A stretch of 64,000 nt of DNA, taken from positions 1-64,000 of the forward strand of contig NZ_JABXWU010000009.1 in assembly GCF_014595945.1 (NCBI RefSeq), in the 5' to 3' direction. The notes beneath the pieces are model-generated. The model made no database searches. It saw nothing but the letters and a program-made list of their open reading frames with translations, and had not been told where the DNA came from. Position 1 is the first letter of the stretch. Every line of letters begins with the position of its first letter. Shown here one piece after another: positions 1-64,000 of this stretch. This DNA comes from Alkalibacillus aidingensis (lineage in GTDB: Bacteria > Bacillota > Bacilli > Bacillales > Alkalibacillaceae). The translations under genes and the position numbers were made by a program.

Positions 1-73
1 GTTTTCTCTCTGATTAGAAAGAAAACCGAATTGACGTCAGGCTATTTTGTTTAGTTTTCAAGGTTCAAATATT
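1..73 (-). other. rRNA-leader-like sequence downstream of tRNA-Ile
   Basis: Read on the minus strand, positions 61-46 give TTGAAAACTAAACAAA, which resembles the boxA-like leader found just before 16S rRNA genes in Bacillaceae. Positions 1-26 form a 10-bp hairpin (arms 1-10 and 17-26, one G-U pair). The simplest reading is that the tRNA operon runs into an rRNA operon beyond the left edge. The hairpin could instead be a terminator, since the bases after it are not visible. Confidence 0.5.
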
Positions 74-80
74 AATTATA

Positions 81-157
<77 letters not shown>

Positions 158-162
158 ATATA

Positions 163-236
163 TGGAGCGGGTGATGGGAATCGAACCCACAACATCAGCT
201 TGGAAGGCTGAGGTTTTGCCATTAAACTACACCCGC
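163..236 (-). tRNA. tRNA-Gly (TCC)
   Basis: Cloverleaf with acceptor GCGGGTG and anticodon TCC, with 3' CCA encoded at 163-165. Only five bases separate it from tRNA-Ile, consistent with processing from one transcript. Confidence 0.95.
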
Positions 237-297
237 ATATTCATTAACTATTAATTCAAACATAAACTAATAATAAATTAATTGTTTTTATTAGCAA

Positions 298-374
298 TGG
301 CGCGCCCGAGAGGAGTCGAACCCCTAACCTTTTGATCCGTAGTCAAACGCTCTATCCAGTTGAGCTACGGGCGC
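298..374 (-). tRNA. tRNA-Arg (ACG)
   Basis: Cloverleaf with acceptor GCGCCCG pairing to CGGGCGC, discriminator G and encoded CCA. The anticodon is ACG, the A34-to-inosine type that reads CGN arginine codons. Confidence 0.95.
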
Positions 375-434
375 CAATGCGACAAAATCTATAATAACAA
401 ATTTTAAAGGTTAATGCAAGTACTTTTTTAATTT

Positions 435-520
<86 letters not shown>

Positions 521-638
521 AATTGATGAGCCAAAGAGAATTCATTAGAACCTCCGGCGACGTTTAGCCTTTTAACATCTACTATTTAAAGGCATAAAAA
601 AAGACTATATTAGTATTATTTTATTGTCATAAAATAAA

Positions 639-713
639 TGGCTGGGCCACCAGGATTCGAACCTGGGAATCACGAGACCAAAACCCGTTGCCTTACCGCT
701 TGGCTATGGCCCA
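639..713 (-). tRNA. tRNA-Gln (TTG)
   Basis: Cloverleaf with acceptor TGGGCCA pairing to TGGCCCA, anticodon TTG and encoded CCA. A 118-bp AT-rich spacer separates it from tRNA-Leu downstream, the longest gap in the cluster. Confidence 0.95.
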
Positions 714-726
714 ATTTGAATTATAA

Positions 727-803
727 TGGCGGTCCGGACGGGACTCGAACCCGCGACCTCCTGCGTGACAGGCAGGCATTCTAACCAACTGAACTACCGG
801 ACC
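727..803 (-). tRNA. tRNA-Asp (GTC)
   Basis: Cloverleaf with acceptor GGTCCGG, anticodon GTC, and CCA encoded at 727-729. Confidence 0.95.
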
Positions 804-815
804 TATTTAATTAAG

Positions 816-887
816 TGACCCGTACGGGATTCGAACCCGTGTTACCGCCGTGAAAGGGCGGTGTCTTAACCACTTGACCAACGGGCC
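816..887 (-). tRNA. tRNA-Glu (TTC), CCA not encoded
   Basis: Cloverleaf with acceptor GGCCCGT pairing to ACGGGTC, discriminator A and anticodon TTC. The bases after the discriminator read CTT rather than CCA, so this is the only one of the nine tRNAs that needs CCA added by nucleotidyltransferase. Confidence 0.93.
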
Positions 888-896
888 ATGTTTAAA

Positions 897-987
897 TGGC
901 GGAGAAGGAGGGATTTGAACCCTCGCGCCGCTTACGCGACCTACACCCTTAGCAGGGGCGCCCCTTCAGCCACTTGGGTACTTCTCC
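897..987 (-). tRNA. tRNA-Ser (GCT)
   Basis: A 91-nt class II tRNA with a long variable arm, acceptor GGAGAAG, anticodon GCT and encoded CCA. Confidence 0.95.
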
Positions 988-988
988 A

Positions 989-1063
989 TGGCTCCAGCGG
1001 CAGGATTCGAACCTGCGACCAATTGGTTAACAGCCAACTGCTCTACCACTGAGCTACGCTGGA
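989..1063 (-). tRNA. tRNA-Asn (GTT)
   Basis: First tRNA of the operon in transcription order. Acceptor TCCAGCG pairs with CGCTGGA, anticodon GTT, CCA encoded at 989-991. Confidence 0.95.
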
Positions 1064-1151
1064 ATGTAATAACAAAACTTCAAGTATCAGTACCTTGTTA
1101 TTGACTAATTGTTTCAATAAAATTAATCAGTAATTTGTTGCGACATAAAGT

Positions 1152-1180
1152 ATAATATAACAACTTTTTTTTAATGTCAA
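1152..1180 (-). promoter_or_regulatory. SigA-type promoter of the tRNA operon
   Basis: On the minus strand, TTGACA (1180-1175) is followed after 17 bases by TATTAT (1157-1152). The predicted start near 1145 is about 80 bases before tRNA-Asn. The near-consensus boxes fit a strong stable-RNA promoter. Confidence 0.8.
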
Positions 1181-1302
1181 TTAGTAATTTTAAAGTTTTT
1201 ATTTTGTTATTAATGTAAATGATGTGCTGTTTTTGTCAGCTTATATAATTTAACACGGCTCTAAGAATGAGTCAATACCTTGTTTAAACTTTTTCACCAT
1301 AA

Positions 1303-1752
1303 TTAACTCGTTACTAACCTCAATTTGCCCTGGCACTTTCCACAGCGATATTTCCGTAAGTCCACCTTTCGTTTTCTTCTATATTCACTGCCACATTGTT
1401 GGCATTGTATTTTGTATTTTTGCTTTTCCCTCTCTGATGGTAAAGGTGTACAAAACCTGGGTGAGTTTGTTGCTTTTAATAAAGCCCTAAATTCTTTACT
1501 GCGATGATCATACGGTTTACCTTCTATATGTAAATGGTAGTGACACAGCTCGTGTTTGATGATCCCAATTAATACATCGATTCCCAATTCTCCATAATAT
1601 TTAGGATTAATCTCTATTGTTCTCTTAGATGGTATATATCGGCCACCTGTTGTTCTCAACCTTTTATTAAAAATAACTTGGTCATTAAACGGTTTGTTGA
1701 AATACTTTTGAGACAATTCTTTAGTGATCCTTTCTAATTCAAACGGTTCCAT
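1303..1752 (-). CDS. sprT: SprT-like zinc metalloprotease-family protein
   Basis: A 149-residue protein with the metal-binding motif HELCHYH in the middle (HExxH plus a further His), followed by a C-terminal zinc ribbon made of two CxxC pairs (CQQC and CGKC). This is the SprT/YdcK architecture, related to the catalytic part of Spartan proteases. The bacterial substrate is not established. Its place beside cmpA and tex matches B. subtilis ydcK. The start has a good AGAGGGG ribosome site. Confidence 0.88.
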   Translation of the reverse strand: MEPFELERITKELSQKYFNKPFNDQVIFNKRLRTTGGRYIPSKRTIEINPKYYGELGIDVLIGIIKHELCHYHLHIEGKPYDHRSKEFRALLKATNSPRFCTPLPSEREKQKYKIQCQQCGSEYRRKRKVDLRKYRCGKCQGKLRLVTS

Positions 1753-1775
1753 TACTTTTCCCCTCTTATTTTAAA

Positions 1776-1971
1776 GGCTCTGTTAAAGTTTAATGTTGCT
1801 GGTATAAAAAAAAGAGTACTTAGTTGTTGTATGGTGAAAGGAGAAGGTGGCGACTCCAGGTCGGTGAAAACCCCACGTCCTATGGCCAACATCGACATTT
1901 GACCGTCCAGGTCTTAAGAAAGCATCCACCGAAAGCGAAGCACCATAACAACAACGGACTTTAACAGAGCG
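1776..1971. mobile_element. MITE-like element, long form (about 196 bp)
   Basis: The left end GGCTCTGTTAAAGTTT and right end GGACTTTAACAGAGC are inverted repeats. Inside them are subterminal inverted pieces (TTGTTGTATGGTG on the left, CACCATAACAACAA on the right). The flanks ATTTTAAA and ATTTTCTA are an imperfect 8-bp direct repeat, as expected of an old target duplication. No transposase is encoded; the open frame through it on the minus strand is not gene-like. A shorter relative lies at 27452-27549. Confidence 0.75.
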
Positions 1972-2097
1972 ATTTTCTAAAAAGCCCCTAAACAATTTAT
2001 CTTTGTTAGATGCTTTTTTATGGTTGTCTATGAAGCAAATTAAGCAACTCTTGCATATTATATAGTAACAAATAACCTAATTCAAAAGGTGATTAAT

Positions 2098-2214
2098 ATG
2101 CCGAGTTGGTTACAAAATCAACTTTTAAGAGCTTACGCTTCAAAAGATATTCAACAAATTAAAACGTTAAATCAGTGTTGGTTCTTTTACTATAAGAATA
2201 TTCTTGATGATTAA
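2098..2214 (+). CDS. cmpA: CmpA, small sporulation (cortex morphogenesis) protein
   Basis: A 38-residue protein starting MPSWLQNQLLRAY and ending NQCWFFYYKNILDD. It matches the CmpA family pattern (PSWL near the start, LNQCW-FY near the end). CmpA is known from B. subtilis as a forespore-encasement checkpoint factor acting on SpoIVA with ClpXP. An AAAGGTGAT ribosome site precedes the ATG. Upstream, GCATATT at 2053-2059 matches a SigE -35 box, but the -10 is poor. Its stop codon overlaps the tex stop by 4 bp, convergently. Confidence 0.87.
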   Translation: MPSWLQNQLLRAYASKDIQQIKTLNQCWFFYYKNILDD

Positions 2215-4376
2215 CTGGTCACTGGAATCATAGTCAATGCAATTCTTTGTCTTTTAACATCTACTTCATCAACCCAAACAGTCACGATATCTCCCACAGC
2301 AACAACATCTAATGGATTTTTAACAAATCGATTAGATAACTTTGATATGTGGACGAGGCCATCTTGTTTTACGCCAATGTCAACAAAGGCACCAAAGTCA
2401 ACTACATTACGTATGGTTCCTTGTAACTCCATACCTTGCTCTAGATCTTCCATCGATAACACATTTGTCTTCAACAATGGTTTAGGTAATTCATCTCTTG
2501 GGTCTCTGTTCGGTTTCTTTAAATCATTAATAATATCTTGTAAGGTTAATTCCCCGACATTTAGACCTCGTTGAAGCTTCTTAATCGAACTATGATTAAT
2601 CTGTTCATTAATCCTATCTGATCCAATATCAGATATGGATAAATCTAAACGTTCTAACAACTGCTCGGTCACACCATAACTTTCTGGGTGAATGGAGGTG
2701 CGATCGAGTGGGTTATCTCCATCCAATATACGCAAGAAACCGATAGCTTGTTCATATGTTTTTGCTCCCAAGCGTGGAACTTTTTTGATCTGTTTTCGAT
2801 TAGTGAACTTACCATTTTCTTCACGGTATTTAACGATATTATTGGCTACTGTTTTATTAAGGCCAGAAATATACTGTAATAACGAAGAAGAAGCTGTATT
2901 TACATTAACCCCTACTTGGTTAACTGCTGTCTCCACAACAAAGGATAGGGATTCACTCAGTTTCTTCTGACTAACATCATGTTGATATTGTCCTACCCCT
3001 ATGGATTTCGGATCAATTTTGACTAACTCACTTAATGGGTCTTGCACTCGTCTTGCGATCGACACAGCACTTCTTTCTTCCACTTGTAAATCAGGGAACT
3101 CTTCTCGAGCAAGTTTTGAAGCAGAATACACACTTGCTCCCGCTTCATTAACAATTAAATATGCCACATCTAAATGCTGCTTTTGAATAAGGTCTGCGAT
3201 AAATTGTTCTGTTTCGCGTGATGCCGTCCCATTACCAATAGCAATTAATTCAATTGGGTAGTGCTTCATCAGCTCCATTACTTTCTTCTCAGCACCTGCA
3301 ATATCCTTTTTCGGCTCAGTCGGATAGATCACCCCTACTGTTTCCATTTGCCCGGTTTCATCTACGACCGCAAGCTTACATCCAGTGCGGTAGGCTGGGT
3401 CCACTCCCAGGATTGTTTTCCCCTTTAATGGTGGTTGTAGCAGTAAGCTACGTAGGTTCTTAGCAAAGATTTCAATCGCCTGCTCTTCAGCCGTTTCGGT
3501 TAGCGATGTGCGAATGTCACGTTCAATTGAAGGTTCAATTAATCGTTTGTAGCTATCTTCAATGGCAGTCTCTAAAAATGACTTTTCGGCAGTGTACTGA
3601 TTTTTAATAACTGACTGCTTAATATAATGAAGAATGGTCTCAACGGGTGATTCAATCGAAATCTTAAGTACCTTTTCCTTCTCACCACGGTTCATGGCTA
3701 AGACACGGTGTGAAGCAACACTTCTAATTGGCTCTTGATAGTCGTAGTACATTTGAAATATTTCTTTTTCATCTTCGGCATTTTTCTTTATTTCTGTTAT
3801 AATCGATCCTTTATTGAAGGTTAATGAACGAATTTCTTCTCGATAAGCAGGTTCATCTGAAATCCATTCTGCAATGATGTCATTTGCTCCTTGGAGTACT
3901 GAGTCAACATCCGTAAGTTCATGCTCTTCAGATAAATACTTTTCCGCTTCAGCACGCAATTCAATTCCTTGCTGCTTCCAAATAAGCTCTGCTAACGGCT
4001 CAAGCCCTTTTTCTTTAGCAATTGTTGCACGTGTCCGGCGTTTTTGCTTATAAGGTCGATACAAATCTTCTACTCTTTGAAGTTTAGTCGCCTCCATAAT
4101 TTCTTGCATTAATTGATCTGATAATTTTCCTTGTTCATCAATTAAACGAATAACTTCCTCTTTACGCGTATGTAATTGTAACTGATAATCGTAGGTTTCT
4201 TTAATCGACTGGATCTGAGTTTCATCTAAGCCTTTCGTTTGTTCTTTTCGATAACGAGCAATAAATGGAACGGTATTTCCGTCTTCAATCATCTCAACAA
4301 CTTTTGAAACGATGGTTGATTGTATATTGATTTGCTTTGATACAGCTTGAATTAGGTTTGTATTTGATTCTTGCAA
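2211..4376 (-). CDS. tex: Tex-family S1 RNA-binding protein
   Basis: A 721-residue protein with the full Tex layout: N-terminal helical region, YqgF/RuvX-like RNase-H fold (about 320-450, with ILGVDPAYRTG), tandem helix-hairpin-helix (about 490-560), and a C-terminal S1 domain (about 640-715, with VDFGAFVDIGV and DGLVHISKLS). Tex proteins bind nucleic acid and affect transcription and stress tolerance. The start codon is TTG, supported by GAGGAGG eight bases upstream. Downstream of the rsbX terminator, it has its own transcription unit. Confidence 0.95.
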   Translation of the reverse strand: MQESNTNLIQAVSKQINIQSTIVSKVVEMIEDGNTVPFIARYRKEQTKGLDETQIQSIKETYDYQLQLHTRKEEVIRLIDEQGKLSDQLMQEIMEATKLQRVEDLYRPYKQKRRTRATIAKEKGLEPLAELIWKQQGIELRAEAEKYLSEEHELTDVDSVLQGANDIIAEWISDEPAYREEIRSLTFNKGSIITEIKKNAEDEKEIFQMYYDYQEPIRSVASHRVLAMNRGEKEKVLKISIESPVETILHYIKQSVIKNQYTAEKSFLETAIEDSYKRLIEPSIERDIRTSLTETAEEQAIEIFAKNLRSLLLQPPLKGKTILGVDPAYRTGCKLAVVDETGQMETVGVIYPTEPKKDIAGAEKKVMELMKHYPIELIAIGNGTASRETEQFIADLIQKQHLDVAYLIVNEAGASVYSASKLAREEFPDLQVEERSAVSIARRVQDPLSELVKIDPKSIGVGQYQHDVSQKKLSESLSFVVETAVNQVGVNVNTASSSLLQYISGLNKTVANNIVKYREENGKFTNRKQIKKVPRLGAKTYEQAIGFLRILDGDNPLDRTSIHPESYGVTEQLLERLDLSISDIGSDRINEQINHSSIKKLQRGLNVGELTLQDIINDLKKPNRDPRDELPKPLLKTNVLSMEDLEQGMELQGTIRNVVDFGAFVDIGVKQDGLVHISKLSNRFVKNPLDVVAVGDIVTVWVDEVDVKRQRIALTMIPVTS

Positions 4377-4425
4377 ATTGTTTCCTCCTCAAAAAAAATC
4401 ACGCTCTTATTGTAACAGAGTATTT

Positions 4426-4456
4426 AAAAAAGCTCTAACATCCTTGATGCTAGAGC
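4426..4456 (-). terminator. Intrinsic terminator of the SigB operon
   Basis: Minus-strand stem GCTCTAGCATC / GATGTTAGAGC with a 3-base loop and one mismatch, followed by a run of six T. It lies between the rsbX stop and the tex start. Confidence 0.8.
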
Positions 4457-4474
4457 GAACATATGATGTATAAA

Positions 4475-5074
4475 TTATGCGTGGTATTTCATCGCAATTA
4501 AGGTCGTGTCGTCATGACTGTTCTTTTGTTGTTGCAATGTGAACCAATTAATGGTGGATTGCATCGACTTTTGGCTATAAAACTCCTTTGTTAACTGACG
4601 TTCATTCACGCCATCTGAAAACATAAAAAAGACTGCCCCATCTTCAAGAGCACCCCGGTGAATGTTAACATCACGTTTTATTCCTGATAGATAACCAGGA
4701 TTTGGGATGTTACGCTTTTTCGAGCCATCTTCATTGACGACAACAACACCAATATTCCCTATAGAAGCATAGGAGTAGCGGCAATGTTGATAATCAATTC
4801 TTAATATGCTTAATACACACCCACGCATATTCTTCCCAGATAAAGCCTCGTTACAAAGGTCGATTAACGAATCTAGTGGTTCATCAATCTTCTTTTGGAC
4901 CACTTGAATAACCGTTTCTGATGAAGCTTTTGCTAACTCACCACTACCTAACCCATCTGCTAAAGCACATATAAAGCCGTCGTCTGTCTCTATATAGAAG
5001 TAGGAATCGCCTGAGCAATCGTTACCATGCTTCGCTGTTTGATAAACGGCTACTTCCATATGGTTTTCACTCAA
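4475..5074 (-). CDS. rsbX: RsbX, feedback PP2C phosphatase of the SigB pathway
   Basis: A 199-residue PP2C-type phosphatase with the metal-site motif ADGLGSGELAK and a C-terminal SDGV-DDTT pattern. RsbX dephosphorylates RsbR and RsbS to reset the stressosome. The start is TTG with GGAGG seven bases before it, and it overlaps the sigB stop codon. It is the last gene of the operon, as in B. subtilis, and is followed by a terminator. Confidence 0.93.
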   Translation of the reverse strand: MSENHMEVAVYQTAKHGNDCSGDSYFYIETDDGFICALADGLGSGELAKASSETVIQVVQKKIDEPLDSLIDLCNEALSGKNMRGCVLSILRIDYQHCRYSYASIGNIGVVVVNEDGSKKRNIPNPGYLSGIKRDVNIHRGALEDGAVFFMFSDGVNERQLTKEFYSQKSMQSTINWFTLQQQKNSHDDTTLIAMKYHA

Positions 5075-5859
5075 AATAAAACCTCCATGTCTTCCTCACT
5101 CATGGAATCTCTTAACTTTCTTAAGGCTCGACGTTGCAATCTTGAAACATGCATTTGGGAAAGTCCGAGTCGCTCTCCAGCTTCCTTTTGACTCAGGTTT
5201 TCAAAATAAGTATATTTTAAAACCTTTTGCTCCCGTTCACTTAAAAGTGGCATCATCGTCTCAATAATTAACTTATAATTAGTTTGTTCATACCCTTGTT
5301 CTTGGCTGCCAACTAAGTCTAAAATGGTTACGGTACTGCCATCAGAATCTGCTTCTATTTTACGATCAGTTGAAAGAGCATTATAACTCTTACTCATCTC
5401 CATTGTCTCCAAGACTTCTTCTTCGGAAACCTCTAAATAATTCGCTATATCAGCCACTGAGGGAGAACCTTGTAAGTCAGTCGTCAACTCTTCAACAGCT
5501 TTTCTAATTTTAGGGCCTAATTCCTTAATCCGCCTTGGAACGTGGATACTCCAAGTTTTATCCCTAATATAACGCTTAATTTCCCCGATAATAGTAGGGA
5601 TAGCAAACGATTCAAATGATTTACCATGTGAATCGTCATACCTCCTAATTGCTGCCATTAATCCAAGCATCCCCACTTGTACTAAATCCTCATGAACTTC
5701 GCTATTATGTGAATATTTCCTCGCCAATGAATGGACCAAGTTTTCGTATTTGTAGATGATTTTTTCCTGAGTGGGTTCATCATCAGGAAATTCATGTAGA
5801 TACCTGATCAGTTCATAAACATCCTCTTCATTATTGTGGTGTTGAGATTTGGTCGTCAC
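5071..5859 (-). CDS. sigB: General stress sigma factor SigB
   Basis: A sigma-70 group 3 factor. Region 2 contains HEDLVQVGMLGLMAAIRRYD and the -10 recognition part FESFAIPTIIGEIKRYIRD; the C-terminal region 4 helix-turn-helix is LSQKEAGERLGLSQMHVSRL. I place the start at GTG 5859 (262 residues, same length as in B. subtilis) because GAGGTGG is six bases upstream; an ATG five codons earlier has no site. It overlaps rsbW by 29 bp, which suggests translational coupling of the sigma factor to its anti-sigma factor. Confidence 0.95.
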   Translation of the reverse strand: MTTKSQHHNNEEDVYELIRYLHEFPDDEPTQEKIIYKYENLVHSLARKYSHNSEVHEDLVQVGMLGLMAAIRRYDDSHGKSFESFAIPTIIGEIKRYIRDKTWSIHVPRRIKELGPKIRKAVEELTTDLQGSPSVADIANYLEVSEEEVLETMEMSKSYNALSTDRKIEADSDGSTVTILDLVGSQEQGYEQTNYKLIIETMMPLLSEREQKVLKYTYFENLSQKEAGERLGLSQMHVSRLQRRALRKLRDSMSEEDMEVLF

Positions 5860-6310
5860 TTTGCCCCACCTCATTTTCGTACAAAAACTTGGTCATAAGT
5901 ACTATGACACCGTGGTTACTATTAATCTCTACCTTATCCATCAGGGCATCAATTAAGAAAAGACCAAACCCTCCTTCACGCATGTTCTCAACTGGAACAC
6001 CATCATGGTATGGACCAATTTGTTCTTTAACCTTTTGTAAGTCAAAACTACCACCTCGATCAGCAACCATAACTTCTAAACGATCTTCGTACATTCCAAA
6101 ACCTACAGTGACTTCACCGGAATCTTCTTCATAGTAGGCGTGATCCACAGCATTGGTAATTGCCTCGGAGATAGCTACTTTTAAATCTTCAATTTCCTCA
6201 TAAGAAAAACCCATACGATTGGCAATTCCAGATACCGTTAATCTTAACACCCCAACAAATTCTGACTTAGCAGGCAATTTCATCTCTAAGAACTCAAACT
6301 CTTCATTCAT
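5831..6310 (-). CDS. rsbW: RsbW, anti-SigB factor and serine kinase
   Basis: A 159-residue GHKL-fold kinase. The N box is seen in AISEAITNAVDHAY and the G boxes in ADRGGSFD and REGGFGLFLIDALMD. RsbW holds SigB inactive and phosphorylates RsbV. An AGAGGTGAG ribosome site lies within the end of rsbV, overlapping it by 4 bp. Confidence 0.95.
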   Translation of the reverse strand: MNEEFEFLEMKLPAKSEFVGVLRLTVSGIANRMGFSYEEIEDLKVAISEAITNAVDHAYYEEDSGEVTVGFGMYEDRLEVMVADRGGSFDLQKVKEQIGPYHDGVPVENMREGGFGLFLIDALMDKVEINSNHGVIVLMTKFLYENEVGQSDDQISTPQ

Positions 6311-6636
6311 GACAACTCACCTCTTACCGTATTTTCGATATCAATGACATCGTTGAGTCCTGTGATATTAAAGAGGCGATATACGTTTTCTTGTAAGTTG
6401 ATTAATTTAAGCGCATGTTCTTTCTCTTTAGAAGTCTTTAATGCGCTTATAAACACACCTAAACCAGTACTGTCCATGTAACTTACTCTAGCTAGGTCAA
6501 CATGTACTGTAGGATTTTCCTCAACCAACGCCAACAATTTTTCCTTTAACTGTGGCGCCGTATATGCATCAATTTCACCTGACAATTTTAAAACCGTTAC
6601 ATCTCCTTCTTGATGATCATCGATATGTAGATTCAT
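6307..6636 (-). CDS. rsbV: RsbV, anti-anti-sigma factor
   Basis: A STAS-domain protein of 109 residues with the phosphorylated serine in YMDSTGLGVF. Unphosphorylated RsbV binds RsbW and frees SigB. The start is placed at the second ATG of an ATGATG pair (MNLHID), eight bases after GGGGGA. An upstream in-frame ATG at 6651 has no ribosome site. The gene is preceded by a likely SigB-dependent promoter. Confidence 0.94.
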   Translation of the reverse strand: MNLHIDDHQEGDVTVLKLSGEIDAYTAPQLKEKLLALVEENPTVHVDLARVSYMDSTGLGVFISALKTSKEKEHALKLINLQENVYRLFNITGLNDVIDIENTVRGELS

Positions 6637-6668
6637 CATCGTTTCCCCCATTCGATACTAATATTTAA

Positions 6669-6694
6669 GTTCCCTCATTGAACTAAGTATAAAC
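6669..6694 (-). promoter_or_regulatory. Probable SigB-dependent internal promoter before rsbV
   Basis: On the minus strand GTTTAT (6694-6689) and GGGAAC (6674-6669) are separated by 14 bases, against the SigB consensus GTTTAA-N12-14-GGGTAT. Its place between rsbU and rsbV is exactly where B. subtilis has its autoregulatory promoter. The -10 is only a 4 of 6 match. Confidence 0.6.
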
Positions 6695-6697
6695 TCA

Positions 6698-7714
6698 TTA
6701 TTCATTTCTTTTTATAACTATAATAGTAATATCATCTCTTAAATCAAAATCCTGCAAGCGTTCAAAATGTTTAAATACATTCTCTGCAATATCACTTGAA
6801 GGTAAATCGGCATACAATTTAATGACATCTAACACTTCTTGCTGTTTGAGAAACCTATCACCCATACGACATTCCGTCACTCCATCGGTAAGGAGAACAA
6901 TGTAATCACCTTTTGTAATCGTTGTTTGGCGTTGCTCATAAATAACGTCATTTTCAACGCCTAATAGTAACCCCTTTGCATCAATCTTTTCAAATTCATC
7001 AGAATCTGAACGATAGACAAAACAAGGCTCATGGCCAGCAGACGAATAGTAAAACTGATGAGTATAAATGTCATATAAACCATAAAACATGGTAACAAAC
7101 ATACCTTCTTCAAGATTCCTAAAAACGACTCGATTTAGTGAATCTAGAACCCACTCAGGATAGATTTGATTATCTGAAAAACTTTCTAAGGCAAATTTAA
7201 TCATCGACATACAAAACGCTGCAGGTATTCCTTTTCCAATAACATCAGCTACAGCAACTCCCAGATTCCCTTGTGTATCTCTTATAAAATGATGATAATC
7301 ACCATTCATCTCTTTAGCTGGGACTGATTTCACACCAATATCAATCGTAGTATAATCTGGAATCTGTGTTTTCAGCAATGTTTCCTGCATATTTGCCGCA
7401 ACCCCTATTTCGGATCTTAGCTCGATTTGCTTCTCACGCAAAACCTGATGCTCTTGATAAGCTAGACCATAAGAGATCATTGTTTCAATTAAAAATTGGA
7501 ATGAATCTTTAACCGTTTCATCCATATTCGGTATCAGTTCTTGTAAAGCTTGATAATGCTCATTAACGATCTCATCTGGTGAAATATTTTGTTGGATCGT
7601 TTGTTTACTAAATTGCTCTGCTTGGTACAAGACTGCTTCATCTCTTGATTCAAGGTATTGAGATAATAACTCTTTATAATTACTAATATCTGATTTTAAA
7701 GAGCTCACCTCCAC
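6698..7714 (-). CDS. rsbU: RsbU, PP2C phosphatase activating RsbV
   Basis: The N-terminal part (about 1-85) is the helical RsbT-binding domain; the rest is a PP2C/SpoIIE phosphatase with PAKEMNGDYHHF, VADVIGKGIPAAF and LLTDGVTECR. RsbT switches it on, and it then dephosphorylates RsbV. The start is uncertain: GTG at 7714 or GTG at 7708, both after AGGAGG; the ATG at 7738 lacks a site. About 338 residues, close to the 335 of B. subtilis. Confidence 0.93.
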   Translation of the reverse strand: MEVSSLKSDISNYKELLSQYLESRDEAVLYQAEQFSKQTIQQNISPDEIVNEHYQALQELIPNMDETVKDSFQFLIETMISYGLAYQEHQVLREKQIELRSEIGVAANMQETLLKTQIPDYTTIDIGVKSVPAKEMNGDYHHFIRDTQGNLGVAVADVIGKGIPAAFCMSMIKFALESFSDNQIYPEWVLDSLNRVVFRNLEEGMFVTMFYGLYDIYTHQFYYSSAGHEPCFVYRSDSDEFEKIDAKGLLLGVENDVIYEQRQTTITKGDYIVLLTDGVTECRMGDRFLKQQEVLDVIKLYADLPSSDIAENVFKHFERLQDFDLRDDITIIVIKRNE

Positions 7715-7722
7715 CCCACCTC

Positions 7723-8127
7723 CTATTGCCGTGCCCATTTAATAACGGTCACTTTTGTACCATGGTCATCGGATTGTATATCAAATTCATCCATTAGCCT
7801 TTTTACACCTGGTAAGCCAGCTCCTAAACCACCGGATGTGGAATAACCATCTTTCATTACTGAACTAATTTCCCTAATCCCTGGTCCACGATCTGAAGCA
7901 ATAATTTTAATGCCCACTTTCCTTACACCATATACCTTTTCGAAAGTGATCTCACCATGTTTTGCGTATAAATATATATTACGGGCTAATTCAGATATTG
8001 CGGTCGTTATTCGGGCTTGGTCAACAGAACCAAATCCTAAATCAATAGCAATCTTACGACCAGCCTGTCTTGCTCCAACAATATCCCACTCTTTTTTAAT
8101 AATTACAGAGGATAGAGTTTTTTCCAT
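7723..8127 (-). CDS. rsbT: RsbT, switch kinase of the stressosome
   Basis: A 134-residue GHKL-fold serine/threonine kinase with AISELARNIYLYA (N box) and ASDRGPGI and GLGAGLPGVKRLMDEF (G boxes). RsbT phosphorylates RsbR and RsbS, leaves the stressosome and activates RsbU. The ATG at 8127 overlaps the rsbS stop (TGATG), with GGAGGAG just upstream. Confidence 0.95.
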   Translation of the reverse strand: MEKTLSSVIIKKEWDIVGARQAGRKIAIDLGFGSVDQARITTAISELARNIYLYAKHGEITFEKVYGVRKVGIKIIASDRGPGIREISSVMKDGYSTSGGLGAGLPGVKRLMDEFDIQSDDHGTKVTVIKWARQ

Positions 8128-8486
8128 CACTTCTCCTCCAATTCTTGTCTTAACTTAACGATTCCTTGTTCTAAATCTAGTGCTGTTGGAACCTCCTTCA
8201 AATAAATACCAAGTTCAATTAAAGTCATAGATACTGCCGGTTGGATGCCAGTAAATACAACTTTCGCTCCCATTAAACTAGCCATCGACACGACATCACC
8301 AAAAACCTTTGCTATAAATGAGTCAATCACTTCCACAGATGTTAAATCAATAACCACTCCAGTTGCACCTGTTTCATGAATTTTATTTAAAAGATCCTCT
8401 TGAAATTGAATGGCAGTTTGGTCGTCCAAGTCAATTTGTATAGAAACTAATAGATAGTTATGTAACTTTAAAATAGGGATACGCAA
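8127..8486 (-). CDS. rsbS: RsbS, stressosome scaffold STAS protein
   Basis: A single-STAS protein with the phosphorylatable serine in [14 protein letters not shown]. With RsbR it forms the stressosome that holds RsbT. The start is taken as TTG at 8486 (protein MRIPILKL), matching the family N-terminus and lying eight bases after AAGGAG; the GTG at 8495 directly abuts that site. Confidence 0.93.
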
Positions 8487-8491
8487 ATCGA

Positions 8492-9358
8492 TCACTCCTT
8501 CTCAATTGCTCCTATTATAGCTTCGATATCCTCTTGCTCCTGATTGTCTGAGTGAATACTCTTTCCTGTTATTTGTAGGGCAGTCTGAAATCCTTTCTGT
8601 AACGAACTCTTTGTTTGGAACTGGCTTAAATCAATTCCTAAGTTAACAATGGTCTGTGCAATTTCTGGCCTAATGCCTACCAGTATACAAGTAGCTCCCA
8701 ATAATCGTACTGCTTCTGCTGCTTGAATAATGTGATGAGCAACCATCGTATCAACGACTGGGACACCAGTAATGTCAATTAACACTACATCTGTTCGCTG
8801 TTTAACTACACCATTTAATAAATTTTCCATGATCATTTTGGCCCGATCTGTATCAATCATCCCAACCAGTGGCATGATCGTAATCTCATCCATAACTGGA
8901 ATTAACGGAGCTGATAACTCCTCTAAGGCCATCTTCTGAAGTGAAATAATATTATTCCAATTGCTAGAATACTCGTTTAGTAAGCGAACTTTAAGTGGAT
9001 CGATCCACTTGTTAACCCCATCCATTACCTCAATAAAAAAAGACTTACTCTCTTTGTTTGTTTTCTCTAAAATAAATCGAATACTAATCGAACGGAATTG
9101 CTGGAGACCTTCTGTGATATATCCGAATGGCCATCCTAAGTTAACAATCTTTTCAGCAAACTCATCTAATTCTTTAAGATTCTTAGCATCGGATTTTAAG
9201 CTTAATATAATTAAATCAGCAAACTCACGATTAATTTGTTCAATCATTTCATGAGAAATAGTTGAGCTATATTCGTTTAAAGCACCATTATCCAACTGAT
9301 TTAGCCAACGTTCTACCACTGTATCACTATGTTCTAAAACGATCTCTTTAAATTCCAT
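8492..9358 (-). CDS. rsbR: RsbR, stressosome co-antagonist
   Basis: A 288-residue protein with an N-terminal non-heme globin-like domain (about 1-150) and a C-terminal STAS domain (about 160-275). The two threonine positions known in RsbR are visible in GMIDTDRA and [10 protein letters not shown]. It is the sensory partner of RsbS. It is the first gene of the operon; a GGAGG site precedes the ATG. No paralogue is present in this window. Confidence 0.94.
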
Positions 9359-9554
9359 AACTCAAAAACCTCCTAAGTGAAACTCTTCCATATTATCAAT
9401 TTATCACTATATCACTTATTTTTCTACATTTTTCAGAAAACGAAAACAGCTCAAACAAAGGAAAGGACAAATTACCTAGACCCACCCTCAACCTTAATAA
9501 TATATTCATCAGAAATTCTATAAAGTCCTACATCTATAGAAAATTGACTTCACA

Positions 9555-9608
9555 AATAAAAAACGCCTTTTATAAATATGTCGTACTAACATACTCATAA
9601 AAGGCGTT
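9555..9608 (-). terminator. Intrinsic terminator after mazF
   Basis: A 12-bp stem (AACGCCTTTTAT and ATAAAAGGCGTT) closing a long AT-rich loop, followed on the minus strand by TTTTTTATTTG. It separates mazEF from rsbR. The rest of 9359-9619 is AT-rich and should hold the rsbR promoter, but I could not pick boxes with confidence. Confidence 0.75.
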
Positions 9609-9619
9609 CTGTCCTATTT

Positions 9620-9970
9620 TTACAAATCTAATAATCCTAAGCTGATTTGTAAGGCATCATCGACTTGACCCATTAAATATTCATCAAGTGTCGTAATTTT
9701 GTCTGTTAATCGCTGCTTATCAATCGTACGGATTTGCTCTAAAAGAATAACGGAATCACGTTCAAAGTCATATTTATCTGCATCTATTTCCACGTGTGTT
9801 GGTAATTTAGCTTTTTGAATTTGTGCTGTAATAGCTGCAACGATTACAGTTGGACTAAATCGATTACCTATATTATTTTGAATAATAAGCACTGGGCGAA
9901 CACCGCCTTGCTCAGAGCCTACCACGGGGGTCAGGTCTGCGTAGTAGACGTCGCCTCGTTTAACATACAA
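9620..9970 (-). CDS. mazF: MazF/EndoA mRNA interferase toxin
   Basis: A 116-residue MazF-family endoribonuclease, very close to B. subtilis EndoA (NdoA), which cuts RNA at UACAU. The residues known to matter there are present: Arg25 in GGVRPVL and Thr48 in AAIT. It follows its antitoxin by 5 bp, in the conserved position upstream of the SigB operon. Confidence 0.96.
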
Positions 9971-9975
9971 ATTAA

Positions 9976-10257
9976 TTACACCCCACTCACTAAGCGCTCT
10001 AGAGTGGTTTCAGCCTCCTCTTCAGCTTGGAAAGCTTCCGATGCGATATCTAAGTTGATATTTTTCATTTCTACATAACCACGGCGCATCATTTCTTTAA
10101 TTTTACGTTTCTTTTCTTGTTTCACATAGTTGTTAACAGCTTGCAGAATAAGCTGATGACGATCAACCATGTCCTCTTGATTATCAACTAATTCATCACA
10201 TTCATCAAGTAAAGATATCGGTAGATGGACAACTACCTCTTTCGAAGATTCAGACAT
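9976..10257 (-). CDS. mazE: MazE/EndoAI antitoxin
   Basis: A 93-residue ribbon-helix-helix protein (CopG-like; [16 protein letters not shown] near the N-terminus) with an acidic C-terminal tail ([11 protein letters not shown]) of the kind that wraps around MazF. It is transcribed ahead of the toxin, the usual order. Confidence 0.92.
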
Positions 10258-10358
10258 CCTTACACCCCCAACGTTTATACGAACAACAAATCTAAAAACA
10301 TCATAACATTATTCGCTAACTTTCGTAAAGGAAAATCTAACTCTTTCCTTGTTTAGCA

Positions 10359-11480
10359 TTAATGATTTATAAATACCCTCGGTACCCGTTGATTAATCAT
10401 ACAAGGAATTTCGTAATTGATCGTATCTAAATAGTCTGCCACTTCATCCATCGTAACCATTTCACCCTGGTTGACTCCGATCAATGTAACTTTCGTATCA
10501 ACGGGATAGGGTTGATTCAATTTAACCATGCATTGATCCATACAAATTCGCCCAACTAGCCGAAACTTCTTTCCATCTACCATAATAGAAAAGTTTTGTA
10601 GTTTGCGAGTCCACCCGTCACCATAGCCTATTGGAATGGTACCAATCCATTCGTTCTCTGTAGCTGTATAGGTAGCTCCATAACTAACTGATTCACCTGG
10701 TTCAATCTCTTTTACGTGCGTCAGCCGACTATGTAATGAGAATGCAGGCTTAAGAACTATATCAGATTCATTTCTAACTGTGTCTGATGGGTACAGTCCA
10801 TACATTCCTATGCCAAATCGTACGGCATCATACATAGATTCTGGGTATCTCATTGCAGCAGCAGAATTACCTACATGAACTTCAACCGTTTCCGTAAATT
10901 CACCTTTAAGCTCCTGAAGATATTTTTGAAATTGCACCAGCTGACTTTGTAAATAACTTTGATCTTCTTCATCGGCAGTAGCAAAATGTGTATAAATTCC
11001 TGTTATTTCTATTTTAGAAGAACAAACCTCATTTAATACATCATACGCTTCTAAAAACGTCCTTATACCTATACGGTTCATTCCTGTGTCAATTTTTAAA
11101 TGAATACTAAGCACATCATTTAAATGCTTCTTCGCTTCTTGAACCCACTCTTTCTGAAACACAGTAACAGTGATCTTATATTTAGCAGCAATTGGCGCGT
11201 CTTCTGGTCGAATTCTTCCAAGCACTAAAATAGGGATGTCTTGATAGTGTTGGCGTAATTTAATGGCCTCATCTAATAATGCAACAGCCAATCGATTAGC
11301 TCCTGCTTCAATTGCAGCTTTGGCCACTTCTACATCCCCATGACCATACGCATTTGCCTTCACAACGGCATAGATATTTTTTTGATCTTGATATAGCTTG
11401 CTGATTTCCCTGATATTGTGTTTGATCGCGATTAAGTCAACTTCTGCCCATGTGTCACGGTAAAAGTTATTTTCTTTCAT
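10359..11480 (-). CDS. alr: Alanine racemase
   Basis: A 373-residue fold type III PLP enzyme making D-alanine for peptidoglycan. The PLP lysine is Lys41 in VVKANAYGHGD, and the catalytic tyrosine of the partner subunit is in SYGATY. Length and the RFGIGMYGLYP motif are typical. It lies 100 bp upstream of mazEF, as in B. subtilis. An AAGAAGG site precedes the ATG. Confidence 0.96.
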   Translation of the reverse strand: MKENNFYRDTWAEVDLIAIKHNIREISKLYQDQKNIYAVVKANAYGHGDVEVAKAAIEAGANRLAVALLDEAIKLRQHYQDIPILVLGRIRPEDAPIAAKYKITVTVFQKEWVQEAKKHLNDVLSIHLKIDTGMNRIGIRTFLEAYDVLNEVCSSKIEITGIYTHFATADEEDQSYLQSQLVQFQKYLQELKGEFTETVEVHVGNSAAAMRYPESMYDAVRFGIGMYGLYPSDTVRNESDIVLKPAFSLHSRLTHVKEIEPGESVSYGATYTATENEWIGTIPIGYGDGWTRKLQNFSIMVDGKKFRLVGRICMDQCMVKLNQPYPVDTKVTLIGVNQGEMVTMDEVADYLDTINYEIPCMINQRVPRVFINH

Positions 11481-11562
11481 AAAGAATGACCTTCTTTTTT
11501 AGTCACATTATCCATCTCAAGTCCTTAAATTGTCAACACGTAGCCTAAATTGTTAAACCCAT

Positions 11563-11600
11563 AAGAAAAATGCCCAATGATAATGTTGGGCATTTTCTAG
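11563..11600 (-). terminator. Intrinsic terminator after the LolA-like gene
   Basis: Stem AAAATGCCCAA / TTGGGCATTTT around 11567-11596, with T-runs on either side; it separates the lipoprotein gene from alr. Confidence 0.75.
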
Positions 11601-11656
11601 TTTAGCTTTCTGCATATATAAATGAATAGTGAATCATACAAGTTAAATCACATACC

Positions 11657-12676
11657 TTACTTAACCGCTTGGACCTCAACAGACTGCGCAACTTCAATCA
11701 TTTCATTTTCAGTTAAAGACTCACTAGCAATAACAAATCTCATACCATCCTTCTCCCACTCTAGTGAGTTGTTAGTCATATGACCAACCGTGAATCCAAG
11801 GTCAACCATGTCACCACCAGCATGTACAGGGATCATTAAGCTTGTTGGATAAGTGTCATATTTCTCTTGAATAAGTGTGAAAGGTTTTTCCCCTTCATAA
11901 GAAAGAATGACACGTTCGCCATCTTCAAACTCAACAATTTCTTCGCTAGCAGGGGATGTTTCTTCTGGAACAAAGCTTGGGAAATACACTTCCATATCTT
12001 GCTCTTCCAACTCTGCCATCGTTGGGACACTAACTGCACCTTCAGAGAGGTTTTGTTCAGTATCAAACTCAGAATCGTCAATGTCTACATTAAATTCAAA
12101 AGAAGAGAAGTCTACTTCTACAATCGTATCTCCATTATGGTCTTGCACTCTCACTAAGGCAGGCTCATATGTGTCTTTATGGAAGTAAATTTCTTGGAAT
12201 GGTAACTGTTGATTACCCTGGTAATTTGTTTTCACTTTAAATACGTAATAATTCTCTGTCATCTGAAATTCTCTTTCACTATCATTAACTATGTCTTTAA
12301 CTAATGAAGTGTACAGATAGGGTTGGCTGTGATGTTCAGGCCAATCATTTTGGAACTTGTAACTCTTATTGATCGAAGGAGTTAGTACAAATACACCTTC
12401 ATCATTACGTAAAATGACCTGATTACCTTTTTCATCCGTTTGATTATTCATCACAACCTTGTAGTAATCTTCCTTCTTGTGCCACACGTCGATTTGGTAT
12501 TGTTGTGCTTCCTCTCCTGTGTTCATTGTCATTTCTGCAGTCGCCGTGAAACTCGACATGTCATCAACTTGGTTTTCAAGTGATTGTAGAACATCCTCCA
12601 CCGTCTCTTCGCCGCATGCTGTTAAAAAGATAGTTGTTAACATCATGGAAATGAAGAGCATTAGTTTTCTTTTCAT
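11657..12676 (-). CDS. LolA-like outer-surface lipoprotein (YdcC type)
   Basis: A 339-residue lipoprotein: signal peptide with lipobox LTAC at residues 18-21, then a LolA/MucB-like half-barrel (about 35-210) and a C-terminal DUF4367-like part. The B. subtilis homologue YdcC sits in the same place between acpS and alr and is sporulation-linked. The exact role is unknown. GAAGGAG precedes the start. Confidence 0.85.
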   Translation of the reverse strand: MKRKLMLFISMMLTTIFLTACGEETVEDVLQSLENQVDDMSSFTATAEMTMNTGEEAQQYQIDVWHKKEDYYKVVMNNQTDEKGNQVILRNDEGVFVLTPSINKSYKFQNDWPEHHSQPYLYTSLVKDIVNDSEREFQMTENYYVFKVKTNYQGNQQLPFQEIYFHKDTYEPALVRVQDHNGDTIVEVDFSSFEFNVDIDDSEFDTEQNLSEGAVSVPTMAELEEQDMEVYFPSFVPEETSPASEEIVEFEDGERVILSYEGEKPFTLIQEKYDTYPTSLMIPVHAGGDMVDLGFTVGHMTNNSLEWEKDGMRFVIASESLTENEMIEVAQSVEVQAVK

Positions 12677-12824
12677 TTGGACAACTCCTTCGCCTCATTT
12701 TTCATTGCTTGTTTAATTGACAAGCGATCTATTCAGTTGCGGTGACAATGTGCACATTGGATCCCTTTTTGTTACCCGCACTACACTATATGAGACAAGG
12801 TATTTGAATATGCAGACTAGCTAT

Positions 12825-13187
12825 TTAAACTTGTTCAATTATCACTTGAGCAACGACATAATGGCGACTATGAGAAATGGAAACAAATACAGATGGGTCC
12901 TGTTCACCGTTAACCCAAATACAAGGTTGTCCACTTTGATTAGATATAACTTCTAGTGACTGAAAAGAAATATCTTTACCGATTCCGGTCCCGGTTGCTT
13001 TACTATAAGCCTCTTTTGCTGCAAATCTACCAGCTAGAAATTCGATCTTTCTTCTATCATTTCTATAAGATTTGAAAGTTTCTTGTTCTTTTAGTGACAA
13101 TACTCTTCGGTAAAATCTTGGTTGTCTTTTATGGAGCCGTTTAATACGATCTAATTCGGTCAGATCAATTCCTATTCCTTTAATCAT
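12825..13187 (-). CDS. acpS: Holo-[acyl-carrier-protein] synthase
   Basis: A 120-residue phosphopantetheinyl transferase with the family motifs GIGIDLTELDRI at the N-terminus and FAAKEAYSKA in the middle (Asp8 and Glu bind Mg). It transfers the 4'-phosphopantetheine arm of CoA to ACP. The start is placed at ATG 13187, after AGAAGGG; an in-frame ATG at 13211 lacks a site. Confidence 0.95.
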   Translation of the reverse strand: MIKGIGIDLTELDRIKRLHKRQPRFYRRVLSLKEQETFKSYRNDRRKIEFLAGRFAAKEAYSKATGTGIGKDISFQSLEVISNQSGQPCIWVNGEQDPSVFVSISHSRHYVVAQVIIEQV

Positions 13188-13271
13188 GAAAACCCTTCTT
13201 TCTAATTGCATGATTAGATAATCATTAGTATTCTAAATGTATTGATATATGTAAAAAGAGAGGTGTTACTT

Positions 13272-13859
13272 GTGTTTTTTGTCCGTACCGAAAGCTTCCA
13301 GCAATTCCTGCGTTACTATCCTGTCATTTCCGCGATAATCGCCATTCACATCATTTTATTTTTAGGCGTCAATGTATCTGAGGAGCTTAGGTTACTGCTA
13401 CGTGGAGTAAATGTTTATATTACAGAGGCTGGTGAATATTGGCGTTTAATCACACCCATTTTTGTACATATTGGATTAATGCATTTTATCTTCAATTCGT
13501 TTAGTTTAATTTTATTCGGACCAGCTCTTGAAGTTATGTTAGGTAAAACTAAATTCATTTTAGCATATTTAACAACAGGGATACTTGCTAATGTCGCCAC
13601 TTTATTCTTAGCTGGGCCATGGTATGCTCACGTTGGCGCTTCCGGAGCAATCTTCGGGTTATTTGGTATTTACCTCTATCTATTATTTATGCGCCCAGAA
13701 TTACTTGATGCTAACAGTAGGCAAATCATTGTTCTAATCGTAATATTTGCTTTACTGATGACTTTTTTACGAACAGGTATTAACATTTATGCCCATATTT
13801 TTGGATTACTTGCAGGGTTAGCTATGGGGCCGTTACTGTTTACTCATTTTAAACGTTAA
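13272..13859 (+). CDS. Rhomboid family intramembrane serine protease
   Basis: A six-helix membrane protein of about 195 residues with the rhomboid motifs: HIGLMHFIFN, the nucleophile serine in GASGAIFG, and the catalytic histidine in AHIFGLLAGLAMG. It cuts transmembrane segments; substrates are unknown. The GTG start at 13272 is preceded by AGAGAGGTG. It is divergent from acpS, as ydcA is in B. subtilis. Confidence 0.92.
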   Translation: MFFVRTESFQQFLRYYPVISAIIAIHIILFLGVNVSEELRLLLRGVNVYITEAGEYWRLITPIFVHIGLMHFIFNSFSLILFGPALEVMLGKTKFILAYLTTGILANVATLFLAGPWYAHVGASGAIFGLFGIYLYLLFMRPELLDANSRQIIVLIVIFALLMTFLRTGINIYAHIFGLLAGLAMGPLLFTHFKR

Positions 13860-13893
13860 TACAATCATTGAAAGCTTAACAGGAGATGAACTT

Positions 13894-14814
13894 ATGGAAA
13901 AGAACCAATACACTCCATATATTGCCATTGTAATCGGAGTTATTGCCGTGTCCACCTCGGCAATCTTTGTAAGGTTAGCAGATGCGCCGTCATCGATTAT
14001 TGCGAATTACCGTTTATTATTAGCTGTATTAATCATGCTTCCTTATATTTTGTGGAAGCACCTTGGTGACTTTAAACATATCTCTAAACGCGATTGGTAT
14101 TTATCAGTCGCAGCAGGCGTCTTCTTGGCCCTCCATTTTATTTTATGGTTTGAATCACTCAACCATACGTCAGTTGCAAGCTCTGTCGTTTTAGTAACTA
14201 CACAGCCAATCTTCGCTTTTATTGGTACATATCTATTTTTCAAGGAACGCTTCTCTAGTGGGGCCGTCTTAAGCATGATCATCGCTTTTACAGGTAGTGT
14301 GATTATCAGCTGGGGGGATTTCCAAATTAGTGGCATGGCACTATTTGGAAACTTCCTAGCTTTGATGGGAGCTATCGCGGTCACAGGTTACTTCCTATTC
14401 GGACAAAATGTACGAAAAAGAGTCTCTTTAATGACCTACACATTTGTCGTATATGGAATTAGTTCTATTACTTTAATTCTATATAACTTAGTTTTAAACC
14501 AGCCCTTTACGGGGTATAGTGGCGAAACATGGATGTATTTTTTAGCACTAGCTATCGTCCCTACGTTCTTTGGTCATACATTATTTAATTGGGCTATTAA
14601 ATGGGTGAGTGCATCAACCATCACCATGGGAATCTTATTCGAACCAGTTGGTGCTTCGATTATGGCTTATTTTATACTAGATGAATTAATTACTTGGTCA
14701 CAATTTTTAGGTGGATCAATTGTCATCTCAGGGTTAATGTTGTTTATCATCAGTACATCAAAGAAACGAAAGGTCAAAGTGATTAATGATCAACGAACAT
14801 CAAGTCCAAATTAA
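13894..14814 (+). CDS. EamA/DMT family transporter
   Basis: A 306-residue protein with about ten membrane helices in two EamA repeats (about 10-140 and 155-290), ending in a basic cytoplasmic tail (SKKRKVKV). EamA proteins export metabolites; the substrate cannot be read from the sequence. AGGAGATG precedes the ATG. It is 34 bp after the rhomboid gene on the same strand. Confidence 0.87.
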   Translation: MEKNQYTPYIAIVIGVIAVSTSAIFVRLADAPSSIIANYRLLLAVLIMLPYILWKHLGDFKHISKRDWYLSVAAGVFLALHFILWFESLNHTSVASSVVLVTTQPIFAFIGTYLFFKERFSSGAVLSMIIAFTGSVIISWGDFQISGMALFGNFLALMGAIAVTGYFLFGQNVRKRVSLMTYTFVVYGISSITLILYNLVLNQPFTGYSGETWMYFLALAIVPTFFGHTLFNWAIKWVSASTITMGILFEPVGASIMAYFILDELITWSQFLGGSIVISGLMLFIISTSKKRKVKVINDQRTSSPN

Positions 14815-14846
14815 TTATAAAAATTTTAAATGAAGAGGTGATCTGA

Positions 14847-15707
14847 ATGACCATTCAATTTATGGTTGATGGTGGAGCAGACCTGCCAAAAGGTTTTGCC
14901 GAAAAATTTAATATTAAAACCATCCCACTAAACATCCATTTTAAAGACCAAGTTTATAAGGCTGGAGAGGAACTTACGATAGAAGAATATTACCAAAAGC
15001 TAAGTACAATTGAAGACCTTCCTAAGACTTCAGCCCCTAGTCCAAATGATTTTTATGAAGCGTTCAAGGCTATTGATCCATCAACTCCTATCTTGACGCT
15101 GTCGCTCTCAAAAAAATTAAGTGCTACCTATCAAAATGCGGTAATAGGTAGAGATATGCTATTAGATGAGGAACCTGATAGGAAAATTGAAGTCATCAAT
15201 ACTAAAACAGCTTCTTGTGGAATGACTTTGTTATTGAACGAGGCTATTAAAATGAAAGTAAAAAGTGTTGATTTTCATGAGATTGTGAATCAGACGAAAA
15301 AGAATGTAGAGAAAACCATCACCCTTTTCTCACTCATAACAGTCGAGAACCTAATTAAAGGTGGACGACTAGATAAAGTTAGAGGTGCTATTGCCAAAAC
15401 CCTAAATATAAAGCTGCTAATGAAAGCATCTGATGAAGGCGAGATTGAGGTTACGGAAAAGGTACGAGGTGAGAAAAAGGCACTTAGAAGACTGGTTGAA
15501 CAAATTAGTGATTATACTAAATCACTAGACGGGAATACAATTGCAATGACCCACAGTAACTGTGAAGATAAGGCTAAGCAAATCTTAAATCAAATTCGTG
15601 AAAAATATCATCAACAAGAGGAACATTTAGCTGAAATGGGTCCTCTTATAGCTAACTATGCCGGTGAAGGTGGATTAGTCATTTCATTTTTAGCCGACGA
15701 GTCATAA
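14847..15707 (+). CDS. DegV family fatty-acid-binding protein
   Basis: A 286-residue DegV protein (FakB-type). The N-terminal motif reads VDGGADLPKG where most family members have TDSTADLP, and the second motif ENLIKGGRLDKVRG is typical. DegV/FakB proteins bind fatty acids and present them to the FakA kinase. The changed N-terminal motif could alter ligand contacts. Confidence 0.88.
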   Translation: MTIQFMVDGGADLPKGFAEKFNIKTIPLNIHFKDQVYKAGEELTIEEYYQKLSTIEDLPKTSAPSPNDFYEAFKAIDPSTPILTLSLSKKLSATYQNAVIGRDMLLDEEPDRKIEVINTKTASCGMTLLLNEAIKMKVKSVDFHEIVNQTKKNVEKTITLFSLITVENLIKGGRLDKVRGAIAKTLNIKLLMKASDEGEIEVTEKVRGEKKALRRLVEQISDYTKSLDGNTIAMTHSNCEDKAKQILNQIREKYHQQEEHLAEMGPLIANYAGEGGLVISFLADES

Positions 15708-15740
15708 AAACAGGCGTGACCAACGAATCACGCCTGTTTT
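15706..15740. terminator. Bidirectional terminator, degV / MFS gene
   Basis: Stem AAAACAGGCGTGA / TCACGCCTGTTTT with an 8-base loop between convergent genes; A- and T-runs let it work in both directions. Confidence 0.85.
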
Positions 15741-15742
15741 AT

Positions 15743-17227
15743 TTATGATTCTTTCTTTTCAGGTGCTGGTGAAGTAAATGCGAATATAGCTGCTAGTAAT
15801 GGTAAAATCAAGGTTAGTAGCAATATTTCTGAATAGCCACCTTGCCAATCATAAAAGATTCCAAATGGCAGTGGACCTAATGCCGAACCGATGACCATCA
15901 CACTCTGAGCAATACTCTTAATACTACCAAGGTGCTGTCTTCCAAAATAGTTTGGCCAAACAATATTTAAAGTGATCCTCTCAAAACCATGAGCCATTCC
16001 CCAAATAACTCCATAGATGATAAATCCTACAGCACTTTGAGTTTGCCATAACCAAAGAATGGCTAAAATATGAATCATAAATGTTGCTGCTAAAACGACA
16101 TTTACTTTGAAGCGATCTACTAAATAACCAGTAACAAATGTTACAGGAAAGCCGATAATCGCCATCAAGGATAATACAATAGCAGCAACTTCCGGTGTTA
16201 ACCCTTTTCCTTCAGAAATCGATACTAAGTGGAACGTAATACCTGTATTCGTTAAGGCAGGAACACTAACACAAAATAAGACCATCCAAAAAGCGCGAGT
16301 TTTCATCGCTTCTTTTAAAGTCCAACTTACCTCATTATCTTCAGTCTCTTCTTGTTCGTCTTGCTTTTCACCGTGATCACTAGTCGATGTTTTTTTCATA
16401 TAACGGTTTTTAATTAACATCATGACACCAATGAGTGAAGCAGCAAATAATAATATCCTCCAAAAAGTAGCTGGGAACCAAGGGAATAAACCTTGGAGAT
16501 AGTCATCAATCGGTGGAATGACTGTCAGTAATATTAAAGCTGAGAGACTAACCATAAAGAACAGTGGAAGGCGCGACGGACCTTTTGACTGAATTGTTTT
16601 TCGCCTACCATCAATCACTTCTCCTATGTCTTCAGGCTTATTTCGGACAAAAAATAACGCTAAAGGAACAAAGATTACTGCTAGCGATACACTCCATATT
16701 CCCCAAGCCATTCGCCAACCAAATATATCTATTAAAAAGGCATTTAGAGGTGGAATTAACGCAGCTCCTGCAAATCCACCAATAGCCATCACACTAAGAG
16801 CTCTTCCTCTTTTTCTCATAAACCATTGAGGGACGAGCGTATTAGGAAGTAATGTCATTGACCCTTGACCAAATAAGCGTAGCATGAAAAAGCCCAAAAA
16901 CATCATAATGGGTCCAACAATCAACGCGTTCCATAAGGTCGCAAAAGCTAGAGCAAGCCCAATGATTACCATCATCACACGCTGCCCATATAAATCAGCT
17001 AGTTTACCGATCGTAAATAGTAGAAAACCGGCACACAATGTAGCTGTTGAGTACAACCCAGAAACTAATGAACGGGAATAATCAAAATCTTCTATGTAAT
17101 ATTCGATAAACATGGAGATAGCAAAAGTCTGTCCTGGCCCAGAGAAAAATACACTCAAAGCTGAAACCAATACAATTACCCAGCCATAATAAAAAGGTGT
17201 GTTTGGAACTTGATTATTTGGTAGCAT
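15743..17227 (-). CDS. Major facilitator superfamily transporter
   Basis: A 494-residue MFS protein with about twelve membrane helices and a long charged central loop (about 275-300, rich in Asp/Glu/Lys). The N-terminal YYGWVIVLVSAL and GKLADLYGQR (MFS loop 2-3 motif) resemble OFA/monocarboxylate-type members. The substrate is not identifiable. It stands alone between terminators. Confidence 0.85.
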   Translation of the reverse strand: MLPNNQVPNTPFYYGWVIVLVSALSVFFSGPGQTFAISMFIEYYIEDFDYSRSLVSGLYSTATLCAGFLLFTIGKLADLYGQRVMMVIIGLALAFATLWNALIVGPIMMFLGFFMLRLFGQGSMTLLPNTLVPQWFMRKRGRALSVMAIGGFAGAALIPPLNAFLIDIFGWRMAWGIWSVSLAVIFVPLALFFVRNKPEDIGEVIDGRRKTIQSKGPSRLPLFFMVSLSALILLTVIPPIDDYLQGLFPWFPATFWRILLFAASLIGVMMLIKNRYMKKTSTSDHGEKQDEQEETEDNEVSWTLKEAMKTRAFWMVLFCVSVPALTNTGITFHLVSISEGKGLTPEVAAIVLSLMAIIGFPVTFVTGYLVDRFKVNVVLAATFMIHILAILWLWQTQSAVGFIIYGVIWGMAHGFERITLNIVWPNYFGRQHLGSIKSIAQSVMVIGSALGPLPFGIFYDWQGGYSEILLLTLILPLLAAIFAFTSPAPEKKES

Positions 17228-17359
17228 GTCTTAACCTTCTTTCAAATAATTACCTCATTACTCTAACATTTGTACATTCTACCATAACTAGAAGGTTAAA
17301 ATGAATAGTTTAAGAGTTTGTCCATTTCGAAGCTGGTACATCATCTAAATTAGTTTACG

Positions 17360-17388
17360 AAAAAAGCCTCTCCCATAGGAAAGGCTAA
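17360..17388 (-). terminator. Intrinsic terminator after the YppG-like gene
   Basis: Minus-strand stem AGCCTTTCC / GGGAGAGGCT followed by TTTTTTCG; it starts within the stop codon of the YppG-like gene. Confidence 0.7.
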
Positions 17389-17873
17389 CTCTCACTATCA
17401 CTTCTCACCATTGAATTCAACCCTTTAATCACTGGAGAAATTTGTTGGGTAATCTGAACGACTTGCCCTAACGTCTTAAATACCTTATCTAAATCGATCT
17501 CGCCATCTTCACCTTGAAAATATTGCATAAGCGCTTGTTTTTGCGATGGTGTCATGGGTTGTTGGTCACCAGGTTGAAAAGCACCATATTCAGAGAACGG
17601 TTGGTAACCTTCATTCCACCCTGAGCCTAAATCAAACTGTGAGTTGGTTAATGGTTGATATTCAGGGTTGAAAAAAGCCTGTGATTGATATTGTGGTTGA
17701 TACTGAAAATAATCTAACGGTTGATCAGACGGATTCGTTGAATAACCATACAGTGACGGATCGTACAGATGCTCTAAATGATAGCCAGCTCCTGATTGAC
17801 CATATGGATTTTGGGAATAGGGATAGTATGGATACTGCATCCATGGGTAACTACCGTAGTGATTTGGATACAT
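17385..17873 (-). CDS. YppG-like spore coat-type protein
   Basis: A 162-residue protein. The first two thirds are low-complexity and rich in Tyr, Gln, Pro, Asn and Gly, with repeated QPL/YQP pieces. The C-terminal 40 residues (GEDGEIDLDKVFKTLGQVV, then SPVIKGL) match the conserved YppG tail. YppG proteins are seen in spore-forming Bacillaceae and are thought to be coat-associated. There is no signal peptide, as expected of proteins made in the mother cell. Confidence 0.68.
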   Translation of the reverse strand: MYPNHYGSYPWMQYPYYPYSQNPYGQSGAGYHLEHLYDPSLYGYSTNPSDQPLDYFQYQPQYQSQAFFNPEYQPLTNSQFDLGSGWNEGYQPFSEYGAFQPGDQQPMTPSQKQALMQYFQGEDGEIDLDKVFKTLGQVVQITQQISPVIKGLNSMVRSDSES

Positions 17874-18030
17874 CCTCTCTCCTACCTTTCTATTGACATT
17901 TAAGGGGCTAACACCTATATAAATTAGTTTATGAGAATGAAGTGAAGTGTGTGTTTATCACGGTATCATAAAACAGTTTGAACTTATTGTAGTTTTTGGC
18001 ATAATGAAATAAGAATTAGGAGGGAATAAC

Positions 18031-18642
18031 ATGATTGAAGATACTGGGGAACGCGTCATTCCAAAAATGATGGACCCAATGAATCCACTACTATTAGAAC
18101 ATATAGCCAGATACCAATTCGCTTTACCGTACCTCCATGGAAGAGTACTCGATCTATCCTGTGGGGCGGGATATGGCAGTCACATGATTGCTAAGCGTCG
18201 TAAAAAGGAAGTTGAAGAAGTAATAGGTGTTGACCTTGATCCTGATATTATTAAATATGCCAAAGGTGAATACTATCACCCTAAAACACAGTTTATGGTT
18301 GCCAATGCTATTGACGAGTCATTGGTGGACCAAATCGGAACGTTTGATGCGATTGTTAGCTTCGAGACCATTGAACACATTGTAGAAGAGGAAGCGTTAT
18401 TAAATAACTACCATCGTTTATTAAAACCGGGTGGTACTTTGATTGTCTCTACCCCCTTTGGACAAGGGCGTGGTAAACCATGTGGCTCTCCGTTTCACGT
18501 CCACCAACTCACACCAGAAGAGTTTAAAGACTTATTTACCAATTATGCTGAAGCTCAATTTTACTATCAAAACGGGGTGTTAATCGAACCCAAACGTGAA
18601 GATGTTCGATACCCATTAGGAATAGCTGTTTGTAAAAAGTAA
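18031..18642 (+). CDS. Class I SAM-dependent methyltransferase
   Basis: A 203-residue Rossmann-fold methyltransferase with motif I VLDLSCGAGYGSHMI, the acidic loop GVDLDPD, and motif IV AIVSFETIEHI. The substrate is unknown. TTAGGAGGG precedes the ATG. It is a single-gene unit followed by a strong terminator. Confidence 0.87.
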   Translation: MIEDTGERVIPKMMDPMNPLLLEHIARYQFALPYLHGRVLDLSCGAGYGSHMIAKRRKKEVEEVIGVDLDPDIIKYAKGEYYHPKTQFMVANAIDESLVDQIGTFDAIVSFETIEHIVEEEALLNNYHRLLKPGGTLIVSTPFGQGRGKPCGSPFHVHQLTPEEFKDLFTNYAEAQFYYQNGVLIEPKREDVRYPLGIAVCKK

Positions 18643-18645
18643 TAA

Positions 18646-18675
18646 AGGCAGGGACCTTATCTTAAGTCCCTGCCT
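18646..18675. terminator. Terminator hairpin between convergent genes
   Basis: Perfect 10-bp stem AGGCAGGGAC / GTCCCTGCCT with a 10-base loop. T-runs are weak on both sides, so termination efficiency is uncertain. Confidence 0.6.
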
Positions 18676-18681
18676 AATGAT

Positions 18682-19020
18682 TTATGTTTTTGGTAGTTTT
18701 CGCTCTAACTTCACCCAACTCATCAAGCGATAAAATGGATAGATTAAACAAAGAATGTAAGCAAGAGCCGGTACTTCTAAGAATACTAAAAAGAAGACAA
18801 TCATTAATAGAAAGATTGCTGTCATCACATTAGCGTAACGGCCATTAAACGGCATGGCATCGAAAAACATTGACGCACGTTCCTTCTTTTCCTCAAGGTG
18901 CTTTTTAAAACATTTTTCATGAAATGGCTTAACCGTCATCTTAATATTGGCTACAACTAAATCTGAACGGTCTGTAATTTCCTTTTCACAGCGATAACAT
19001 GTCATTTTTTTCTTCCCCAT
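18682..19020 (-). CDS. Uncharacterised zinc-ribbon membrane protein (paralogue A)
   Basis: A 112-residue protein. It starts with CYRCEK and has a further Cys/His group (HEKCFKKH), likely a zinc-binding head; then the motif PFNGRYANVMTA, two membrane helices (about 67-85 and 87-103) and a basic end LERKLP. I do not recognise a named family. The same plan is in the 62274-62609 gene, so the pair are paralogues. GGAGGAGCAAG precedes the ATG. Confidence 0.75.
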   Translation of the reverse strand: MGKKKMTCYRCEKEITDRSDLVVANIKMTVKPFHEKCFKKHLEEKKERASMFFDAMPFNGRYANVMTAIFLLMIVFFLVFLEVPALAYILCLIYPFYRLMSWVKLERKLPKT

Positions 19021-19123
19021 CTTGCTCCTCCATCTCTATATTCATAGGCATATCTATTGAATTTTTAGCGTAAATCTAAAACAATTATAATCATCATAAC
19101 TTATTTATAGAAAGGTGTCGAAT

Positions 19124-20122
19124 ATGACTTTACAACTAAGTGTGTTAGACCAATCCCCGTTACTATATAATCAAACACCTAAAGATGCCTTATCACAAAC
19201 TATTCAATTAGCCAAACATGTTGACCGATTAGGATATAAACGTTTTTGGATGAGTGAACACCATAGTACTCGAAGCTTAGCAGGTTCTGCTCCTGAGATC
19301 TTAGTTTCTTCTGTTGCCGCACAGACCAATCGAATTCGGGTGGGAACAGGTGGGATACTTCTCCCTCATTATAGCCCATTTAAAGTGGCAGAAGCTTTTA
19401 GAGTCTTAGAAGGCTTGTACCCAGGTCGAATCGATTTAGGGATTGGCCGCGCACCAGGTGGAATGCCGGGCGTTAATTATGCACTTAACCGTGGCCAATA
19501 TCCTGATGTCCAAAATTATCCACAACAAGCGGCTAACTTAATTGATTATATTTTAGGTAATGACCCTGAAGGCTATCAAGTTCAAGCGACACCGATGACA
19601 GATACAACTCCTCCTGTTTGGATGCTAGGGTCTAGTGGAGCAAGTGCTAATGTGGCCGGCGAACTCGGTACATCTTATACATTCGCACAGTTTATTAATG
19701 GAAATGGTGGACCTGCTGCTATTGATCGCTACTATGACAGCTTTATCCCTTCACCATTACAAAGTGAACCAGAAGCAAGTATGGCTGTCTTTGTCGTTGT
19801 CGGTAAAACGGAAGAAGAAGCTGAATATTATGCATCTAGCTTAGACCTTGCTTTATTAATGATTGAACAAGGGCAAATTCGCGAATACTTCCCTAGTCCT
19901 GAAGAGGCTAGTCAGATGACTTTCAACCATTTTGAGCAAAAACATATCATGGAAAATCGCAAACGAATGATCGTTGGTGATGTGAGTAGTGTTAAGCAAC
20001 AGCTAGAACATATGGCCCAAGAGTTTAACGTCAATGAAGTGATTATTAACACCATTGTATCACCATTTGAAAAACGTCTTGAATCTTATGATCTATTAGC
20101 GAAAGCTTTTAAATTATCTTAA
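19124..20122 (+). CDS. LLM-class flavin-dependent oxidoreductase
   Basis: A 333-residue bacterial-luciferase-like (TIM barrel) protein with family motifs LSVLDQSP at the N-terminus, RFWMSEHHS, RVGTGGILLPHYSP and RIDLGIGRAPGG. Members use FMNH2 or F420; this type is close to the YhbW/MsnO3 group. The start is ATG 19124, preceded by AAAGGTG; a GTG at 19115 overlaps that site. It is followed by the VOC-type gene 16 bp later, so they probably share a transcript. Confidence 0.88.
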   Translation: MTLQLSVLDQSPLLYNQTPKDALSQTIQLAKHVDRLGYKRFWMSEHHSTRSLAGSAPEILVSSVAAQTNRIRVGTGGILLPHYSPFKVAEAFRVLEGLYPGRIDLGIGRAPGGMPGVNYALNRGQYPDVQNYPQQAANLIDYILGNDPEGYQVQATPMTDTTPPVWMLGSSGASANVAGELGTSYTFAQFINGNGGPAAIDRYYDSFIPSPLQSEPEASMAVFVVVGKTEEEAEYYASSLDLALLMIEQGQIREYFPSPEEASQMTFNHFEQKHIMENRKRMIVGDVSSVKQQLEHMAQEFNVNEVIINTIVSPFEKRLESYDLLAKAFKLS

Positions 20123-20137
20123 AAGGAGGATTTTGAG

Positions 20138-20812
20138 ATGATTGCATTTGATCATTTAGTCATTTATTCAAGCGACCCAGAGCAACACCAGAGTATATTT
20201 TCTTCCTTTCACAATCAAGTTGGTGTAGAAGGTGGACACCATGAAAATTGGGGGACGTTTAACTACCTAGCTTTCATGAAAAACAACAGCTACATCGAGT
20301 GGATTGGTGTTGACGACGATCAGAAAGCAAGTGAGTCAGATAACCCACTCATTCAACACACCTACTACGCTAAAGAACGGCAATTAGAAGGGCCAATTCA
20401 ATTCGCCTTAAGAGTAGAAAACCTTCAAGAGAGAATCGATTACTTTAACCAAGAAGGGATTGAATATGAAGGACCATTTCCAGGCAGCCGTAAAAAACCA
20501 GACGGGACGACTTTGGCGTGGAAAATGTTATTTCCGAAATACGACGTCACCGGAACTCCACTGCCATTTTTACTCGAGTGGAGTGGTGACGGGAATGTGC
20601 CAACAGATGAGAATCTAATTAACCCAGTTAATTTTTCAATGCTGGAACTAGGTGTACCTAACCCAGAAGAATACATTAAACAAATAGAAAGAATATATCA
20701 ATTATCACTGGGTGAAAATCTATCATTTCAACTTGAAAATGGTACTATTAAGATTACACATGGAAATCACTTAAAAGCTTCATTTGAACATATTACGTTT
20801 AAATCAAAGTAG
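20138..20812 (+). CDS. VOC/glyoxalase-like domain protein
   Basis: A 224-residue protein of the glyoxalase-like (PF13468-type) group: starts with AFDHLVIYSSDP and has the central GPFPGSRKKPDGTTLAWKMLFP motif. These proteins bind a metal or small ligand; the reaction is not known. AAAAGGAGG is well placed before the ATG. It is in an apparent operon with the flavin monooxygenase and the deacetylase. Confidence 0.8.
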   Translation: MIAFDHLVIYSSDPEQHQSIFSSFHNQVGVEGGHHENWGTFNYLAFMKNNSYIEWIGVDDDQKASESDNPLIQHTYYAKERQLEGPIQFALRVENLQERIDYFNQEGIEYEGPFPGSRKKPDGTTLAWKMLFPKYDVTGTPLPFLLEWSGDGNVPTDENLINPVNFSMLELGVPNPEEYIKQIERIYQLSLGENLSFQLENGTIKITHGNHLKASFEHITFKSK

Positions 20813-20819
20813 GGATTGT

Positions 20820-21683
20820 ATGAAATTTAATTTACGCTTTACCGTAATCATCGCACTAATCACGATGGCAGCTTGTACTGAAGTTAATGAGGATAGGACC
20901 TTCAGTTCAAAACAGCATGACCACTTCCATTCACCCATAGCTAAACACTCCATCACTTTAGATGAGATTCATCAACAAATTCTCCACGAGATCAATCCTA
21001 CTCATTACCCTGCAACTAGTCAGGAGTGGGGTGAATTTGTAACAGGTGTTAAAACACAACTAGATACGGACGAACAAGTGATTGCACTTACTTTCGATGC
21101 TTGTGGTGGTCCTTATGGTCGAGAGGTTGATGATCAATTAGTCGATTACTTAATTGAACATGACATTGCTGCTACTTTCTTTATTAATAAGGACTGGATC
21201 GAACATAACGAGTCATTATTTCTAGAGCTAACAGACAACCCTCTTTTCCAAATTGAAAATCACGGAACTGAACATCTGCCCTTATCGATTGAGGGGCAGT
21301 CGGCATGGGGAATTGAAGGAACACAAAGTCGTAATGAAGTCATTAAAGAAGTGGTGACCAATCATCAATATATTGATCAACTCACTGGTCAAGAACCTAC
21401 CTTATTCCGATCAGGAACAGCTCACTACGATGAAGTAGCTGTTCAGATGGTTCAAGATATGGGTTTAGAAGCGGTAAACTATGATGTTTTAGGGGATGCA
21501 GGAGGCACTTTTTCTAAAGACCAAGTCGTTCATTCTCTACTTCAGGCAAAACCGGGTTCGATCGCCTTACTCCATATGAACCAACCAACTAGTGATACAG
21601 CAGAAGGGGTGATTGAAGCTATTCCTGAATTACTTGATGATGGCTTTGAGTTTGTGCAGTTACAAGATTATGAATTAAGATGA
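20820..21683 (+). CDS. Polysaccharide deacetylase-family lipoprotein
   Basis: A 287-residue lipoprotein (signal peptide ending TMAAC at residues 14-18) with a NodB-type domain. Motif 1 reads LTFDACGGPYG, motif 2 is HGTEHLP (both histidines present) and motif 3 is LFRSGTAHYD. The canonical second aspartate of TFDD, a metal ligand in NodB enzymes, is replaced by alanine. The start is ATG 20820; a frame open from 20784 would overlap the previous gene and has no site. Confidence 0.82.
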   Translation: MKFNLRFTVIIALITMAACTEVNEDRTFSSKQHDHFHSPIAKHSITLDEIHQQILHEINPTHYPATSQEWGEFVTGVKTQLDTDEQVIALTFDACGGPYGREVDDQLVDYLIEHDIAATFFINKDWIEHNESLFLELTDNPLFQIENHGTEHLPLSIEGQSAWGIEGTQSRNEVIKEVVTNHQYIDQLTGQEPTLFRSGTAHYDEVAVQMVQDMGLEAVNYDVLGDAGGTFSKDQVVHSLLQAKPGSIALLHMNQPTSDTAEGVIEAIPELLDDGFEFVQLQDYELR

Positions 21684-21716
21684 AAGCTTACACATAGGTA
21701 CAGTGTAAGCTTTTTT
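21683..21716 (+). terminator. Intrinsic terminator after the deacetylase gene
   Basis: Stem AAAGCTTACAC / GTGTAAGCTTT with a 9-base loop, ending in TTTTTT. It begins inside the stop codon region and runs straight into the first 20-bp repeat array. Confidence 0.88.
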
Positions 21717-21718
21717 AA

Positions 21719-21838
21719 TTAACCGTATTTTGTAGATTTTAACCGTAAATTTCTTGAATTAACTGTATTTTATCCAAATTAACCGTATTTCTGAAATTTT
21801 AACTGAAAACCTCAAAAATTAACCATAAAACTTATTTC
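21719..21838 (+). repeat. Array A: six 20-bp units, TTAACCGTATTT core
   Basis: TTAACC or TTAACT recurs at 21719, 21739, 21759, 21779, 21799 and 21819, an exact 20-bp spacing. The first 12 or so bases of each unit are conserved and the last 6-8 vary but remain AT-rich. The later units are more diverged. The array follows the deacetylase terminator directly and ends about 95 bp before pepF. A sister array is at 54944-55063. Confidence 0.93.
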
Positions 21839-21933
21839 ACCAATCGAAATATTCTTTATCCGAAGTAATAAATGTGCTATACTATCGTATATATTATTAT
21901 GAAAATTTTGAAATAATTTTAGGAGGATTTTAA

Positions 21934-23730
21934 ATGACAAAAACAAGCTATCCAATTGTTTGGGATCTCGATGTCTTCTTTAAAGGTGGAAGTGAATCAG
22001 AAGAATTGCGTCGTCACCTTGATGAAACGAAAGAACGTCTAGCTACATATGCCGATAAGCTTCAACAGTTTACCACTCCTACTTCTAGTGGACAAGCCGA
22101 TGAAGTCGCTAACTTAATTGAAGAAGGATCTGACATTTCATTTCACATTCGTCAAGCTGGTGCGTTCGTCAGTTGCCTTGAAGCACAAGACATGAGTGAT
22201 GCGAAAGCAAGTGCTTTACGTAGTGAAATCACAGAGCTATCTGCTTCTTACGGTTCTGCTTTTAACGCATTCAAGCAAAAGCTTTCAAAAGCAGAAGAAA
22301 ATGTATGGGAAGCGATCGTAAACCATGAGAAGTTAAGCGAACTTTCATTTGTTTTAAATGAGTGGCGTGACTCTGCAAAAGAACAGCTGTCAGAAGATGA
22401 AGAAGCACTCATTTCCGCTTTATCTGTTGATGGTTATCATGCTTGGGGACAAATGTATAACACGATTGTTGGTGGCATGACCGTTAACGTAACAGTTGAT
22501 GGTGAGGAAAAAGAATTATCTGTCGGACAAGCTAATAACCTCCTATCCCATGAGAACCCTGAAGTGCGTAAAGACGTTTACGAAAAACTAGAAGCCGCTT
22601 GGAAAGAAAAAGAGTCTCTTTTCGCTAATACACTAAACCATTTAGCTGGTTTCAGACTTAACACTTATAAAAAACGTGGTTGGGACAATGTGCTAAAAGA
22701 GCCACTTGATATTAACCGTATGGAGCAAGATACTCTAGATGCGATGTGGGGTGCGATTACGAAGCATAAACAGCCGTTTGTTGACTTCTTATATCGTAAA
22801 GCTGAGTTACTTGGTAAGGACAAATTAGAATGGTATGACTTAGGCGCACCGACACAGAAAAATAACCAGAAACTTTCTTATGACGAAGGAGCTAGCTTTA
22901 TCCTAAAGCATTTTGAACAGTTTAGTCCAAAAATGGCTGAGTTCTCAAAAACAGCTTTTGAGGATGCTTGGATCGAAGCAGAAGATCGCCCTGGTAAGCG
23001 CCCTGGTGGTTTCTGTACAAGCTTTCCATTAAGTGAACAGTCTCGTATTTTTATGACATATAGTGGTTCAATGTCGAACGTGGCAACACTTGCACATGAG
23101 TTAGGGCACGCTTTTCACTCCTATGCGTTAAAGCCAGTCCACCCACTTAACCGTCGTTACGCGATGAACGTGGCGGAAACAGCTTCAACCTTTGCTGAGA
23201 TGATTGTTGCGGATGCATCAGTTAAAGAAGCAGAAACAGAAGAAGATAAGATTGCGCTTTTAGAAGATAAACTACAGCGTAGCGTGGCATTCTTTATGAA
23301 CATCCACTCACGCTTTTTATTCGAAACTCGCTTCTATGAAGAGCGTAAAAATGGCTTTGTTCCAGCAAGTCGCTTAAATGAGTTAACCGACGAAGCGCAG
23401 CGTGAAGCTTACTGTGACGCCGTTAATTCAACGAGCCCAAGCTATTGGTCTAATAAATTACACTTCCATATTACAGGGGTTCCGTTTTACAACTTCCCGT
23501 ACACATTTGGTTACTTGTTCTCACTAAGCATTTATGCCAAAGCGTTAGAGGAAGGTACTAGCTATGAGGATAAATACATCGCCCTTCTTCAAGATACTGC
23601 AAGAATGTCTGTTGAAGACCTGGCGAAGAAACACTTAGATGAAGACATTACCAAAGAGTCCTTCTGGGAAAAAGGAATCGAGCTTTGCAAAAAAGATGTT
23701 GAAGAATACCTACAATTAACTAGCAAATAA
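21934..23730 (+). CDS. pepF: Oligoendopeptidase F (M3 family)
   Basis: A 598-residue zinc metallopeptidase. The M3 motif is HELGHAFHS (about residue 389) with the third ligand Glu in NVAETASTFAEM. It degrades short peptides in the cytoplasm; there is no signal peptide. The length matches the PepF family. TTAGGAGG precedes the ATG, and the gene has its own promoter region and terminator. Confidence 0.95.
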   Translation: MTKTSYPIVWDLDVFFKGGSESEELRRHLDETKERLATYADKLQQFTTPTSSGQADEVANLIEEGSDISFHIRQAGAFVSCLEAQDMSDAKASALRSEITELSASYGSAFNAFKQKLSKAEENVWEAIVNHEKLSELSFVLNEWRDSAKEQLSEDEEALISALSVDGYHAWGQMYNTIVGGMTVNVTVDGEEKELSVGQANNLLSHENPEVRKDVYEKLEAAWKEKESLFANTLNHLAGFRLNTYKKRGWDNVLKEPLDINRMEQDTLDAMWGAITKHKQPFVDFLYRKAELLGKDKLEWYDLGAPTQKNNQKLSYDEGASFILKHFEQFSPKMAEFSKTAFEDAWIEAEDRPGKRPGGFCTSFPLSEQSRIFMTYSGSMSNVATLAHELGHAFHSYALKPVHPLNRRYAMNVAETASTFAEMIVADASVKEAETEEDKIALLEDKLQRSVAFFMNIHSRFLFETRFYEERKNGFVPASRLNELTDEAQREAYCDAVNSTSPSYWSNKLHFHITGVPFYNFPYTFGYLFSLSIYAKALEEGTSYEDKYIALLQDTARMSVEDLAKKHLDEDITKESFWEKGIELCKKDVEEYLQLTSK

Positions 23731-23773
23731 ATTTCTAGGAGGCCAACGCGCAGAAGCCTTCTAAAAGAAAAAT

Positions 23774-23812
23774 AAGACCAGTCAGGATTGATTGCACCTG
23801 ACTGGTCTTTTG
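23774..23812 (+). terminator. Intrinsic terminator after pepF
   Basis: A 13-bp perfect stem AAGACCAGTCAGG / CCTGACTGGTCTT with a 10-base loop and T-rich tail. Confidence 0.9.
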
Positions 23813-23924
23813 TATTTTGTTGATTTAGATTTAATTGATAGTCGTGTTCTCTTGGTTAACCGGTTTGCAGATGAATGTTGGAAAAGAAATTGACCTCTGT
23901 TATCAATCACCCTATTCATGAGTT

Positions 23925-24297
23925 GGATTCGGGAATAGAGACCCGTTATCTGTTCCAATTAAGTTGGTTGAGACCGAAATCTGGGAAGAGAATGCCCTTC
24001 TCTTTTCCCGGTTCACACGATTGGTAGCACCATCTGGGAATAGACTGTCGCTCTCTTTTACCACCTCAACCGATCACCAGCCCCATCCGGGAATAGACTG
24101 TCGCTCTCTTTTACCACCTCAACCGATCAGCAGCGTCATCCGGGAAAAGACTCCTCCTCTCTTTTCCCAGTTCAACCGATCATCAACTCCTTCTGGGAAA
24201 AGACCTACCTTTTTCTCTTCCCGCCTCAACCAATGACCAACGTCACCCTGGAAGAGAGACCACCCACCTCTTACCTCCCAGTTCAACTGAATCAACC
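23925..24297. repeat. Array C: about seven 53-bp hairpin units
   Basis: The anchor GGGAA(T/A/G)AGA occurs at about 23931, 23983, 24036, 24089, 24142, 24195 and 24249, a 52-54 bp spacing. Several units pair the anchor with a downstream TCTTTTCCC, for example a perfect 9-bp stem in the unit at 24142. The linker TTCAACCGATCA is conserved between hairpins. It lies between the convergent pepF and acetyltransferase genes. Frames open across it are by-products of the repeat. Confidence 0.9.
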
Positions 24298-24304
24298 ACA
24301 TTTT

Positions 24305-24811
24305 CTATGAATGGCTCATAACTTTCTTCTCATAATAATAAAAAGGCTGTTTAAAATCGCCATGTCTCTGTTTGTCGACCAAGGTGTACTCACCTTTTTC
24401 AAAAAGTCTAAGTGCAGCGGTATTTTCACCATTGGTATCTGTTCGAATATAGGAAACGCCTCGTTCAGCAGCAAGTTCCTCTGCAAATTGATAAAATGCT
24501 AAACCAATCCCCTGCATGCGGACATTTGGATCGACGGCTAAGCGTTTAATACATAAATAATCCGCTTCCTCTGACCAGTTAATTTCATCATATTCATGAT
24601 GGCCGTGGTCACTAATACAGGCAACGCCGACGACCTCCCCCTCATATTCATATACATATAGTTCATCCTGATTAAGATCCTCTTCATAATGCCTTTTCGT
24701 GGGATAGCTTTCTCCCCACTGGGTCATTCCAGCATTAGCCATTATGTCTTTTGCTTGATTGACCAATGCCTCTATCTGGTTCAAATCTGTATATGTAGCT
24801 TTTCTTATCAA
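24305..24811 (-). CDS. GNAT family N-acetyltransferase
   Basis: A 168-residue GNAT protein: N-terminal IRKATYTDLNQIEALV, acetyl-CoA loop VDPNVRMQGIGLAFYQFAEE, and C-terminal NTAALRLFEKGEYTLV. The substrate is unknown. I take TTG 24811 as the start because AGAGGTGAT is correctly spaced before it; an in-frame ATG at 24856 is upstream of that site. It diverges from cadC. Confidence 0.87.
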   Translation of the reverse strand: MIRKATYTDLNQIEALVNQAKDIMANAGMTQWGESYPTKRHYEEDLNQDELYVYEYEGEVVGVACISDHGHHEYDEINWSEEADYLCIKRLAVDPNVRMQGIGLAFYQFAEELAAERGVSYIRTDTNGENTAALRLFEKGEYTLVDKQRHGDFKQPFYYYEKKVMSHS

Positions 24812-24867
24812 GTTGATCACCTCTTCTTTAAAGCATTTTAAATAAATACATACCAAGAATCAATCAA

Positions 24868-24919
24868 TTGACATTCAAATATATCTTTGAATAAAATATA
24901 TTCAAACGAACTTTTGAAT
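24868..24919 (+). promoter_or_regulatory. cadCA promoter with twin CadC-type operators
   Basis: TTGACA at 24868-24873 and TAAAAT at 24892-24897 form a promoter with an 18-base spacer. Two identical inverted repeats ATTCAAA-N6-TTTGAAT lie at 24873-24892 (over the spacer) and 24900-24919 (over the start site), centres 27 bp apart. They resemble ArsR/CadC operators (TCAAAT...ATTTGA). Binding at either should block transcription until metal is present. Confidence 0.82.
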
Positions 24920-24935
24920 GAGAAAGTAGGTGTGA

Positions 24936-25301
24936 ATGGTGAAACTACCAAATTGTACGTCTGAAATCAGTGAAGAACGACTTCAATCTATATATACATC
25001 GGTTGAAAGTAAACCCACCCTAGAAATCGCCAAACTTTTTAAAGTTTTGGGCGACCCAACACGGGTGAAAATCGCACAGGCACTCCATCTAGAATCCGAA
25101 TTATGCGTTTGTGATGTTGCGGCAATTACTGAAACATCCGTCGCGTCTGCATCACATCATTTAAGAACTTTAAAAAAACATGGATTAACCAAAGTTAGAA
25201 AAGACGGGAAAAATGTCTATTACTCGTTAGATGACCATCATGTGCATAGCTTAATTACCATCGCCACGCTGCACCAGCAAGAACTGGAGGAGTCCCAATG
25301 A
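24936..25301 (+). CDS. cadC: CadC, ArsR/SmtB-family metal-responsive repressor
   Basis: A 121-residue winged-helix repressor. Two metal sites are visible: the alpha-3N thiolate site with Cys7, Cys57 and Cys59 (ELCVCD), and the alpha-5 zinc site Asp100, His102, His113, Glu116 (D-x-H-x10-H-x2-E). The plasmid pI258 CadC also has Cys11; here that position is Ile. It likely releases DNA on Cd, Pb or Zn. It overlaps cadA by 4 bp. Confidence 0.92.
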   Translation: MVKLPNCTSEISEERLQSIYTSVESKPTLEIAKLFKVLGDPTRVKIAQALHLESELCVCDVAAITETSVASASHHLRTLKKHGLTKVRKDGKNVYYSLDDHHVHSLITIATLHQQELEESQ

Positions 25302-27397
25302 GTCAGGAGACGTATTATGTTAAAGGAATGTCATGTACATCATGTGCGCAAACCTTTGAAAAGAACGTCAAAGATCTCCCAACTGTAGAAGATGCTGAAG
25401 TTAACTTTGGTGCCTCTAAAATAACGGTTTATGGGGGAGCATCTGTTGAACAAATCGAAAAGGCTGGCGCATTTGAGAACCTAACAGTTACTAAAGAGTA
25501 TGAAGCTCATGCAACTAAAAGTAAATGGTCGTTGATCCAAGCGAATTGGCACATCCTTTTATCTTTTGTGTTATTAAGTGTTGGCATCTATTTATTACTA
25601 ACGCTAGGAGATAGTCATCCACTCACGATTAGCATTTTTATCATTTCCATTGCTGTCGGTGGATATCACCTGATTCAGACTGGTTTAAAAAATTTAATTA
25701 AGTTCCGGTTTGACATGAAAACGTTAATGACGATTGCCGTCATTGGTGCTGCATTAATTGGCGAATGGGTCGAAGGTGCTGTAGTCGTGATTTTATTCGC
25801 CATTAGTGAAGCGCTTGAACGTTTTTCGATTGATCGTGCGCGTGCGTCCATTAAGTCGTTAATGGAGATTGCGCCAAATACTGCTAGAGTCATCAGACAA
25901 GGCGAGCACAAAGAAATTGACGTTTCTGATATTCATCTCAATGATACAGTCATCATTAAACCTGGGGAGAAAATCCCTGTTGACGGAACCGTTTTAAAAG
26001 GCTCTTCTGCCATTAACCAAGCGGCAATTACTGGCGAATCCGTCCCGGTTTTTAAAACGGATGGTGACGATGTATTTGCTGGAACGTTAAACGAAGAAGG
26101 CTACTTGGAGGTCAACGTAACTAAGTTGGCTGAAGAATCCACGCTAGCAAAAATAATTCACCTAGTTGAAGAAGCACAAAATGAAAAAGCACCAGCACAG
26201 CAATTCGTTGATCGCTTCGCCGCTTACTACACGCCACTTATTATGTTAATAGCATTAGGAGTAGCGACTGTTCCACCTATCTTTTTTGGATTAAGTTTTG
26301 AAACTTGGATTTATCAAGGATTAGCTGTTCTCGTTGTAGGTTGCCCCTGTGCGTTAGTAATCTCAACCCCTGTTGCCATTGTAACAGCCATCGGTAATGC
26401 AGCCAGAAATGGTGTATTAATTAAAGGCGGTGCTTATTTAGAAACACTAGGTGATATTAAAGCAATTGCGTTTGATAAGACCGGAACAATTACTCAAGGA
26501 ACCCCTGTTGTCACAAGCTATCAACTATTCGATACGAATACTGAGCCTGAAGAACTTTTCCAAAAAGCAAAGGCTTTAGAGGAAATGTCACAGCACCCAC
26601 TAGCTAAAGCGATTATTCAATATGCCGATCAGCATTTTAAGCAACCAGCAGCACTAGACGTTCAACATTTTCGTTCAATTACAGGGAAAGGAATCACCGG
26701 AACGATTGATGGGTCTACTTATCAGATTGGTAATCCATCTATGTATGAACAGCTAACTAGCAACATTGAATCTGCAGTTATACAATTACAACAAGCAGGT
26801 CAAACCGTGGTATTGGTAAGTCGGGATCATGAAATCATCGGCTTGATCGCTATTGCTGATGTCATCCGTCCAATGGCCAAAGAAATGATCGAGCAACTCA
26901 ACCAACTCAACATGAAGCAGACGGTATTGCTAACTGGTGACCACGAGCAAACGGCTCAATCAATTAGCGAACAAGTCGGGATTAAACATTACCTAGCTCA
27001 ATTATTACCAGAAGATAAACAACAACAAGTTAAAGGGTTAAAAAATCAATACGGCCAAATTGCCATGGTTGGTGATGGAGTTAATGACGCACCAGCCTTA
27101 GCATCATCTGACGTTGGAATTGCGATGGGAAGTGCAGGAACTGATACAGCCTTAGAAACAGCTGACATTGCACTAATGGGAGACGATTTAGCCAAACTTC
27201 CATTTACTGTCCGATTAAGTAGGCGCACATTAAATATTATTAAACAAAACATCGTCTTTGCACTCGGAACAAAGCTATTTGCACTACTACTTGTGATTCC
27301 AGGTTGGTTAACTTTATGGATTGCCATCCTAGCCGATATGGGTGCGACCTTATTAGTGACACTCAATGCCTTACGATTGTTAAAAGTTAAAGAATAA
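25298..27397 (+). CDS. cadA: CadA-type P1B ATPase (Cd/Zn/Pb/Co efflux)
   Basis: A 699-residue heavy-metal P-type ATPase: N-terminal HMA domain with GMSCTSC, about eight membrane helices, the CPC ion motif in VVGCPCALVIS, phosphorylation site DKTGT, TGDH hinge and GDGVNDAP. It pumps divalent soft metals out of the cell. It is translationally coupled to cadC and followed by a terminator. Confidence 0.95.
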   Translation: MSQETYYVKGMSCTSCAQTFEKNVKDLPTVEDAEVNFGASKITVYGGASVEQIEKAGAFENLTVTKEYEAHATKSKWSLIQANWHILLSFVLLSVGIYLLLTLGDSHPLTISIFIISIAVGGYHLIQTGLKNLIKFRFDMKTLMTIAVIGAALIGEWVEGAVVVILFAISEALERFSIDRARASIKSLMEIAPNTARVIRQGEHKEIDVSDIHLNDTVIIKPGEKIPVDGTVLKGSSAINQAAITGESVPVFKTDGDDVFAGTLNEEGYLEVNVTKLAEESTLAKIIHLVEEAQNEKAPAQQFVDRFAAYYTPLIMLIALGVATVPPIFFGLSFETWIYQGLAVLVVGCPCALVISTPVAIVTAIGNAARNGVLIKGGAYLETLGDIKAIAFDKTGTITQGTPVVTSYQLFDTNTEPEELFQKAKALEEMSQHPLAKAIIQYADQHFKQPAALDVQHFRSITGKGITGTIDGSTYQIGNPSMYEQLTSNIESAVIQLQQAGQTVVLVSRDHEIIGLIAIADVIRPMAKEMIEQLNQLNMKQTVLLTGDHEQTAQSISEQVGIKHYLAQLLPEDKQQQVKGLKNQYGQIAMVGDGVNDAPALASSDVGIAMGSAGTDTALETADIALMGDDLAKLPFTVRLSRRTLNIIKQNIVFALGTKLFALLLVIPGWLTLWIAILADMGATLLVTLNALRLLKVKE

Positions 27398-27404
27398 ATA
27401 ACAG

Positions 27405-27442
27405 AAAAGTATCGCCAACATTCAACATGGCGATACTTTTTT
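27405..27442. terminator. Terminator between cadA and hisC
   Basis: A 13-bp perfect stem AAAAGTATCGCCA / TGGCGATACTTTT with a 10-base loop, flanked by T- and A-runs; it can serve cadA and also the his operon from the other side. Confidence 0.88.
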
Positions 27443-27451
27443 ATTTAGTTT

Positions 27452-27549
27452 GGCTCTGTTAAAGTTTAGTGTTGATGATGAAAAGATTACTCTTAGTTGT
27501 TGTATGGTGAGAGCGAATCACCATAACAACAACGGACTTTAACAGAGCG
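27452..27549. mobile_element. MITE-like element, short form (about 98 bp) with 8-bp target duplication
   Basis: It has the same ends as the element at 1776-1971 (GGCTCTGTTAAAGTTT and GGACTTTAACAGAGC) and the same subterminal TTGTTGTATGGTG / CACCATAACAACAA pieces, but half the length. A perfect 8-bp direct repeat TTTAGTTT flanks it (27444-27451 and 27550-27557). No coding capacity. Ends and target size recall IS6- or ISL3-type elements; the family is uncertain. Confidence 0.85.
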
Positions 27550-27550
27550 T

Positions 27551-28609
27551 TTAGTTTAACAACTTTTTCACTTGCTCGATTAATTGCTCCATCTCTTCAT
27601 CCGTACCAATTGAAATTCTGACAAAGCGATCTAACTCTGGACGATTAAAGAACCTAATAAAAATACCAGCTTCCTTCAAGGCTTCATACAACTGTTTAGC
27701 TGAAATCCCTTTAGGCTCAACCAAGATAAAATTAGCCTTGGAATTTAACACGTCAAAACCGATATCAGCTAACGCTTCACTTACCCACTTGCGAGTTTTT
27801 ATGACCTGATTCAAAGTCTGTTCATAATACGCTTCATCTTTAAGAGCCACTTCAGCCCCTACTAATGACACGCGATTAATCGTGTATGAATTAAAGGAAT
27901 TCTTGATTCGCTCAAGCCCCTCGATCAAATGTGATTGACCAATAGCATAACCAACACGAATTCCAGCTAGCGCATGTGATTTAGATAACGTTTTCGTCAC
28001 TAACAAGTTAGGGTACTTCTCGACTAATGCGACTGCTGAATCCGCGCCAAACTCAACATAAGCTTCATCAATAATAACGACACAGTTGGGATTTCCTTTT
28101 AAGATCTCTTCAACTTGTGATAAGTTCATTGCTAAACCTGTTGGGGCATTAGGATTAGGGAAGATTACGCCTCCGATTGCTTGCTTCATTCCTTCAACAT
28201 CAATTGAAAAGTCCTCTAACAATGGAACCTGTTGATAAGGAATATCATACAGTTTTGCGTATACAGGATAAAAACTATAGGTGATTTCCGGAAACTTGAT
28301 CGCTTCATTAGGATCAAAAAATGCCTGAAACGAAAAAGCTAACACTTCATCTGAACCATTACCGACAAACACTTGATTACCATCCACACCTTCACGATTA
28401 GCGATCAGCGTTTTTAAGGAATCAACTGTTGGACTTGGATATTTTCTAAGATCGTGGTCCACTGACTCTTTCATGGCTGTTAAGGCTTGTTGAGAAGGTG
28501 AGTACGGATTTTCATTCGTATTTAATTTAATCACATCTGGTTGTGCTGGCTGCTCTCCTGGGACATAAGGGCTCGTCTTTTTTACCGTACGGCTCCAGAA
28601 CTTACTCAT
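27551..28609 (-). CDS. hisC: Histidinol-phosphate aminotransferase
   Basis: A PLP fold type I aminotransferase of 352 residues, with NENPYSPS near the N-terminus, PNPNAPTG, and the PLP lysine in [10 protein letters not shown]. It converts imidazole-acetol phosphate to histidinol phosphate. The start is ATG 28609, after AAGGG, overlapping hisI. Its stop codon lies inside the target duplication of the MITE, so the insertion just spared the frame. Confidence 0.95.
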
Positions 28610-29234
28610 CTGAATCACCCTTCATTCGATTAGTCAAAACTTCCTTCACATCCTCAATCGATAAGCCTTGTTCTACCATTAACACAAGCACATGGTAAGT
28701 TAAATCAGCTATTTCCATCGCCAAGTTTTCATGATCATTATTTTTAGCACCAATAATCACTTCTCCAGACTCTTCGCTTATTTTCTTGAGAATTTTATCG
28801 ACACCTTCATCAAATAAATAATTCGTATAGGAGCCTGGTTTTGGGTTTTCCTTTCGATCTGTAATCGACTTAAAGACATCGTGAACGATATCTCGTTTAT
28901 AGGTCGGCTCGCCCTCTACAGGAATGTCCCGATAAAAACAACTTCTCTCACCTGTATGACAAGCAGGTCCCACTTGTTCAACCTGCACTAATAATGCATC
29001 TTGGTCACAATCATAACTAATCCCTTTAACATGTTGGACATGACCTGAAGTCGCTCCTTTGTTCCATAACTCTTGTCGACTTCTACTAAAAAACCATGTC
29101 TGCTTAGTCTCGATCGTCTTCTCTAATGAGTCTTTATTCATATAAGCAAGCATCAACACTTCTCCTGACTGTTGATCTTGCACAATAGCTGGTATTAACC
29201 CTTGTTCATCAAATTTGATATTAACGTCAACCAT
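28602..29234 (-). CDS. hisI: Bifunctional PR-AMP cyclohydrolase / PR-ATP pyrophosphatase
   Basis: A 210-residue HisIE fusion. The cyclohydrolase half (1-110) has the metal motif [20 protein letters not shown]; the pyrophosphatase half (about 115-205) has [12 protein letters not shown] and [11 protein letters not shown]. It carries out steps 2 and 3 of histidine synthesis. It is 6 bp from hisF. Confidence 0.96.
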
Positions 29235-29240
29235 TTGTAT

Positions 29241-29999
29241 TCACCCTAACCTTATTGGAAGTTCGTGATCATATAAATATTGTTTTAAATCAGGTAAATT
29301 GATCTCTCCAAAGTGGAATACCGATGCCGCTAATGCTGCATCTGCCTTACCTTCTGTCAGTACTTCTAAAAAGTGTTCTGATTGACCTGCACCACCTGAA
29401 GCAACGACAGGAATATTTAACATCTCTGATAACTCTGCCATCACTCGGCATTCATACCCTTGTTTAACACCATCTGTATCCATGACATTGAGCACAACTT
29501 CACCAGCGCCTCGCTCTTCACCTTCTCGTGCCCATTCAAATAATCGTCTTCCCGTATTTTCACGACCACCTTTAACAAAGACAAACCATTCACCATCTAC
29601 CTGTTTAGCATCAATCGAAAGCACCACACATTGATTGCCAAATCGTTTAGCAGCTTGATCAATAATCGATGGGTCGGCAACAGCGGCACTATTAACCGAA
29701 ACTTTATCAGCACCGGCTTTTAACACTTGTCTAAAATCTTCGACTGAACGAATGCCACCACCTACAGTAAACGGTATATGTACCTCTTCAGATACACGCT
29801 CAACGACATCTAAGAAGATCCCACGCTTTTCAAAAGAAGCCGTAATATCATAAAACACGAGTTCATCAGCACCTTGTTCACTGTACTTCTTCCCTAACTC
29901 AACTGGGTCGGCAACATCACGAATATTGGCAAACTTAGTCCCTTTAACCACTCGACCATCTCTAACATCTAAGCATGGGATAACTCGCTTCGCTAACAT
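29241..29999 (-). CDS. hisF: Imidazole glycerol phosphate synthase, cyclase subunit
   Basis: A 252-residue TIM barrel starting MLAKRVIPCLDVRDGRVVKG. The catalytic aspartates are in PCLDV and VMDTDGVKQGY. It works with HisH to make imidazole glycerol phosphate and AICAR. It overlaps hisA by 7 bp. Confidence 0.97.
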   Translation of the reverse strand: MLAKRVIPCLDVRDGRVVKGTKFANIRDVADPVELGKKYSEQGADELVFYDITASFEKRGIFLDVVERVSEEVHIPFTVGGGIRSVEDFRQVLKAGADKVSVNSAAVADPSIIDQAAKRFGNQCVVLSIDAKQVDGEWFVFVKGGRENTGRRLFEWAREGEERGAGEVVLNVMDTDGVKQGYECRVMAELSEMLNIPVVASGGAGQSEHFLEVLTEGKADAALAASVFHFGEINLPDLKQYLYDHELPIRLG

Positions 30000-30709
30000 G
30001 TTGTTGGCTCCTTCATGACATCAACTAGATTAATGGTTTCTTCATAAAGAGCTTTACCAATAATCGCTCCATAAATTTCCGAGTCACTTAGCTTACGAAC
30101 ATCCTCCATGGAAGACATCCCACCTGAAGCAATGACTTGTAAATGGGTTTGGTGATTCATTTCATTTAATGCTTCTATATTTGGCCCTTCAAGCATGCCA
30201 TCCCTTGAAATATCGGTATAAACAATTGTCTTTACTCCCACAGAATCTAAGCGTTTAGCAAAGTCAATCGCTTGAACTTCTGATGTTTCCAACCATCCAT
30301 CAGTCGCTACTAAACCATCCCTCGCATCAATTGACACAACAATCGCTTCGCCATACATTTCGACGGCTTGCTTCACTAATTCAGGATTCTTTACAGCTGC
30401 TGTCCCTAAAATCACTCGCTCAACGCCTAAATCTAACAATTGAGTAACCCTTTCAAGTGAACGAATACCACCACCAACCTGTACAGGAACCGGAACTTCA
30501 CGAATAATCGATTGAATGATCGATAAATTATTAGATGGATCACCTTTAGCTGCGTCTAAATCAACTAAGTGTAAATAATTGGCACCTTGTTCAACCCAGC
30601 GCTTAGCCATTTCAATTGGGTCCCCATAAGTCGTTTGTTCATTATAATTACCTTGCCTTAATCTGACGCACTGTCTATTACGTATATCAATTGCAGGGAA
30701 AATCCTCAT
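29993..30709 (-). CDS. hisA: Phosphoribosyl-formimino isomerase HisA
   Basis: A 238-residue TIM barrel with the paired aspartates in FPAIDIRN and YTDISRDGML, and phosphate loops VGGGIRS and IASGGMSS. It catalyses the Amadori isomerisation of ProFAR. It overlaps hisH by 4 bp. Confidence 0.96.
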   Translation of the reverse strand: MRIFPAIDIRNRQCVRLRQGNYNEQTTYGDPIEMAKRWVEQGANYLHLVDLDAAKGDPSNNLSIIQSIIREVPVPVQVGGGIRSLERVTQLLDLGVERVILGTAAVKNPELVKQAVEMYGEAIVVSIDARDGLVATDGWLETSEVQAIDFAKRLDSVGVKTIVYTDISRDGMLEGPNIEALNEMNHQTHLQVIASGGMSSMEDVRKLSDSEIYGAIIGKALYEETINLVDVMKEPTTC

Positions 30710-31320
30710 GTCACCAACTCCCCAAAGTTTTTTAAAATTTGCATACCTACTCGCGCACTCTTTTCAGGGTGATACTGCATCCCCATTACATTGTCCCTTT
30801 GGACGGCTGAGGTAAACGTCATTCCATACTCCGTCTCATGTAAAATATCTTCTCGGTGTTTCGGTCTAGCAAAATAGGAATGAACAAAATAAACATAGTC
30901 CTGATCACCAACCTGTGAGTTGATCGCAAAGTCTTTTTTCGCCCCATTAAGCTTTAACTGATTCCAACCCATATGTGGAACTTTCACATCATCTTGAAAT
31001 CGGACAATATCACCTTTAATTAACCCTAATCCTTGGTGCTCTCCGTATTCAAAGCTTCTATCAAATAGTAACTGCATCCCTAAACAAATCCCAAGAAGTG
31101 GCTGGCCTCTTTCTGCCTGGCTTTTAATCTCATTAACAAATCCTGCCTTCTCAAGACGATTCATCGCCTCACCAAAAGCGCCAACCCCAGGAAGAACTAT
31201 CCCAGATGACTCTTTTAAATCACTTGGATTTGCGGTAATCCTTGCATCAATCTTGAGCGTCGATAAAGCATGTTTAACGTTTTTTAAGTTTCCTGCGCCG
31301 TAATCAATAATTGCAATCAT
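30706..31320 (-). CDS. hisH: Imidazole glycerol phosphate synthase, glutaminase subunit
   Basis: A class I glutamine amidotransferase with the nucleophile Cys in PLLGICLGMQLLF and the His/Glu pair in MQYHPEKS. The start is taken at ATG 31320 (MIAIIDYGAGN), ten bases after a TTGGAG site; the frame is open to 31335. It supplies ammonia to HisF. Confidence 0.96.
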   Translation of the reverse strand: MIAIIDYGAGNLKNVKHALSTLKIDARITANPSDLKESSGIVLPGVGAFGEAMNRLEKAGFVNEIKSQAERGQPLLGICLGMQLLFDRSFEYGEHQGLGLIKGDIVRFQDDVKVPHMGWNQLKLNGAKKDFAINSQVGDQDYVYFVHSYFARPKHREDILHETEYGMTFTSAVQRDNVMGMQYHPEKSARVGMQILKNFGELVT

Positions 31321-31338
31321 AGAAGTAAGCTCCAATCC

Positions 31339-31923
31339 TTACAAAGTCCCTTTAGTTGAAGGTATGTCGCCATTCGTATCTTGAATGGTCATCGCCTCTT
31401 TTAATACTCGACCAAGTCCTTTAAAAATTGACTCAATAATATGGTGGTTATTCTTACCATGAATCAATTTAACGTGTAAAGTAAGTCCTGCTTGATTAAT
31501 AAAAGCACGAAGAAATTCTTCAACCAATTCCGTATCAAATTGACCGACCTTCTCTCCTAACCCCTCGACATCAAAAACTAAGTATGGACGGTTTGATACA
31601 TCTACTGATACTAAGCTTAAGGACTCATCCATTGGTGTGAAATCCGAAGCATAACGTTTAATCCCACGCTTATCTCCCAATGCCTCTTTTACAGCTTGCC
31701 CTAAGACAATTCCAACATCTTCAACGGTATGGTGATCATCTACATCTAGATCCCCATCAGCTTGAATCGATAGATTAAAAGACCCGTGTGCAGTTAGGAG
31801 AGTCAACATATGATCAAAAAAACCAATACCTGTTTGTATGTCGACACTCTTCTCACCATCTAATTGCAATGTTAAATTTATAGCTGTTTCGCTCGTTTCC
31901 CGGTTAATCGTTGACTGTCGCAT
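31339..31923 (-). CDS. hisB: Imidazoleglycerol-phosphate dehydratase
   Basis: A 194-residue IGPD with the two metal motifs FFDHMLTLLTAHG and DVDDHHTVEDVG, and their second-half equivalents (GKNNHHIIES). It is the monofunctional type, without a phosphatase domain, consistent with a separate hisJ. Confidence 0.96.
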   Translation of the reverse strand: MRQSTINRETSETAINLTLQLDGEKSVDIQTGIGFFDHMLTLLTAHGSFNLSIQADGDLDVDDHHTVEDVGIVLGQAVKEALGDKRGIKRYASDFTPMDESLSLVSVDVSNRPYLVFDVEGLGEKVGQFDTELVEEFLRAFINQAGLTLHVKLIHGKNNHHIIESIFKGLGRVLKEAMTIQDTNGDIPSTKGTL

Positions 31924-31932
31924 TTTCTCACC

Positions 31933-33216
31933 TCATTTGAATCGAATTCGAATAGATTCGGCATGGGCATCTAGCCCTTCTTCCTTAGCGAAGTACTCAA
32001 TTTGCTGACTAGCCTCAGCAAGTGCTGTTTGATCATAATAAATCACACTAGATTTTTTCATAAAATCATAGACTCCAAGTGGTGATGAAAATTTAGCAGT
32101 ACCGTCTGTTGGTAATGTGTGATTCGGACCTGCAAAATAATCACCTAGAGGCTCTGGTGAATATTCGCCTAAAAAGATAGCCCCTGCATTCTCTACCTTA
32201 GACAATTTTTGAAAAGGGTCATTAACGTGTAACTCTAAATGCTCCGGTGCTAATTGATTGACCAAATCAAAAGCAAGATCAAGACTTTTCATCAGATAAA
32301 TAACCCCTTGATTAGAGATAGATTGTTTCAAAATATCTTGCCTATTTAATGTCTGCAATTGCCGCTCAACTTCATCTTGGATTTGTCTTGCCATTGTTGG
32401 ACAATCCGTTACAACTATAGATGAAGCTAATTCATCATGTTCTGCTTGTGCTAATAAATCCGCTGCAACAAAACGAGGATTCGCATCAGCATCCACAACT
32501 ATACAGACTTCACTTGGACCGGCAATCATGTCTATACCAACATCACCAAAAACATATTTTTTCGCTCGAGCAACATAGGCGTTACCTGGTCCGACAATTT
32601 TATCAACAGCTTGAACGGTTTCTGTACCATAAGCCAGGGTAGCAATGCCATGCGCTCCACCGATTTTAAGAACTTCATCTGCTCCTGCTATTTTAGCCGC
32701 AACTAATGTATTAGGGTTAACCTTCCCATCTGGTTGTACAGGCGTCGTGACAACAACTTGTTTGACCCCTGCTACTTTGGCTGGAAGGACATTCATTAAC
32801 ACAGTTGATGGATATGCTGCTTTTCCACCCGGCACATAAACACCGACCCGTTTCATTGGCCTAATTTGCTGACCTAACCAAATCCCCTCTTGGTCATTGG
32901 TGAACCACGACTGTTCCTTCTGAAGAGCATGATATCGACTTATATTGCCTTTGGCTTCTTGTAAAACAGAAATAAACTGTTCACTTACCTTTTCAAAGGC
33001 TTGCTCAAACTCAAGTTCAGAGACTCTAAAGTCGGTTAACTCTACTCCATCTAATTGGTTAATATATTGATAAACAGCGTCGTTACCTTCACGCCTAATC
33101 GTATGAACAATCTCATGGACACGTTCGTCTACCTGATCATAATTGGTTTGATCACGATTAGAACGCTCATAAGCAACTTGTTCTAATTCATCTTGTTCAA
33201 CCTTTTCAATTCTCAT
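31933..33216 (-). CDS. hisD: Histidinol dehydrogenase
   Basis: A 427-residue enzyme with the zinc/active-site signature around DLLAQAEHDELASS, and VYVPGGKAAYPSTVLMN and PLGVYDFMK motifs. It oxidises histidinol to histidine in two NAD-linked steps. It overlaps hisG by 4 bp. Confidence 0.97.
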   Translation of the reverse strand: MRIEKVEQDELEQVAYERSNRDQTNYDQVDERVHEIVHTIRREGNDAVYQYINQLDGVELTDFRVSELEFEQAFEKVSEQFISVLQEAKGNISRYHALQKEQSWFTNDQEGIWLGQQIRPMKRVGVYVPGGKAAYPSTVLMNVLPAKVAGVKQVVVTTPVQPDGKVNPNTLVAAKIAGADEVLKIGGAHGIATLAYGTETVQAVDKIVGPGNAYVARAKKYVFGDVGIDMIAGPSEVCIVVDADANPRFVAADLLAQAEHDELASSIVVTDCPTMARQIQDEVERQLQTLNRQDILKQSISNQGVIYLMKSLDLAFDLVNQLAPEHLELHVNDPFQKLSKVENAGAIFLGEYSPEPLGDYFAGPNHTLPTDGTAKFSSPLGVYDFMKKSSVIYYDQTALAEASQQIEYFAKEEGLDAHAESIRIRFK

Positions 33217-33860
33217 GATCTAACACTTCCCTTCGTATCCACATATGCTTGCACTTGTTCAACGACTGGACGAATTCGTGAATCTTTCGTTTTAAAACTT
33301 GCTTTATTTACAATTAATCTAGCACTAATATCCATCATCTCTTCTAACTCAACGAGATGATTTTCCTTTAAAGTGGTCCCTGTTTCCACAATATCCACAA
33401 TGACATCACTTAAACCAACTAGTGGTGCAAGTTCCACAGAACCATTTAGTTTAATGGTTTCCACTTGCTTTCCCTGCTGGTTAAAGTAGTCTTTAGTGAT
33501 CTTAGGATACTTGGTGCCAACAGTGAGTTGATGACTTTGATTTAGATCATAATCAGGTCTACCAGCAACGGCGAACTTACACTGACCAAACCCTAAATCG
33601 ACTAACTCAAACACATCACTTCCTGCTTCTAATAATGTATCCTTACCAGCAACTCCTATATCAGCAGCACCATTTTCCACATAAGTACCAACATCAGTTG
33701 CTTTCACTAAAATTAACTGAAATTGCGAATCATCACTTAAAAACATTAATTTACGAGACTTCTTGTGATAGGACGTAAAAATGATTCCAATCTGTTCCAA
33801 TAATTCAATCGTTAAATCTGCTAATCTACCTTTAGCTAAAGCAATTTTAATTGGTTGCAT
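33213..33860 (-). CDS. hisG: ATP phosphoribosyltransferase, short catalytic subunit
   Basis: A 215-residue HisG of the short type that lacks the regulatory C-terminal domain and needs HisZ. It starts IKIALAKGRLADLT and has the PRPP loop DVIVDIVETGTTLKEN. First committed step of the pathway. It overlaps hisZ by 14 bp. Confidence 0.96.
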   Translation of the reverse strand: MQPIKIALAKGRLADLTIELLEQIGIIFTSYHKKSRKLMFLSDDSQFQLILVKATDVGTYVENGAADIGVAGKDTLLEAGSDVFELVDLGFGQCKFAVAGRPDYDLNQSHQLTVGTKYPKITKDYFNQQGKQVETIKLNGSVELAPLVGLSDVIVDIVETGTTLKENHLVELEEMMDISARLIVNKASFKTKDSRIRPVVEQVQAYVDTKGSVRS

Positions 33861-35088
33861 AGTCTTCTAACCCTACCTTCTTCTGTAAATCAATTACAGA
33901 ATTAAACGAACCTTGATTTGTACCACAATTTAAACGATAGCTCTTACTGGTAAAATCAATTAAATCACCACTTATCTCGGCATTTAACGGAGCATATACC
34001 ATGTTTACAACAACCCCTTTGGCCCTAAGGCTCATGGCCAAATCCATCGCTTCTTTTAGTTCTTTCTCGCTAGTCGATATAGTTATGGACTGGTTCGCTT
34101 CAATATCTGCTCGGTTTTGTTGTTTTAAAATTGTCATTAAGTCATCTACATAAAGTCCAAACCCGATCGCACTCGTCTTTAAATCGAAGTACTTAGTCAG
34201 TTCATCATAGCGGCCACCCTGAATGATCGGTTTACCATAGCCTTCTACATAAGCTTGAAACATCACACCCGTATAATAATTGAGGTGATTAATTAACCCT
34301 AGATCAAGGGAAACGTACTGCTCATACCCGAGCCTATGTAGTTGCTTCACCAGGGAATCTAATTTCTCAACTGCTTGCCTCATCTCGTCGTTTAATACCA
34401 GTCTCTTAGCTTCTGTTAAAACCGTTTTAGGTGAACCAAATAAATTAGGAATGGCAAGCAACACTTGATAAATATCCTCATCAATTTCCAGAGTATTCAA
34501 ATAGGCTTTTAATTCGTAACCATTTTTAGCTTCGACCTTTTTTTGAATTTCCTGCTCTTCAGATGGTGGTAATTGAGCGCTCTTTAATAGTGACTTAAAG
34601 AAGCTCGCTTGACCGATCTCTAACTGAATCCGTTCTATTCCTGACTGTTTTAACATCTCAATAGCTAATGAAATCATTTCCACATCATGAAGTGGGTGTG
34701 CATGATCAAACCATTCTACCCCAACTTGTGAGAATGATCGTGACGTTCGGTCAGACTCACTACTTTCCATTCGAAAAATATTAGTCACATAGCAAAACTT
34801 TTTCACATCTAGTTGTGATTGAGAAACCATGCGTGCAATTGGAACAGTTGCATCTGGTCGTAATACTAATACTTTTCCATCAGGATCAATCAATTTAATC
34901 ATTTGATCAGCATCCATGGTTCCAGGTACATTCATAAACAAATCGTAAAATTCAAAAGTTGGTGTTTGAATTGGGTTATAACCATAAGTATTAAGTAAAC
35001 GTTTATAATTGTTAATCAAAGATTCTTTTAAATGATAATCGTCTGTATATAAATCGGATACGCCTCTAGGAAGCTGTTGACCACTCAT
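33847..35088 (-). CDS. hisZ: ATP phosphoribosyltransferase regulatory subunit
   Basis: A 413-residue paralogue of histidyl-tRNA synthetase (motif 2-like FRMESSESDRTSRSFSQVG, motif 3-like GGRYDEL) that lacks the anticodon domain. With HisG it forms the hetero-octameric enzyme and carries feedback inhibition by histidine. It is the first gene of the operon. Confidence 0.95.
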   Translation of the reverse strand: MSGQQLPRGVSDLYTDDYHLKESLINNYKRLLNTYGYNPIQTPTFEFYDLFMNVPGTMDADQMIKLIDPDGKVLVLRPDATVPIARMVSQSQLDVKKFCYVTNIFRMESSESDRTSRSFSQVGVEWFDHAHPLHDVEMISLAIEMLKQSGIERIQLEIGQASFFKSLLKSAQLPPSEEQEIQKKVEAKNGYELKAYLNTLEIDEDIYQVLLAIPNLFGSPKTVLTEAKRLVLNDEMRQAVEKLDSLVKQLHRLGYEQYVSLDLGLINHLNYYTGVMFQAYVEGYGKPIIQGGRYDELTKYFDLKTSAIGFGLYVDDLMTILKQQNRADIEANQSITISTSEKELKEAMDLAMSLRAKGVVVNMVYAPLNAEISGDLIDFTSKSYRLNCGTNQGSFNSVIDLQKKVGLEDYATN

Positions 35089-35154
35089 CTAAAAACACCT
35101 TTCTTTATCTCTCTATTTATTTATCACTTTATCAGATTAAAGATATAGTTTATA

Positions 35155-35183
35155 ATTTTAGACAGTGTACAAGAATCTGTCAA
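35155..35183 (-). promoter_or_regulatory. his operon promoter with internal inverted repeat
   Basis: On the minus strand TTGACA (35183-35178) and TAAAAT (35160-35155) are 17 bases apart. The spacer holds the inverted repeat GACAG-N11-CTGTC, which overlaps the -35 box and could be an operator. No T-box or attenuator is evident in the short leader before hisZ. Confidence 0.72.
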
Positions 35184-35223
35184 CCATTTAAAATGAGATT
35201 TATAGAATGAAAGGATGAAAAAT

Positions 35224-36024
35224 ATGTTTGATAATCATATGCACTCTAACTTTTCCGCAGATTGTGAAGCCCCTATGGAAGAAATGATTAATGCAGCCAT
35301 TCATAAACGTATTAAAGAAATTTCGTTTACTGAACACATTGATTATGATTATCCTGATCTAACTATCACATTTGATGTTGATCTTAACAGGTATACAAAA
35401 CAAGTTCATGACATGCAATCAAAATATTCATCAATGATAAACATTCGTAAAGGAATTGAAATTGGTATTCAGCCACATCTACCTGAGCGATATCACACAT
35501 TACTTACAGAAGAGGAATTTGATTTTATTATTTGTTCCATGCACACTACGGACCGAAAAGATTTGCACTCAGGAAGGTTGTTTGAAGGGCAATCGTTAAA
35601 TGATGCCTATGAAAAATATTATACAGAGCTTTATGAATGTGTGAAAAACTTCGATCAATTTAGTATTCTTGGCCACCTTGATTTAGTTACTCGTTATAAA
35701 TATGAAGAAGGTGTGTATCATTTTCTCGATATTATTGAGGAGATTTTTAAGATAATTATTCCACGTGGACAGGGAATCGAAATTAACACTTCTGGCTATA
35801 AATATGGGATGAATCGTTTACTTCCAAGTAGGGATATTCTACAACTTTACTATGATATGGGTGGTGAAATTATTACCGTTGGATCAGATGCCCACCGTCC
35901 TGATCGCGTTGGTGATCGTATTGGTGAAGCGTATCAATTATTGCAGGAAATTGGATTTAACTATGTATCTACTTTTGAAAACCGCAATCCAACTTTCCAT
36001 AAGTTACCTCAGTTGATTGGGTAA
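35224..36024 (+). CDS. hisJ: Histidinol-phosphatase, PHP type
   Basis: A 266-residue PHP-domain phosphatase with metal ligands in DNHMHSNFSADCE, EHIDYDYPD, GIEIG and SDAHRPDRVGD. It supplies the phosphatase step missing from the operon. The start is placed at ATG 35224, since GAAAGGATG sits at the right distance; the ATG at 35215 is inside that site. It is divergent from hisZ. Confidence 0.92.
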   Translation: MFDNHMHSNFSADCEAPMEEMINAAIHKRIKEISFTEHIDYDYPDLTITFDVDLNRYTKQVHDMQSKYSSMINIRKGIEIGIQPHLPERYHTLLTEEEFDFIICSMHTTDRKDLHSGRLFEGQSLNDAYEKYYTELYECVKNFDQFSILGHLDLVTRYKYEEGVYHFLDIIEEIFKIIIPRGQGIEINTSGYKYGMNRLLPSRDILQLYYDMGGEIITVGSDAHRPDRVGDRIGEAYQLLQEIGFNYVSTFENRNPTFHKLPQLIG

Positions 36025-36120
36025 TGGTGAGAATGATATGAAGAAAGAATGGTTCTATTTCAAATAATAACACCATCCACTTAATCACCCTTTATTAATA
36101 TATAGGGTTAGAACAAAATC

Positions 36121-36172
36121 AAAAAGGGCTGTCTCTAAGGTCAATATTTAAACCTTAGGGACAGCCCTTTTT
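36121..36172. terminator. Bidirectional terminator, hisJ / DUF368 gene
   Basis: A long stem (AAAAAGGGCTGTC and CTAAGGT pairing with ACCTTAG and GACAGCCCTTTTT) with one unpaired base, between convergent genes. Confidence 0.88.
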
Positions 36173-36178
36173 TCTCTC

Positions 36179-36994
36179 TTAATGCTCCAACTTACCTAAT
36201 AGATAGGCGGCATATAAGCCTGTAAAAATCAATAATACACTTACTACATTAAGTAAAACACTTTGATTGAAACCAGGGTAGATCACAAACAGTGAACCAA
36301 ACACTAAGCCAATTATTAATGCATAAGTTTGGTGAAAATAACGCTCTAGGAAATACTTAATGATTTTACTCATGATTAACAAACCAAAAACAATTCCTAG
36401 CCCAAGTGGAATCAATGCCGCGATAACCAAATTATGAATAACGTAAACAAACGTTGGGTACATACCGACAATTAGCAACAACATAGAGCCACTAATACCC
36501 GGTAAAATCATAGCTGAGCTCGCCAGCCAACCTGATAAAAACAATAAAACAAAGGTTGTCCCATTATCAAAAGACGTTATCGTTTCAGCTACTCCCTCTT
36601 GAAATAGAGCCATTGACCCAACTAAAAGAGCAGCTAGGATAAACAATACATAATGCTGTACACCAAACCGCGCCCGATAATCCGACTTCTTCAATAACAT
36701 CGGGATAATACCGACAATGAGTCCCATAAATAAAAATTGGATTTGATTGGGATAATGGTCAAATAACCATTCGATAACTCCACTCAAAGACCATAAGGCT
36801 AATAACACACCTAATAATAATGGCACCAGGAATGCTAAATGCCTTTTCCACTCCCTGGTGAAAAGCCCATTGATTCCTTCTATTAAACGTTGATAGATGC
36901 CTAATACAACCGCTATAGTCCCTCCGCTTACGCCTGGGATAATATCACTTGTCCCCATTAAGACGCCACGGTAAAGATTTCGCCACTCAATCAT
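36179..36994 (-). CDS. DUF368 family membrane protein (polyprenyl-phosphate transporter candidate)
   Basis: A 271-residue protein with about eight membrane helices. It has the family's N-terminal motif GTSDIIPGVSGGTIAVVLG and a second LPGISGSMLLLIVGMY motif in an inverted-repeat layout. DUF368 (PopT) proteins have been linked to recycling of undecaprenyl phosphate across the membrane; the assignment here rests on the family motifs. It is a single-gene unit. Confidence 0.85.
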   Translation of the reverse strand: MIEWRNLYRGVLMGTSDIIPGVSGGTIAVVLGIYQRLIEGINGLFTREWKRHLAFLVPLLLGVLLALWSLSGVIEWLFDHYPNQIQFLFMGLIVGIIPMLLKKSDYRARFGVQHYVLFILAALLVGSMALFQEGVAETITSFDNGTTFVLLFLSGWLASSAMILPGISGSMLLLIVGMYPTFVYVIHNLVIAALIPLGLGIVFGLLIMSKIIKYFLERYFHQTYALIIGLVFGSLFVIYPGFNQSVLLNVVSVLLIFTGLYAAYLLGKLEH

Positions 36995-37095
36995 ATCGGA
37001 TCCCCATTTCTACTCCATCTTGTACATTCTTATTATACTAGAAGTTCGATATATGACCATAATTTTTTTAGGATCCACTGAATAAGCATACTTAC

Positions 37096-37860
37096 TCACA
37101 ATAAGATCTGTGGAATGTTTAATTTGGGATGACGAACAATTTCAGGAGATGCATGATAGACTTCTTTTAGCATCTGAGCAGAAATTACCTCTTCGCTCGT
37201 TCCTCTTTTTACAATTGAACCTTCATCCATCAAAATCAGCTCATCACAATATTGAGCAGCCAAATTTAAATCATGTAACACCATTAATACCGTTAAACTC
37301 TCACGCTCTTGCCAATCTTTAACTAAATTAAGAACATTCATCTGATAACCAATATCTAAATAAGTAGTCGGTTCATCTAACAATAATAATTCTGGCTCTT
37401 GAACCATTGCTTTAGCAATCGCTACACGTTGCCTTTCACCACCACTTAAAGTATCTAACATTTGATCACGAAAATCAGCTAAACCGGTAAATTCTAGAAC
37501 TTCCTCAACTCGTTGAATATCTCTTTTCCCTTCTCTTTGGAAGAAGCTTAAATGAGGGTATCGCCCCATTAATACAGCATCAAATACAGAGATTGGATAA
37601 GGAGATAGACCATCTTGCGTCAAAACAGAGACCTTTTGCGCTAGTTTTTTGACTGACCACTGACGAATATCTTTCCCCATGATTTTAATCGTTCCACCTG
37701 ATGGCTCTTCTAATCCAGAAATCAATTTTACTAAAGTGGACTTACCTGCACCATTAGGACCAATTAAACCGACACATCGACCATTACCTACGTTAAAAGA
37801 CACTTCATTAAGTAATTGTTTTCTCTCTAAATGCTTATATACATTAGATATCGTCAGCAT
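37096..37860 (-). CDS. btuD: Cobalamin ABC transporter ATPase
   Basis: A 254-residue ABC ATPase: Walker A GPNGAGKST, signature LSGGERQRVAIAKA, Walker B LLLLDEPTTYLD, and switch His in LMVLHDLNLA. It is of the FecE/BtuD type. It follows the permease by 10 bp. The upstream cobalamin riboswitch points to B12 rather than siderophore import. Confidence 0.9.
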   Translation of the reverse strand: MLTISNVYKHLERKQLLNEVSFNVGNGRCVGLIGPNGAGKSTLVKLISGLEEPSGGTIKIMGKDIRQWSVKKLAQKVSVLTQDGLSPYPISVFDAVLMGRYPHLSFFQREGKRDIQRVEEVLEFTGLADFRDQMLDTLSGGERQRVAIAKAMVQEPELLLLDEPTTYLDIGYQMNVLNLVKDWQERESLTVLMVLHDLNLAAQYCDELILMDEGSIVKRGTSEEVISAQMLKEVYHASPEIVRHPKLNIPQILL

Positions 37861-37870
37861 GGTGTACCCC

Positions 37871-38911
37871 CTAAAAGTATTCTCGTTTAGCTCTTCTTAA
37901 TAAATACGCAAAGAATGGAGCTCCTAAAAAGGCTGTAACAACTCCTAAAGGAATCTCTCGTGGCGCTAAAATTGTCCTTGCAAATGTATCAGCTCCAACT
38001 AAGAAGATCGCTCCACCAATAATTGACAGAGGCAAAATCAATCGATAATCGGCTCCAACAATTAATCGAACGATATGAGGAACTACTAACCCCACAAAGC
38101 CGATTGCACCAGAAACAGATACGGCTGCCCCAGTCATAACAGATGCTAATATTAATAAATAAAAACGCGTACGACTAACAGAAACCCCTGAGTGGTGAGC
38201 GATTTCCTCACCTAGACTTAACATATTTAATTCCCTAGCGAAAAATAAAGAGATGATTGCGATGATCGCAATGATTGGGAAAACAACATAATTATAACTC
38301 CATTCGGTAAGTGATAGGCTTCCCATCATCCAAAAAACAATCGTCTGAAGTTGTTCATTAGCTAATGCCATCACAAGTGATAAGCAAGCTCCGATAAATG
38401 CCTGCACCACTACGCCAGCTAGTATAATTGTTTCCATGCGAACCTTGTTACCGACACGTGCTAAGAAATAAACCAGCATCAGAGATCCAAAACCGAATAA
38501 AAACGCCACAACTGGTAGCGTAAATTGACCAAGCCACATGATTTGCCAACCTAAAGCAAAAACTAAAGCTGCACCAAATGAGGCTCCTGATGAGACCCCT
38601 AAAATAAAAGGGTCAGCCAAAGGGTTCCTTAAAACCCCCTGATAAATAGCCCCTGCTAAAGCTAAAGCCGACCCAACAATTGCCCCCTGGATGACTCGTG
38701 GCATGCGTAGATCCCAAACGATTGTCTCAGTTGTATCAGCCCAATCTGGCTCTACCCACTGATTAATAACCGTAATTTTAGAGAAGATAACTCTCCAAAC
38801 TGTTTGCCAATCAACAGATGCAGATCCCAAAGTAATGGATAAGCTCATGACGACTAGTAAAGTAGCAATTAGTAATGGTAGTGATATGATTAAAATCGAC
38901 CGGTTACGCAT
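37871..38911 (-). CDS. btuC: Cobalamin ABC transporter permease
   Basis: A 346-residue FecCD/BtuC permease with about ten membrane helices and the coupling motifs GSALALAGAIYQGVLRNPLA and FVGLVVPHIVRLIVGADYR. It sits between the binding protein and the ATPase. Confidence 0.9.
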   Translation of the reverse strand: MRNRSILIISLPLLIATLLVVMSLSITLGSASVDWQTVWRVIFSKITVINQWVEPDWADTTETIVWDLRMPRVIQGAIVGSALALAGAIYQGVLRNPLADPFILGVSSGASFGAALVFALGWQIMWLGQFTLPVVAFLFGFGSLMLVYFLARVGNKVRMETIILAGVVVQAFIGACLSLVMALANEQLQTIVFWMMGSLSLTEWSYNYVVFPIIAIIAIISLFFARELNMLSLGEEIAHHSGVSVSRTRFYLLILASVMTGAAVSVSGAIGFVGLVVPHIVRLIVGADYRLILPLSIIGGAIFLVGADTFARTILAPREIPLGVVTAFLGAPFFAYLLRRAKREYF

Positions 38912-38966
38912 CTTCTAACATCCCATCATATTTATTCATCTCGAAGTTAACATTTCGAATGGTAAC

Positions 38967-39980
38967 CTATTCAAATCGATCAGGGTAAAGGATAGATGCA
39001 ACTTCCTTAAGCCCTTCTGTTAGTCTAGGTCCAGGCCGTGAGACAATATCACCATGTAAGTCATATACTTCTTCATTTTCTACCGCTGTGACACTTTGCC
39101 AGTTATCTCTTTCTAGGACTTGTTCTGCAGCGTCTTCCATGTAATATCCATAAGTGGTGATAATAACATCGGGGTTACGTTCTAAAATAACTTCCTCGCT
39201 AACCTGTGGCCAACCTTCTTGATCACCAATGATGTTTTCTCCACCTGCTAAAGTCATAATCTCATGCATAAAAGAACCTTGCCCACCTGAATAAAGCTCC
39301 GTATCTACTTCCATCCAAACACTTCTTCTTTCCTCTTCAGGAATATCACTAACCACCTCTTGAACCTCAGTAACATCTGCCTTCATTTCTTCAATTACAT
39401 TTTCAGCATTTTGTACTTGACCAGTTGCTTTACCAGCTATTTCAAGATCCTTATAAACTTCTTCTAAACTTTGAGCACCTAAAACAACAACATCTAAATC
39501 AACATTTCGTAATGCATCAATACTCTCGCCGTTATTAACATCTGCAATAACGACGTCTGGCTCAAGTTCAACAATCTTCTCAATATTTAAGTTCATATCA
39601 CCAACTGTCTCTATATCAAATACTTCTTCTGGGTAATTAGCCCACTCTGAAACACCAACGACTTTATCGCCTGCACCTATAGCAAAAACGGTTTCAGTCG
39701 CACTTGGAATGACAGAGACAATTCTCTCGGGGCGTTCTTCAATCGTGACCTCCTCGCCACTCTTATCTGTAAGCGTTACAGGGAACGGTGATTCCGACTC
39801 CTCTTCCTCTTCTCCCTCTTCTTCCTCTTCTTCATTTTCTTGTTGTTCTTGTTCTACGTCATCATTAGGGTCATTACTGGCTTCCTCTTCATCTTCTATA
39901 CCTTGACATGCTGTTAACCCGACAGCCAGTGCTAATAATAGGGTTAAAAATAACTTTGACCAAACTTGCTTATTAAACAT
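38967..39980 (-). CDS. btuF: Cobalamin-binding lipoprotein
   Basis: A substrate-binding lipoprotein (lipobox LTAC, residues 22-25) with a BtuF/FepB fold: PERIVSVIPSATETVFAIG, VVGVSEWANYPEEV, and ending at RPGPRLTEGL. Between the lipid anchor and the fold is a 35-residue linker that is almost all Glu, Asp, Gln and Asn, probably a charged spacer through the wall. The start ATG 39980 follows AAGAGGAG; upstream in-frame codons overlap the riboswitch terminator. Confidence 0.9.
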   Translation of the reverse strand: MFNKQVWSKLFLTLLLALAVGLTACQGIEDEEEASNDPNDDVEQEQQENEEEEEEGEEEEESESPFPVTLTDKSGEEVTIEERPERIVSVIPSATETVFAIGAGDKVVGVSEWANYPEEVFDIETVGDMNLNIEKIVELEPDVVIADVNNGESIDALRNVDLDVVVLGAQSLEEVYKDLEIAGKATGQVQNAENVIEEMKADVTEVQEVVSDIPEEERRSVWMEVDTELYSGGQGSFMHEIMTLAGGENIIGDQEGWPQVSEEVILERNPDVIITTYGYYMEDAAEQVLERDNWQSVTAVENEEVYDLHGDIVSRPGPRLTEGLKEVASILYPDRFE

Positions 39981-39998
39981 ATTCTCCTCTTCCTTTCT

Positions 39999-40043
39999 CA
40001 AAAAAATGATCCCATTTCCTTCAGAAGTAAGGAAATGGGACCA
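39999..40043 (-). terminator. Riboswitch-controlled intrinsic terminator before btuF
   Basis: Minus-strand stem GGTCCCATTTCCTT / AAGGAAATGGGATC, then ATTTTTTT, ending about 20 bases before the btuF start. It is the expression platform for the cobalamin riboswitch upstream. Confidence 0.88.
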
Positions 40044-40119
40044 TACTAGTATCCACACTATATATAATCAGTAGCTGACTTTATATAGCCTTTCCTTTAA
40101 ACCCGAAGGAAACGAGCTA

Positions 40120-40258
40120 AAACAACTAGGCAGGTCTCCTGGCTGAGGTTCATCGCTCCTTATCCCTTCCCGTCAGTAACTGACAGTGGTTAAATAAGTT
40201 GCTCCCCATTACAGTGGCGGGACCGCGTCGGACTTTCACCGAACTTCCCTTTTAAGTA
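40120..40258 (-). ncRNA. Cobalamin riboswitch
   Basis: On the minus strand the canonical conserved blocks occur in order: GGTGAAAGTCCGACGCGGTC, CCCGCCACTGTAA, and GCCAGGAGACCTGCC (B12 box region). It precedes btuFCD. With B12 bound, the downstream terminator should form and lower importer expression. Confidence 0.96.
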
Positions 40259-40463
40259 AACAAACAAGAATTTGTTTACACCTAATCGTTCTTATGTATT
40301 TTGTTATTAATTTTATCATACTCCTATCCGTTATTTTCGTCAATTTTTATTAATCTTCTACTTTCCAAGATAGTCATTTCAACCTATAATAGATCATGTT
40401 GCTTTTCTATTTTTTAGTAGCTTTATTGATACAAAGGAATGATATTACTTCGGAGGTGCATCT

Positions 40464-41408
40464 ATGAAATACGCAAAAAGGATTATGTTTAGCTTATTTT
40501 GTCTAACCCTGGTGATGGGTTGTTCTAGTGAAGGGAGTCAGTCAACTAACGATTCCATTAGTGCGGGACTATTAGTAACTGAAAGTGGTCTAGGTGATAA
40601 TGCCTTTAGTGATCTAGCTTTCCAAGGTCTAGCACAAGCTCGTGATGAACTAGACATTACGTTTGATTATCGCGAGCCCTTTGATGAAGACTATGAAAAA
40701 CACATTGAGGATTTAATAGAACAAGATCATGATGTGATTTTTGGATTGAGCTTTTCAACTGCTCCATCCATAGAGGCTATGGCAGAAAAATATCCAGATC
40801 AACAATTCGTCATTATCGATGAAATCATCGACCTTCCAAATGTCACTTCAATTACTTTTAAGGAGGACGAAGGTAGTTATTTAATCGGTTTAATTGCCGG
40901 TATGAAAACGGAAACTGATGTTGTTGGTTTTATCGGTGGAGTAGATAGTGACGTCATCCGTAAGTTTGAAGATGGCTTTTCAAAAGGAGTTAAGGACGCA
41001 AATCCAAATGCTGAGATTCTCTCAAAAGACGCAGGGACATTTGATGATGATCAATTAGGAGCTGAGATTGCCCGTGAAATGATTGAAGAAGATGCAGACT
41101 TCCTCTTCCCTTCTGCAGGTTTTACAGGAACCGGATCCTTACAGGAGGCTGAGGAGCATGGTATTTTCGCATTTGGGGTGGATTCAGATCAATATTTTGT
41201 TGCTGAGGATGCAGTTGTTTCTTCAATGGTCAAAAACGTAAATGTTGCGATTTATGACATCATGGATCAAATTAATAACGAGGAGTCACTCCATGGAGAA
41301 CACATCGAACTTGGAATAAATGAAAATGGTGTTGGCTTAGCACCTATTAGAGTCTTAGAACTAACAAGCCAAGAACAACAAACGGTTGATGAAGCTAAAA
41401 TGCCGTAA
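40464..41408 (+). CDS. BMP-family binding lipoprotein
   Basis: A 314-residue lipoprotein (VMGCSS lipobox near residue 20) with a PBP1-type basic membrane protein fold: [43 protein letters not shown], and [14 protein letters not shown] proteins often bind nucleosides. No ABC ATPase or permease is near. The next gene, 17 bp downstream, is a chemoreceptor, so this protein is likely its ligand-binding partner. The B. subtilis relative Med also lacks transporter partners. Confidence 0.85.
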
Positions 41409-41425
41409 ATAGGAGGCTAACATCT

Positions 41426-43075
41426 ATGAAAATTAAGAACAGACTATATATAATGACCCTAATTCCACTATTATTTAGTTTAGGTCTTGTCGGTTATATT
41501 TCAATACAAATGATTGATCTACAAAACTCTTCTCAAAGCAATGTGGAAGTCATCTTAGAATCAAAAGACTTACATAGTCAACTTGTATCTTCAGAACAAT
41601 CGTTAACGACTTTTTTCTATAATCCGTCTGAAGCCACTAGTCATAGTGCTATAACGGAAATCGAACAGCTTGAAGACACAATTAATAACTTATCAAACTT
41701 AATCGAAACTGAAGAACAAGAGTCATGGCTATCCCAAGCACAAGACAAATATAATGATTGGAAGGAACTGGCCATTTCAGCTGTAGAGACTGAAAGTATG
41801 AATGAAGTAAACCGTCAAGCTTTAAGAACAGCTGGCCTAGTCAATGATGCCTATATGCTTGAGCAAGTTTCGACTGATTGGTATAACGATAATTTAGCTG
41901 CACAAAAAGCAACTATTGATAATTTAATCATTTTTATCATTGTAGCTAGTACCATTTTAGTCATTGTATCCATTTTATCAACTGTTAGAATCTCTAAGAG
42001 GATTGCTGATCCACTACAATCTTTAGCGAGACAGGCAAAAGAAGCAGCAGATGGAAAACTATCTGTTTCAATTGAAACCAGCGAACATAAGAAAGATGAA
42101 ATTAATCTGCTAAAGAAATCTTTCCAACAAATGATGGTGAACTTAAAAGATACAGTAGAATCCATCCATGAAATCGGGGAGAACGTTAGTAATTTCAGTA
42201 CAAAACTCAACAAGGAAATGATGATTTTAACAGAGGGTAGTCAACAGGTTGCTAGTTCCACAGACGAATTAGCCCAAGGAAGTCAGTCTATTTCCAGCGA
42301 TGTTCAAGACGCAGTTGATTTAATTGATAATATGCAACATTCTTTTGTACACAACACATCACAGACTCAGGAGGCTTCTTTAGCCGGAGAAAATGCTTTT
42401 AAATCAGTAAAAGACGGCCAAGAAGCTATGCAAAATCAACGGCATATAACAGAAGATAGCCGCTTGGCAATTGACAAAGTAAAGTCGGCCGTTGATCAAT
42501 TCACACAATTTACTAGTCAAATAGAAAATGCTGTGGAGTTAGTGAATGATATTGCGGAGCAAACAAACTTATTAGCACTTAATGCTACTATTGAAGCAGC
42601 TCGTGCCGGTGAGCATGGTAAAGGATTTGCAGTTGTAGCTGATGAAGTTAGGAAACTAGCTGAGCAGTCAACATCAGCAACAGATAACATCGGTGAAATG
42701 GTCTACCAAATAAAACAAGGTGTTCAAACGATCAATTCGGAAACAGATCAATCCACCAAATTGAGTGAACAACAACTGGCAGCTGTTGATCAATCGGAAC
42801 AATCTTTCAAAAAAATATATCAAAATGTAGCTAATATTGATGAAAGGCTTGACCAATTAGTTGAAGGCATGAATCAATCTAAGCAGAAAAGTGAGCAAAT
42901 CTCTGCATCAATGGAAAGTATTAGTTCTGTAATAGAAGAAACGGCAGCAGGAACAGAAGAAATTTCAGCTTCTGCAACAGAACAGCAACATGCTTTCACA
43001 GATTTGTTAAATGAATCAAAGAAATTAGAAGATATGATTCATGAGTTAAACCGAAAAATTTCACATTTTAATTAA
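41426..43075 (+). CDS. Methyl-accepting chemotaxis protein
   Basis: A 549-residue chemoreceptor: N-terminal membrane helix (about 8-28), an extracytoplasmic helical sensor of about 140 residues, second helix (about 167-187), HAMP, and a signalling domain whose hairpin tip is [20 protein letters not shown]. There is no CACHE or PAS fold, so binding through the adjacent lipoprotein is plausible. GGAGG precedes the ATG, and a terminator follows. Confidence 0.93.
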
Positions 43076-43115
43076 CGACAACTGAAAGTCCTACTTTAAC
43101 TTATCTCAATACGAT

Positions 43116-43157
43116 AAACCAGTCGAAGAACTTACAATCTTCTCGACTGGTTTTTTA
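43116..43157 (+). terminator. Intrinsic terminator after the chemoreceptor gene
   Basis: Stem AAACCAGTCGA-GAAGA / TCTTC-TCGACTGGTTT followed by TTTTT. Confidence 0.85.
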
Positions 43158-43172
43158 TTAGCTAAATTAAAG

Positions 43173-43190
43173 GGCTCTGTTAAAGTTTAA
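43173..43190. repeat. Solo end of the MITE-like family
   Basis: GGCTCTGTTAAAGTTTAA is identical over 16 bases to the left ends of the elements at 1776 and 27452, but no matching right end is seen nearby. It may be a remnant of a deleted copy. It lies 80 bp upstream of the HTH-TPR regulator. Confidence 0.65.
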
Positions 43191-43273
43191 GGAATTTTGT
43201 AGATGGCTCCTTTTACTTTTACCTTCATTTAGTATAAAATGGAAATTAAATCGATAAAAAGTAGGTGTTCGTG

Positions 43274-44506
43274 TTGAACTTAGGCACTTTAATCCAATAT
43301 TACCGAACCAAAAAGGGCGTTACTCAAAAGGAATTAGCCAATGGAATCTGTTCGATTTCCTATCTGAGTAAAATAGAAAATGGGTCCATCGAACCACGAG
43401 ATGATGTCATTAAAGAACTGTGCGAACGTCTTGATGTTCCGTTTGAGCGACTAACCTCGATTAATCATGAAATTGATGATGAAATATTAAACGTCTATAA
43501 ACTCCTGACGAAAAAAAATTATCAAGCAGCACAACGCCTCTTAAATGAGTTAAAGCAAATCATAACGCCGTTTCACAGTGCCAAGACACAAAATTTCTTT
43601 AAATTGATAGAGTTTTATTACCTGATTGAATACCGACAAACTGAAGAATTAGATCAACGAGTGGACGATTTGCTGTCATTGGAGGAACAATTTCATGAAG
43701 AACACTTATATTTCTTTTATAAGATTATCGGGATGTACTATAACTTCAAAGCTAGCCCTAATCAAGCAATCAACTATTTAAGAAGTGCCGAGAACTTACT
43801 AGAACAATTGAGTGTTAAAGATCCTACAATTTATTACTTATTAGCTGTTACCTACACGAGTATGGATCGACCTGCTTACTCAAACCATTACTGCCAACTT
43901 GCAAAAGAATTATTTATTTCTGAGTTTCTATACCCAAAAGTTACTGATTGTTACATACTGTTCGGAATTAATTATACATTGTTAAAAGTCTATGACTTAG
44001 CCGAGAGTTTCTTTAGACAAGTATTAAACTCTAAACCGATGATGGATGCTGACCTTGTAAACGGATGGGTCAAACACAATCTCGGTTTTCTTTACAGCGA
44101 AAAAGGAGACTGGCACTTAGCTTTACAAACTTTAAAAGAAGCATTAGATGAGGAAAGTCACCTTAATGATCAACTCACTACGACTTATTTAATCGCTAAA
44201 GTTTACTATTATATGCAGGAAAACGAGATGGCATCAGAGTATATTAATAAAGGAGAGAGGTTAAGCCTGCAACTTAACAACACTAAATTAACCTATAAAT
44301 TAGAAATGTTACGCTATCTAGTTAATGATACTTATACAGAAACTGAATTCCGAGAGAAGGCTTTTAATCTATGGATTCCATACTTTAAAAGGACTGGTGA
44401 TTTTAGAAGTTTAAAAGAAACCTTAAAGTATATTGCCAAGTCATTTGAAAAATCTGGCGATTACAAACAAGCTAACCAATACTTTAAAAAAATCTTACAT
44501 GAATAA
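43274..44506 (+). CDS. HTH-TPR regulator, RRNPP (NprR-like) type
   Basis: About 410 residues. The N-terminal Xre-type helix-turn-helix (YRTKKGVTQKELANG, then ISYLSKIENGSIEP) is followed by a long tetratricopeptide array (about 75-405). Size and layout match NprR-class peptide-sensing regulators, which usually have a signal-peptide gene at their 3' end. Here the next gene begins within 12 bp and no peptide gene is evident. The start is TTG 43274 or GTG 43271, after TAGGTG. Confidence 0.8.
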   Translation: MNLGTLIQYYRTKKGVTQKELANGICSISYLSKIENGSIEPRDDVIKELCERLDVPFERLTSINHEIDDEILNVYKLLTKKNYQAAQRLLNELKQIITPFHSAKTQNFFKLIEFYYLIEYRQTEELDQRVDDLLSLEEQFHEEHLYFFYKIIGMYYNFKASPNQAINYLRSAENLLEQLSVKDPTIYYLLAVTYTSMDRPAYSNHYCQLAKELFISEFLYPKVTDCYILFGINYTLLKVYDLAESFFRQVLNSKPMMDADLVNGWVKHNLGFLYSEKGDWHLALQTLKEALDEESHLNDQLTTTYLIAKVYYYMQENEMASEYINKGERLSLQLNNTKLTYKLEMLRYLVNDTYTETEFREKAFNLWIPYFKRTGDFRSLKETLKYIAKSFEKSGDYKQANQYFKKILHE

Positions 44507-44517
44507 GAGGTGCTATG

Positions 44518-45291
44518 ATGTCAACGACTGTTCAAGTTCATTATGATCAAGAAGTAGCTACAATCACTCTAAATCGTCCTGAGAAAATGAATGCCCTTAA
44601 TGAGGAATTGTTACAGACACTTAGAGATAAGATGGTTGAAGTTGAGCATAGCTCTGCCAAGATCGTCATTTTAACCGGCGAAGGCCACGCTTTTTCTGCT
44701 GGTGGGGATCTAAATATGATTTTACAAGCAAGTGAAGCGAGTGAATTTAAAAACATTATGGCTACCATTAAAGAGATAGTAATGACCTTTTACCAAATGC
44801 CCAAATTAACCATTTCAGCTATAAATGGAGCAGCTGCAGGCTTAGGATTAAGTTTGGCTTTAGCTGCTGATTATGTGATTGCCAAAAAAGACGCAAAAAT
44901 TGCCATGAACTTTATTGGAATCGGGTTAATTCCAGATGGTGGTGGTCACTTCTTTATGGAACAACGGTTGGGCCTTGCTAAGGCAAAGCATGTAATCTGG
45001 AAAGGCGAGAAGATGACAGCTGAGAAAGCGCTACAAAGTGGGATCATCGATTCAATTGCAGAACACAATTTACAGCAAACTCTAAACGCTTATATAAACT
45101 ACCTTCAAAACACTCCTATTCTAGCCATGATTGAGTCCAAAAAAGTATTACACGAACAACAAATACCCAAATTAAAGGCTATTTTAGATGCAGAAACCAA
45201 AGGACAATTAGCGATGCGACAAACTCAAGATCACCAAGAAGGTATTCAAGCCTTCCTCGATAAACGCAAACCCAATTTCACAGCACAATAG
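44518..45291 (+). CDS. Enoyl-CoA hydratase/isomerase family protein
   Basis: A 257-residue crotonase-fold protein: N-terminal TITLNRPEKMNALN, oxyanion-hole loop FSAGGDLNMI, and AAAGLGLSLALAADY. The second motif is IGLIPDGGGHFFMEQ, with Asp where classical hydratases have a catalytic Glu nearby, so it may be an isomerase or another crotonase reaction. It is 11 bp after the HTH-TPR gene, in one transcript with it. Confidence 0.87.
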   Translation: MSTTVQVHYDQEVATITLNRPEKMNALNEELLQTLRDKMVEVEHSSAKIVILTGEGHAFSAGGDLNMILQASEASEFKNIMATIKEIVMTFYQMPKLTISAINGAAAGLGLSLALAADYVIAKKDAKIAMNFIGIGLIPDGGGHFFMEQRLGLAKAKHVIWKGEKMTAEKALQSGIIDSIAEHNLQQTLNAYINYLQNTPILAMIESKKVLHEQQIPKLKAILDAETKGQLAMRQTQDHQEGIQAFLDKRKPNFTAQ

Positions 45292-45309
45292 ATAAATTAA
45301 AAATATAAC

Positions 45310-45353
45310 CTCCCCTACTTAAGTATCTTCCACACCTAAGTAGGGGAGTTTTT
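45310..45353. terminator. Bidirectional terminator
   Basis: A 12-bp stem CTCCCCTACTTA / TAAGTAGGGGAG followed by TTTTTG, between convergent genes. Confidence 0.88.
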
Positions 45354-45357
45354 GTGG

Positions 45358-45921
45358 TTAACCTTTCAAGTGGTCGCCGTCAAGAATATCTTGGCTCATA
45401 TCGACATAATGGCGAAAGACACGAACTAATTCATATATTCGCTGTTTAGCATCCTCATCAATTAATTCGTTCATGTAAGAAAAGTGCGAATCATGAGTAT
45501 AGACATAATTGGGCGTAACCAGGCACTTGAAATAATCTAGAATAGGTTTCAACTGATTCTCAATCACTAAATGATGTTGGTGAGTACCTCCATTAGCAAC
45601 CACTGCGACTGGTTTATACCGCATAGCCTTAGGAGAGAGTAGATCGAAAAGATTTTTTAAAACACCTGGGATCGAACCTTGAAATATCGGGGTTGCAATC
45701 ACATATGCATCTGCTTTTTCTACTATGTTAATCAACTCTTTTGTATCCTCATTATACTCTTCTTTGGACCGGGCATCTGCAAATTGTATATCATAATCCT
45801 CCAGATATAATTGCTCAACCTTTGTATCCACTAGTGAATGATTTAAATGATTAGAGATTTCACTTAACAACGTTTTTGTTTTAGAGCCTATAATCGTTCC
45901 ATTGATCAATAAAACATTCAC
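45358..45921 (-). CDS. NADPH-dependent FMN reductase family protein
   Basis: A 187-residue flavodoxin-like reductase: FMN phosphate loop INGTIIGSKTKTLL, and TPIFQGSIPGVLKNLFDLLSP binding the isoalloxazine ring. Related to SsuE/MsuE-type reductases, which feed reduced flavin to monooxygenases. The start is GTG 45921 after GAGAGGAG; the frame is open to 45969. The 316 bases up to the next gene hold only its promoter region. Confidence 0.83.
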   Translation of the reverse strand: MNVLLINGTIIGSKTKTLLSEISNHLNHSLVDTKVEQLYLEDYDIQFADARSKEEYNEDTKELINIVEKADAYVIATPIFQGSIPGVLKNLFDLLSPKAMRYKPVAVVANGGTHQHHLVIENQLKPILDYFKCLVTPNYVYTHDSHFSYMNELIDEDAKQRIYELVRVFRHYVDMSQDILDGDHLKG

Positions 45922-46145
45922 AATATTTGCTCCTCTCATTTTTAATGCTAATTCATATTTATGAGTCATACACTAGCGTATTATAAGTAGGATAATCTGT
46001 CACTTACAAAGCTCTTAAAGTCTGGTGTTAACCTATTCTTCCCTGTTTAATCATGTCCCTACCCCATATTATTCCCTTGATTAACAATTTAGACATTTTA
46101 CAAACTCTGTTATAAAAATGTTATTACTCTGTATAGATAATGAGA

Positions 46146-46173
46146 TTGACCTGTGATGTCCACCTGTTATACT
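46146..46173 (+). promoter_or_regulatory. Promoter of the 3D-domain gene
   Basis: TTGACC at 46146-46151 and TATACT at 46168-46173, 16-base spacer. The start site would be about 55 bases before the gene. Nothing else recognisable lies in 45970-46237. Confidence 0.6.
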
Positions 46174-46237
46174 ACGCCAAGGAATTAGATGAACAAGCTT
46201 TTTCCTAAACGGAATATTTACCTATGGAGGTTATCAT

Positions 46238-46813
46238 ATGAAAAGAGCAATAGTAGCCATAATCGGGGTTATATTAGTGTCTACCCTTCTGCTATTCGCA
46301 TTTAATAACGATATAAAAGAAGCAAACACGCATAAGCCGTTAGTAACTGACGAAGCTCATTTAGATGGACAATCTTCTACTCTACCAACTATCTCATCGA
46401 ATCTAGTTGCAAAAGATGAGATTAAGTTAATCGAGCCTGAACCCGAGGTAACACAAACGGCTGAGCAATCTCCGTCTTCACAAGAAGCTGAAGTCCAACA
46501 GGTTAGCAATCAGGAGCCGGTAAAAGAGACGATGTATGTAACAGCCACAGCATATACGGCTAATTGTGACGGTTGCAGCGGGACAACTTATACTGGAATC
46601 GACCTTAACAAAAATCCTGATCAAAAAGTGATCGCCGTTGACCCTGATGTCATCCCACTTGGTTCAACTGTATGGGTAGAAGGATATGGAACAGCTGTTG
46701 CCGGAGATATCGGAGGAGCCATCCAAGGAGATCGAATTGATGTCTTCATCCCTTCAGAAGAAGAAGCTAAACGCTATGGGGTTAAACAAGTTAAAATTGA
46801 AATATTAGATTAG
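46238..46813 (+). CDS. 3D domain-containing cell wall protein
   Basis: A 191-residue protein with an N-terminal membrane anchor (residues 5-24), a Glu/Ser/Thr-rich spacer (about 35-95) and a C-terminal 3D domain whose three conserved aspartates are in AVDPDVIPLG, AGDIGGA and GDRIDVF. The fold is MltA-like; relatives (YuiC, YocH) are lytic transglycosylases acting on peptidoglycan. TGGAGG precedes the ATG. Confidence 0.9.
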   Translation: MKRAIVAIIGVILVSTLLLFAFNNDIKEANTHKPLVTDEAHLDGQSSTLPTISSNLVAKDEIKLIEPEPEVTQTAEQSPSSQEAEVQQVSNQEPVKETMYVTATAYTANCDGCSGTTYTGIDLNKNPDQKVIAVDPDVIPLGSTVWVEGYGTAVAGDIGGAIQGDRIDVFIPSEEEAKRYGVKQVKIEILD

Positions 46814-46836
46814 AGTTTTATCGGTATGTAAATAGC

Positions 46837-46870
46837 AAAAGAGCTGTCTCGTTTGGGACAGCTCTTTTTT
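46837..46870. terminator. Bidirectional terminator
   Basis: Stem AAAAGAGCTGTC / GACAGCTCTTTT between the convergent 3D-domain and ohr genes. Confidence 0.88.
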
Positions 46871-46881
46871 ACAACTTAATC

Positions 46882-47298
46882 TTAATTTACTTTGGCCTCT
46901 AACTGTACATCAATATTATTTCGTGTTGCTTTTGAATACGGACACACTTGGTGAGCTTCATTCATTAACTCATCAGCCTCTTGTTTAGATACACCACTAA
47001 TTTCTGAGATCAACTTTACCGCTATTTTAAAGCCACCATCCGAATCATCCTTCATAAAACTGACTTCACCGTGGGTCGTTGAATCAATATCCTTACCATT
47101 GTTTTTAGCGACTAAATTTAACGCACCATCGTAGCAAGCGGCATAACCTGCAGCAAATAGTTGCTCTGGGTTTGTACCTGTCTCACCAGTATTCTCCGTA
47201 GGCATCACCACATTTAAGTCTATCACACCATCTTCAGATTTGACGTGGCCTCCACGTCCACCTTGTGCCGTCGCTTTTGCTGTAAATAAATGACTCAT
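46882..47298 (-). CDS. ohr: Organic hydroperoxide resistance protein
   Basis: A 138-residue Ohr/OsmC peroxidase with the two redox cysteines in GYAACYDGAL and HQVCPYSKATR. It reduces organic hydroperoxides. The start is ATG 47298 (MSHLFTAKATAQGG), after AAGGAG; the frame is open to 47325. No OhrR repressor is adjacent. Confidence 0.93.
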   Translation of the reverse strand: MSHLFTAKATAQGGRGGHVKSEDGVIDLNVVMPTENTGETGTNPEQLFAAGYAACYDGALNLVAKNNGKDIDSTTHGEVSFMKDDSDGGFKIAVKLISEISGVSKQEADELMNEAHQVCPYSKATRNNIDVQLEAKVN

Positions 47299-47503
47299 TA
47301 AGGCAACACTCCTTGTTTTTATCAATATTTACCTCTGTATATTACCTACCCTAATACATTTGATTTCATGCATCAATTCATAAGCTTGTTTAATTTCTAG
47401 AGCAGAACTCTAAAGTAATATATTATGAAAACTTTAATTCATAAATTTGAGTATCCAAGAATATCCATAATTATGACTTTTATTACAGAAGAGGTGAAGC
47501 ACC

Positions 47504-48136
47504 ATGAGATCAACGGCTCCTCAAGATTACACCTTATCTACCTTTCGAGCTTTAGCTAATACCCTGATTCCTCCCCCAACCAATCAAGATGAACTTGAAT
47601 CCACACCAGGCGCTTCTGACATGTGTATATATGAGTATATCGTTTACGCTTTAGACCATTATATCCCTATACAAACTTATGTTTACCAAGGGAATATACC
47701 ACTAGCACTCCCAACAGCGTTAATGATAAATGAAGCAGCACGGCAATATGCTTATACCAACCGACCACCTTTTTCCTACCAACAAGCGACACAGTCCAAC
47801 CACCACTTCTTCTCCAGCCTGTCTAGACAAGATCGAATTCAAACATTGGCTCACTTAGAAGACCTTAATCTCGACCTCTATACACTACCCACCCCATTCC
47901 AGAACAATGCCGGGTTAATTAAACATGTAACTGACGCACTTAACCGTTTAACTTTATTTGGCTATTACTCAGAATGGTCTTCATATGGGTCAACTAGATT
48001 AAATCCACCTGATGAACGTTACCAAGAATTTTTCCCTTTGAGTTGGTACCACGTTGGTTATCCTGGCGTTTCGTTAGGATATCGTGATTTCAGAGGATTT
48101 TTATTAAGAATTAGACGAAATGAGGGTGGTCGATGA
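47504..48136 (+). CDS. Small subunit of a GMC oxidoreductase (gluconate 2-dehydrogenase subunit 3-like)
   Basis: A 210-residue protein with the family's start (TFRALANTLIPPP) and later FGYYSEWSSYG and YPGVSLGYRDFRGF. These proteins accompany membrane-type GMC dehydrogenases. There is no twin-arginine signal, unlike many relatives. It overlaps the large subunit by 4 bp. The substrate is unknown. Confidence 0.75.
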   Translation: MRSTAPQDYTLSTFRALANTLIPPPTNQDELESTPGASDMCIYEYIVYALDHYIPIQTYVYQGNIPLALPTALMINEAARQYAYTNRPPFSYQQATQSNHHFFSSLSRQDRIQTLAHLEDLNLDLYTLPTPFQNNAGLIKHVTDALNRLTLFGYYSEWSSYGSTRLNPPDERYQEFFPLSWYHVGYPGVSLGYRDFRGFLLRIRRNEGGR

Positions 48137-49824
48137 GTCGGAATCCTGATGTTATTGTGATTGGTTCTGGTGGTGGAGGCGCTGTTATTGCAAAAGAGCT
48201 TGGCGAAATAGGACTTAGTGTATGGGTCCTCGATGCTGGTCCGTGGTATGGAAACTGTAAATGGCCAAACCCTAACCAGCACCGAGGTGCAGAATCGAGT
48301 GACGATCCTAAAGATCTAGACGGGAACCTTTACAGAGAACAAATTACTAGACGTGAAGGCGATATGAACGATATAGTTACCGGAAAGTTTCGTTGGGGAC
48401 CAGCCGATAGAAGACGGGGACCATGGTTTCGTAACATTCCTGACCAGGCGATCTTATGGCAAAATGCTGGTATAGGTGGCACGACTCTTCATTACTATAG
48501 TAATTCACCACGACCCTACCCGCATTCAATCAACCATCAGTGGCCCATTACATATGAAGAACTTATCCCGTATTTTGAAAAAGTAGAAGAAACACTACCC
48601 GTGGAATTCGCACCAACGACATCTAAAGAAGCCGTCTTTTATTATGGTGCAGAGCGATCCGGCTTTTCTCTTAATGACTCTTTAGACGTCTCAACAGTCG
48701 GATATCGCCCACAGCCAAACGCCATTCTTCCTCCTAACGAACATCTCATGGATCCGAATTATTCTCTAGAAGAACTAAGTCATATGGAAGGGTGTACACT
48801 AGCAGGCCACTGTGGTCAAGGTTGTCCATACGGCCCTTCCTTAGAAAAAATGGCTAAGCGATCAACGAATATCAGTTATGTTCCTTTGGCTTTAAAGACC
48901 AAAAAAGTGACCTTTAGGCCCAATGCATTCGTAACAAAAGTATTAACTGAAATGAATCCTTCTGGCGAACATCAAGCTGTTGGTGTACAGTTTAGAGATA
49001 CTTGGACGGGTGAAACGGAGGAGGTCAATGCCAAAATAGTGGTGATGGCTGCCGGATGTATCGAAACACCACGCCTATGGTTAAACTCGGACTTACCCAA
49101 TAACCCATGGGTCGGTAGAGGATTAACCAATCATTATATGGATACTGTAACCGGGACATTTGATGAGGATACATTAATGAACATATTAGGCCAACCAGAA
49201 ATTAACCCATTTGTTGGACACACTTCAGGAGCAAGACTCGATTATCCTGGTGTTGGTATGATTGAGACCTTGGGTGAAAGTCCTGGCCTAACAGCTCAAC
49301 AGCTATTCGGTTTCAGTCAAGCTGGTTATTATCAATATAACGATGCCTCAAAACCTGGTGGTAGGGTCGTCGGTGAACCATTAAAAGAAGACATGGGGGA
49401 TTACCGAAGAACCCTCACTTTATTAGCTATTACAGAAGATGATGTACAATACCGCAATCGCGTGCAATTAGACCCCCATATTAAAGATGAACACGGTCAC
49501 GTACCACTTGTCCACTACAAGCCAAGTCACCAAGATGAAAAGAAACGGGATTATTTAGTCGAGATCGCAACCAACATTTTAAAACATGCAGGAGCAAAAA
49601 GTGTGTACAGAAGCAATTTAGCTCCAAACTTATATATTCACCTAGAAAGCACAATGCGAATGGGATTTGTTGTCGACTCTTCATGTGAAGCTTATCAAGT
49701 TAATCGCCTATATATTGCCGATAATAGCGTTCATTATAACTCCGCTGGTGGTGTTAACCCTACATTAACAACCCAAGCACTTGCTACCCGTACAGCAGAG
49801 AAAATCGTTGAAAAGTATTTTTAG
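48133..49824 (+). CDS. GMC family FAD-dependent oxidoreductase, large subunit
   Basis: A 563-residue flavoenzyme: FAD loop VIVIGSGGGGAVIAKELG at the N-terminus, NAGIGGTTLHYYS, a cysteine-rich segment CTLAGHCGQGCPYGP (as in gluconate/sorbitol dehydrogenases), and the C-terminal signature NSAGGVNPTLTTQALA with an upstream HLESTMRMG histidine. It probably oxidises a sugar, alcohol or polyol, passing electrons through its partner. No cytochrome gene is nearby. Confidence 0.9.
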   Translation: MSRNPDVIVIGSGGGGAVIAKELGEIGLSVWVLDAGPWYGNCKWPNPNQHRGAESSDDPKDLDGNLYREQITRREGDMNDIVTGKFRWGPADRRRGPWFRNIPDQAILWQNAGIGGTTLHYYSNSPRPYPHSINHQWPITYEELIPYFEKVEETLPVEFAPTTSKEAVFYYGAERSGFSLNDSLDVSTVGYRPQPNAILPPNEHLMDPNYSLEELSHMEGCTLAGHCGQGCPYGPSLEKMAKRSTNISYVPLALKTKKVTFRPNAFVTKVLTEMNPSGEHQAVGVQFRDTWTGETEEVNAKIVVMAAGCIETPRLWLNSDLPNNPWVGRGLTNHYMDTVTGTFDEDTLMNILGQPEINPFVGHTSGARLDYPGVGMIETLGESPGLTAQQLFGFSQAGYYQYNDASKPGGRVVGEPLKEDMGDYRRTLTLLAITEDDVQYRNRVQLDPHIKDEHGHVPLVHYKPSHQDEKKRDYLVEIATNILKHAGAKSVYRSNLAPNLYIHLESTMRMGFVVDSSCEAYQVNRLYIADNSVHYNSAGGVNPTLTTQALATRTAEKIVEKYF

Positions 49825-49876
49825 TAACGTGGGGGCGAGTTAACGACCGATTTAAAGCAATGAAGTCGACATATAA

Positions 49877-50514
49877 CACCTCTTGGGAGACAGCTGTGGG
49901 CTTTGAGGTGGGCGCTCTTTTCCCGGTGACACCTCTCGGACGACGGTTTCGGGCTTTGAGGTGGGCGCTCTTTTCCCGGTGACACCTCTTAACGACCATT
50001 TCGGGCTTTGAGGCGGCCTCTCTTTTCCCGGTGACACCTCTCAAATGACGAACCCGGACTTTGAGACGAGCTCTCTTTTCCCGGTGACACCTCTCAAATG
50101 ACGAACTCGGACTTTGAGACGAGCTCTCTCTTCCCGGTGACACCTCTCAAACGACCATTCCGGGCTTTGAGGCAAGCTCTCTCTTCCCGGTGACACCTCT
50201 CGGACGACCGCTCCGGGCTTTGAGGCGAGCTCTCTCTTCCCGGTGACACCTCTCAAACGACGAACCTGGGCTTTGAGACGGCCTCTCTTTTCCCGGTGAC
50301 ACCTCTCAAACGACGAACCCGGGCTTTGAGACGGCCTCTCTTTTCCCGGTGATACCTCTTAAACGACCATTCCGGGCTTTGAGGTGGCCTCTCTCTTCCC
50401 GGTGACACCTCTCAAACGACCGCTCCGGGCTTTGAGGCAAGCTCTCTCTTCCGGTGACACCTCTCAAATGACGAACCCGGGCTTTGAGACGAGCTCTCTC
50501 TTCCCGGTGACACC
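49877..50514. repeat. Array D: twelve 53-bp hairpin units
   Basis: CCCGGTGACACCTC begins at 49922, 49975, 50027, 50080, 50133, 50186, 50239, 50292, 50345, 50398, about 50450 and 50503, spaced 52-53 bp. Each unit also has CCGGGCTTTGAGG and CTCTCTCTT. CCGGG can pair with the next CCCGG across about 21 bases. Variant arms TCGGG and CTGGG keep pairing by G-U. It lies between the convergent GMC and csp genes. Frames open across it are by-products. Confidence 0.95.
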
Positions 50515-50556
50515 AATCAAGCAATACTTCTACGCCTTGAGAAAGTCAAACAATAA

Positions 50557-50593
50557 AAAAAGCGTGTGCGGCATGAAGCCGCACACGCTTTTT
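50557..50593 (-). terminator. Intrinsic terminator after the cold shock gene
   Basis: A 16-bp stem (AAAAAGCGTGTGCGGC and GCCGCACACGCTTTTT) with a 5-base loop. Confidence 0.92.
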
Positions 50594-50612
50594 AATCGTT
50601 TATGGTCGTTTA

Positions 50613-50810
50613 TTACTGAGCAACTACGTTAGCTGCTTGTGGTCCACGATCGCCTTCAACGATTTCAAATTCAACAGTTTGACCTTCTTCTAAAGTCTTG
50701 AAGCCTTCTGCTTGAATCGCTGAGAAGTGAACGAATACATCGTCGCCATCTTGACGCTCGATGAAACCGAAACCTTTTTCTGAGTTAAACCATTTTACTG
50801 TACCTGTCAT
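50613..50810 (-). CDS. Cold shock protein
   Basis: A 65-residue CspA/CspB-type OB fold with RNP1 KGFGFIE and RNP2 DVFVHFSAI, binding single-stranded nucleic acid. AAGGAGGTCATTTCA directly precedes the ATG. The promoter lies about 110 bases upstream, giving a long leader as is usual for cold-shock mRNAs. Close to CspD/CspC of Bacillus; which one cannot be told. Confidence 0.96.
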
Positions 50811-50920
50811 TGAAATGACCTCCTTAAAATTACATTAAAACAATTGAATCTTGTTACTTGTAGACTTCTTTAAGAGAGGCCATTCAGTAAACATCGATAT
50901 CAATCATTCGTACATTTATA

Positions 50921-50949
50921 ACTTTACCCTTTTTCACAAAAAAATGCAA
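50921..50949 (-). promoter_or_regulatory. Promoter of the cold shock gene
   Basis: Minus-strand TTGCAT (50949-50944) and TAAAGT (50926-50921), spacer 17. It implies a 5' leader of about 100 bases. Confidence 0.55.
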
Positions 50950-51071
50950 GCATAAACATTTATATTACAATTCTTTTTCATTTTGAGCTAGAGCTTGTAC
51001 TATTGAAAACGACTGTGCTACAATTCATACTCGAAACGATTTATTTCAAACAACAAAGGATGTGTTAAAAA

Positions 51072-51821
51072 ATGAAAAAAGTGCTAATTCTTTTCGTATT
51101 AGCTTTATTCTCTATTGTTATGGTAGCTTGTGGTGGTGGTGATGATACTGCTGAAGAAGAGACACCAGAAGTAGACCCAGAAGAAGAATTAACTGAAGAG
51201 GATTTAGACGTTGAAACTTCAGATGTTGATGAAGATGAAGTAGTCGCAACAGTGAACGGTGACGATATCTTAGGTGCAGAGCTAATTGAAAACGAAGCAA
51301 TGGTTGGTCAACAATATGCAATGATGGGTATGGATCCTCAAGAAAATCCCGACATGATTCGTGAAGCAGCTCTTGATCAGCTAATCAACACTAAAATCAT
51401 TCAACAAAATGCTATTGAAGAAGGCTTCGAGCCGTCTGATGAAGAATTAGAAGAAGAGTTCAATAACTTTGTTGAACAATTAAAAGAACAACATGAAACA
51501 GATAATGTAGAAGAAATTTATGAAGAATTTGAAGTAACTGAAGAAGAAGTGCGTGAAGATATTAAGATGGAAGTTGCTATGAACAACTACATGGAAGCTA
51601 ATACAGAAGAAACAAGTGTAACTGAAGAAGAGATTGAACAAGCATATGATGACTATCTTGCTCAGGCCGAAGAAATGGAGATCGGCGAAGATGAAATTGA
51701 AGACCTTGACGAAATGAGAGAATCTCTAGAAGGTCAAGTTCAAGAACAAAAACAATCTGAACAAATGCAACAATTTATTGAAGATCTTCGTGATGAGAGC
51801 GACATTGAAATCTTAATATAA
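51072..51821 (+). CDS. SurA N-terminal-like lipoprotein
   Basis: A 249-residue lipoprotein (VACGGG lipobox near residue 20). After a 40-residue Glu/Asp-rich spacer comes a SurA/PrsA-like helical chaperone region (VVATVNGDDILGAEL, and EAALDQLINTKIIQQNA). The parvulin PPIase domain of PrsA is absent; the C-terminus is only more acidic helix. It may help exported proteins fold. Net charge is strongly negative. AAAGGATG precedes the ATG. Confidence 0.83.
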   Translation: MKKVLILFVLALFSIVMVACGGGDDTAEEETPEVDPEEELTEEDLDVETSDVDEDEVVATVNGDDILGAELIENEAMVGQQYAMMGMDPQENPDMIREAALDQLINTKIIQQNAIEEGFEPSDEELEEEFNNFVEQLKEQHETDNVEEIYEEFEVTEEEVREDIKMEVAMNNYMEANTEETSVTEEEIEQAYDDYLAQAEEMEIGEDEIEDLDEMRESLEGQVQEQKQSEQMQQFIEDLRDESDIEILI

Positions 51822-51822
51822 T

Positions 51823-51860
51823 AAAAAAATCGAACGCTAAATCAAGCGTTCGATTTTTTT
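51823..51860. terminator. Bidirectional terminator
   Basis: Stem AAAAAAATCGAACGC / GCGTTCGATTTTTTT with a short loop between convergent genes; its end overlaps the methyltransferase stop codon. Confidence 0.88.
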
Positions 51861-52545
51861 ATTTTTTTAGCATCAGTAGCCACATAAATGATAAAGCCTG
51901 ACGAAGTTCCTCTGATAAACTGTCTAGATGTTGTTGATGAACACCTTGCTTATAAACACCTTCTGAACCGACAACGGATAGCCCCAATTCTCCTGCTAAC
52001 TTCTGGAATTCCCATGGCATCATGGTATTACAAATCACATCTTCACCATAAATTCTGCGATAGCTATTTGCTCGTGGGCCAGCTGTTGGTCCTAAGATTC
52101 CAAAGCACATATACCCACCTGGCTTAACCAATCTCATTAATTCTTTTAAAGCATTCGCTGGTGTCTCAGTCCACTCTATTGAATTAATCGCCATAAGATG
52201 GTCAAATTCACCGTCTTTAAAAGCAAGGTTCATCATATCCCCTTGCTGAAAATTTAATTGTTCCATTTCACCAGAGGCCCGTTCTTGGCATAGCGCGATC
52301 ATTTCTTCTGACAAATCAACACCAGTTACATAATAACCTGCCTGCCATAGCTTATAAGAACCATAACCATCGCCACACCCTAAATCTAAAACACGTTCAC
52401 CTTTTGGAACATACTTTTCAAAAAAAGGAATAATCGTTTTCCGGCTTCCTTCATCCCACATCTGACGGCTATTAGCATGCCAAAAAGAAGCCTTATCATT
52501 CCACTGCTTTTGCGCCTCGACATGCCACTTCGATTGATTAGTCAT
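51859..52545 (-). CDS. Class I SAM-dependent methyltransferase
   Basis: A 228-residue methyltransferase with VLDLGCGDGYGSYKLW (motif I), GVDLSEEMI and HLMAINSIEWTE. The substrate is unknown. The start is ATG 52545 (MTNQSKW), after AAAGGGGTG; the frame is open to 52575. It is the last gene of a three-gene operon with the DUF4269 and NIPSNAP genes. Confidence 0.86.
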   Translation of the reverse strand: MTNQSKWHVEAQKQWNDKASFWHANSRQMWDEGSRKTIIPFFEKYVPKGERVLDLGCGDGYGSYKLWQAGYYVTGVDLSEEMIALCQERASGEMEQLNFQQGDMMNLAFKDGEFDHLMAINSIEWTETPANALKELMRLVKPGGYMCFGILGPTAGPRANSYRRIYGEDVICNTMMPWEFQKLAGELGLSVVGSEGVYKQGVHQQHLDSLSEELRQALSFMWLLMLKK

Positions 52546-52568
52546 GATCAACACCCCTTTCATTTTCA

Positions 52569-53108
52569 TTACCAATACGTAATCATTCCTCGCTTTTGAC
52601 CATATTGTAATAAACCAATATAAGGGTCACCTTTTATTCCTAACACTTCACAAAACGCTGGCTCTGTTTTCATGCCTTGTTTCTTTAACCTTAGTATTTC
52701 ATTTTGCATCCAAGGAAATTTCTCTAATAATCCTTTTTGAATCTTCATATGAAGATAAGCAAACTGTTTATGTACAGGCTTCTCTTGAGCAAAAAGTTCA
52801 AATTCAAACCCTTCATAAAAAAAGTTGGCCTTAAGCACTGGCAGTTCACGAATAACTAATTTTTTTAACTGAAAACCATATAAGTTACCATATAGTTTTT
52901 TTATTTGTGTTTCTAGTGGACCAAATTCATCAGCCTCCATAATCACATCTAAATCTGAATCCTCTACATCTATACCAAGGGGGATCGTCCCACATAATGT
53001 TGGCTGATAATTTGGTAAATCATCCAATATATTTAACTGTGTAATTACTTGATAAGCTCTTTTTTGCTTCTTTGTACCACTTTTTAAATACTCAATTGTG
53101 TTAATCAT
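52569..53108 (-). CDS. DUF4269 nucleotidyltransferase-fold protein
   Basis: A 179-residue protein with the NTase signature LCGTIPLGIDVEDSDLDVIME (Gly-Ser/Thr region followed by the D-x-D pair SDLDV). The family DUF4269 resembles the nucleotidyltransferases but no reaction is known. It lies 9 bp after the NIPSNAP gene. Confidence 0.8.
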   Translation of the reverse strand: MINTIEYLKSGTKKQKRAYQVITQLNILDDLPNYQPTLCGTIPLGIDVEDSDLDVIMEADEFGPLETQIKKLYGNLYGFQLKKLVIRELPVLKANFFYEGFEFELFAQEKPVHKQFAYLHMKIQKGLLEKFPWMQNEILRLKKQGMKTEPAFCEVLGIKGDPYIGLLQYGQKRGMITYW

Positions 53109-53117
53109 GATCTCACC

Positions 53118-53468
53118 TCAGTAATTACCATCTTTTACAGTTGAAAAAATTTCCTCATTACGAGCTTCCAAAATACAATGCTTTAATACAAAATCTCTAC
53201 CACCATGCTTTTGATACCAATTCTTAACACGTTCTACATGCGCTTGGTCACTACGAACCTTACCTTCAATTTCAATATAATCACCGTAACTGTCATACTG
53301 CCAAATCGCAAAAATTTCCACAACACCATTTGTTTCCTTGGTCATCCATCTACCTACGAGTTTAGCCCCATATTTCAACTGGGTAGGTAGTAGTCGTTCA
53401 TTGAAATGCTCATTAAATATTTGAACAAAATCTTTATGTACATGATAACTTTTTCTCCTGTAGAACAT
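53118..53468 (-). CDS. NIPSNAP family protein
   Basis: A 116-residue dimeric alpha-beta barrel protein: MFYRRKSYHVHKDFV, LVGRWMTKETNGVVEIFAIWQYD and HILEAR-type ending. NIPSNAP proteins are small stress-associated proteins of unclear activity. It is the first gene of the operon. Confidence 0.78.
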   Translation of the reverse strand: MFYRRKSYHVHKDFVQIFNEHFNERLLPTQLKYGAKLVGRWMTKETNGVVEIFAIWQYDSYGDYIEIEGKVRSDQAHVERVKNWYQKHGGRDFVLKHCILEARNEEIFSTVKDGNY

Positions 53469-53586
53469 TATGTACCCCTCGCTCCCTAAAAATTAACAGC
53501 ATTTAACATTATTCTAGAAAGCGAAAAGTAGTTCCTGCCTGATAAATGTTCAATTTGATAAAAATTTCACATTTTATTATTAGAAA

Positions 53587-53629
53587 TGTGATTTATATCA
53601 CAATTAAATGTTCGTATTCCTCTCATAAT
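53587..53629 (+). promoter_or_regulatory. FNR-type box and promoter of hmp
   Basis: The perfect palindrome TGTGA-TTTATA-TCACA spans 53587-53602, matching the Bacillus FNR site. A -10-like CATAAT lies at 53624-53629, giving a start near 53636; the box centre is then at about -41.5, the position for direct activation. Confidence 0.72.
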
Positions 53630-53663
53630 AATTAATAGACATAAAATTTGGAGGGTTACATAC

Positions 53664-54890
53664 ATGTTAACGAGCAATCAACAAGAGATTATCAAATCAA
53701 CGGCTCCTGTACTAAGAGAATATGGTACAGACATTACAACTAGATTCTACAATCTACTATTCACCAATAATCCTGAACTATTAAACATCTTTAACCAAGC
53801 TAATCAAAAACAAGGAAAGCAACAAAGAGCTTTGGCTAATTCAATTATTGCTGCTGCTGAAAACATTGAGCAATTAGAGCAAATCATGCCTGTGGTTGAA
53901 CAAATTGCTCATAAACACCGTAGTATCGGGATCTTACCAGAGCACTATCCACTAGTCGGTGAAAACTTATTACAAGCAATTAAGGATGTACTTGGAGACA
54001 ATGCAACTGATGAGATTTTGAATGCTTGGGAAGCCGCATACAGTATCATTGCCGACATCTTTATCCAAGTTGAACAGAACATGTATCAGCAAGCAGAAGA
54101 GCAAGAAAATGGTTGGCAAGGTTACAAACCATTTTATATTGACCAAATTGTTATAGAAAGTGATGTCATTACGTCCTTTTATTTAAAGCCAGTAGACCAA
54201 AAGCCACTGCCAACCTTTGAACCTGGACAATACATTAGCGTACAATTATCCATCCCAGGTGAAACTTATCAACATGTGCGTCAATATAGCTTATCAGACC
54301 AACCAAACCAGGAGTACTATCGTATAAGCATTAAGCGTGAAGATGAAAATGATCCTAATGGTGTTGTATCTAATTATTTACACCATCAAGCAAAAGAAGG
54401 CGATGAGGTTCCGATTACGGTACCAGCAGGTGATTTCACTGTTGATTTATCAGATCAACAACCACTTGTCCTGATTAGTGGTGGCGTTGGGATCACACCC
54501 ATGTTAAGTATGCTGAAGACTGTAACTGAAAAGCAACCTGAGCGAGAAGTAACTTTTATCCACGCAGCTAGAAATAGTGATGTTCATGCATTTAGTCAAG
54601 AGCTCTCAGCAATTGCAAAGGAAAATAATCAAGTACGCCTGTTAACTGTTTACTCCGATCCAACTGCTAATGACCGGGAACAAAAGTTATTTGACTATGA
54701 AGGGAAGATATCACTAGATTGGTTAAAACAAGAGCTAACAAGTTCAAACCAAGTATTCTATTTCTGTGGACCAAATACTTTCATGCAAACCATTCATGAA
54801 TCTTTAACAGAATGGGGTACACCTGAAGACCAGATTCACTTTGAATTTTTCGGGCCAAAACAAGAGTTAAAAAGTAAGACATTAGTATAA
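53664..54890 (+). CDS. hmp: Flavohemoprotein, nitric oxide dioxygenase
   Basis: A 408-residue protein: globin domain (1-140) with haem ligand His85 and distal Tyr29 and Gln53; then an FAD domain (about 150-255, with RQYSLSD) and an NAD domain (about 265-400, with LISGGVGITPMLSML and FYFCGPNTFM). It turns NO into nitrate. It has a GGAGGG ribosome site, an FNR-type box and its own terminator. Confidence 0.96.
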   Translation: MLTSNQQEIIKSTAPVLREYGTDITTRFYNLLFTNNPELLNIFNQANQKQGKQQRALANSIIAAAENIEQLEQIMPVVEQIAHKHRSIGILPEHYPLVGENLLQAIKDVLGDNATDEILNAWEAAYSIIADIFIQVEQNMYQQAEEQENGWQGYKPFYIDQIVIESDVITSFYLKPVDQKPLPTFEPGQYISVQLSIPGETYQHVRQYSLSDQPNQEYYRISIKREDENDPNGVVSNYLHHQAKEGDEVPITVPAGDFTVDLSDQQPLVLISGGVGITPMLSMLKTVTEKQPEREVTFIHAARNSDVHAFSQELSAIAKENNQVRLLTVYSDPTANDREQKLFDYEGKISLDWLKQELTSSNQVFYFCGPNTFMQTIHESLTEWGTPEDQIHFEFFGPKQELKSKTLV

Positions 54891-54895
54891 AAAAT

Positions 54896-54940
54896 AAGCA
54901 TCGGACTTTCGAGATAACTTCTCGAGTCTGATGCTTTTTT
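54896..54940 (+). terminator. Intrinsic terminator after hmp
   Basis: Stem AAGCATCGGACTTTCGAGA / TCTCGAGTCTGATGCTT with some mismatches, followed by TTTTTT. It runs directly into the second 20-bp array. Confidence 0.87.
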
Positions 54941-54943
54941 CAA

Positions 54944-55063
54944 TTAACCGTATTTTTGATATTTTAACTGTATTTCTCAGAATTTAACCGTATTCCTAAG
55001 AATTTAACCGTAAATCTAAAAAATTAACCGTATTTCCAATAATTTAACCGTATTTCTCACCCG
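54944..55063 (+). repeat. Array B: six 20-bp units, TTAACCGTATTT core
   Basis: TTAACCG (one TTAACTG) starts at 54944, 54964, 54984, 55004, 55024 and 55044, exactly 20 bp apart. The consensus TTAACCGTATTTCTnAnAAT is nearly the same as array A at 21719, in the same orientation, copy number and position right after a terminator. It lies between the convergent hmp and arsC genes. Confidence 0.95.
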
Positions 55064-55071
55064 AGAAAAGT

Positions 55072-55494
55072 TTACCTCTTCTCTTCACGAAGCTTTTCAA
55101 TTCGGTGCTTAATGTCATCACGCACTTCACGAAATACTTGATTTACCTCTTCTTCTGTACCTTCTGCTTTGGCAGGGTCAAATAAGCCCCAATGTTCAGT
55201 TTTAACACCAGATGGAATCACTGGACAATTCTCTTTTGCATCACCACATAATGTCACAACCATCTTAGCTGAATTTAACAAATCACGGTCAATAACCTCT
55301 GATTGCTGATCTGTAATATCAATATCCATCTCGCGCATCATTTCAACAGCTTTTGGATTAACACCATGTGCTTCAATGCCCGCACTATGAACGTCCCACT
55401 CATCACCCAAGATTTGCTTTCCTAACCCTTCTGCCATTTGACTACGACAAGAGTTTCCAGTACACAAGAAATACAATATTGGTTTATTAAACAT
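55072..55494 (-). CDS. arsC: Thioredoxin-coupled arsenate reductase
   Basis: A 140-residue low-molecular-weight phosphatase-type ArsC. The P-loop is CTGNSCRS (Cys11) and the redox pair is Cys83 and Cys90 in [10 protein letters not shown], as in the Bacillus/Staphylococcus enzyme. It reduces arsenate to arsenite for export. It is the last gene of the ars operon. Confidence 0.95.
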
Positions 55495-55506
55495 TTAAAT
55501 CACCTC

Positions 55507-56805
55507 TTATAGATTAATTAACACTAATGAAACATACAGCCCTAGTAACGTAAAAGCTAATACAGGAATCGTTAGGATTAACCCAACTTTAAAATAGTAA
55601 CCCCATGAAATGTGGATGCCTTTCTTAGATAAAACGTGTAACCATAATAGTGTGGCTAAAGAACCAATTGGCGTAATCTTTGGACCTAAATCACTACCAA
55701 TAACATTCGCATAAATTAATGCCTCGCGAATCGTTCCTGTTGTATTGGTTTCAGCAATTGCTAGTGCATCAATCATGACAGTTGGCATATTATTCATCAC
55801 AGATGATAATATCGCTGCCATAAAACCCATGGAAAAAGTAGCTGCCATTAAACCATGCTCTGCAGCACCATCAAGCACTTGCGCTAGCACATCTGTTAAC
55901 CCAACATTTCTTAAACCATAAACGACCACATACATACCAATCGAGAAAAAGACAATTGCCCATGGCGCCCCTTTTATCACTTCTGTTGTCGGAACTGCAG
56001 GGCTTCTATTGGCTAGTATGAGGAAAATTAACGCAATCAATCCAGCAACAATTGAAACCGGCACATGTATAAATTCACTAACGAAATAACCAGCTAATAA
56101 TACGGCTAAAACAACCCATGACAAGCGAAATAACCGTTCATCCTTTATGGCTTCCTTAGGTCTTTTTAATTCAGCTAAATCATAACTTTTCGGAATCGAT
56201 TTTCTAAAGAATAAAAATAACACAATGATACTGGCGATCATAGAGAATAAGTTTGGAATAATCATTCTTAACATGTATTCCGTAAAGCCAATCTCAAAGA
56301 AATCTGCTGACACGATATTCACTAGGTTACTGATGATAAGTGGTAATGATGTCGTATCAGCAATAAATCCACTTGCCATTATAAAAGGTAAGATCATCGC
56401 TTCCTTAAAGTTAAGTGCTCGGACCATTGATAAGACAATCGGCGTTAAAATCAGAGCAGCACCATCATTCGCAAATAAAGCAGCAACTGCGGCACCCAAA
56501 AGGGTAACAAGAACAAACATCTTAATTCCGTTCCCCTTAGCAATACGGGCCATATGCAATGCCGACCACTCGAAGAATCCTATTTCATCAAGAATCAACG
56601 AAATAATGATAATGGCAACGAAAGCCAAAGTCGCATTCCAAACCAACCCTGTCACATCAGCAACATCCTGAAAACTAACGACGCCAAATATTAAGGCAAC
56701 GATTGCCCCTGCACAGGCTGACCACCCGATACCAAGATTTTTAGGTTGCCAGATCACTAAAGTCAATGTTAATAAAAATATAGCTACAGCTATTGCAATA
56801 TCCAA
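55507..56805 (-). CDS. arsB: Arsenite efflux transporter
   Basis: A 432-residue ArsB-type ion transporter with about twelve membrane helices; characteristic pieces are [33 protein letters not shown] and [23 protein letters not shown]. It exports arsenite (and antimonite). It follows arsR by 98 bp. Confidence 0.94.
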
Positions 56806-56903
56806 CCTGAAACTCCCCTTCTATAATTCTGAATAATGATTATAACGAACATTCACAGTGGTTACCGTTATGAACACAATAGATACCAGTAATCACTTTT
56901 CTA

Positions 56904-57248
56904 TTAATCACAAATAATGCGTAGATTTTTACGGTCAAGTTCTTCAAATTCATCATCAACACTAGGCAGTTCCTCAAGTAATTGATGAATCAATTCATAA
57001 GCTACGTGGTGCTCATTAATACGATAAAAAATCCATTTCCTCTTTCGATTTTCAACCACTAGATTTGCATCCCTCAACTTACGTAAATGCTGACTAATCG
57101 CTGGCTGCGACATGTCCAATAATTCAACCAACTCACAAACACAGCACTCACCCTTACTGACATACTGCATAATTGATAAACGCGTTGAATCACCTAGCAA
57201 TTTCAGCACACGAGCCAATTCCTGGACATCGATTTTAGTCTTTTCCAC
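56904..57248 (-). CDS. arsR: ArsR-family arsenical repressor
   Basis: A 114-residue winged-helix repressor. The metalloid site is in GECCVCELVELL (a CxC pair preceded by another Cys), followed by recognition helix MSQPAISQHLRKL. Arsenite releases it from DNA. A matching operator lies just upstream. Confidence 0.94.
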   Translation of the reverse strand: MEKTKIDVQELARVLKLLGDSTRLSIMQYVSKGECCVCELVELLDMSQPAISQHLRKLRDANLVVENRKRKWIFYRINEHHVAYELIHQLLEELPSVDDEFEELDRKNLRIICD

Positions 57249-57266
57249 CGTTTAACCACACCCTTG

Positions 57267-57315
57267 TATAAGTAAATGCTTATATGATTATATAAGTAAC
57301 TTTAATATCCTGCAA
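57267..57315 (-). promoter_or_regulatory. ars promoter and ArsR operator
   Basis: Minus-strand TTGCAG (57315-57310) and TATAAT (57292-57287), spacer 17, with the start near 57280. The inverted repeat TATAAG-N6-CTTATA (57267-57284) covers the start site, the expected place for ArsR to bind. Confidence 0.8.
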
Positions 57316-57370
57316 CAATCATTAAAATTCTTAATATGATCTTTACAAATCCAACAATTACTTAAAGCAT

Positions 57371-57410
57371 AAAAAAACGTAACAGCAGGTTGTTAGCCTT
57401 CTGTTACGTT
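57371..57410 (-). terminator. Terminator overlapping the 3' coding end
   Basis: Stem AACGTAACAG / CTGTTACGTT followed on the minus strand by TTTTTTT. The upstream arm (57401-57410) codes for the last residues (NVTEG) of the membrane protein gene. Confidence 0.85.
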
Positions 57411-58184
57411 AGTCCACGTAAATTCAACGGAGCCTTCTATATCTTTTCCGTGGAAAATGATCGGTAAGTCTCCCGATTTTTCCGCTTCGAATTGGTATCG
57501 CCACTCATCTTCATCCCCTATGAAATCCATCGTACCAAGTCCACTAGAGTCTGGATGCATCTTTAATCCGTAAGGGCCTCCGTCTGAGATATCCCAATCA
57601 ACAACAATTTCATAGTTATGATCTGCTTCGACCGGAATATCAACCAATTCCTCCCCATTAAATCGTTCAAATTTAGCTGTATACCGATTATCCTCATACT
57701 CATCAGCAAAGCCTTGTTTGATCGAAGGGTTCCATATTAAAATAATTGATAAAATTAATATAGCTGGAAACCCCATATAAAAAGGTCTTTTTCTCGTTTT
57801 CCTAGTGAAACGTTCAATAGGATAAAAGATGATAAAGGCAACCACTGTGAAAATACTACTATAAAGAACCATGTAAATATACCACATAATTGAATCAGCT
57901 AATACCGGAATATAAGTCACAAACCAGACAATCATTCCTGCCAACATATATAAAGAAACAAACATTCGCTTGGATTCATCTTCTAATTTAACAGCAACCC
58001 ACTCAACGATATACGAAGAGATGACCAGATAAAAGACAAAAATTCCCCAAATAAGAGGATTAGAAAATAAATTGTAGGCCTCTGACAGATGGAACCCTGT
58101 ATATACTAAATATACAATATATGATAACAAAAAGGTGATAAATGCTGACGCAATACGACTACTGAAGTGATGGAATTTACTCAT
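57393..58184 (-). CDS. Uncharacterised membrane protein with an extracellular beta domain
   Basis: A 263-residue protein: five predicted membrane helices (to about residue 155), then a C-terminal domain of about 100 residues with alternating hydrophobic strands (YTAKFERFNGEELVDIPVEA, WRYQFEAEKSGDLPIIFHG). I do not recognise a family. The start is ATG 58184 after TTGGAGGAG; the frame is open to 58220. It diverges from bdbC. Confidence 0.72.
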   Translation of the reverse strand: MSKFHHFSSRIASAFITFLLSYIVYLVYTGFHLSEAYNLFSNPLIWGIFVFYLVISSYIVEWVAVKLEDESKRMFVSLYMLAGMIVWFVTYIPVLADSIMWYIYMVLYSSIFTVVAFIIFYPIERFTRKTRKRPFYMGFPAILILSIILIWNPSIKQGFADEYEDNRYTAKFERFNGEELVDIPVEADHNYEIVVDWDISDGGPYGLKMHPDSSGLGTMDFIGDEDEWRYQFEAEKSGDLPIIFHGKDIEGSVEFTWTNVTEG

Positions 58185-58344
58185 TAACGCTCCTCCAATC
58201 CTGTTATTATCATACACCATTTTATTTATTTAGAAAATGTTCAAACATATAACTTACTTTATTTAAGATTTCGTACTATAATTTTCATGTAGTATTTTGA
58301 TATACTAGAATGTACCTCAAACCAATAACAATGAGGTGTTAGAT

Positions 58345-58767
58345 ATGAAAAAAAGGGCTGAAAATATTGCCATTGTGGCTTGGGTCATTGCTTTAGTGGC
58401 CACATTAGGCTCACTGTATTTCTCGGAAATTCGCTTATATGAACCGTGTAAGCTTTGCTGGTACCAAAGAATTATTATGTACCCCCTCGTATTAATCTAC
58501 CTAATTGGGGTCATCATTAAAGACAAAAAGGTATTTATCTATGGAATGGTGTTTTCATCTATAGGGTTGTTAGTTTCTTGGTATCATTACGCGATTCAAA
58601 AGCTTCCGTTTTTCCAAGATTCCGCACCATCATGTGGACAAGTGTCTTGTATAGGAGCGTATATAAACTGGGGCGGCTTTATAACGATTCCATTCTTAGC
58701 AGGAATTGCTTTCACATTAATTTTAATTACGAGTATTGTTGGCTTTAAATATCTGAAGGAGGAATAA
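58345..58767 (+). CDS. bdbC: Thiol-disulfide oxidoreductase BdbC (DsbB family)
   Basis: A 140-residue protein with four membrane helices. The first redox pair is CKLC (before WYQR) and the second is in SCGQVSC. It reoxidises a partner oxidase with quinone. The start is ATG 58345, after GAGGTG; a GTG at 58336 overlaps that site. The partner gene starts 1 bp after its stop. Confidence 0.93.
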   Translation: MKKRAENIAIVAWVIALVATLGSLYFSEIRLYEPCKLCWYQRIIMYPLVLIYLIGVIIKDKKVFIYGMVFSSIGLLVSWYHYAIQKLPFFQDSAPSCGQVSCIGAYINWGGFITIPFLAGIAFTLILITSIVGFKYLKEE

Positions 58768-58768
58768 C

Positions 58769-59239
58769 ATGAAGAAATTAATCATTTTTGGTTCTGTAAT
58801 CGTCGTGTTTTTCGTCGCCATTGCCCTATTAACAAATGCTTCACAAACAGTAACTGTTGAAGATAATCCTTATGGTAAAGATAGTCTAGAACGGGAAACC
58901 GCCGAATTACTAGATGATCCTAATTATCAAAACATTATCCTGCCCGAAGAGTTAGATACACAATTGGAAGAAGAGGATGAAGTTACGGTTTACTTCTATA
59001 GTCCAACTTGTGAATATTGTCAAGAAACCACGCCAAGGCTAGCTCCATTAGCAGAGGAAATGGGGGTTGACCTGGTTCAATATAATCTACTTGAGTTCGA
59101 GGAAGGCTGGAACGATTATGATGTTGATAGCACACCTACTCTCGTTCACTATGAGGATGGAGAAGAAGTACAGAGAATCGTTGGCGCTGCACCTAACGAA
59201 GACTACGAAGCTTTCTTTAACACATATGTACTTGACTAA
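58769..59239 (+). CDS. Membrane-anchored thioredoxin-like protein
   Basis: A 156-residue protein with an N-terminal membrane anchor (4-22), an acidic spacer and a thioredoxin fold with the active site CEYC and a cis-proline in DSTPTLV. It stands where B. subtilis has bdbD, but is shorter and lacks the DsbA helical insert. It is likely the BdbC substrate partner. Confidence 0.88.
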   Translation: MKKLIIFGSVIVVFFVAIALLTNASQTVTVEDNPYGKDSLERETAELLDDPNYQNIILPEELDTQLEEEDEVTVYFYSPTCEYCQETTPRLAPLAEEMGVDLVQYNLLEFEEGWNDYDVDSTPTLVHYEDGEEVQRIVGAAPNEDYEAFFNTYVLD

Positions 59240-59245
59240 TTAAAA

Positions 59246-59290
59246 GACTGGTCAGCAGAAGAGAATAACTCTTCACTGACCAGTTTTTTC
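59246..59290. terminator. Bidirectional terminator
   Basis: Stem GACTGGTCAG / CTGACCAGTT with T-runs, between the thioredoxin-like gene and the small YtzI-like gene. It overlaps the latter's stop codon and last codons. Confidence 0.85.
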
Positions 59291-59443
59291 ATTTGGAGAA
59301 CTCTCATCGTGATCTTGTTGATCTTCACTAGTAGGTAATGGATCTACCTTATGCTCATAAGCGTAACCTTTAGAAATAGCAATAATCGTTAAGATCAAGA
59401 CAAAGATAACAATAACAATAGATAAAATAATCACGTAAATCAT
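59273..59443 (-). CDS. YtzI-like small membrane protein
   Basis: A 56-residue protein: one membrane helix (residues 2-23), then KGYAYEHKVDPLP, which is the conserved part of the YtzI family, and an acidic tail. AAGGAG lies eight bases before the ATG. The function is unknown. Confidence 0.75.
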   Translation of the reverse strand: MIYVIILSIVIVIFVLILTIIAISKGYAYEHKVDPLPTSEDQQDHDESSPNEKTGQ

Positions 59444-59517
59444 GTTCTGGCTCCTTAAAACAGCTATTTTACTCTATTATAAAACGGTAAACAAAACTAT
59501 GACAACTAGATATCACA

Positions 59518-60675
59518 TTATTCATTAAGTGCTTTAGCCGCTAATTGGTCAAGGACTTGATCATCCATAGGAGGGTTATGGAGACCAGCACGAATATCAC
59601 GATAATAACGTTCAAAATCAAATGACTTCGACAAGCCACGTCCACCTGCAATTCGCAAGGCAAGGTCAACTACTCTTTGTGCATCATTGGTTACATTCAC
59701 TTTGACAACAGCCAATTCACTAGCCAATAACGGACGTTGATCTGGATTCTCATCCCAGCGCCTAGCAATATCATACAAAAAGTGTCGAGATCGCATTAAC
59801 AACATACTCATCTCTCCAATTTTCTGGCGAATATGACTGACTTTAGAGATCGTATGGTTAAGACTATTAGGTTTAAAGTTATTGGCAAATTCCACAGCAT
59901 CATCAAACGCTGCTTGCGCGATCCCTAAATAACAAGCTGGGATATGTAGAAGCCATGCTTTTGGTAAAGGCTTCTGATCCCCTAATCGATCAACTAAACA
60001 ACTTGAGTCAATTGCCACTTGCTCCAGAATCAGATCATCACTTCCAGTTCCTCTCATCCCTAATGTATCCCAAGTATGATCAACCTTGACTCCTTCTTTT
60101 AACATATCAACTAAAAACCATGCTGCTTGATCTTCACCATCAATAGTCGCCGAGACCAAAGCATAGTCTAATTTTTCCGCCATTGTGGTAAATGTCTTTT
60201 GACCAGTCAGGATATACTCATCGCCATCCAAAATCGCTGTCGTTTCAGGCATTCCACCTCTTGTGGGGCTTCCTGTGTTTTTTTCAGTCGATGCCCGATT
60301 AAAAAGCTTCTGCCTACTAGCCTCTTGGGCGATAAATTCATAATTTTCATCTCTCCAAAGTCCTTCTTGTTTTAATTCCATTAATAACCCTAAATGCCAA
60401 CCGACAGATAGTGCTGTTGCTCCATCACCTTCAGCAATTTTCTCCTGCATTAGTAACCACTCATATAAAGATAAATCCTCACCACCATAACTTTCAGGTA
60501 ATACAATAGATAAATAACGGTGGCTTTTTAGTGTTTTTAACGTTTGGTCTAAAAAGCGAGCCTCACGATCCGATTGTTTCGCATATGGCTTAATCTTCTC
60601 TGAAAGGTCCGTTGCTCTCTCATACAAACTTCTTACCCGTTCATTTCCAAGGAATATTTGGTTATTCACACTCAC
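59518..60675 (-). CDS. Acyl-CoA dehydrogenase family protein
   Basis: A 385-residue flavoprotein: N-terminal helical domain, middle beta domain with YILTGQKTFTTMAEKLDYAL and WDTLGMRGTGSDDL, and C-terminal helices ending RIAGGRGLSKSFDFERYYRD. The usual catalytic glutamate is not obvious near the C-terminus, so it may act like the monooxygenase-type members or on a non-standard substrate. It is a single-gene unit. Confidence 0.87.
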   Translation of the reverse strand: MSVNNQIFLGNERVRSLYERATDLSEKIKPYAKQSDREARFLDQTLKTLKSHRYLSIVLPESYGGEDLSLYEWLLMQEKIAEGDGATALSVGWHLGLLMELKQEGLWRDENYEFIAQEASRQKLFNRASTEKNTGSPTRGGMPETTAILDGDEYILTGQKTFTTMAEKLDYALVSATIDGEDQAAWFLVDMLKEGVKVDHTWDTLGMRGTGSDDLILEQVAIDSSCLVDRLGDQKPLPKAWLLHIPACYLGIAQAAFDDAVEFANNFKPNSLNHTISKVSHIRQKIGEMSMLLMRSRHFLYDIARRWDENPDQRPLLASELAVVKVNVTNDAQRVVDLALRIAGGRGLSKSFDFERYYRDIRAGLHNPPMDDQVLDQLAAKALNE

Positions 60676-60830
60676 CTTTAAGACTCCCTTCCGTATATAT
60701 ATAAGTTATCATATGTAATTACTCTGATTTAGGATATGATAAACGCACAGATTTTTAAAGGAAAACACCTTTATACATAACGAGAATATTTTGGTTTAAA
60801 ATCACCCATGCTATGGCTTGAGGTGATTTT

Positions 60831-61349
60831 ATGAATTTATTCTTAAAAGTTGTTCTGTCAAGTCTGTGTATTTTTCTTTATTCCACAACTAACCTGAGCT
60901 TACAGGCGACTAGTGATGAAGGTATGAGCGTTCACGAGCTCTATCAATCAATGGGATATATTGACCATGATCTAGCTGTACAGGAATACCAACAAGAAAT
61001 CGGAGACAATATAGATTTGCCAAAGACCTTACCCTTCGAACCAGATTTACAACTAGGTAAAACAAACGATGATAAGTTGACACTAGCTTTTACAGATGAA
61101 GACCAAAGGCAGTTCTTTCAAATTTATGTAGAACGTAAACCACTTGAGAAAAAACCGATCGAAAGTGAAACTCATGAATTAATTAATGGAACTGAAGTTT
61201 ATATACAACATGTTGGGCCCAGTCCAGATGAGTCTCAGGTGACGTGGTTATTTTTTGAAAAAGACGAACTCACCTATAGTTTGTCTTTGAATCACGAGGA
61301 TACAAGTGCCAATAGGAGTAAATTAATGGAGATAGCTGAGTCCATCTAA
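60831..61349 (+). CDS. Uncharacterised secreted protein
   Basis: A 172-residue protein with an N-terminal signal peptide (hydrophobic 5-24) and no lipobox or second membrane helix. The mature part is polar, with strands KLTLAFTDEDQRQFFQIYVE and GTEVYIQHVGPS that resemble DUF4367-type folds. No close family is recognised. A GAGGTG site precedes the ATG. Confidence 0.7.
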   Translation: MNLFLKVVLSSLCIFLYSTTNLSLQATSDEGMSVHELYQSMGYIDHDLAVQEYQQEIGDNIDLPKTLPFEPDLQLGKTNDDKLTLAFTDEDQRQFFQIYVERKPLEKKPIESETHELINGTEVYIQHVGPSPDESQVTWLFFEKDELTYSLSLNHEDTSANRSKLMEIAESI

Positions 61350-61354
61350 GCATT

Positions 61355-61392
61355 AAGACCAAGCAGCTCACTCATGCTGCTTGGTCTTCTTT
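61355..61392. terminator. Bidirectional terminator
   Basis: A 13-bp stem AAGACCAAGCAGC / GCTGCTTGGTCTT, between convergent genes; its far arm overlaps the 3' end of the EamA gene. Confidence 0.87.
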
Positions 61393-62259
61393 TTGTTTTA
61401 ACCTTAACAGTTTTGGTTTATTGGCTAATAAGACTAACCCAATAATTAGACATAAGAGTCCAATGCCTGAGAGAATTGTCAGTGGCTCTCCCAATAAGAA
61501 AATGCCTAGGACTGCAGCTGTAACAGGTTCTGCAAGTGCTAGAGTCACCGCCATAGAAGCTTGCACGCCCATAAGTCCGCGAGCGAATGATAAGTACGCA
61601 ACAGCAGTTGCAAGGAGACCTAAATGCAGCATGGAAATAGTTCCAGATAACTGCATCACCCACCCTAAGTCATAGACAAATAAGATCGGGAGTAAGAACA
61701 CCGCAGCCGTGCTAAAAACGATAGCAACTACCACATCAGAAGAATAATTGGTGACTAAGTCTTTACTAACAAAGGTATAAATCGCAAAAGCTAATCCAGC
61801 CATTAGTGAAAACAGCATACCTAACGGATTGAACACAATTTGCCCATCAGATTGAAATAATAACACACAACCAAAAATCGCTAACATCGTTGAGACTAGC
61901 CATACCCAGTCAGGCAAGCGCTTATAGATCAAGCCTTCCATTAAACCAGCAAAAATAGGCGCACTACAAATTGCAACTACCGTGCCAATTGCAACACCCG
62001 TTAAGTCCACACCCGAGAAGAAAAATGGTTGATACAATGCCATAGCTAATGCGCTAACAAGTAGTGCCTTTTTAGGAATTCCCTTAATCGACAATCGTTT
62101 CTGAAAGAACACTAATAAAAATAAAGAGCCTCCACCGATCAATAAGCGCAATGCGCCTACAACAAGAGGTGTTGACTCTTCTGGTGCTAAAGCTTGTGCA
62201 GTCCCTGTTGTCCCCCATAAAATCGCGCCAAATAGCACGAGAAGAACACTATTTCTCAA
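61372..62259 (-). CDS. EamA/DMT family transporter
   Basis: A 295-residue protein with about ten membrane helices in two EamA repeats (GAILWGTTGTAQAL first; ALAEPVTAAVLGIFLLGEPLT second). It is an exporter of unknown substrate, distinct from the EamA gene at 13894. It follows the zinc-ribbon gene by 14 bp. Confidence 0.88.
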   Translation of the reverse strand: MRNSVLLVLFGAILWGTTGTAQALAPEESTPLVVGALRLLIGGGSLFLLVFFQKRLSIKGIPKKALLVSALAMALYQPFFFSGVDLTGVAIGTVVAICSAPIFAGLMEGLIYKRLPDWVWLVSTMLAIFGCVLLFQSDGQIVFNPLGMLFSLMAGLAFAIYTFVSKDLVTNYSSDVVVAIVFSTAAVFLLPILFVYDLGWVMQLSGTISMLHLGLLATAVAYLSFARGLMGVQASMAVTLALAEPVTAAVLGIFLLGEPLTILSGIGLLCLIIGLVLLANKPKLLRLKQKEDQAA

Positions 62260-62273
62260 TCAAATCACTACCT

Positions 62274-62609
62274 TTATATCCGTTTCCTTGGCAAATGTCG
62301 TTCAAAGCGAATAAATGAGTAAGCACGCATCAATAAAACTAAACTTAAAACGACAATCAATGGAATTTTAATATAAGCAACCTCGGCAAAATAGACCATA
62401 ATTAAACCTACTAGAGTCATCAAGGTTAGGAAATTGGCATACCTACCATTAAGTGGGGTATTGCTTACCACTAAAGAAGAAACCGACTTGATCTTTTCAA
62501 TATAGCAGCTACCACAAAAAGCACCGATACTAAAAAATATTTGCATCGTGTATAATTCTTTCCTCGATTCAATTTGCTTTCTGCATTTTTGGCAATATAC
62601 TTTTCTCAT
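62274..62609 (-). CDS. Uncharacterised zinc-ribbon membrane protein (paralogue B)
   Basis: A 111-residue protein with two CxxC pairs (CQKC and CGSC), the motif PLNGRYANFLTL, two membrane helices (about 61-77 and 80-97) and the basic end FERHLPRK. It has the same plan as the gene at 18682-19020. It is upstream of the EamA gene in a probable two-gene operon. Confidence 0.75.
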   Translation of the reverse strand: MRKVYCQKCRKQIESRKELYTMQIFFSIGAFCGSCYIEKIKSVSSLVVSNTPLNGRYANFLTLMTLVGLIMVYFAEVAYIKIPLIVVLSLVLLMRAYSFIRFERHLPRKRI

Positions 62610-62670
62610 ATTTTCACCTACGATAGTCTATTTATCTATGTATAATTGTATCACTATTAATTAAAAAGAA

Positions 62671-62690
62671 AAGCCAGGTTTACCTGACTT
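62671..62690 (-). terminator. Intrinsic terminator after the dioxygenase gene
   Basis: Minus-strand stem AAGTCAGG / CCTGGCTT with a 4-base loop, then TTCTTTTT. Confidence 0.7.
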
Positions 62691-62697
62691 TACGTAG

Positions 62698-63666
62698 TTA
62701 CTCATTATACTTAATAGGTTTTAGCTTTTGTTCAATTTGCTCTCGTTTGGCTTCTAGAAAGGGTGGTAAAGCTAGTGAAGCACCTAACTCACTCTCCTGT
62801 TCGTCAGCTGTAAAACCAGGGCCATCAGTGGCTAATTCAAACAGGATACCATTCGGTTCACGAAAATAAACTGATTTGAAATAGAAACGATCGACAAAAC
62901 CGGAATGCCCTATTTCATTTTCATCTAATAAGTCTATACATTTATATAGCTCATCCTCGTTGCTCACTCGAAAAGCCACATGGTGAACTCCACCACGCCC
63001 AAGCCGCTCTGGAGGAAGATCAGTTCGCTCATGGACATGCACTTCTGCTCCGGTTCCACCTTCACCCGTCTCAAAAACAACCACTTGTTGATTAGTTTGA
63101 TGATGAATATAGTTGCCTGCCCGTCGAAAACCCATCACTGTCGTTAATATAGGCTCTGTGCGACTTAATTCAGGGATTGTTAAATGAACTGGTCCTAACC
63201 CAGTAATGCCATGCTGTGGATCTGCTTGTGATTGCACCCACGGCTTACCACCAGATACACCATCATTATTTTCATCTGAAACAAGTGTTAACCGTTGTTT
63301 CTCAAAATCCTGAAATGGAAGAACTCGACGACCAAATTGCTGAAGGATTCCTTGATGATGAACACCTGCATCTGAAAGACGTTTCTCCCAGTAATCGAGT
63401 GACGCATCACTTGGGACACGAAGTGAAGTCGTAGAAATACTCTTATTTCCAACATGCGTTTGGCCAGCCCGAGGGATCTCAAAAAACGTTAATTCAGTTC
63501 CCGGGCTACCTACTTCATCACCATAAAACAAATGATACATCGATGGCTCATCCTGGTTAACAGTCTTTTTCACCATTCTCATTCCTAATATTTTGGTGTA
63601 GAAGTCCACATTTCGTTGAGCATTGGCTGTCATCGCGGATAAGTGGTGAATTCCTAACAGGTTCAC
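62698..63666 (-). CDS. Ring-cleaving dioxygenase, MhqO-like
   Basis: A 322-residue VOC-fold protein with two glyoxalase repeats: GIHHLSAMTANAQRNVDFY in the first and GGVHHVAFRVSNEDE in the second; the metal His/Glu ligands are His6, His of GGVHHV and Glu of ILFELATDGPGF. It resembles the MhqO dioxygenases that open hydroquinone rings. The start is GTG 63666 after GGGAG; the frame is open to 63675. No MhqR-type regulator is in view. Confidence 0.85.
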   Translation of the reverse strand: MNLLGIHHLSAMTANAQRNVDFYTKILGMRMVKKTVNQDEPSMYHLFYGDEVGSPGTELTFFEIPRAGQTHVGNKSISTTSLRVPSDASLDYWEKRLSDAGVHHQGILQQFGRRVLPFQDFEKQRLTLVSDENNDGVSGGKPWVQSQADPQHGITGLGPVHLTIPELSRTEPILTTVMGFRRAGNYIHHQTNQQVVVFETGEGGTGAEVHVHERTDLPPERLGRGGVHHVAFRVSNEDELYKCIDLLDENEIGHSGFVDRFYFKSVYFREPNGILFELATDGPGFTADEQESELGASLALPPFLEAKREQIEQKLKPIKYNE

Positions 63667-63781
63667 AAGTAACAAGCTCCCTTCAATAACATCTATGAAA
63701 TACTTTTGTAACGCATCTGTAATGAGTAGGTTATTTGAAGGATATCAAAGATTGTTACCATTTAAAACCATAACGCCTCTT

Positions 63782-64000
63782 TTAATAGCCAATATTCTCG
63801 TGATACTCTCCTTCGTGTGGGAAGATCTCCCCTTCATGGACAGTCCCATCCCCGTATTCAACTCGTAAGTCAATAGATTCAATCATCTTATCCTCAGGTT
63901 CAACTTTAAAATGCCAACCCTGGAAATCACCTGAATGTTCTATTGAGTTCACTTGTACTTCATGACTATTATGACTAATTTCCTCTTCCACTTCATGTGA
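63782..64000 (-). CDS. Unidentified acidic protein, 5' end beyond the window
   Basis: The frame is open to the right edge without a start, so the gene is cut. The visible part (about 72 residues) is acidic and polar, with SHEVEEEISHNSHEV and the C-terminal VEYGDGTVHEGEIFPHEGEYHEN. I do not recognise a family. The stretch from 63667 to 63781 holds no feature I can support. Confidence 0.6.
   Translation of the reverse strand, partial: SHEVEEEISHNSHEVQVNSIEHSGDFQGWHFKVEPEDKMIESIDLRVEYGDGTVHEGEIFPHEGEYHENIGY

Follow-up and report, generated by a model that had tools for sequence, protein, structure and literature searches.

The 64,000-nucleotide stretch of Alkalibacillus aidingensis DNA analysed here (the window) carries two arrays of 20-bp direct repeats, A and B, which raise the question of what kind of element they are and what might read them. 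Bacillus tandem repeats of 20-21 nt, constant in size and variable in sequence, have been described before (Subirana and Messeguer 2021, PMC8161180). There they are mostly non-coding, form species-specific sequence families with several families per genome, and are noted to correspond to two helix turns, with no obvious function; small RNAs or nucleoid proteins are suggested. The present arrays share with those repeats a run of at least four regular 20-21-nt units and the division into species-specific families of equal length, and go beyond them in that the units usually number six, the core is under selection, solo copies of a single dialect occur and a partner gene is likely.

Two phased arrays in the window

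The arrays, the hairpins that precede them and the neighbouring genes (these last for context only) are as follows:

54942..55059, + strand: array B, AA and then six TTAACYGTAWWTnnnnnnWW units at an exact 20-bp pitch
21717..21838, + strand: array A, the same element as array B, with the final two units degenerate
54896..54940, + strand: terminator-like hairpin and T run, 3' of the flavohemoprotein gene; array B begins one base later
21684..21716, + strand: terminator-like hairpin and T run, 3' of the polysaccharide deacetylase gene; array A follows directly
53664..54890, + strand: flavohemoprotein (globin, FAD and NAD domains), left neighbour of array B
55072..55494, - strand: LMWPc-family protein, convergent right neighbour of array B
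20784..21683, + strand: polysaccharide deacetylase, left neighbour of array A
21934..23730, + strand: oligopeptidase F (peptidase M3), right neighbour of array A

The LMWPc-family gene we take to be of the arsenate-reductase type, from general knowledge of the family and an ArsB neighbour. The first-pass annotation had described array B as six exactly spaced 20-bp units sharing strand and consensus with array A, and the sequence confirms this: its six TTAACYGTA units start at 54944, 54964, 54984, 55004, 55024 and 55044, all on one strand (+), and those of array A, on the same strand, at 21719, 21739, 21759, 21779, 21799 and 21819, units 5 and 6 being worn (TTAACTGAAAAC and TTAACCATAAAA). Against profile R1, for whose building both arrays were used along with six others, array B scored E = 2.0e-25 and array A E = 4.2e-24. 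The nine-letter core AATTAACCG occurs four times in the window, a count reached by none of 100 shuffles; together with the lack of any match in a backwards control, this excludes chance as the source of the arrays.

The annotation had also called the two junctions almost the same. A CTTTTTT-type run does precede both, but the junctions are not identical: CTTTTTT abuts AATTAACCG at array A, and CTTTTTTC abuts it at array B, with one extra base. The proposal that array and terminator end are placed together is not supported, since junction and orientation vary among the ten arrays of this dialect in the genome. The same ten arrays bear out a dispersed element that lies in unrelated operons, keeps its pitch and mostly has six units, so that a dispersed, phased element remains of the original reading and its coupling to the terminator end does not.

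Two 53-bp tandem arrays also lie in the window (49898-50514, 11.7 copies; 24026-24204, 3.4 copies) and resemble a published 52-nt Bacillus repeat class. Rfam matches over threshold in the window are a cobalamin riboswitch (40112-40300), nine tRNA genes (84-1063) and a cspA thermoregulator (50559-50948).

Ten arrays of one dialect in the genome

Across the whole genome (G000), the pair pattern of arrays A and B gave 46 matches, which resolve into ten arrays on six contigs, and its backwards control gave none; profile R1, built from eight of these arrays, recovered all ten, the next match having E = 0.17. By reading, nine arrays consist of six units and one (C22b) of five. Eight keep exact 20-bp steps across six units; in array C5 two of the steps measure 21 bp. 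Tabulation covered 47 of the 59 units (those left out being mostly last units and three of C5, worn units among them). Among these 47, T1, T2, A3, A4, C5 and A9 are invariant, G7 and T8 changed once each, and column 15 holds 0.05 bits, which indicates nearly unconstrained drift of the spacers, but not of the core, within the tabulated set.

All ten arrays are intergenic and sit at the 3' end of a gene, six running with the upstream gene and four against it, and this variable orientation points to a role at the level of DNA rather than of RNA read-through. In six of the ten (A, B, C12, C24, C5 and C22b, the last two in reverse orientation), by reading, no more than about 15 bp separate the array from a terminator-like hairpin; C22d starts on a stop codon, the hairpin of C22c is about 45 bp away, and none is close to C19 or C22a. 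Unit positions are weakly alike among nine of the arrays (p = 0.0055). By reading, the arrays are direct repeats and lack the terminal inverted repeats of MITEs and insertion sequences, and as asymmetric direct repeats they also differ from the single palindromic site of the parS/Noc kind. A replication signal was rejected, orientation following the G-rich strand in most G001/G003 contigs and the C-rich strand in seven of the ten arrays of the present genome; so were origin or terminus sites, the ten arrays lying on neither the parS contig nor the contig with a dif-like site (3 mismatches). Contig C12 further carries a worn six-unit array of the GCGAA type (239170-239283), probably a fossil of an older dialect.

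Empty sites in relatives and selection on the core

The pair pattern was absent from five same-genus genomes (G001-G005). By reading, no array lies between hmp and arsC in any of the three that have those neighbours (G003, G004, G005); G001 has no hmp match, and G002 has another neighbour there. Upstream of pepF there is likewise no array in the five relatives, in all of which the left neighbour differs. These array-free sites are too diverged for target-site duplication to be judged. Gradually diverged AT-rich sequence, which the first-pass annotation had held up as the contrary picture, was not seen: the sites are empty, and arrays of another dialect stand elsewhere. These were met as weak gapless matches of profile R1 in G001-G003 and follow TTARGCGAAAWTC, a pattern with 47 pair matches in G001, 45 in G003, 6 in G002 and 3 in G013, and none in the remaining 18 genomes of the family, the present one included. 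Among 38 arrays from these four genomes, 22 measure 119-121 bp, equal to six units, and the rest score as 4, 5 or 7 units under the strict pattern.

Judged from flanking sequence, G003 has a counterpart for 13 of 16 G001 arrays and G002 for two, which allowed changes to be counted column by column. In the 13 orthologous G001/G003 pairs, changes amounted to 9/470 in the core, 19/135 at the two A/G positions, 82/535 in spacer columns 1-8 and 8/190 in columns 9-11, the core changing about eight times more slowly than the spacers (p = 3.6e-15 against columns 1-8). With core changes doubled, which allows for the core having been required in one sequence, p was 3.5e-10. The flanks of 11 pairs changed at 698 of 9426 positions (7.4%), two pairs with badly aligned flanks being kept for core and spacer and dropped here; the core of those 11 (8/393) was slower than the flanks (p = 5.5e-6), and spacers were faster than these partly coding flanks (p = 2.2e-9). 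The array core is under purifying selection, and since it is still so in old solo copies, something probably still reads solo arrays.

Dialects across the order and along the chromosome

Profile R2, built from 19 arrays of relatives and used at E <= 1e-4, matched 37 of 120 sampled genomes of the order (22 of 73 genera), a count that includes at least one false positive, since the G078 match (L263) is an unrelated simple repeat. One locus from each of 22 matching genomes gave a common frame close to (T,W,W)NN-GCG-AAAWT at a 20-21-bp pitch, whose middle letters vary by genus: TATCAGCG, TATGAGCG, TATGCGCG, TATCCGCG, TATTGGCG, TACGGGCG, TTTGTGCG and TTTTGAGCG. G066 carries 24 copies of a sharply bounded element of about 155 bp whose 3' hairpin tail is conserved; such tails are clear in G066-type and most G133 elements, and not in all genomes. 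In the elements of G066, G103 and G132, and of G133 and G104, the last unit is mostly GCGAAC and forms the start of a hairpin tail that is specific to the genus (ACGTGT..ACACGT; CTGGAAA..TTTCCAG). Contig C17 of G001 (L210-L214; for example at 51970, 53337 and 54548) has composite elements in which a second dialect, WTCCGGCGAAA, stands about 50 bp behind type-1 arrays, and the short ORFs that run through them look like artefacts. Arrays also lie in or beside putative histidine-utilisation genes (G001 C1:131045, G003 C75:10532, G066 near 753-757 kb), an assignment that spans two families of the order and was put to a family test for the G066 lyase only.

Two of three complete genomes are poor in arrays towards the terminus. 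The half opposite base 1 holds 5 of 25 arrays in G066 (p = 0.002) and 8 of 32 in G133 (p = 0.0035), p values that are inflated by the clustering of arrays; G119 shows no such gap, with 6 of its 10 arrays in that half (p = 0.83) and several near the GC-skew switch. With limits set after the data had been viewed, none of the 25 G066 arrays falls in C1 1.49-3.00 Mb, around the skew switch, and 3 of the 32 G133 arrays fall in C1 1.1-3.3 Mb.

A scan of genome contigs found at least 115 stretches with the pair pattern of the present genome, mostly in distant organisms and some of them other tandem repeats. In viral contigs, eight stretches with that pattern look like chance or other repeats. Array B had no match in plasmids, and the G066 element none in plasmids, phages or viral contigs, on which ground a plasmid or phage origin was rejected.

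Most zinc-ribbon NERD genes lie beside arrays

The genes beside arrays of different genomes were ordinary metabolic genes and one recurring family of interest, NERD (PF08378), first seen next to arrays in G000, G001/G003 and G066, the neighbourhoods from which the NERD hypothesis arose. The families listed beside arrays of three or more genome groups included no recombinase or transposase, and no replication initiator recurred beside the arrays compared. A NERD search of 18 genomes added NERD genes adjoining arrays in G133, G013 and G045.

If NERD genes are the partners, arrays of unforeseen dialect were to be expected beside them, and for these we used a dialect-free detector of six-unit arrays at 20/21-bp pitch. 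It had no match in 925 kb of block-shuffled DNA and 14 in 388 kb of contigs of the present genome, including all ten known arrays; two of the others match the dialects of other NERD genes of that genome, one is unassigned and one looks coding. Twelve of 20 scanned NERD neighbourhoods (G004, G005, G002, G000, G119 and G040) gave matches, one of which (L403) lies more than 1 kb from the NERD gene and looks like a coding repeat. Nineteen loci of G066 and G133 and one of G013 were added later.

In the resulting table, an array lay within 450 bp of 23 of 31 zinc-ribbon NERD genes (those whose products have a Cys4 pattern followed by a C-terminal part) versus 2 of 13 other NERD genes, the class being set by a crude cysteine pattern that excluded a G013 protein though it aligns over its full length. 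Without the four loci chosen for their known arrays (L427, L212a, L212b and L240b) the counts were 21/29 versus 0/11 (p = 3.3e-5), eight of the 29 having no detected array, and with L368 and L426 removed as well, 19 of 27 zinc-ribbon genes retained one (p = 1.3e-4). Measured against the 18-genome search, the table is complete for G066, G133, G002, G004 and G005, and covers 7/8 NERD genes of G000 (C22:57541 omitted), 1/2 of G040, 2/5 of G001, 1/5 of G003 and 1/7 of G013. As a control, ordinary genes of at least 200 aa had an array nearby in 2/119 cases in G066 (11 of 12 stretches not chosen at arrays; the twelfth, at base 1, holds ribosomal RNA and was omitted), 4/102 in G133 (nine stretches), 0/202 in G119 and 16/242 on contigs of the present genome; with all stretches kept, many of them chosen at arrays, the figures were 26/221 for G066 and 28/231 for G133.

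Around the 23 NERD genes the array is upstream only in 8, downstream only in 7 and on both sides in 8 (one doubtful), a mixture that does not fit plain autoregulation and does fit the ends of a unit. G119 has 10 arrays, yet one weak NERD gene with no array near it. The G001 NERD gene C17:53665 is bracketed by type-1 arrays, and its product has no zinc-ribbon part; the type-1 dialect was tied to none of the zinc-ribbon NERD genes.

A nuclease-like protein with a predicted winged helix

The partner protein matches NERD (PF08378) over the Pfam cut-off. An alignment of 22 proteins (369 columns) has E59, D92, K107 and four cysteines invariant and E105 in 90% or more, and by their pattern E59, D92, E105 and K107 would be the catalytic residues of a PD-(D/E)XK-type nuclease. 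In an AlphaFold2 model (pLDDT 91), the C-terminal 60 residues are predicted to form a winged helix like those of AntR (Z 7.5, 1.8 A over 59 residues), CadC (Z 7.0-7.1, about 60 residues) and SmtB, and the N-terminal nuclease part resembles Cdn1/Can2 and McrC (Z 8.0-8.8); Z values of 6-9 are middling for a common fold, and indicate fold and not function. Foldseek returned nothing below E = 0.001, a PDB sequence search weak zinc-ribbon matches only, and TnsA was not among the fold matches listed, which is evidence neither way. Five proteins compared with defence libraries matched PglW, MkoA and MAD6 weakly, through the NERD part only and far below NCBIfam cut-offs.

The dialect follows the C-terminal part of the protein

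For 23 NERD-side arrays, taking the best-scoring array of each gene, motif similarity correlated at rho 0.31 (Mantel p = 0.0004) with similarity of the part behind the zinc ribbon and, more weakly, with that of the NERD part (rho 0.16, p = 0.026); the NERD correlation disappears (-0.02) once C-terminal similarity is controlled for. Two close ortholog pairs raise the C-terminal correlation, which drops to rho 0.23 (p = 0.005) when L392, L212 and L405 are left out. Two arrays from the same genome resemble each other no more than two from different genomes (0.27 vs 0.29). The NERD proteins L368, L427 and L410 have a common 'SRH' in the presumed recognition helix, and their array dialects contain GCTC/GAGC, which may hint at a recognition code.

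Scattered arrays, too, tend to resemble a NERD-side dialect of their own genome, which was the best match for 11/13 in G000, 18/24 in G066 and 17/21 in G133. Nine of the 11 in G000, A and B among them, match array C22:58385, B clearly (0.80) and A barely (0.53 vs 0.51 for the next). This array overlaps the stop codon of NERD gene C22:57541-58386 (L035:7842-8687), which looks broken, with one in-frame TAA inside the NERD domain; the cognate protein may thus be lost in this strain, or the assembly wrong there. Matching arrays accompany NERD genes on other contigs and in relatives, and these genes are the likely partner of the arrays.

Discussion

Since arrays stand beside one class of NERD gene in many dialects, we suggest the repeats as predicted binding sites of that protein, and arrays A and B are probably solo copies of the multi-site recognition element of a NERD/zinc-ribbon/winged-helix nuclease-like family. 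Most of these genes carry an array dialect of their own just before them, just after them or on both sides, and solo arrays in that dialect are dispersed through the genome concerned, many of them just past the end of a gene. The winged helix would read the array core, and proteins bound at six sites side by side, on nearly one helix face, would bring six nuclease domains together. A gene with its flanking arrays would be the full unit, and solo arrays either spread copies or left-over ends, much as LTRs or MITEs are for other elements.

What such a system is for is a separate matter. Here we lean, less firmly, towards a selfish, dispersing element, though a pure parasite would not be expected to have its old solo copies under selection; the next candidates are a defence nuclease anchored at the arrays and a part in organising the chromosome. 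We also tentatively consider that each NERD nuclease is tied to its own few-letter dialect and that solo arrays are selected anchors or self-markers across the chromosome; dialect and winged helix would then change together, giving many insulated protein-array pairs per genome, possibly for defence or the control of selfish DNA.

The same observations have been weighed against readings that need no NERD protein. A passive dispersed repeat of the BOX, STAR or MITE kind would build up at gene ends, where an insertion is nearly harmless, with NERD genes merely occupying the same permissive places; the 24 sharp-ended, hairpin-tailed copies in G066, the empty A and B sites in relatives and the weak likeness of unit positions in nine arrays all suit it. 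It is nonetheless unlikely, for the core is under strong purifying selection at fixed orthologous places, different NERD genes have different dialects, the dialect tracks the C-terminal part of the protein, and other NERD classes go without arrays. The deficit of arrays in the opposite half of G066 and G133, and the array-free G066 region around its skew switch, would be explained by chromosome-organising or nucleoid-occlusion-like sites that are read by a host protein and kept out of the terminus; with most G119 arrays in that very half, inflated p values, no array of the present genome on a contig with parS or a dif-like site, and the linkage to NERD genes left unexplained, we regard this as quite unlikely.

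That the array acts as RNA, being transcribed into a small RNA, a terminator aid or a protein-binding RNA, is in our judgement very unlikely. Arrays do follow gene ends and often abut terminator-like hairpins, and Subirana and Messeguer (PMC8161180) propose transcription of such repeats, but the arrays may point either way with respect to the upstream gene, A/T swaps in the core fit a reading of DNA, and no Rfam family matched at the arrays in the six sources scanned, by which a known RNA was rejected.

Recognition arrays of a NERD-domain protein would have several partial parallels. In iteron arrays of plasmid origins, copies of one protein sit next to each other on direct repeats spaced by about two helix turns, and Tn7-type elements have repeats at their ends; unlike either, the present arrays include scattered solo copies, and neither a replication initiator nor a transposase recurs beside those compared. 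STAR elements of Staphylococcus (PMC3532100) are intergenic interspersed direct repeats whose loci differ by species and whose function is unknown. The present arrays are likewise intergenic direct repeats at other loci in each species, but STAR has a 14-bp GC-rich core, T(G/A/T)TGTTG(G/T)GGCCC(C/A), with at least 40 bp between repeats, which contrasts with their AT-rich core of about 12 bp (TTAACYGTA), 20-bp pitch, usually six units and many dialects. Stoperators of cluster A mycobacteriophages are many asymmetric sites per genome read by one helix-turn-helix protein, their most conserved positions matching protein contacts (PMC9283540); these are single 13-bp phage sites for a repressor, and the present arrays are phased, chromosomal and paired with a NERD-domain protein.

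The class of 20-21-nt repeats is thus already published, and the link to NERD is new as far as literature searches reach: the words 'nuclease' and 'NERD' do not occur in the main text of PMC8161180, and no published link of such repeats to NERD proteins was found in a literature consisting mostly of papers outside subscription. Repeats of constant 20-21-nt length and ever-changing sequence have been called enigmatic in many bacteria, and linking them to one protein class with a readable DNA-binding domain opens the way to a direct binding test. If the link is true, it would expose widespread nuclease-array pairs whose DNA recognition specificities form a library supplied by nature; the pairs may work in defence, for selfish DNA or in organising the chromosome.
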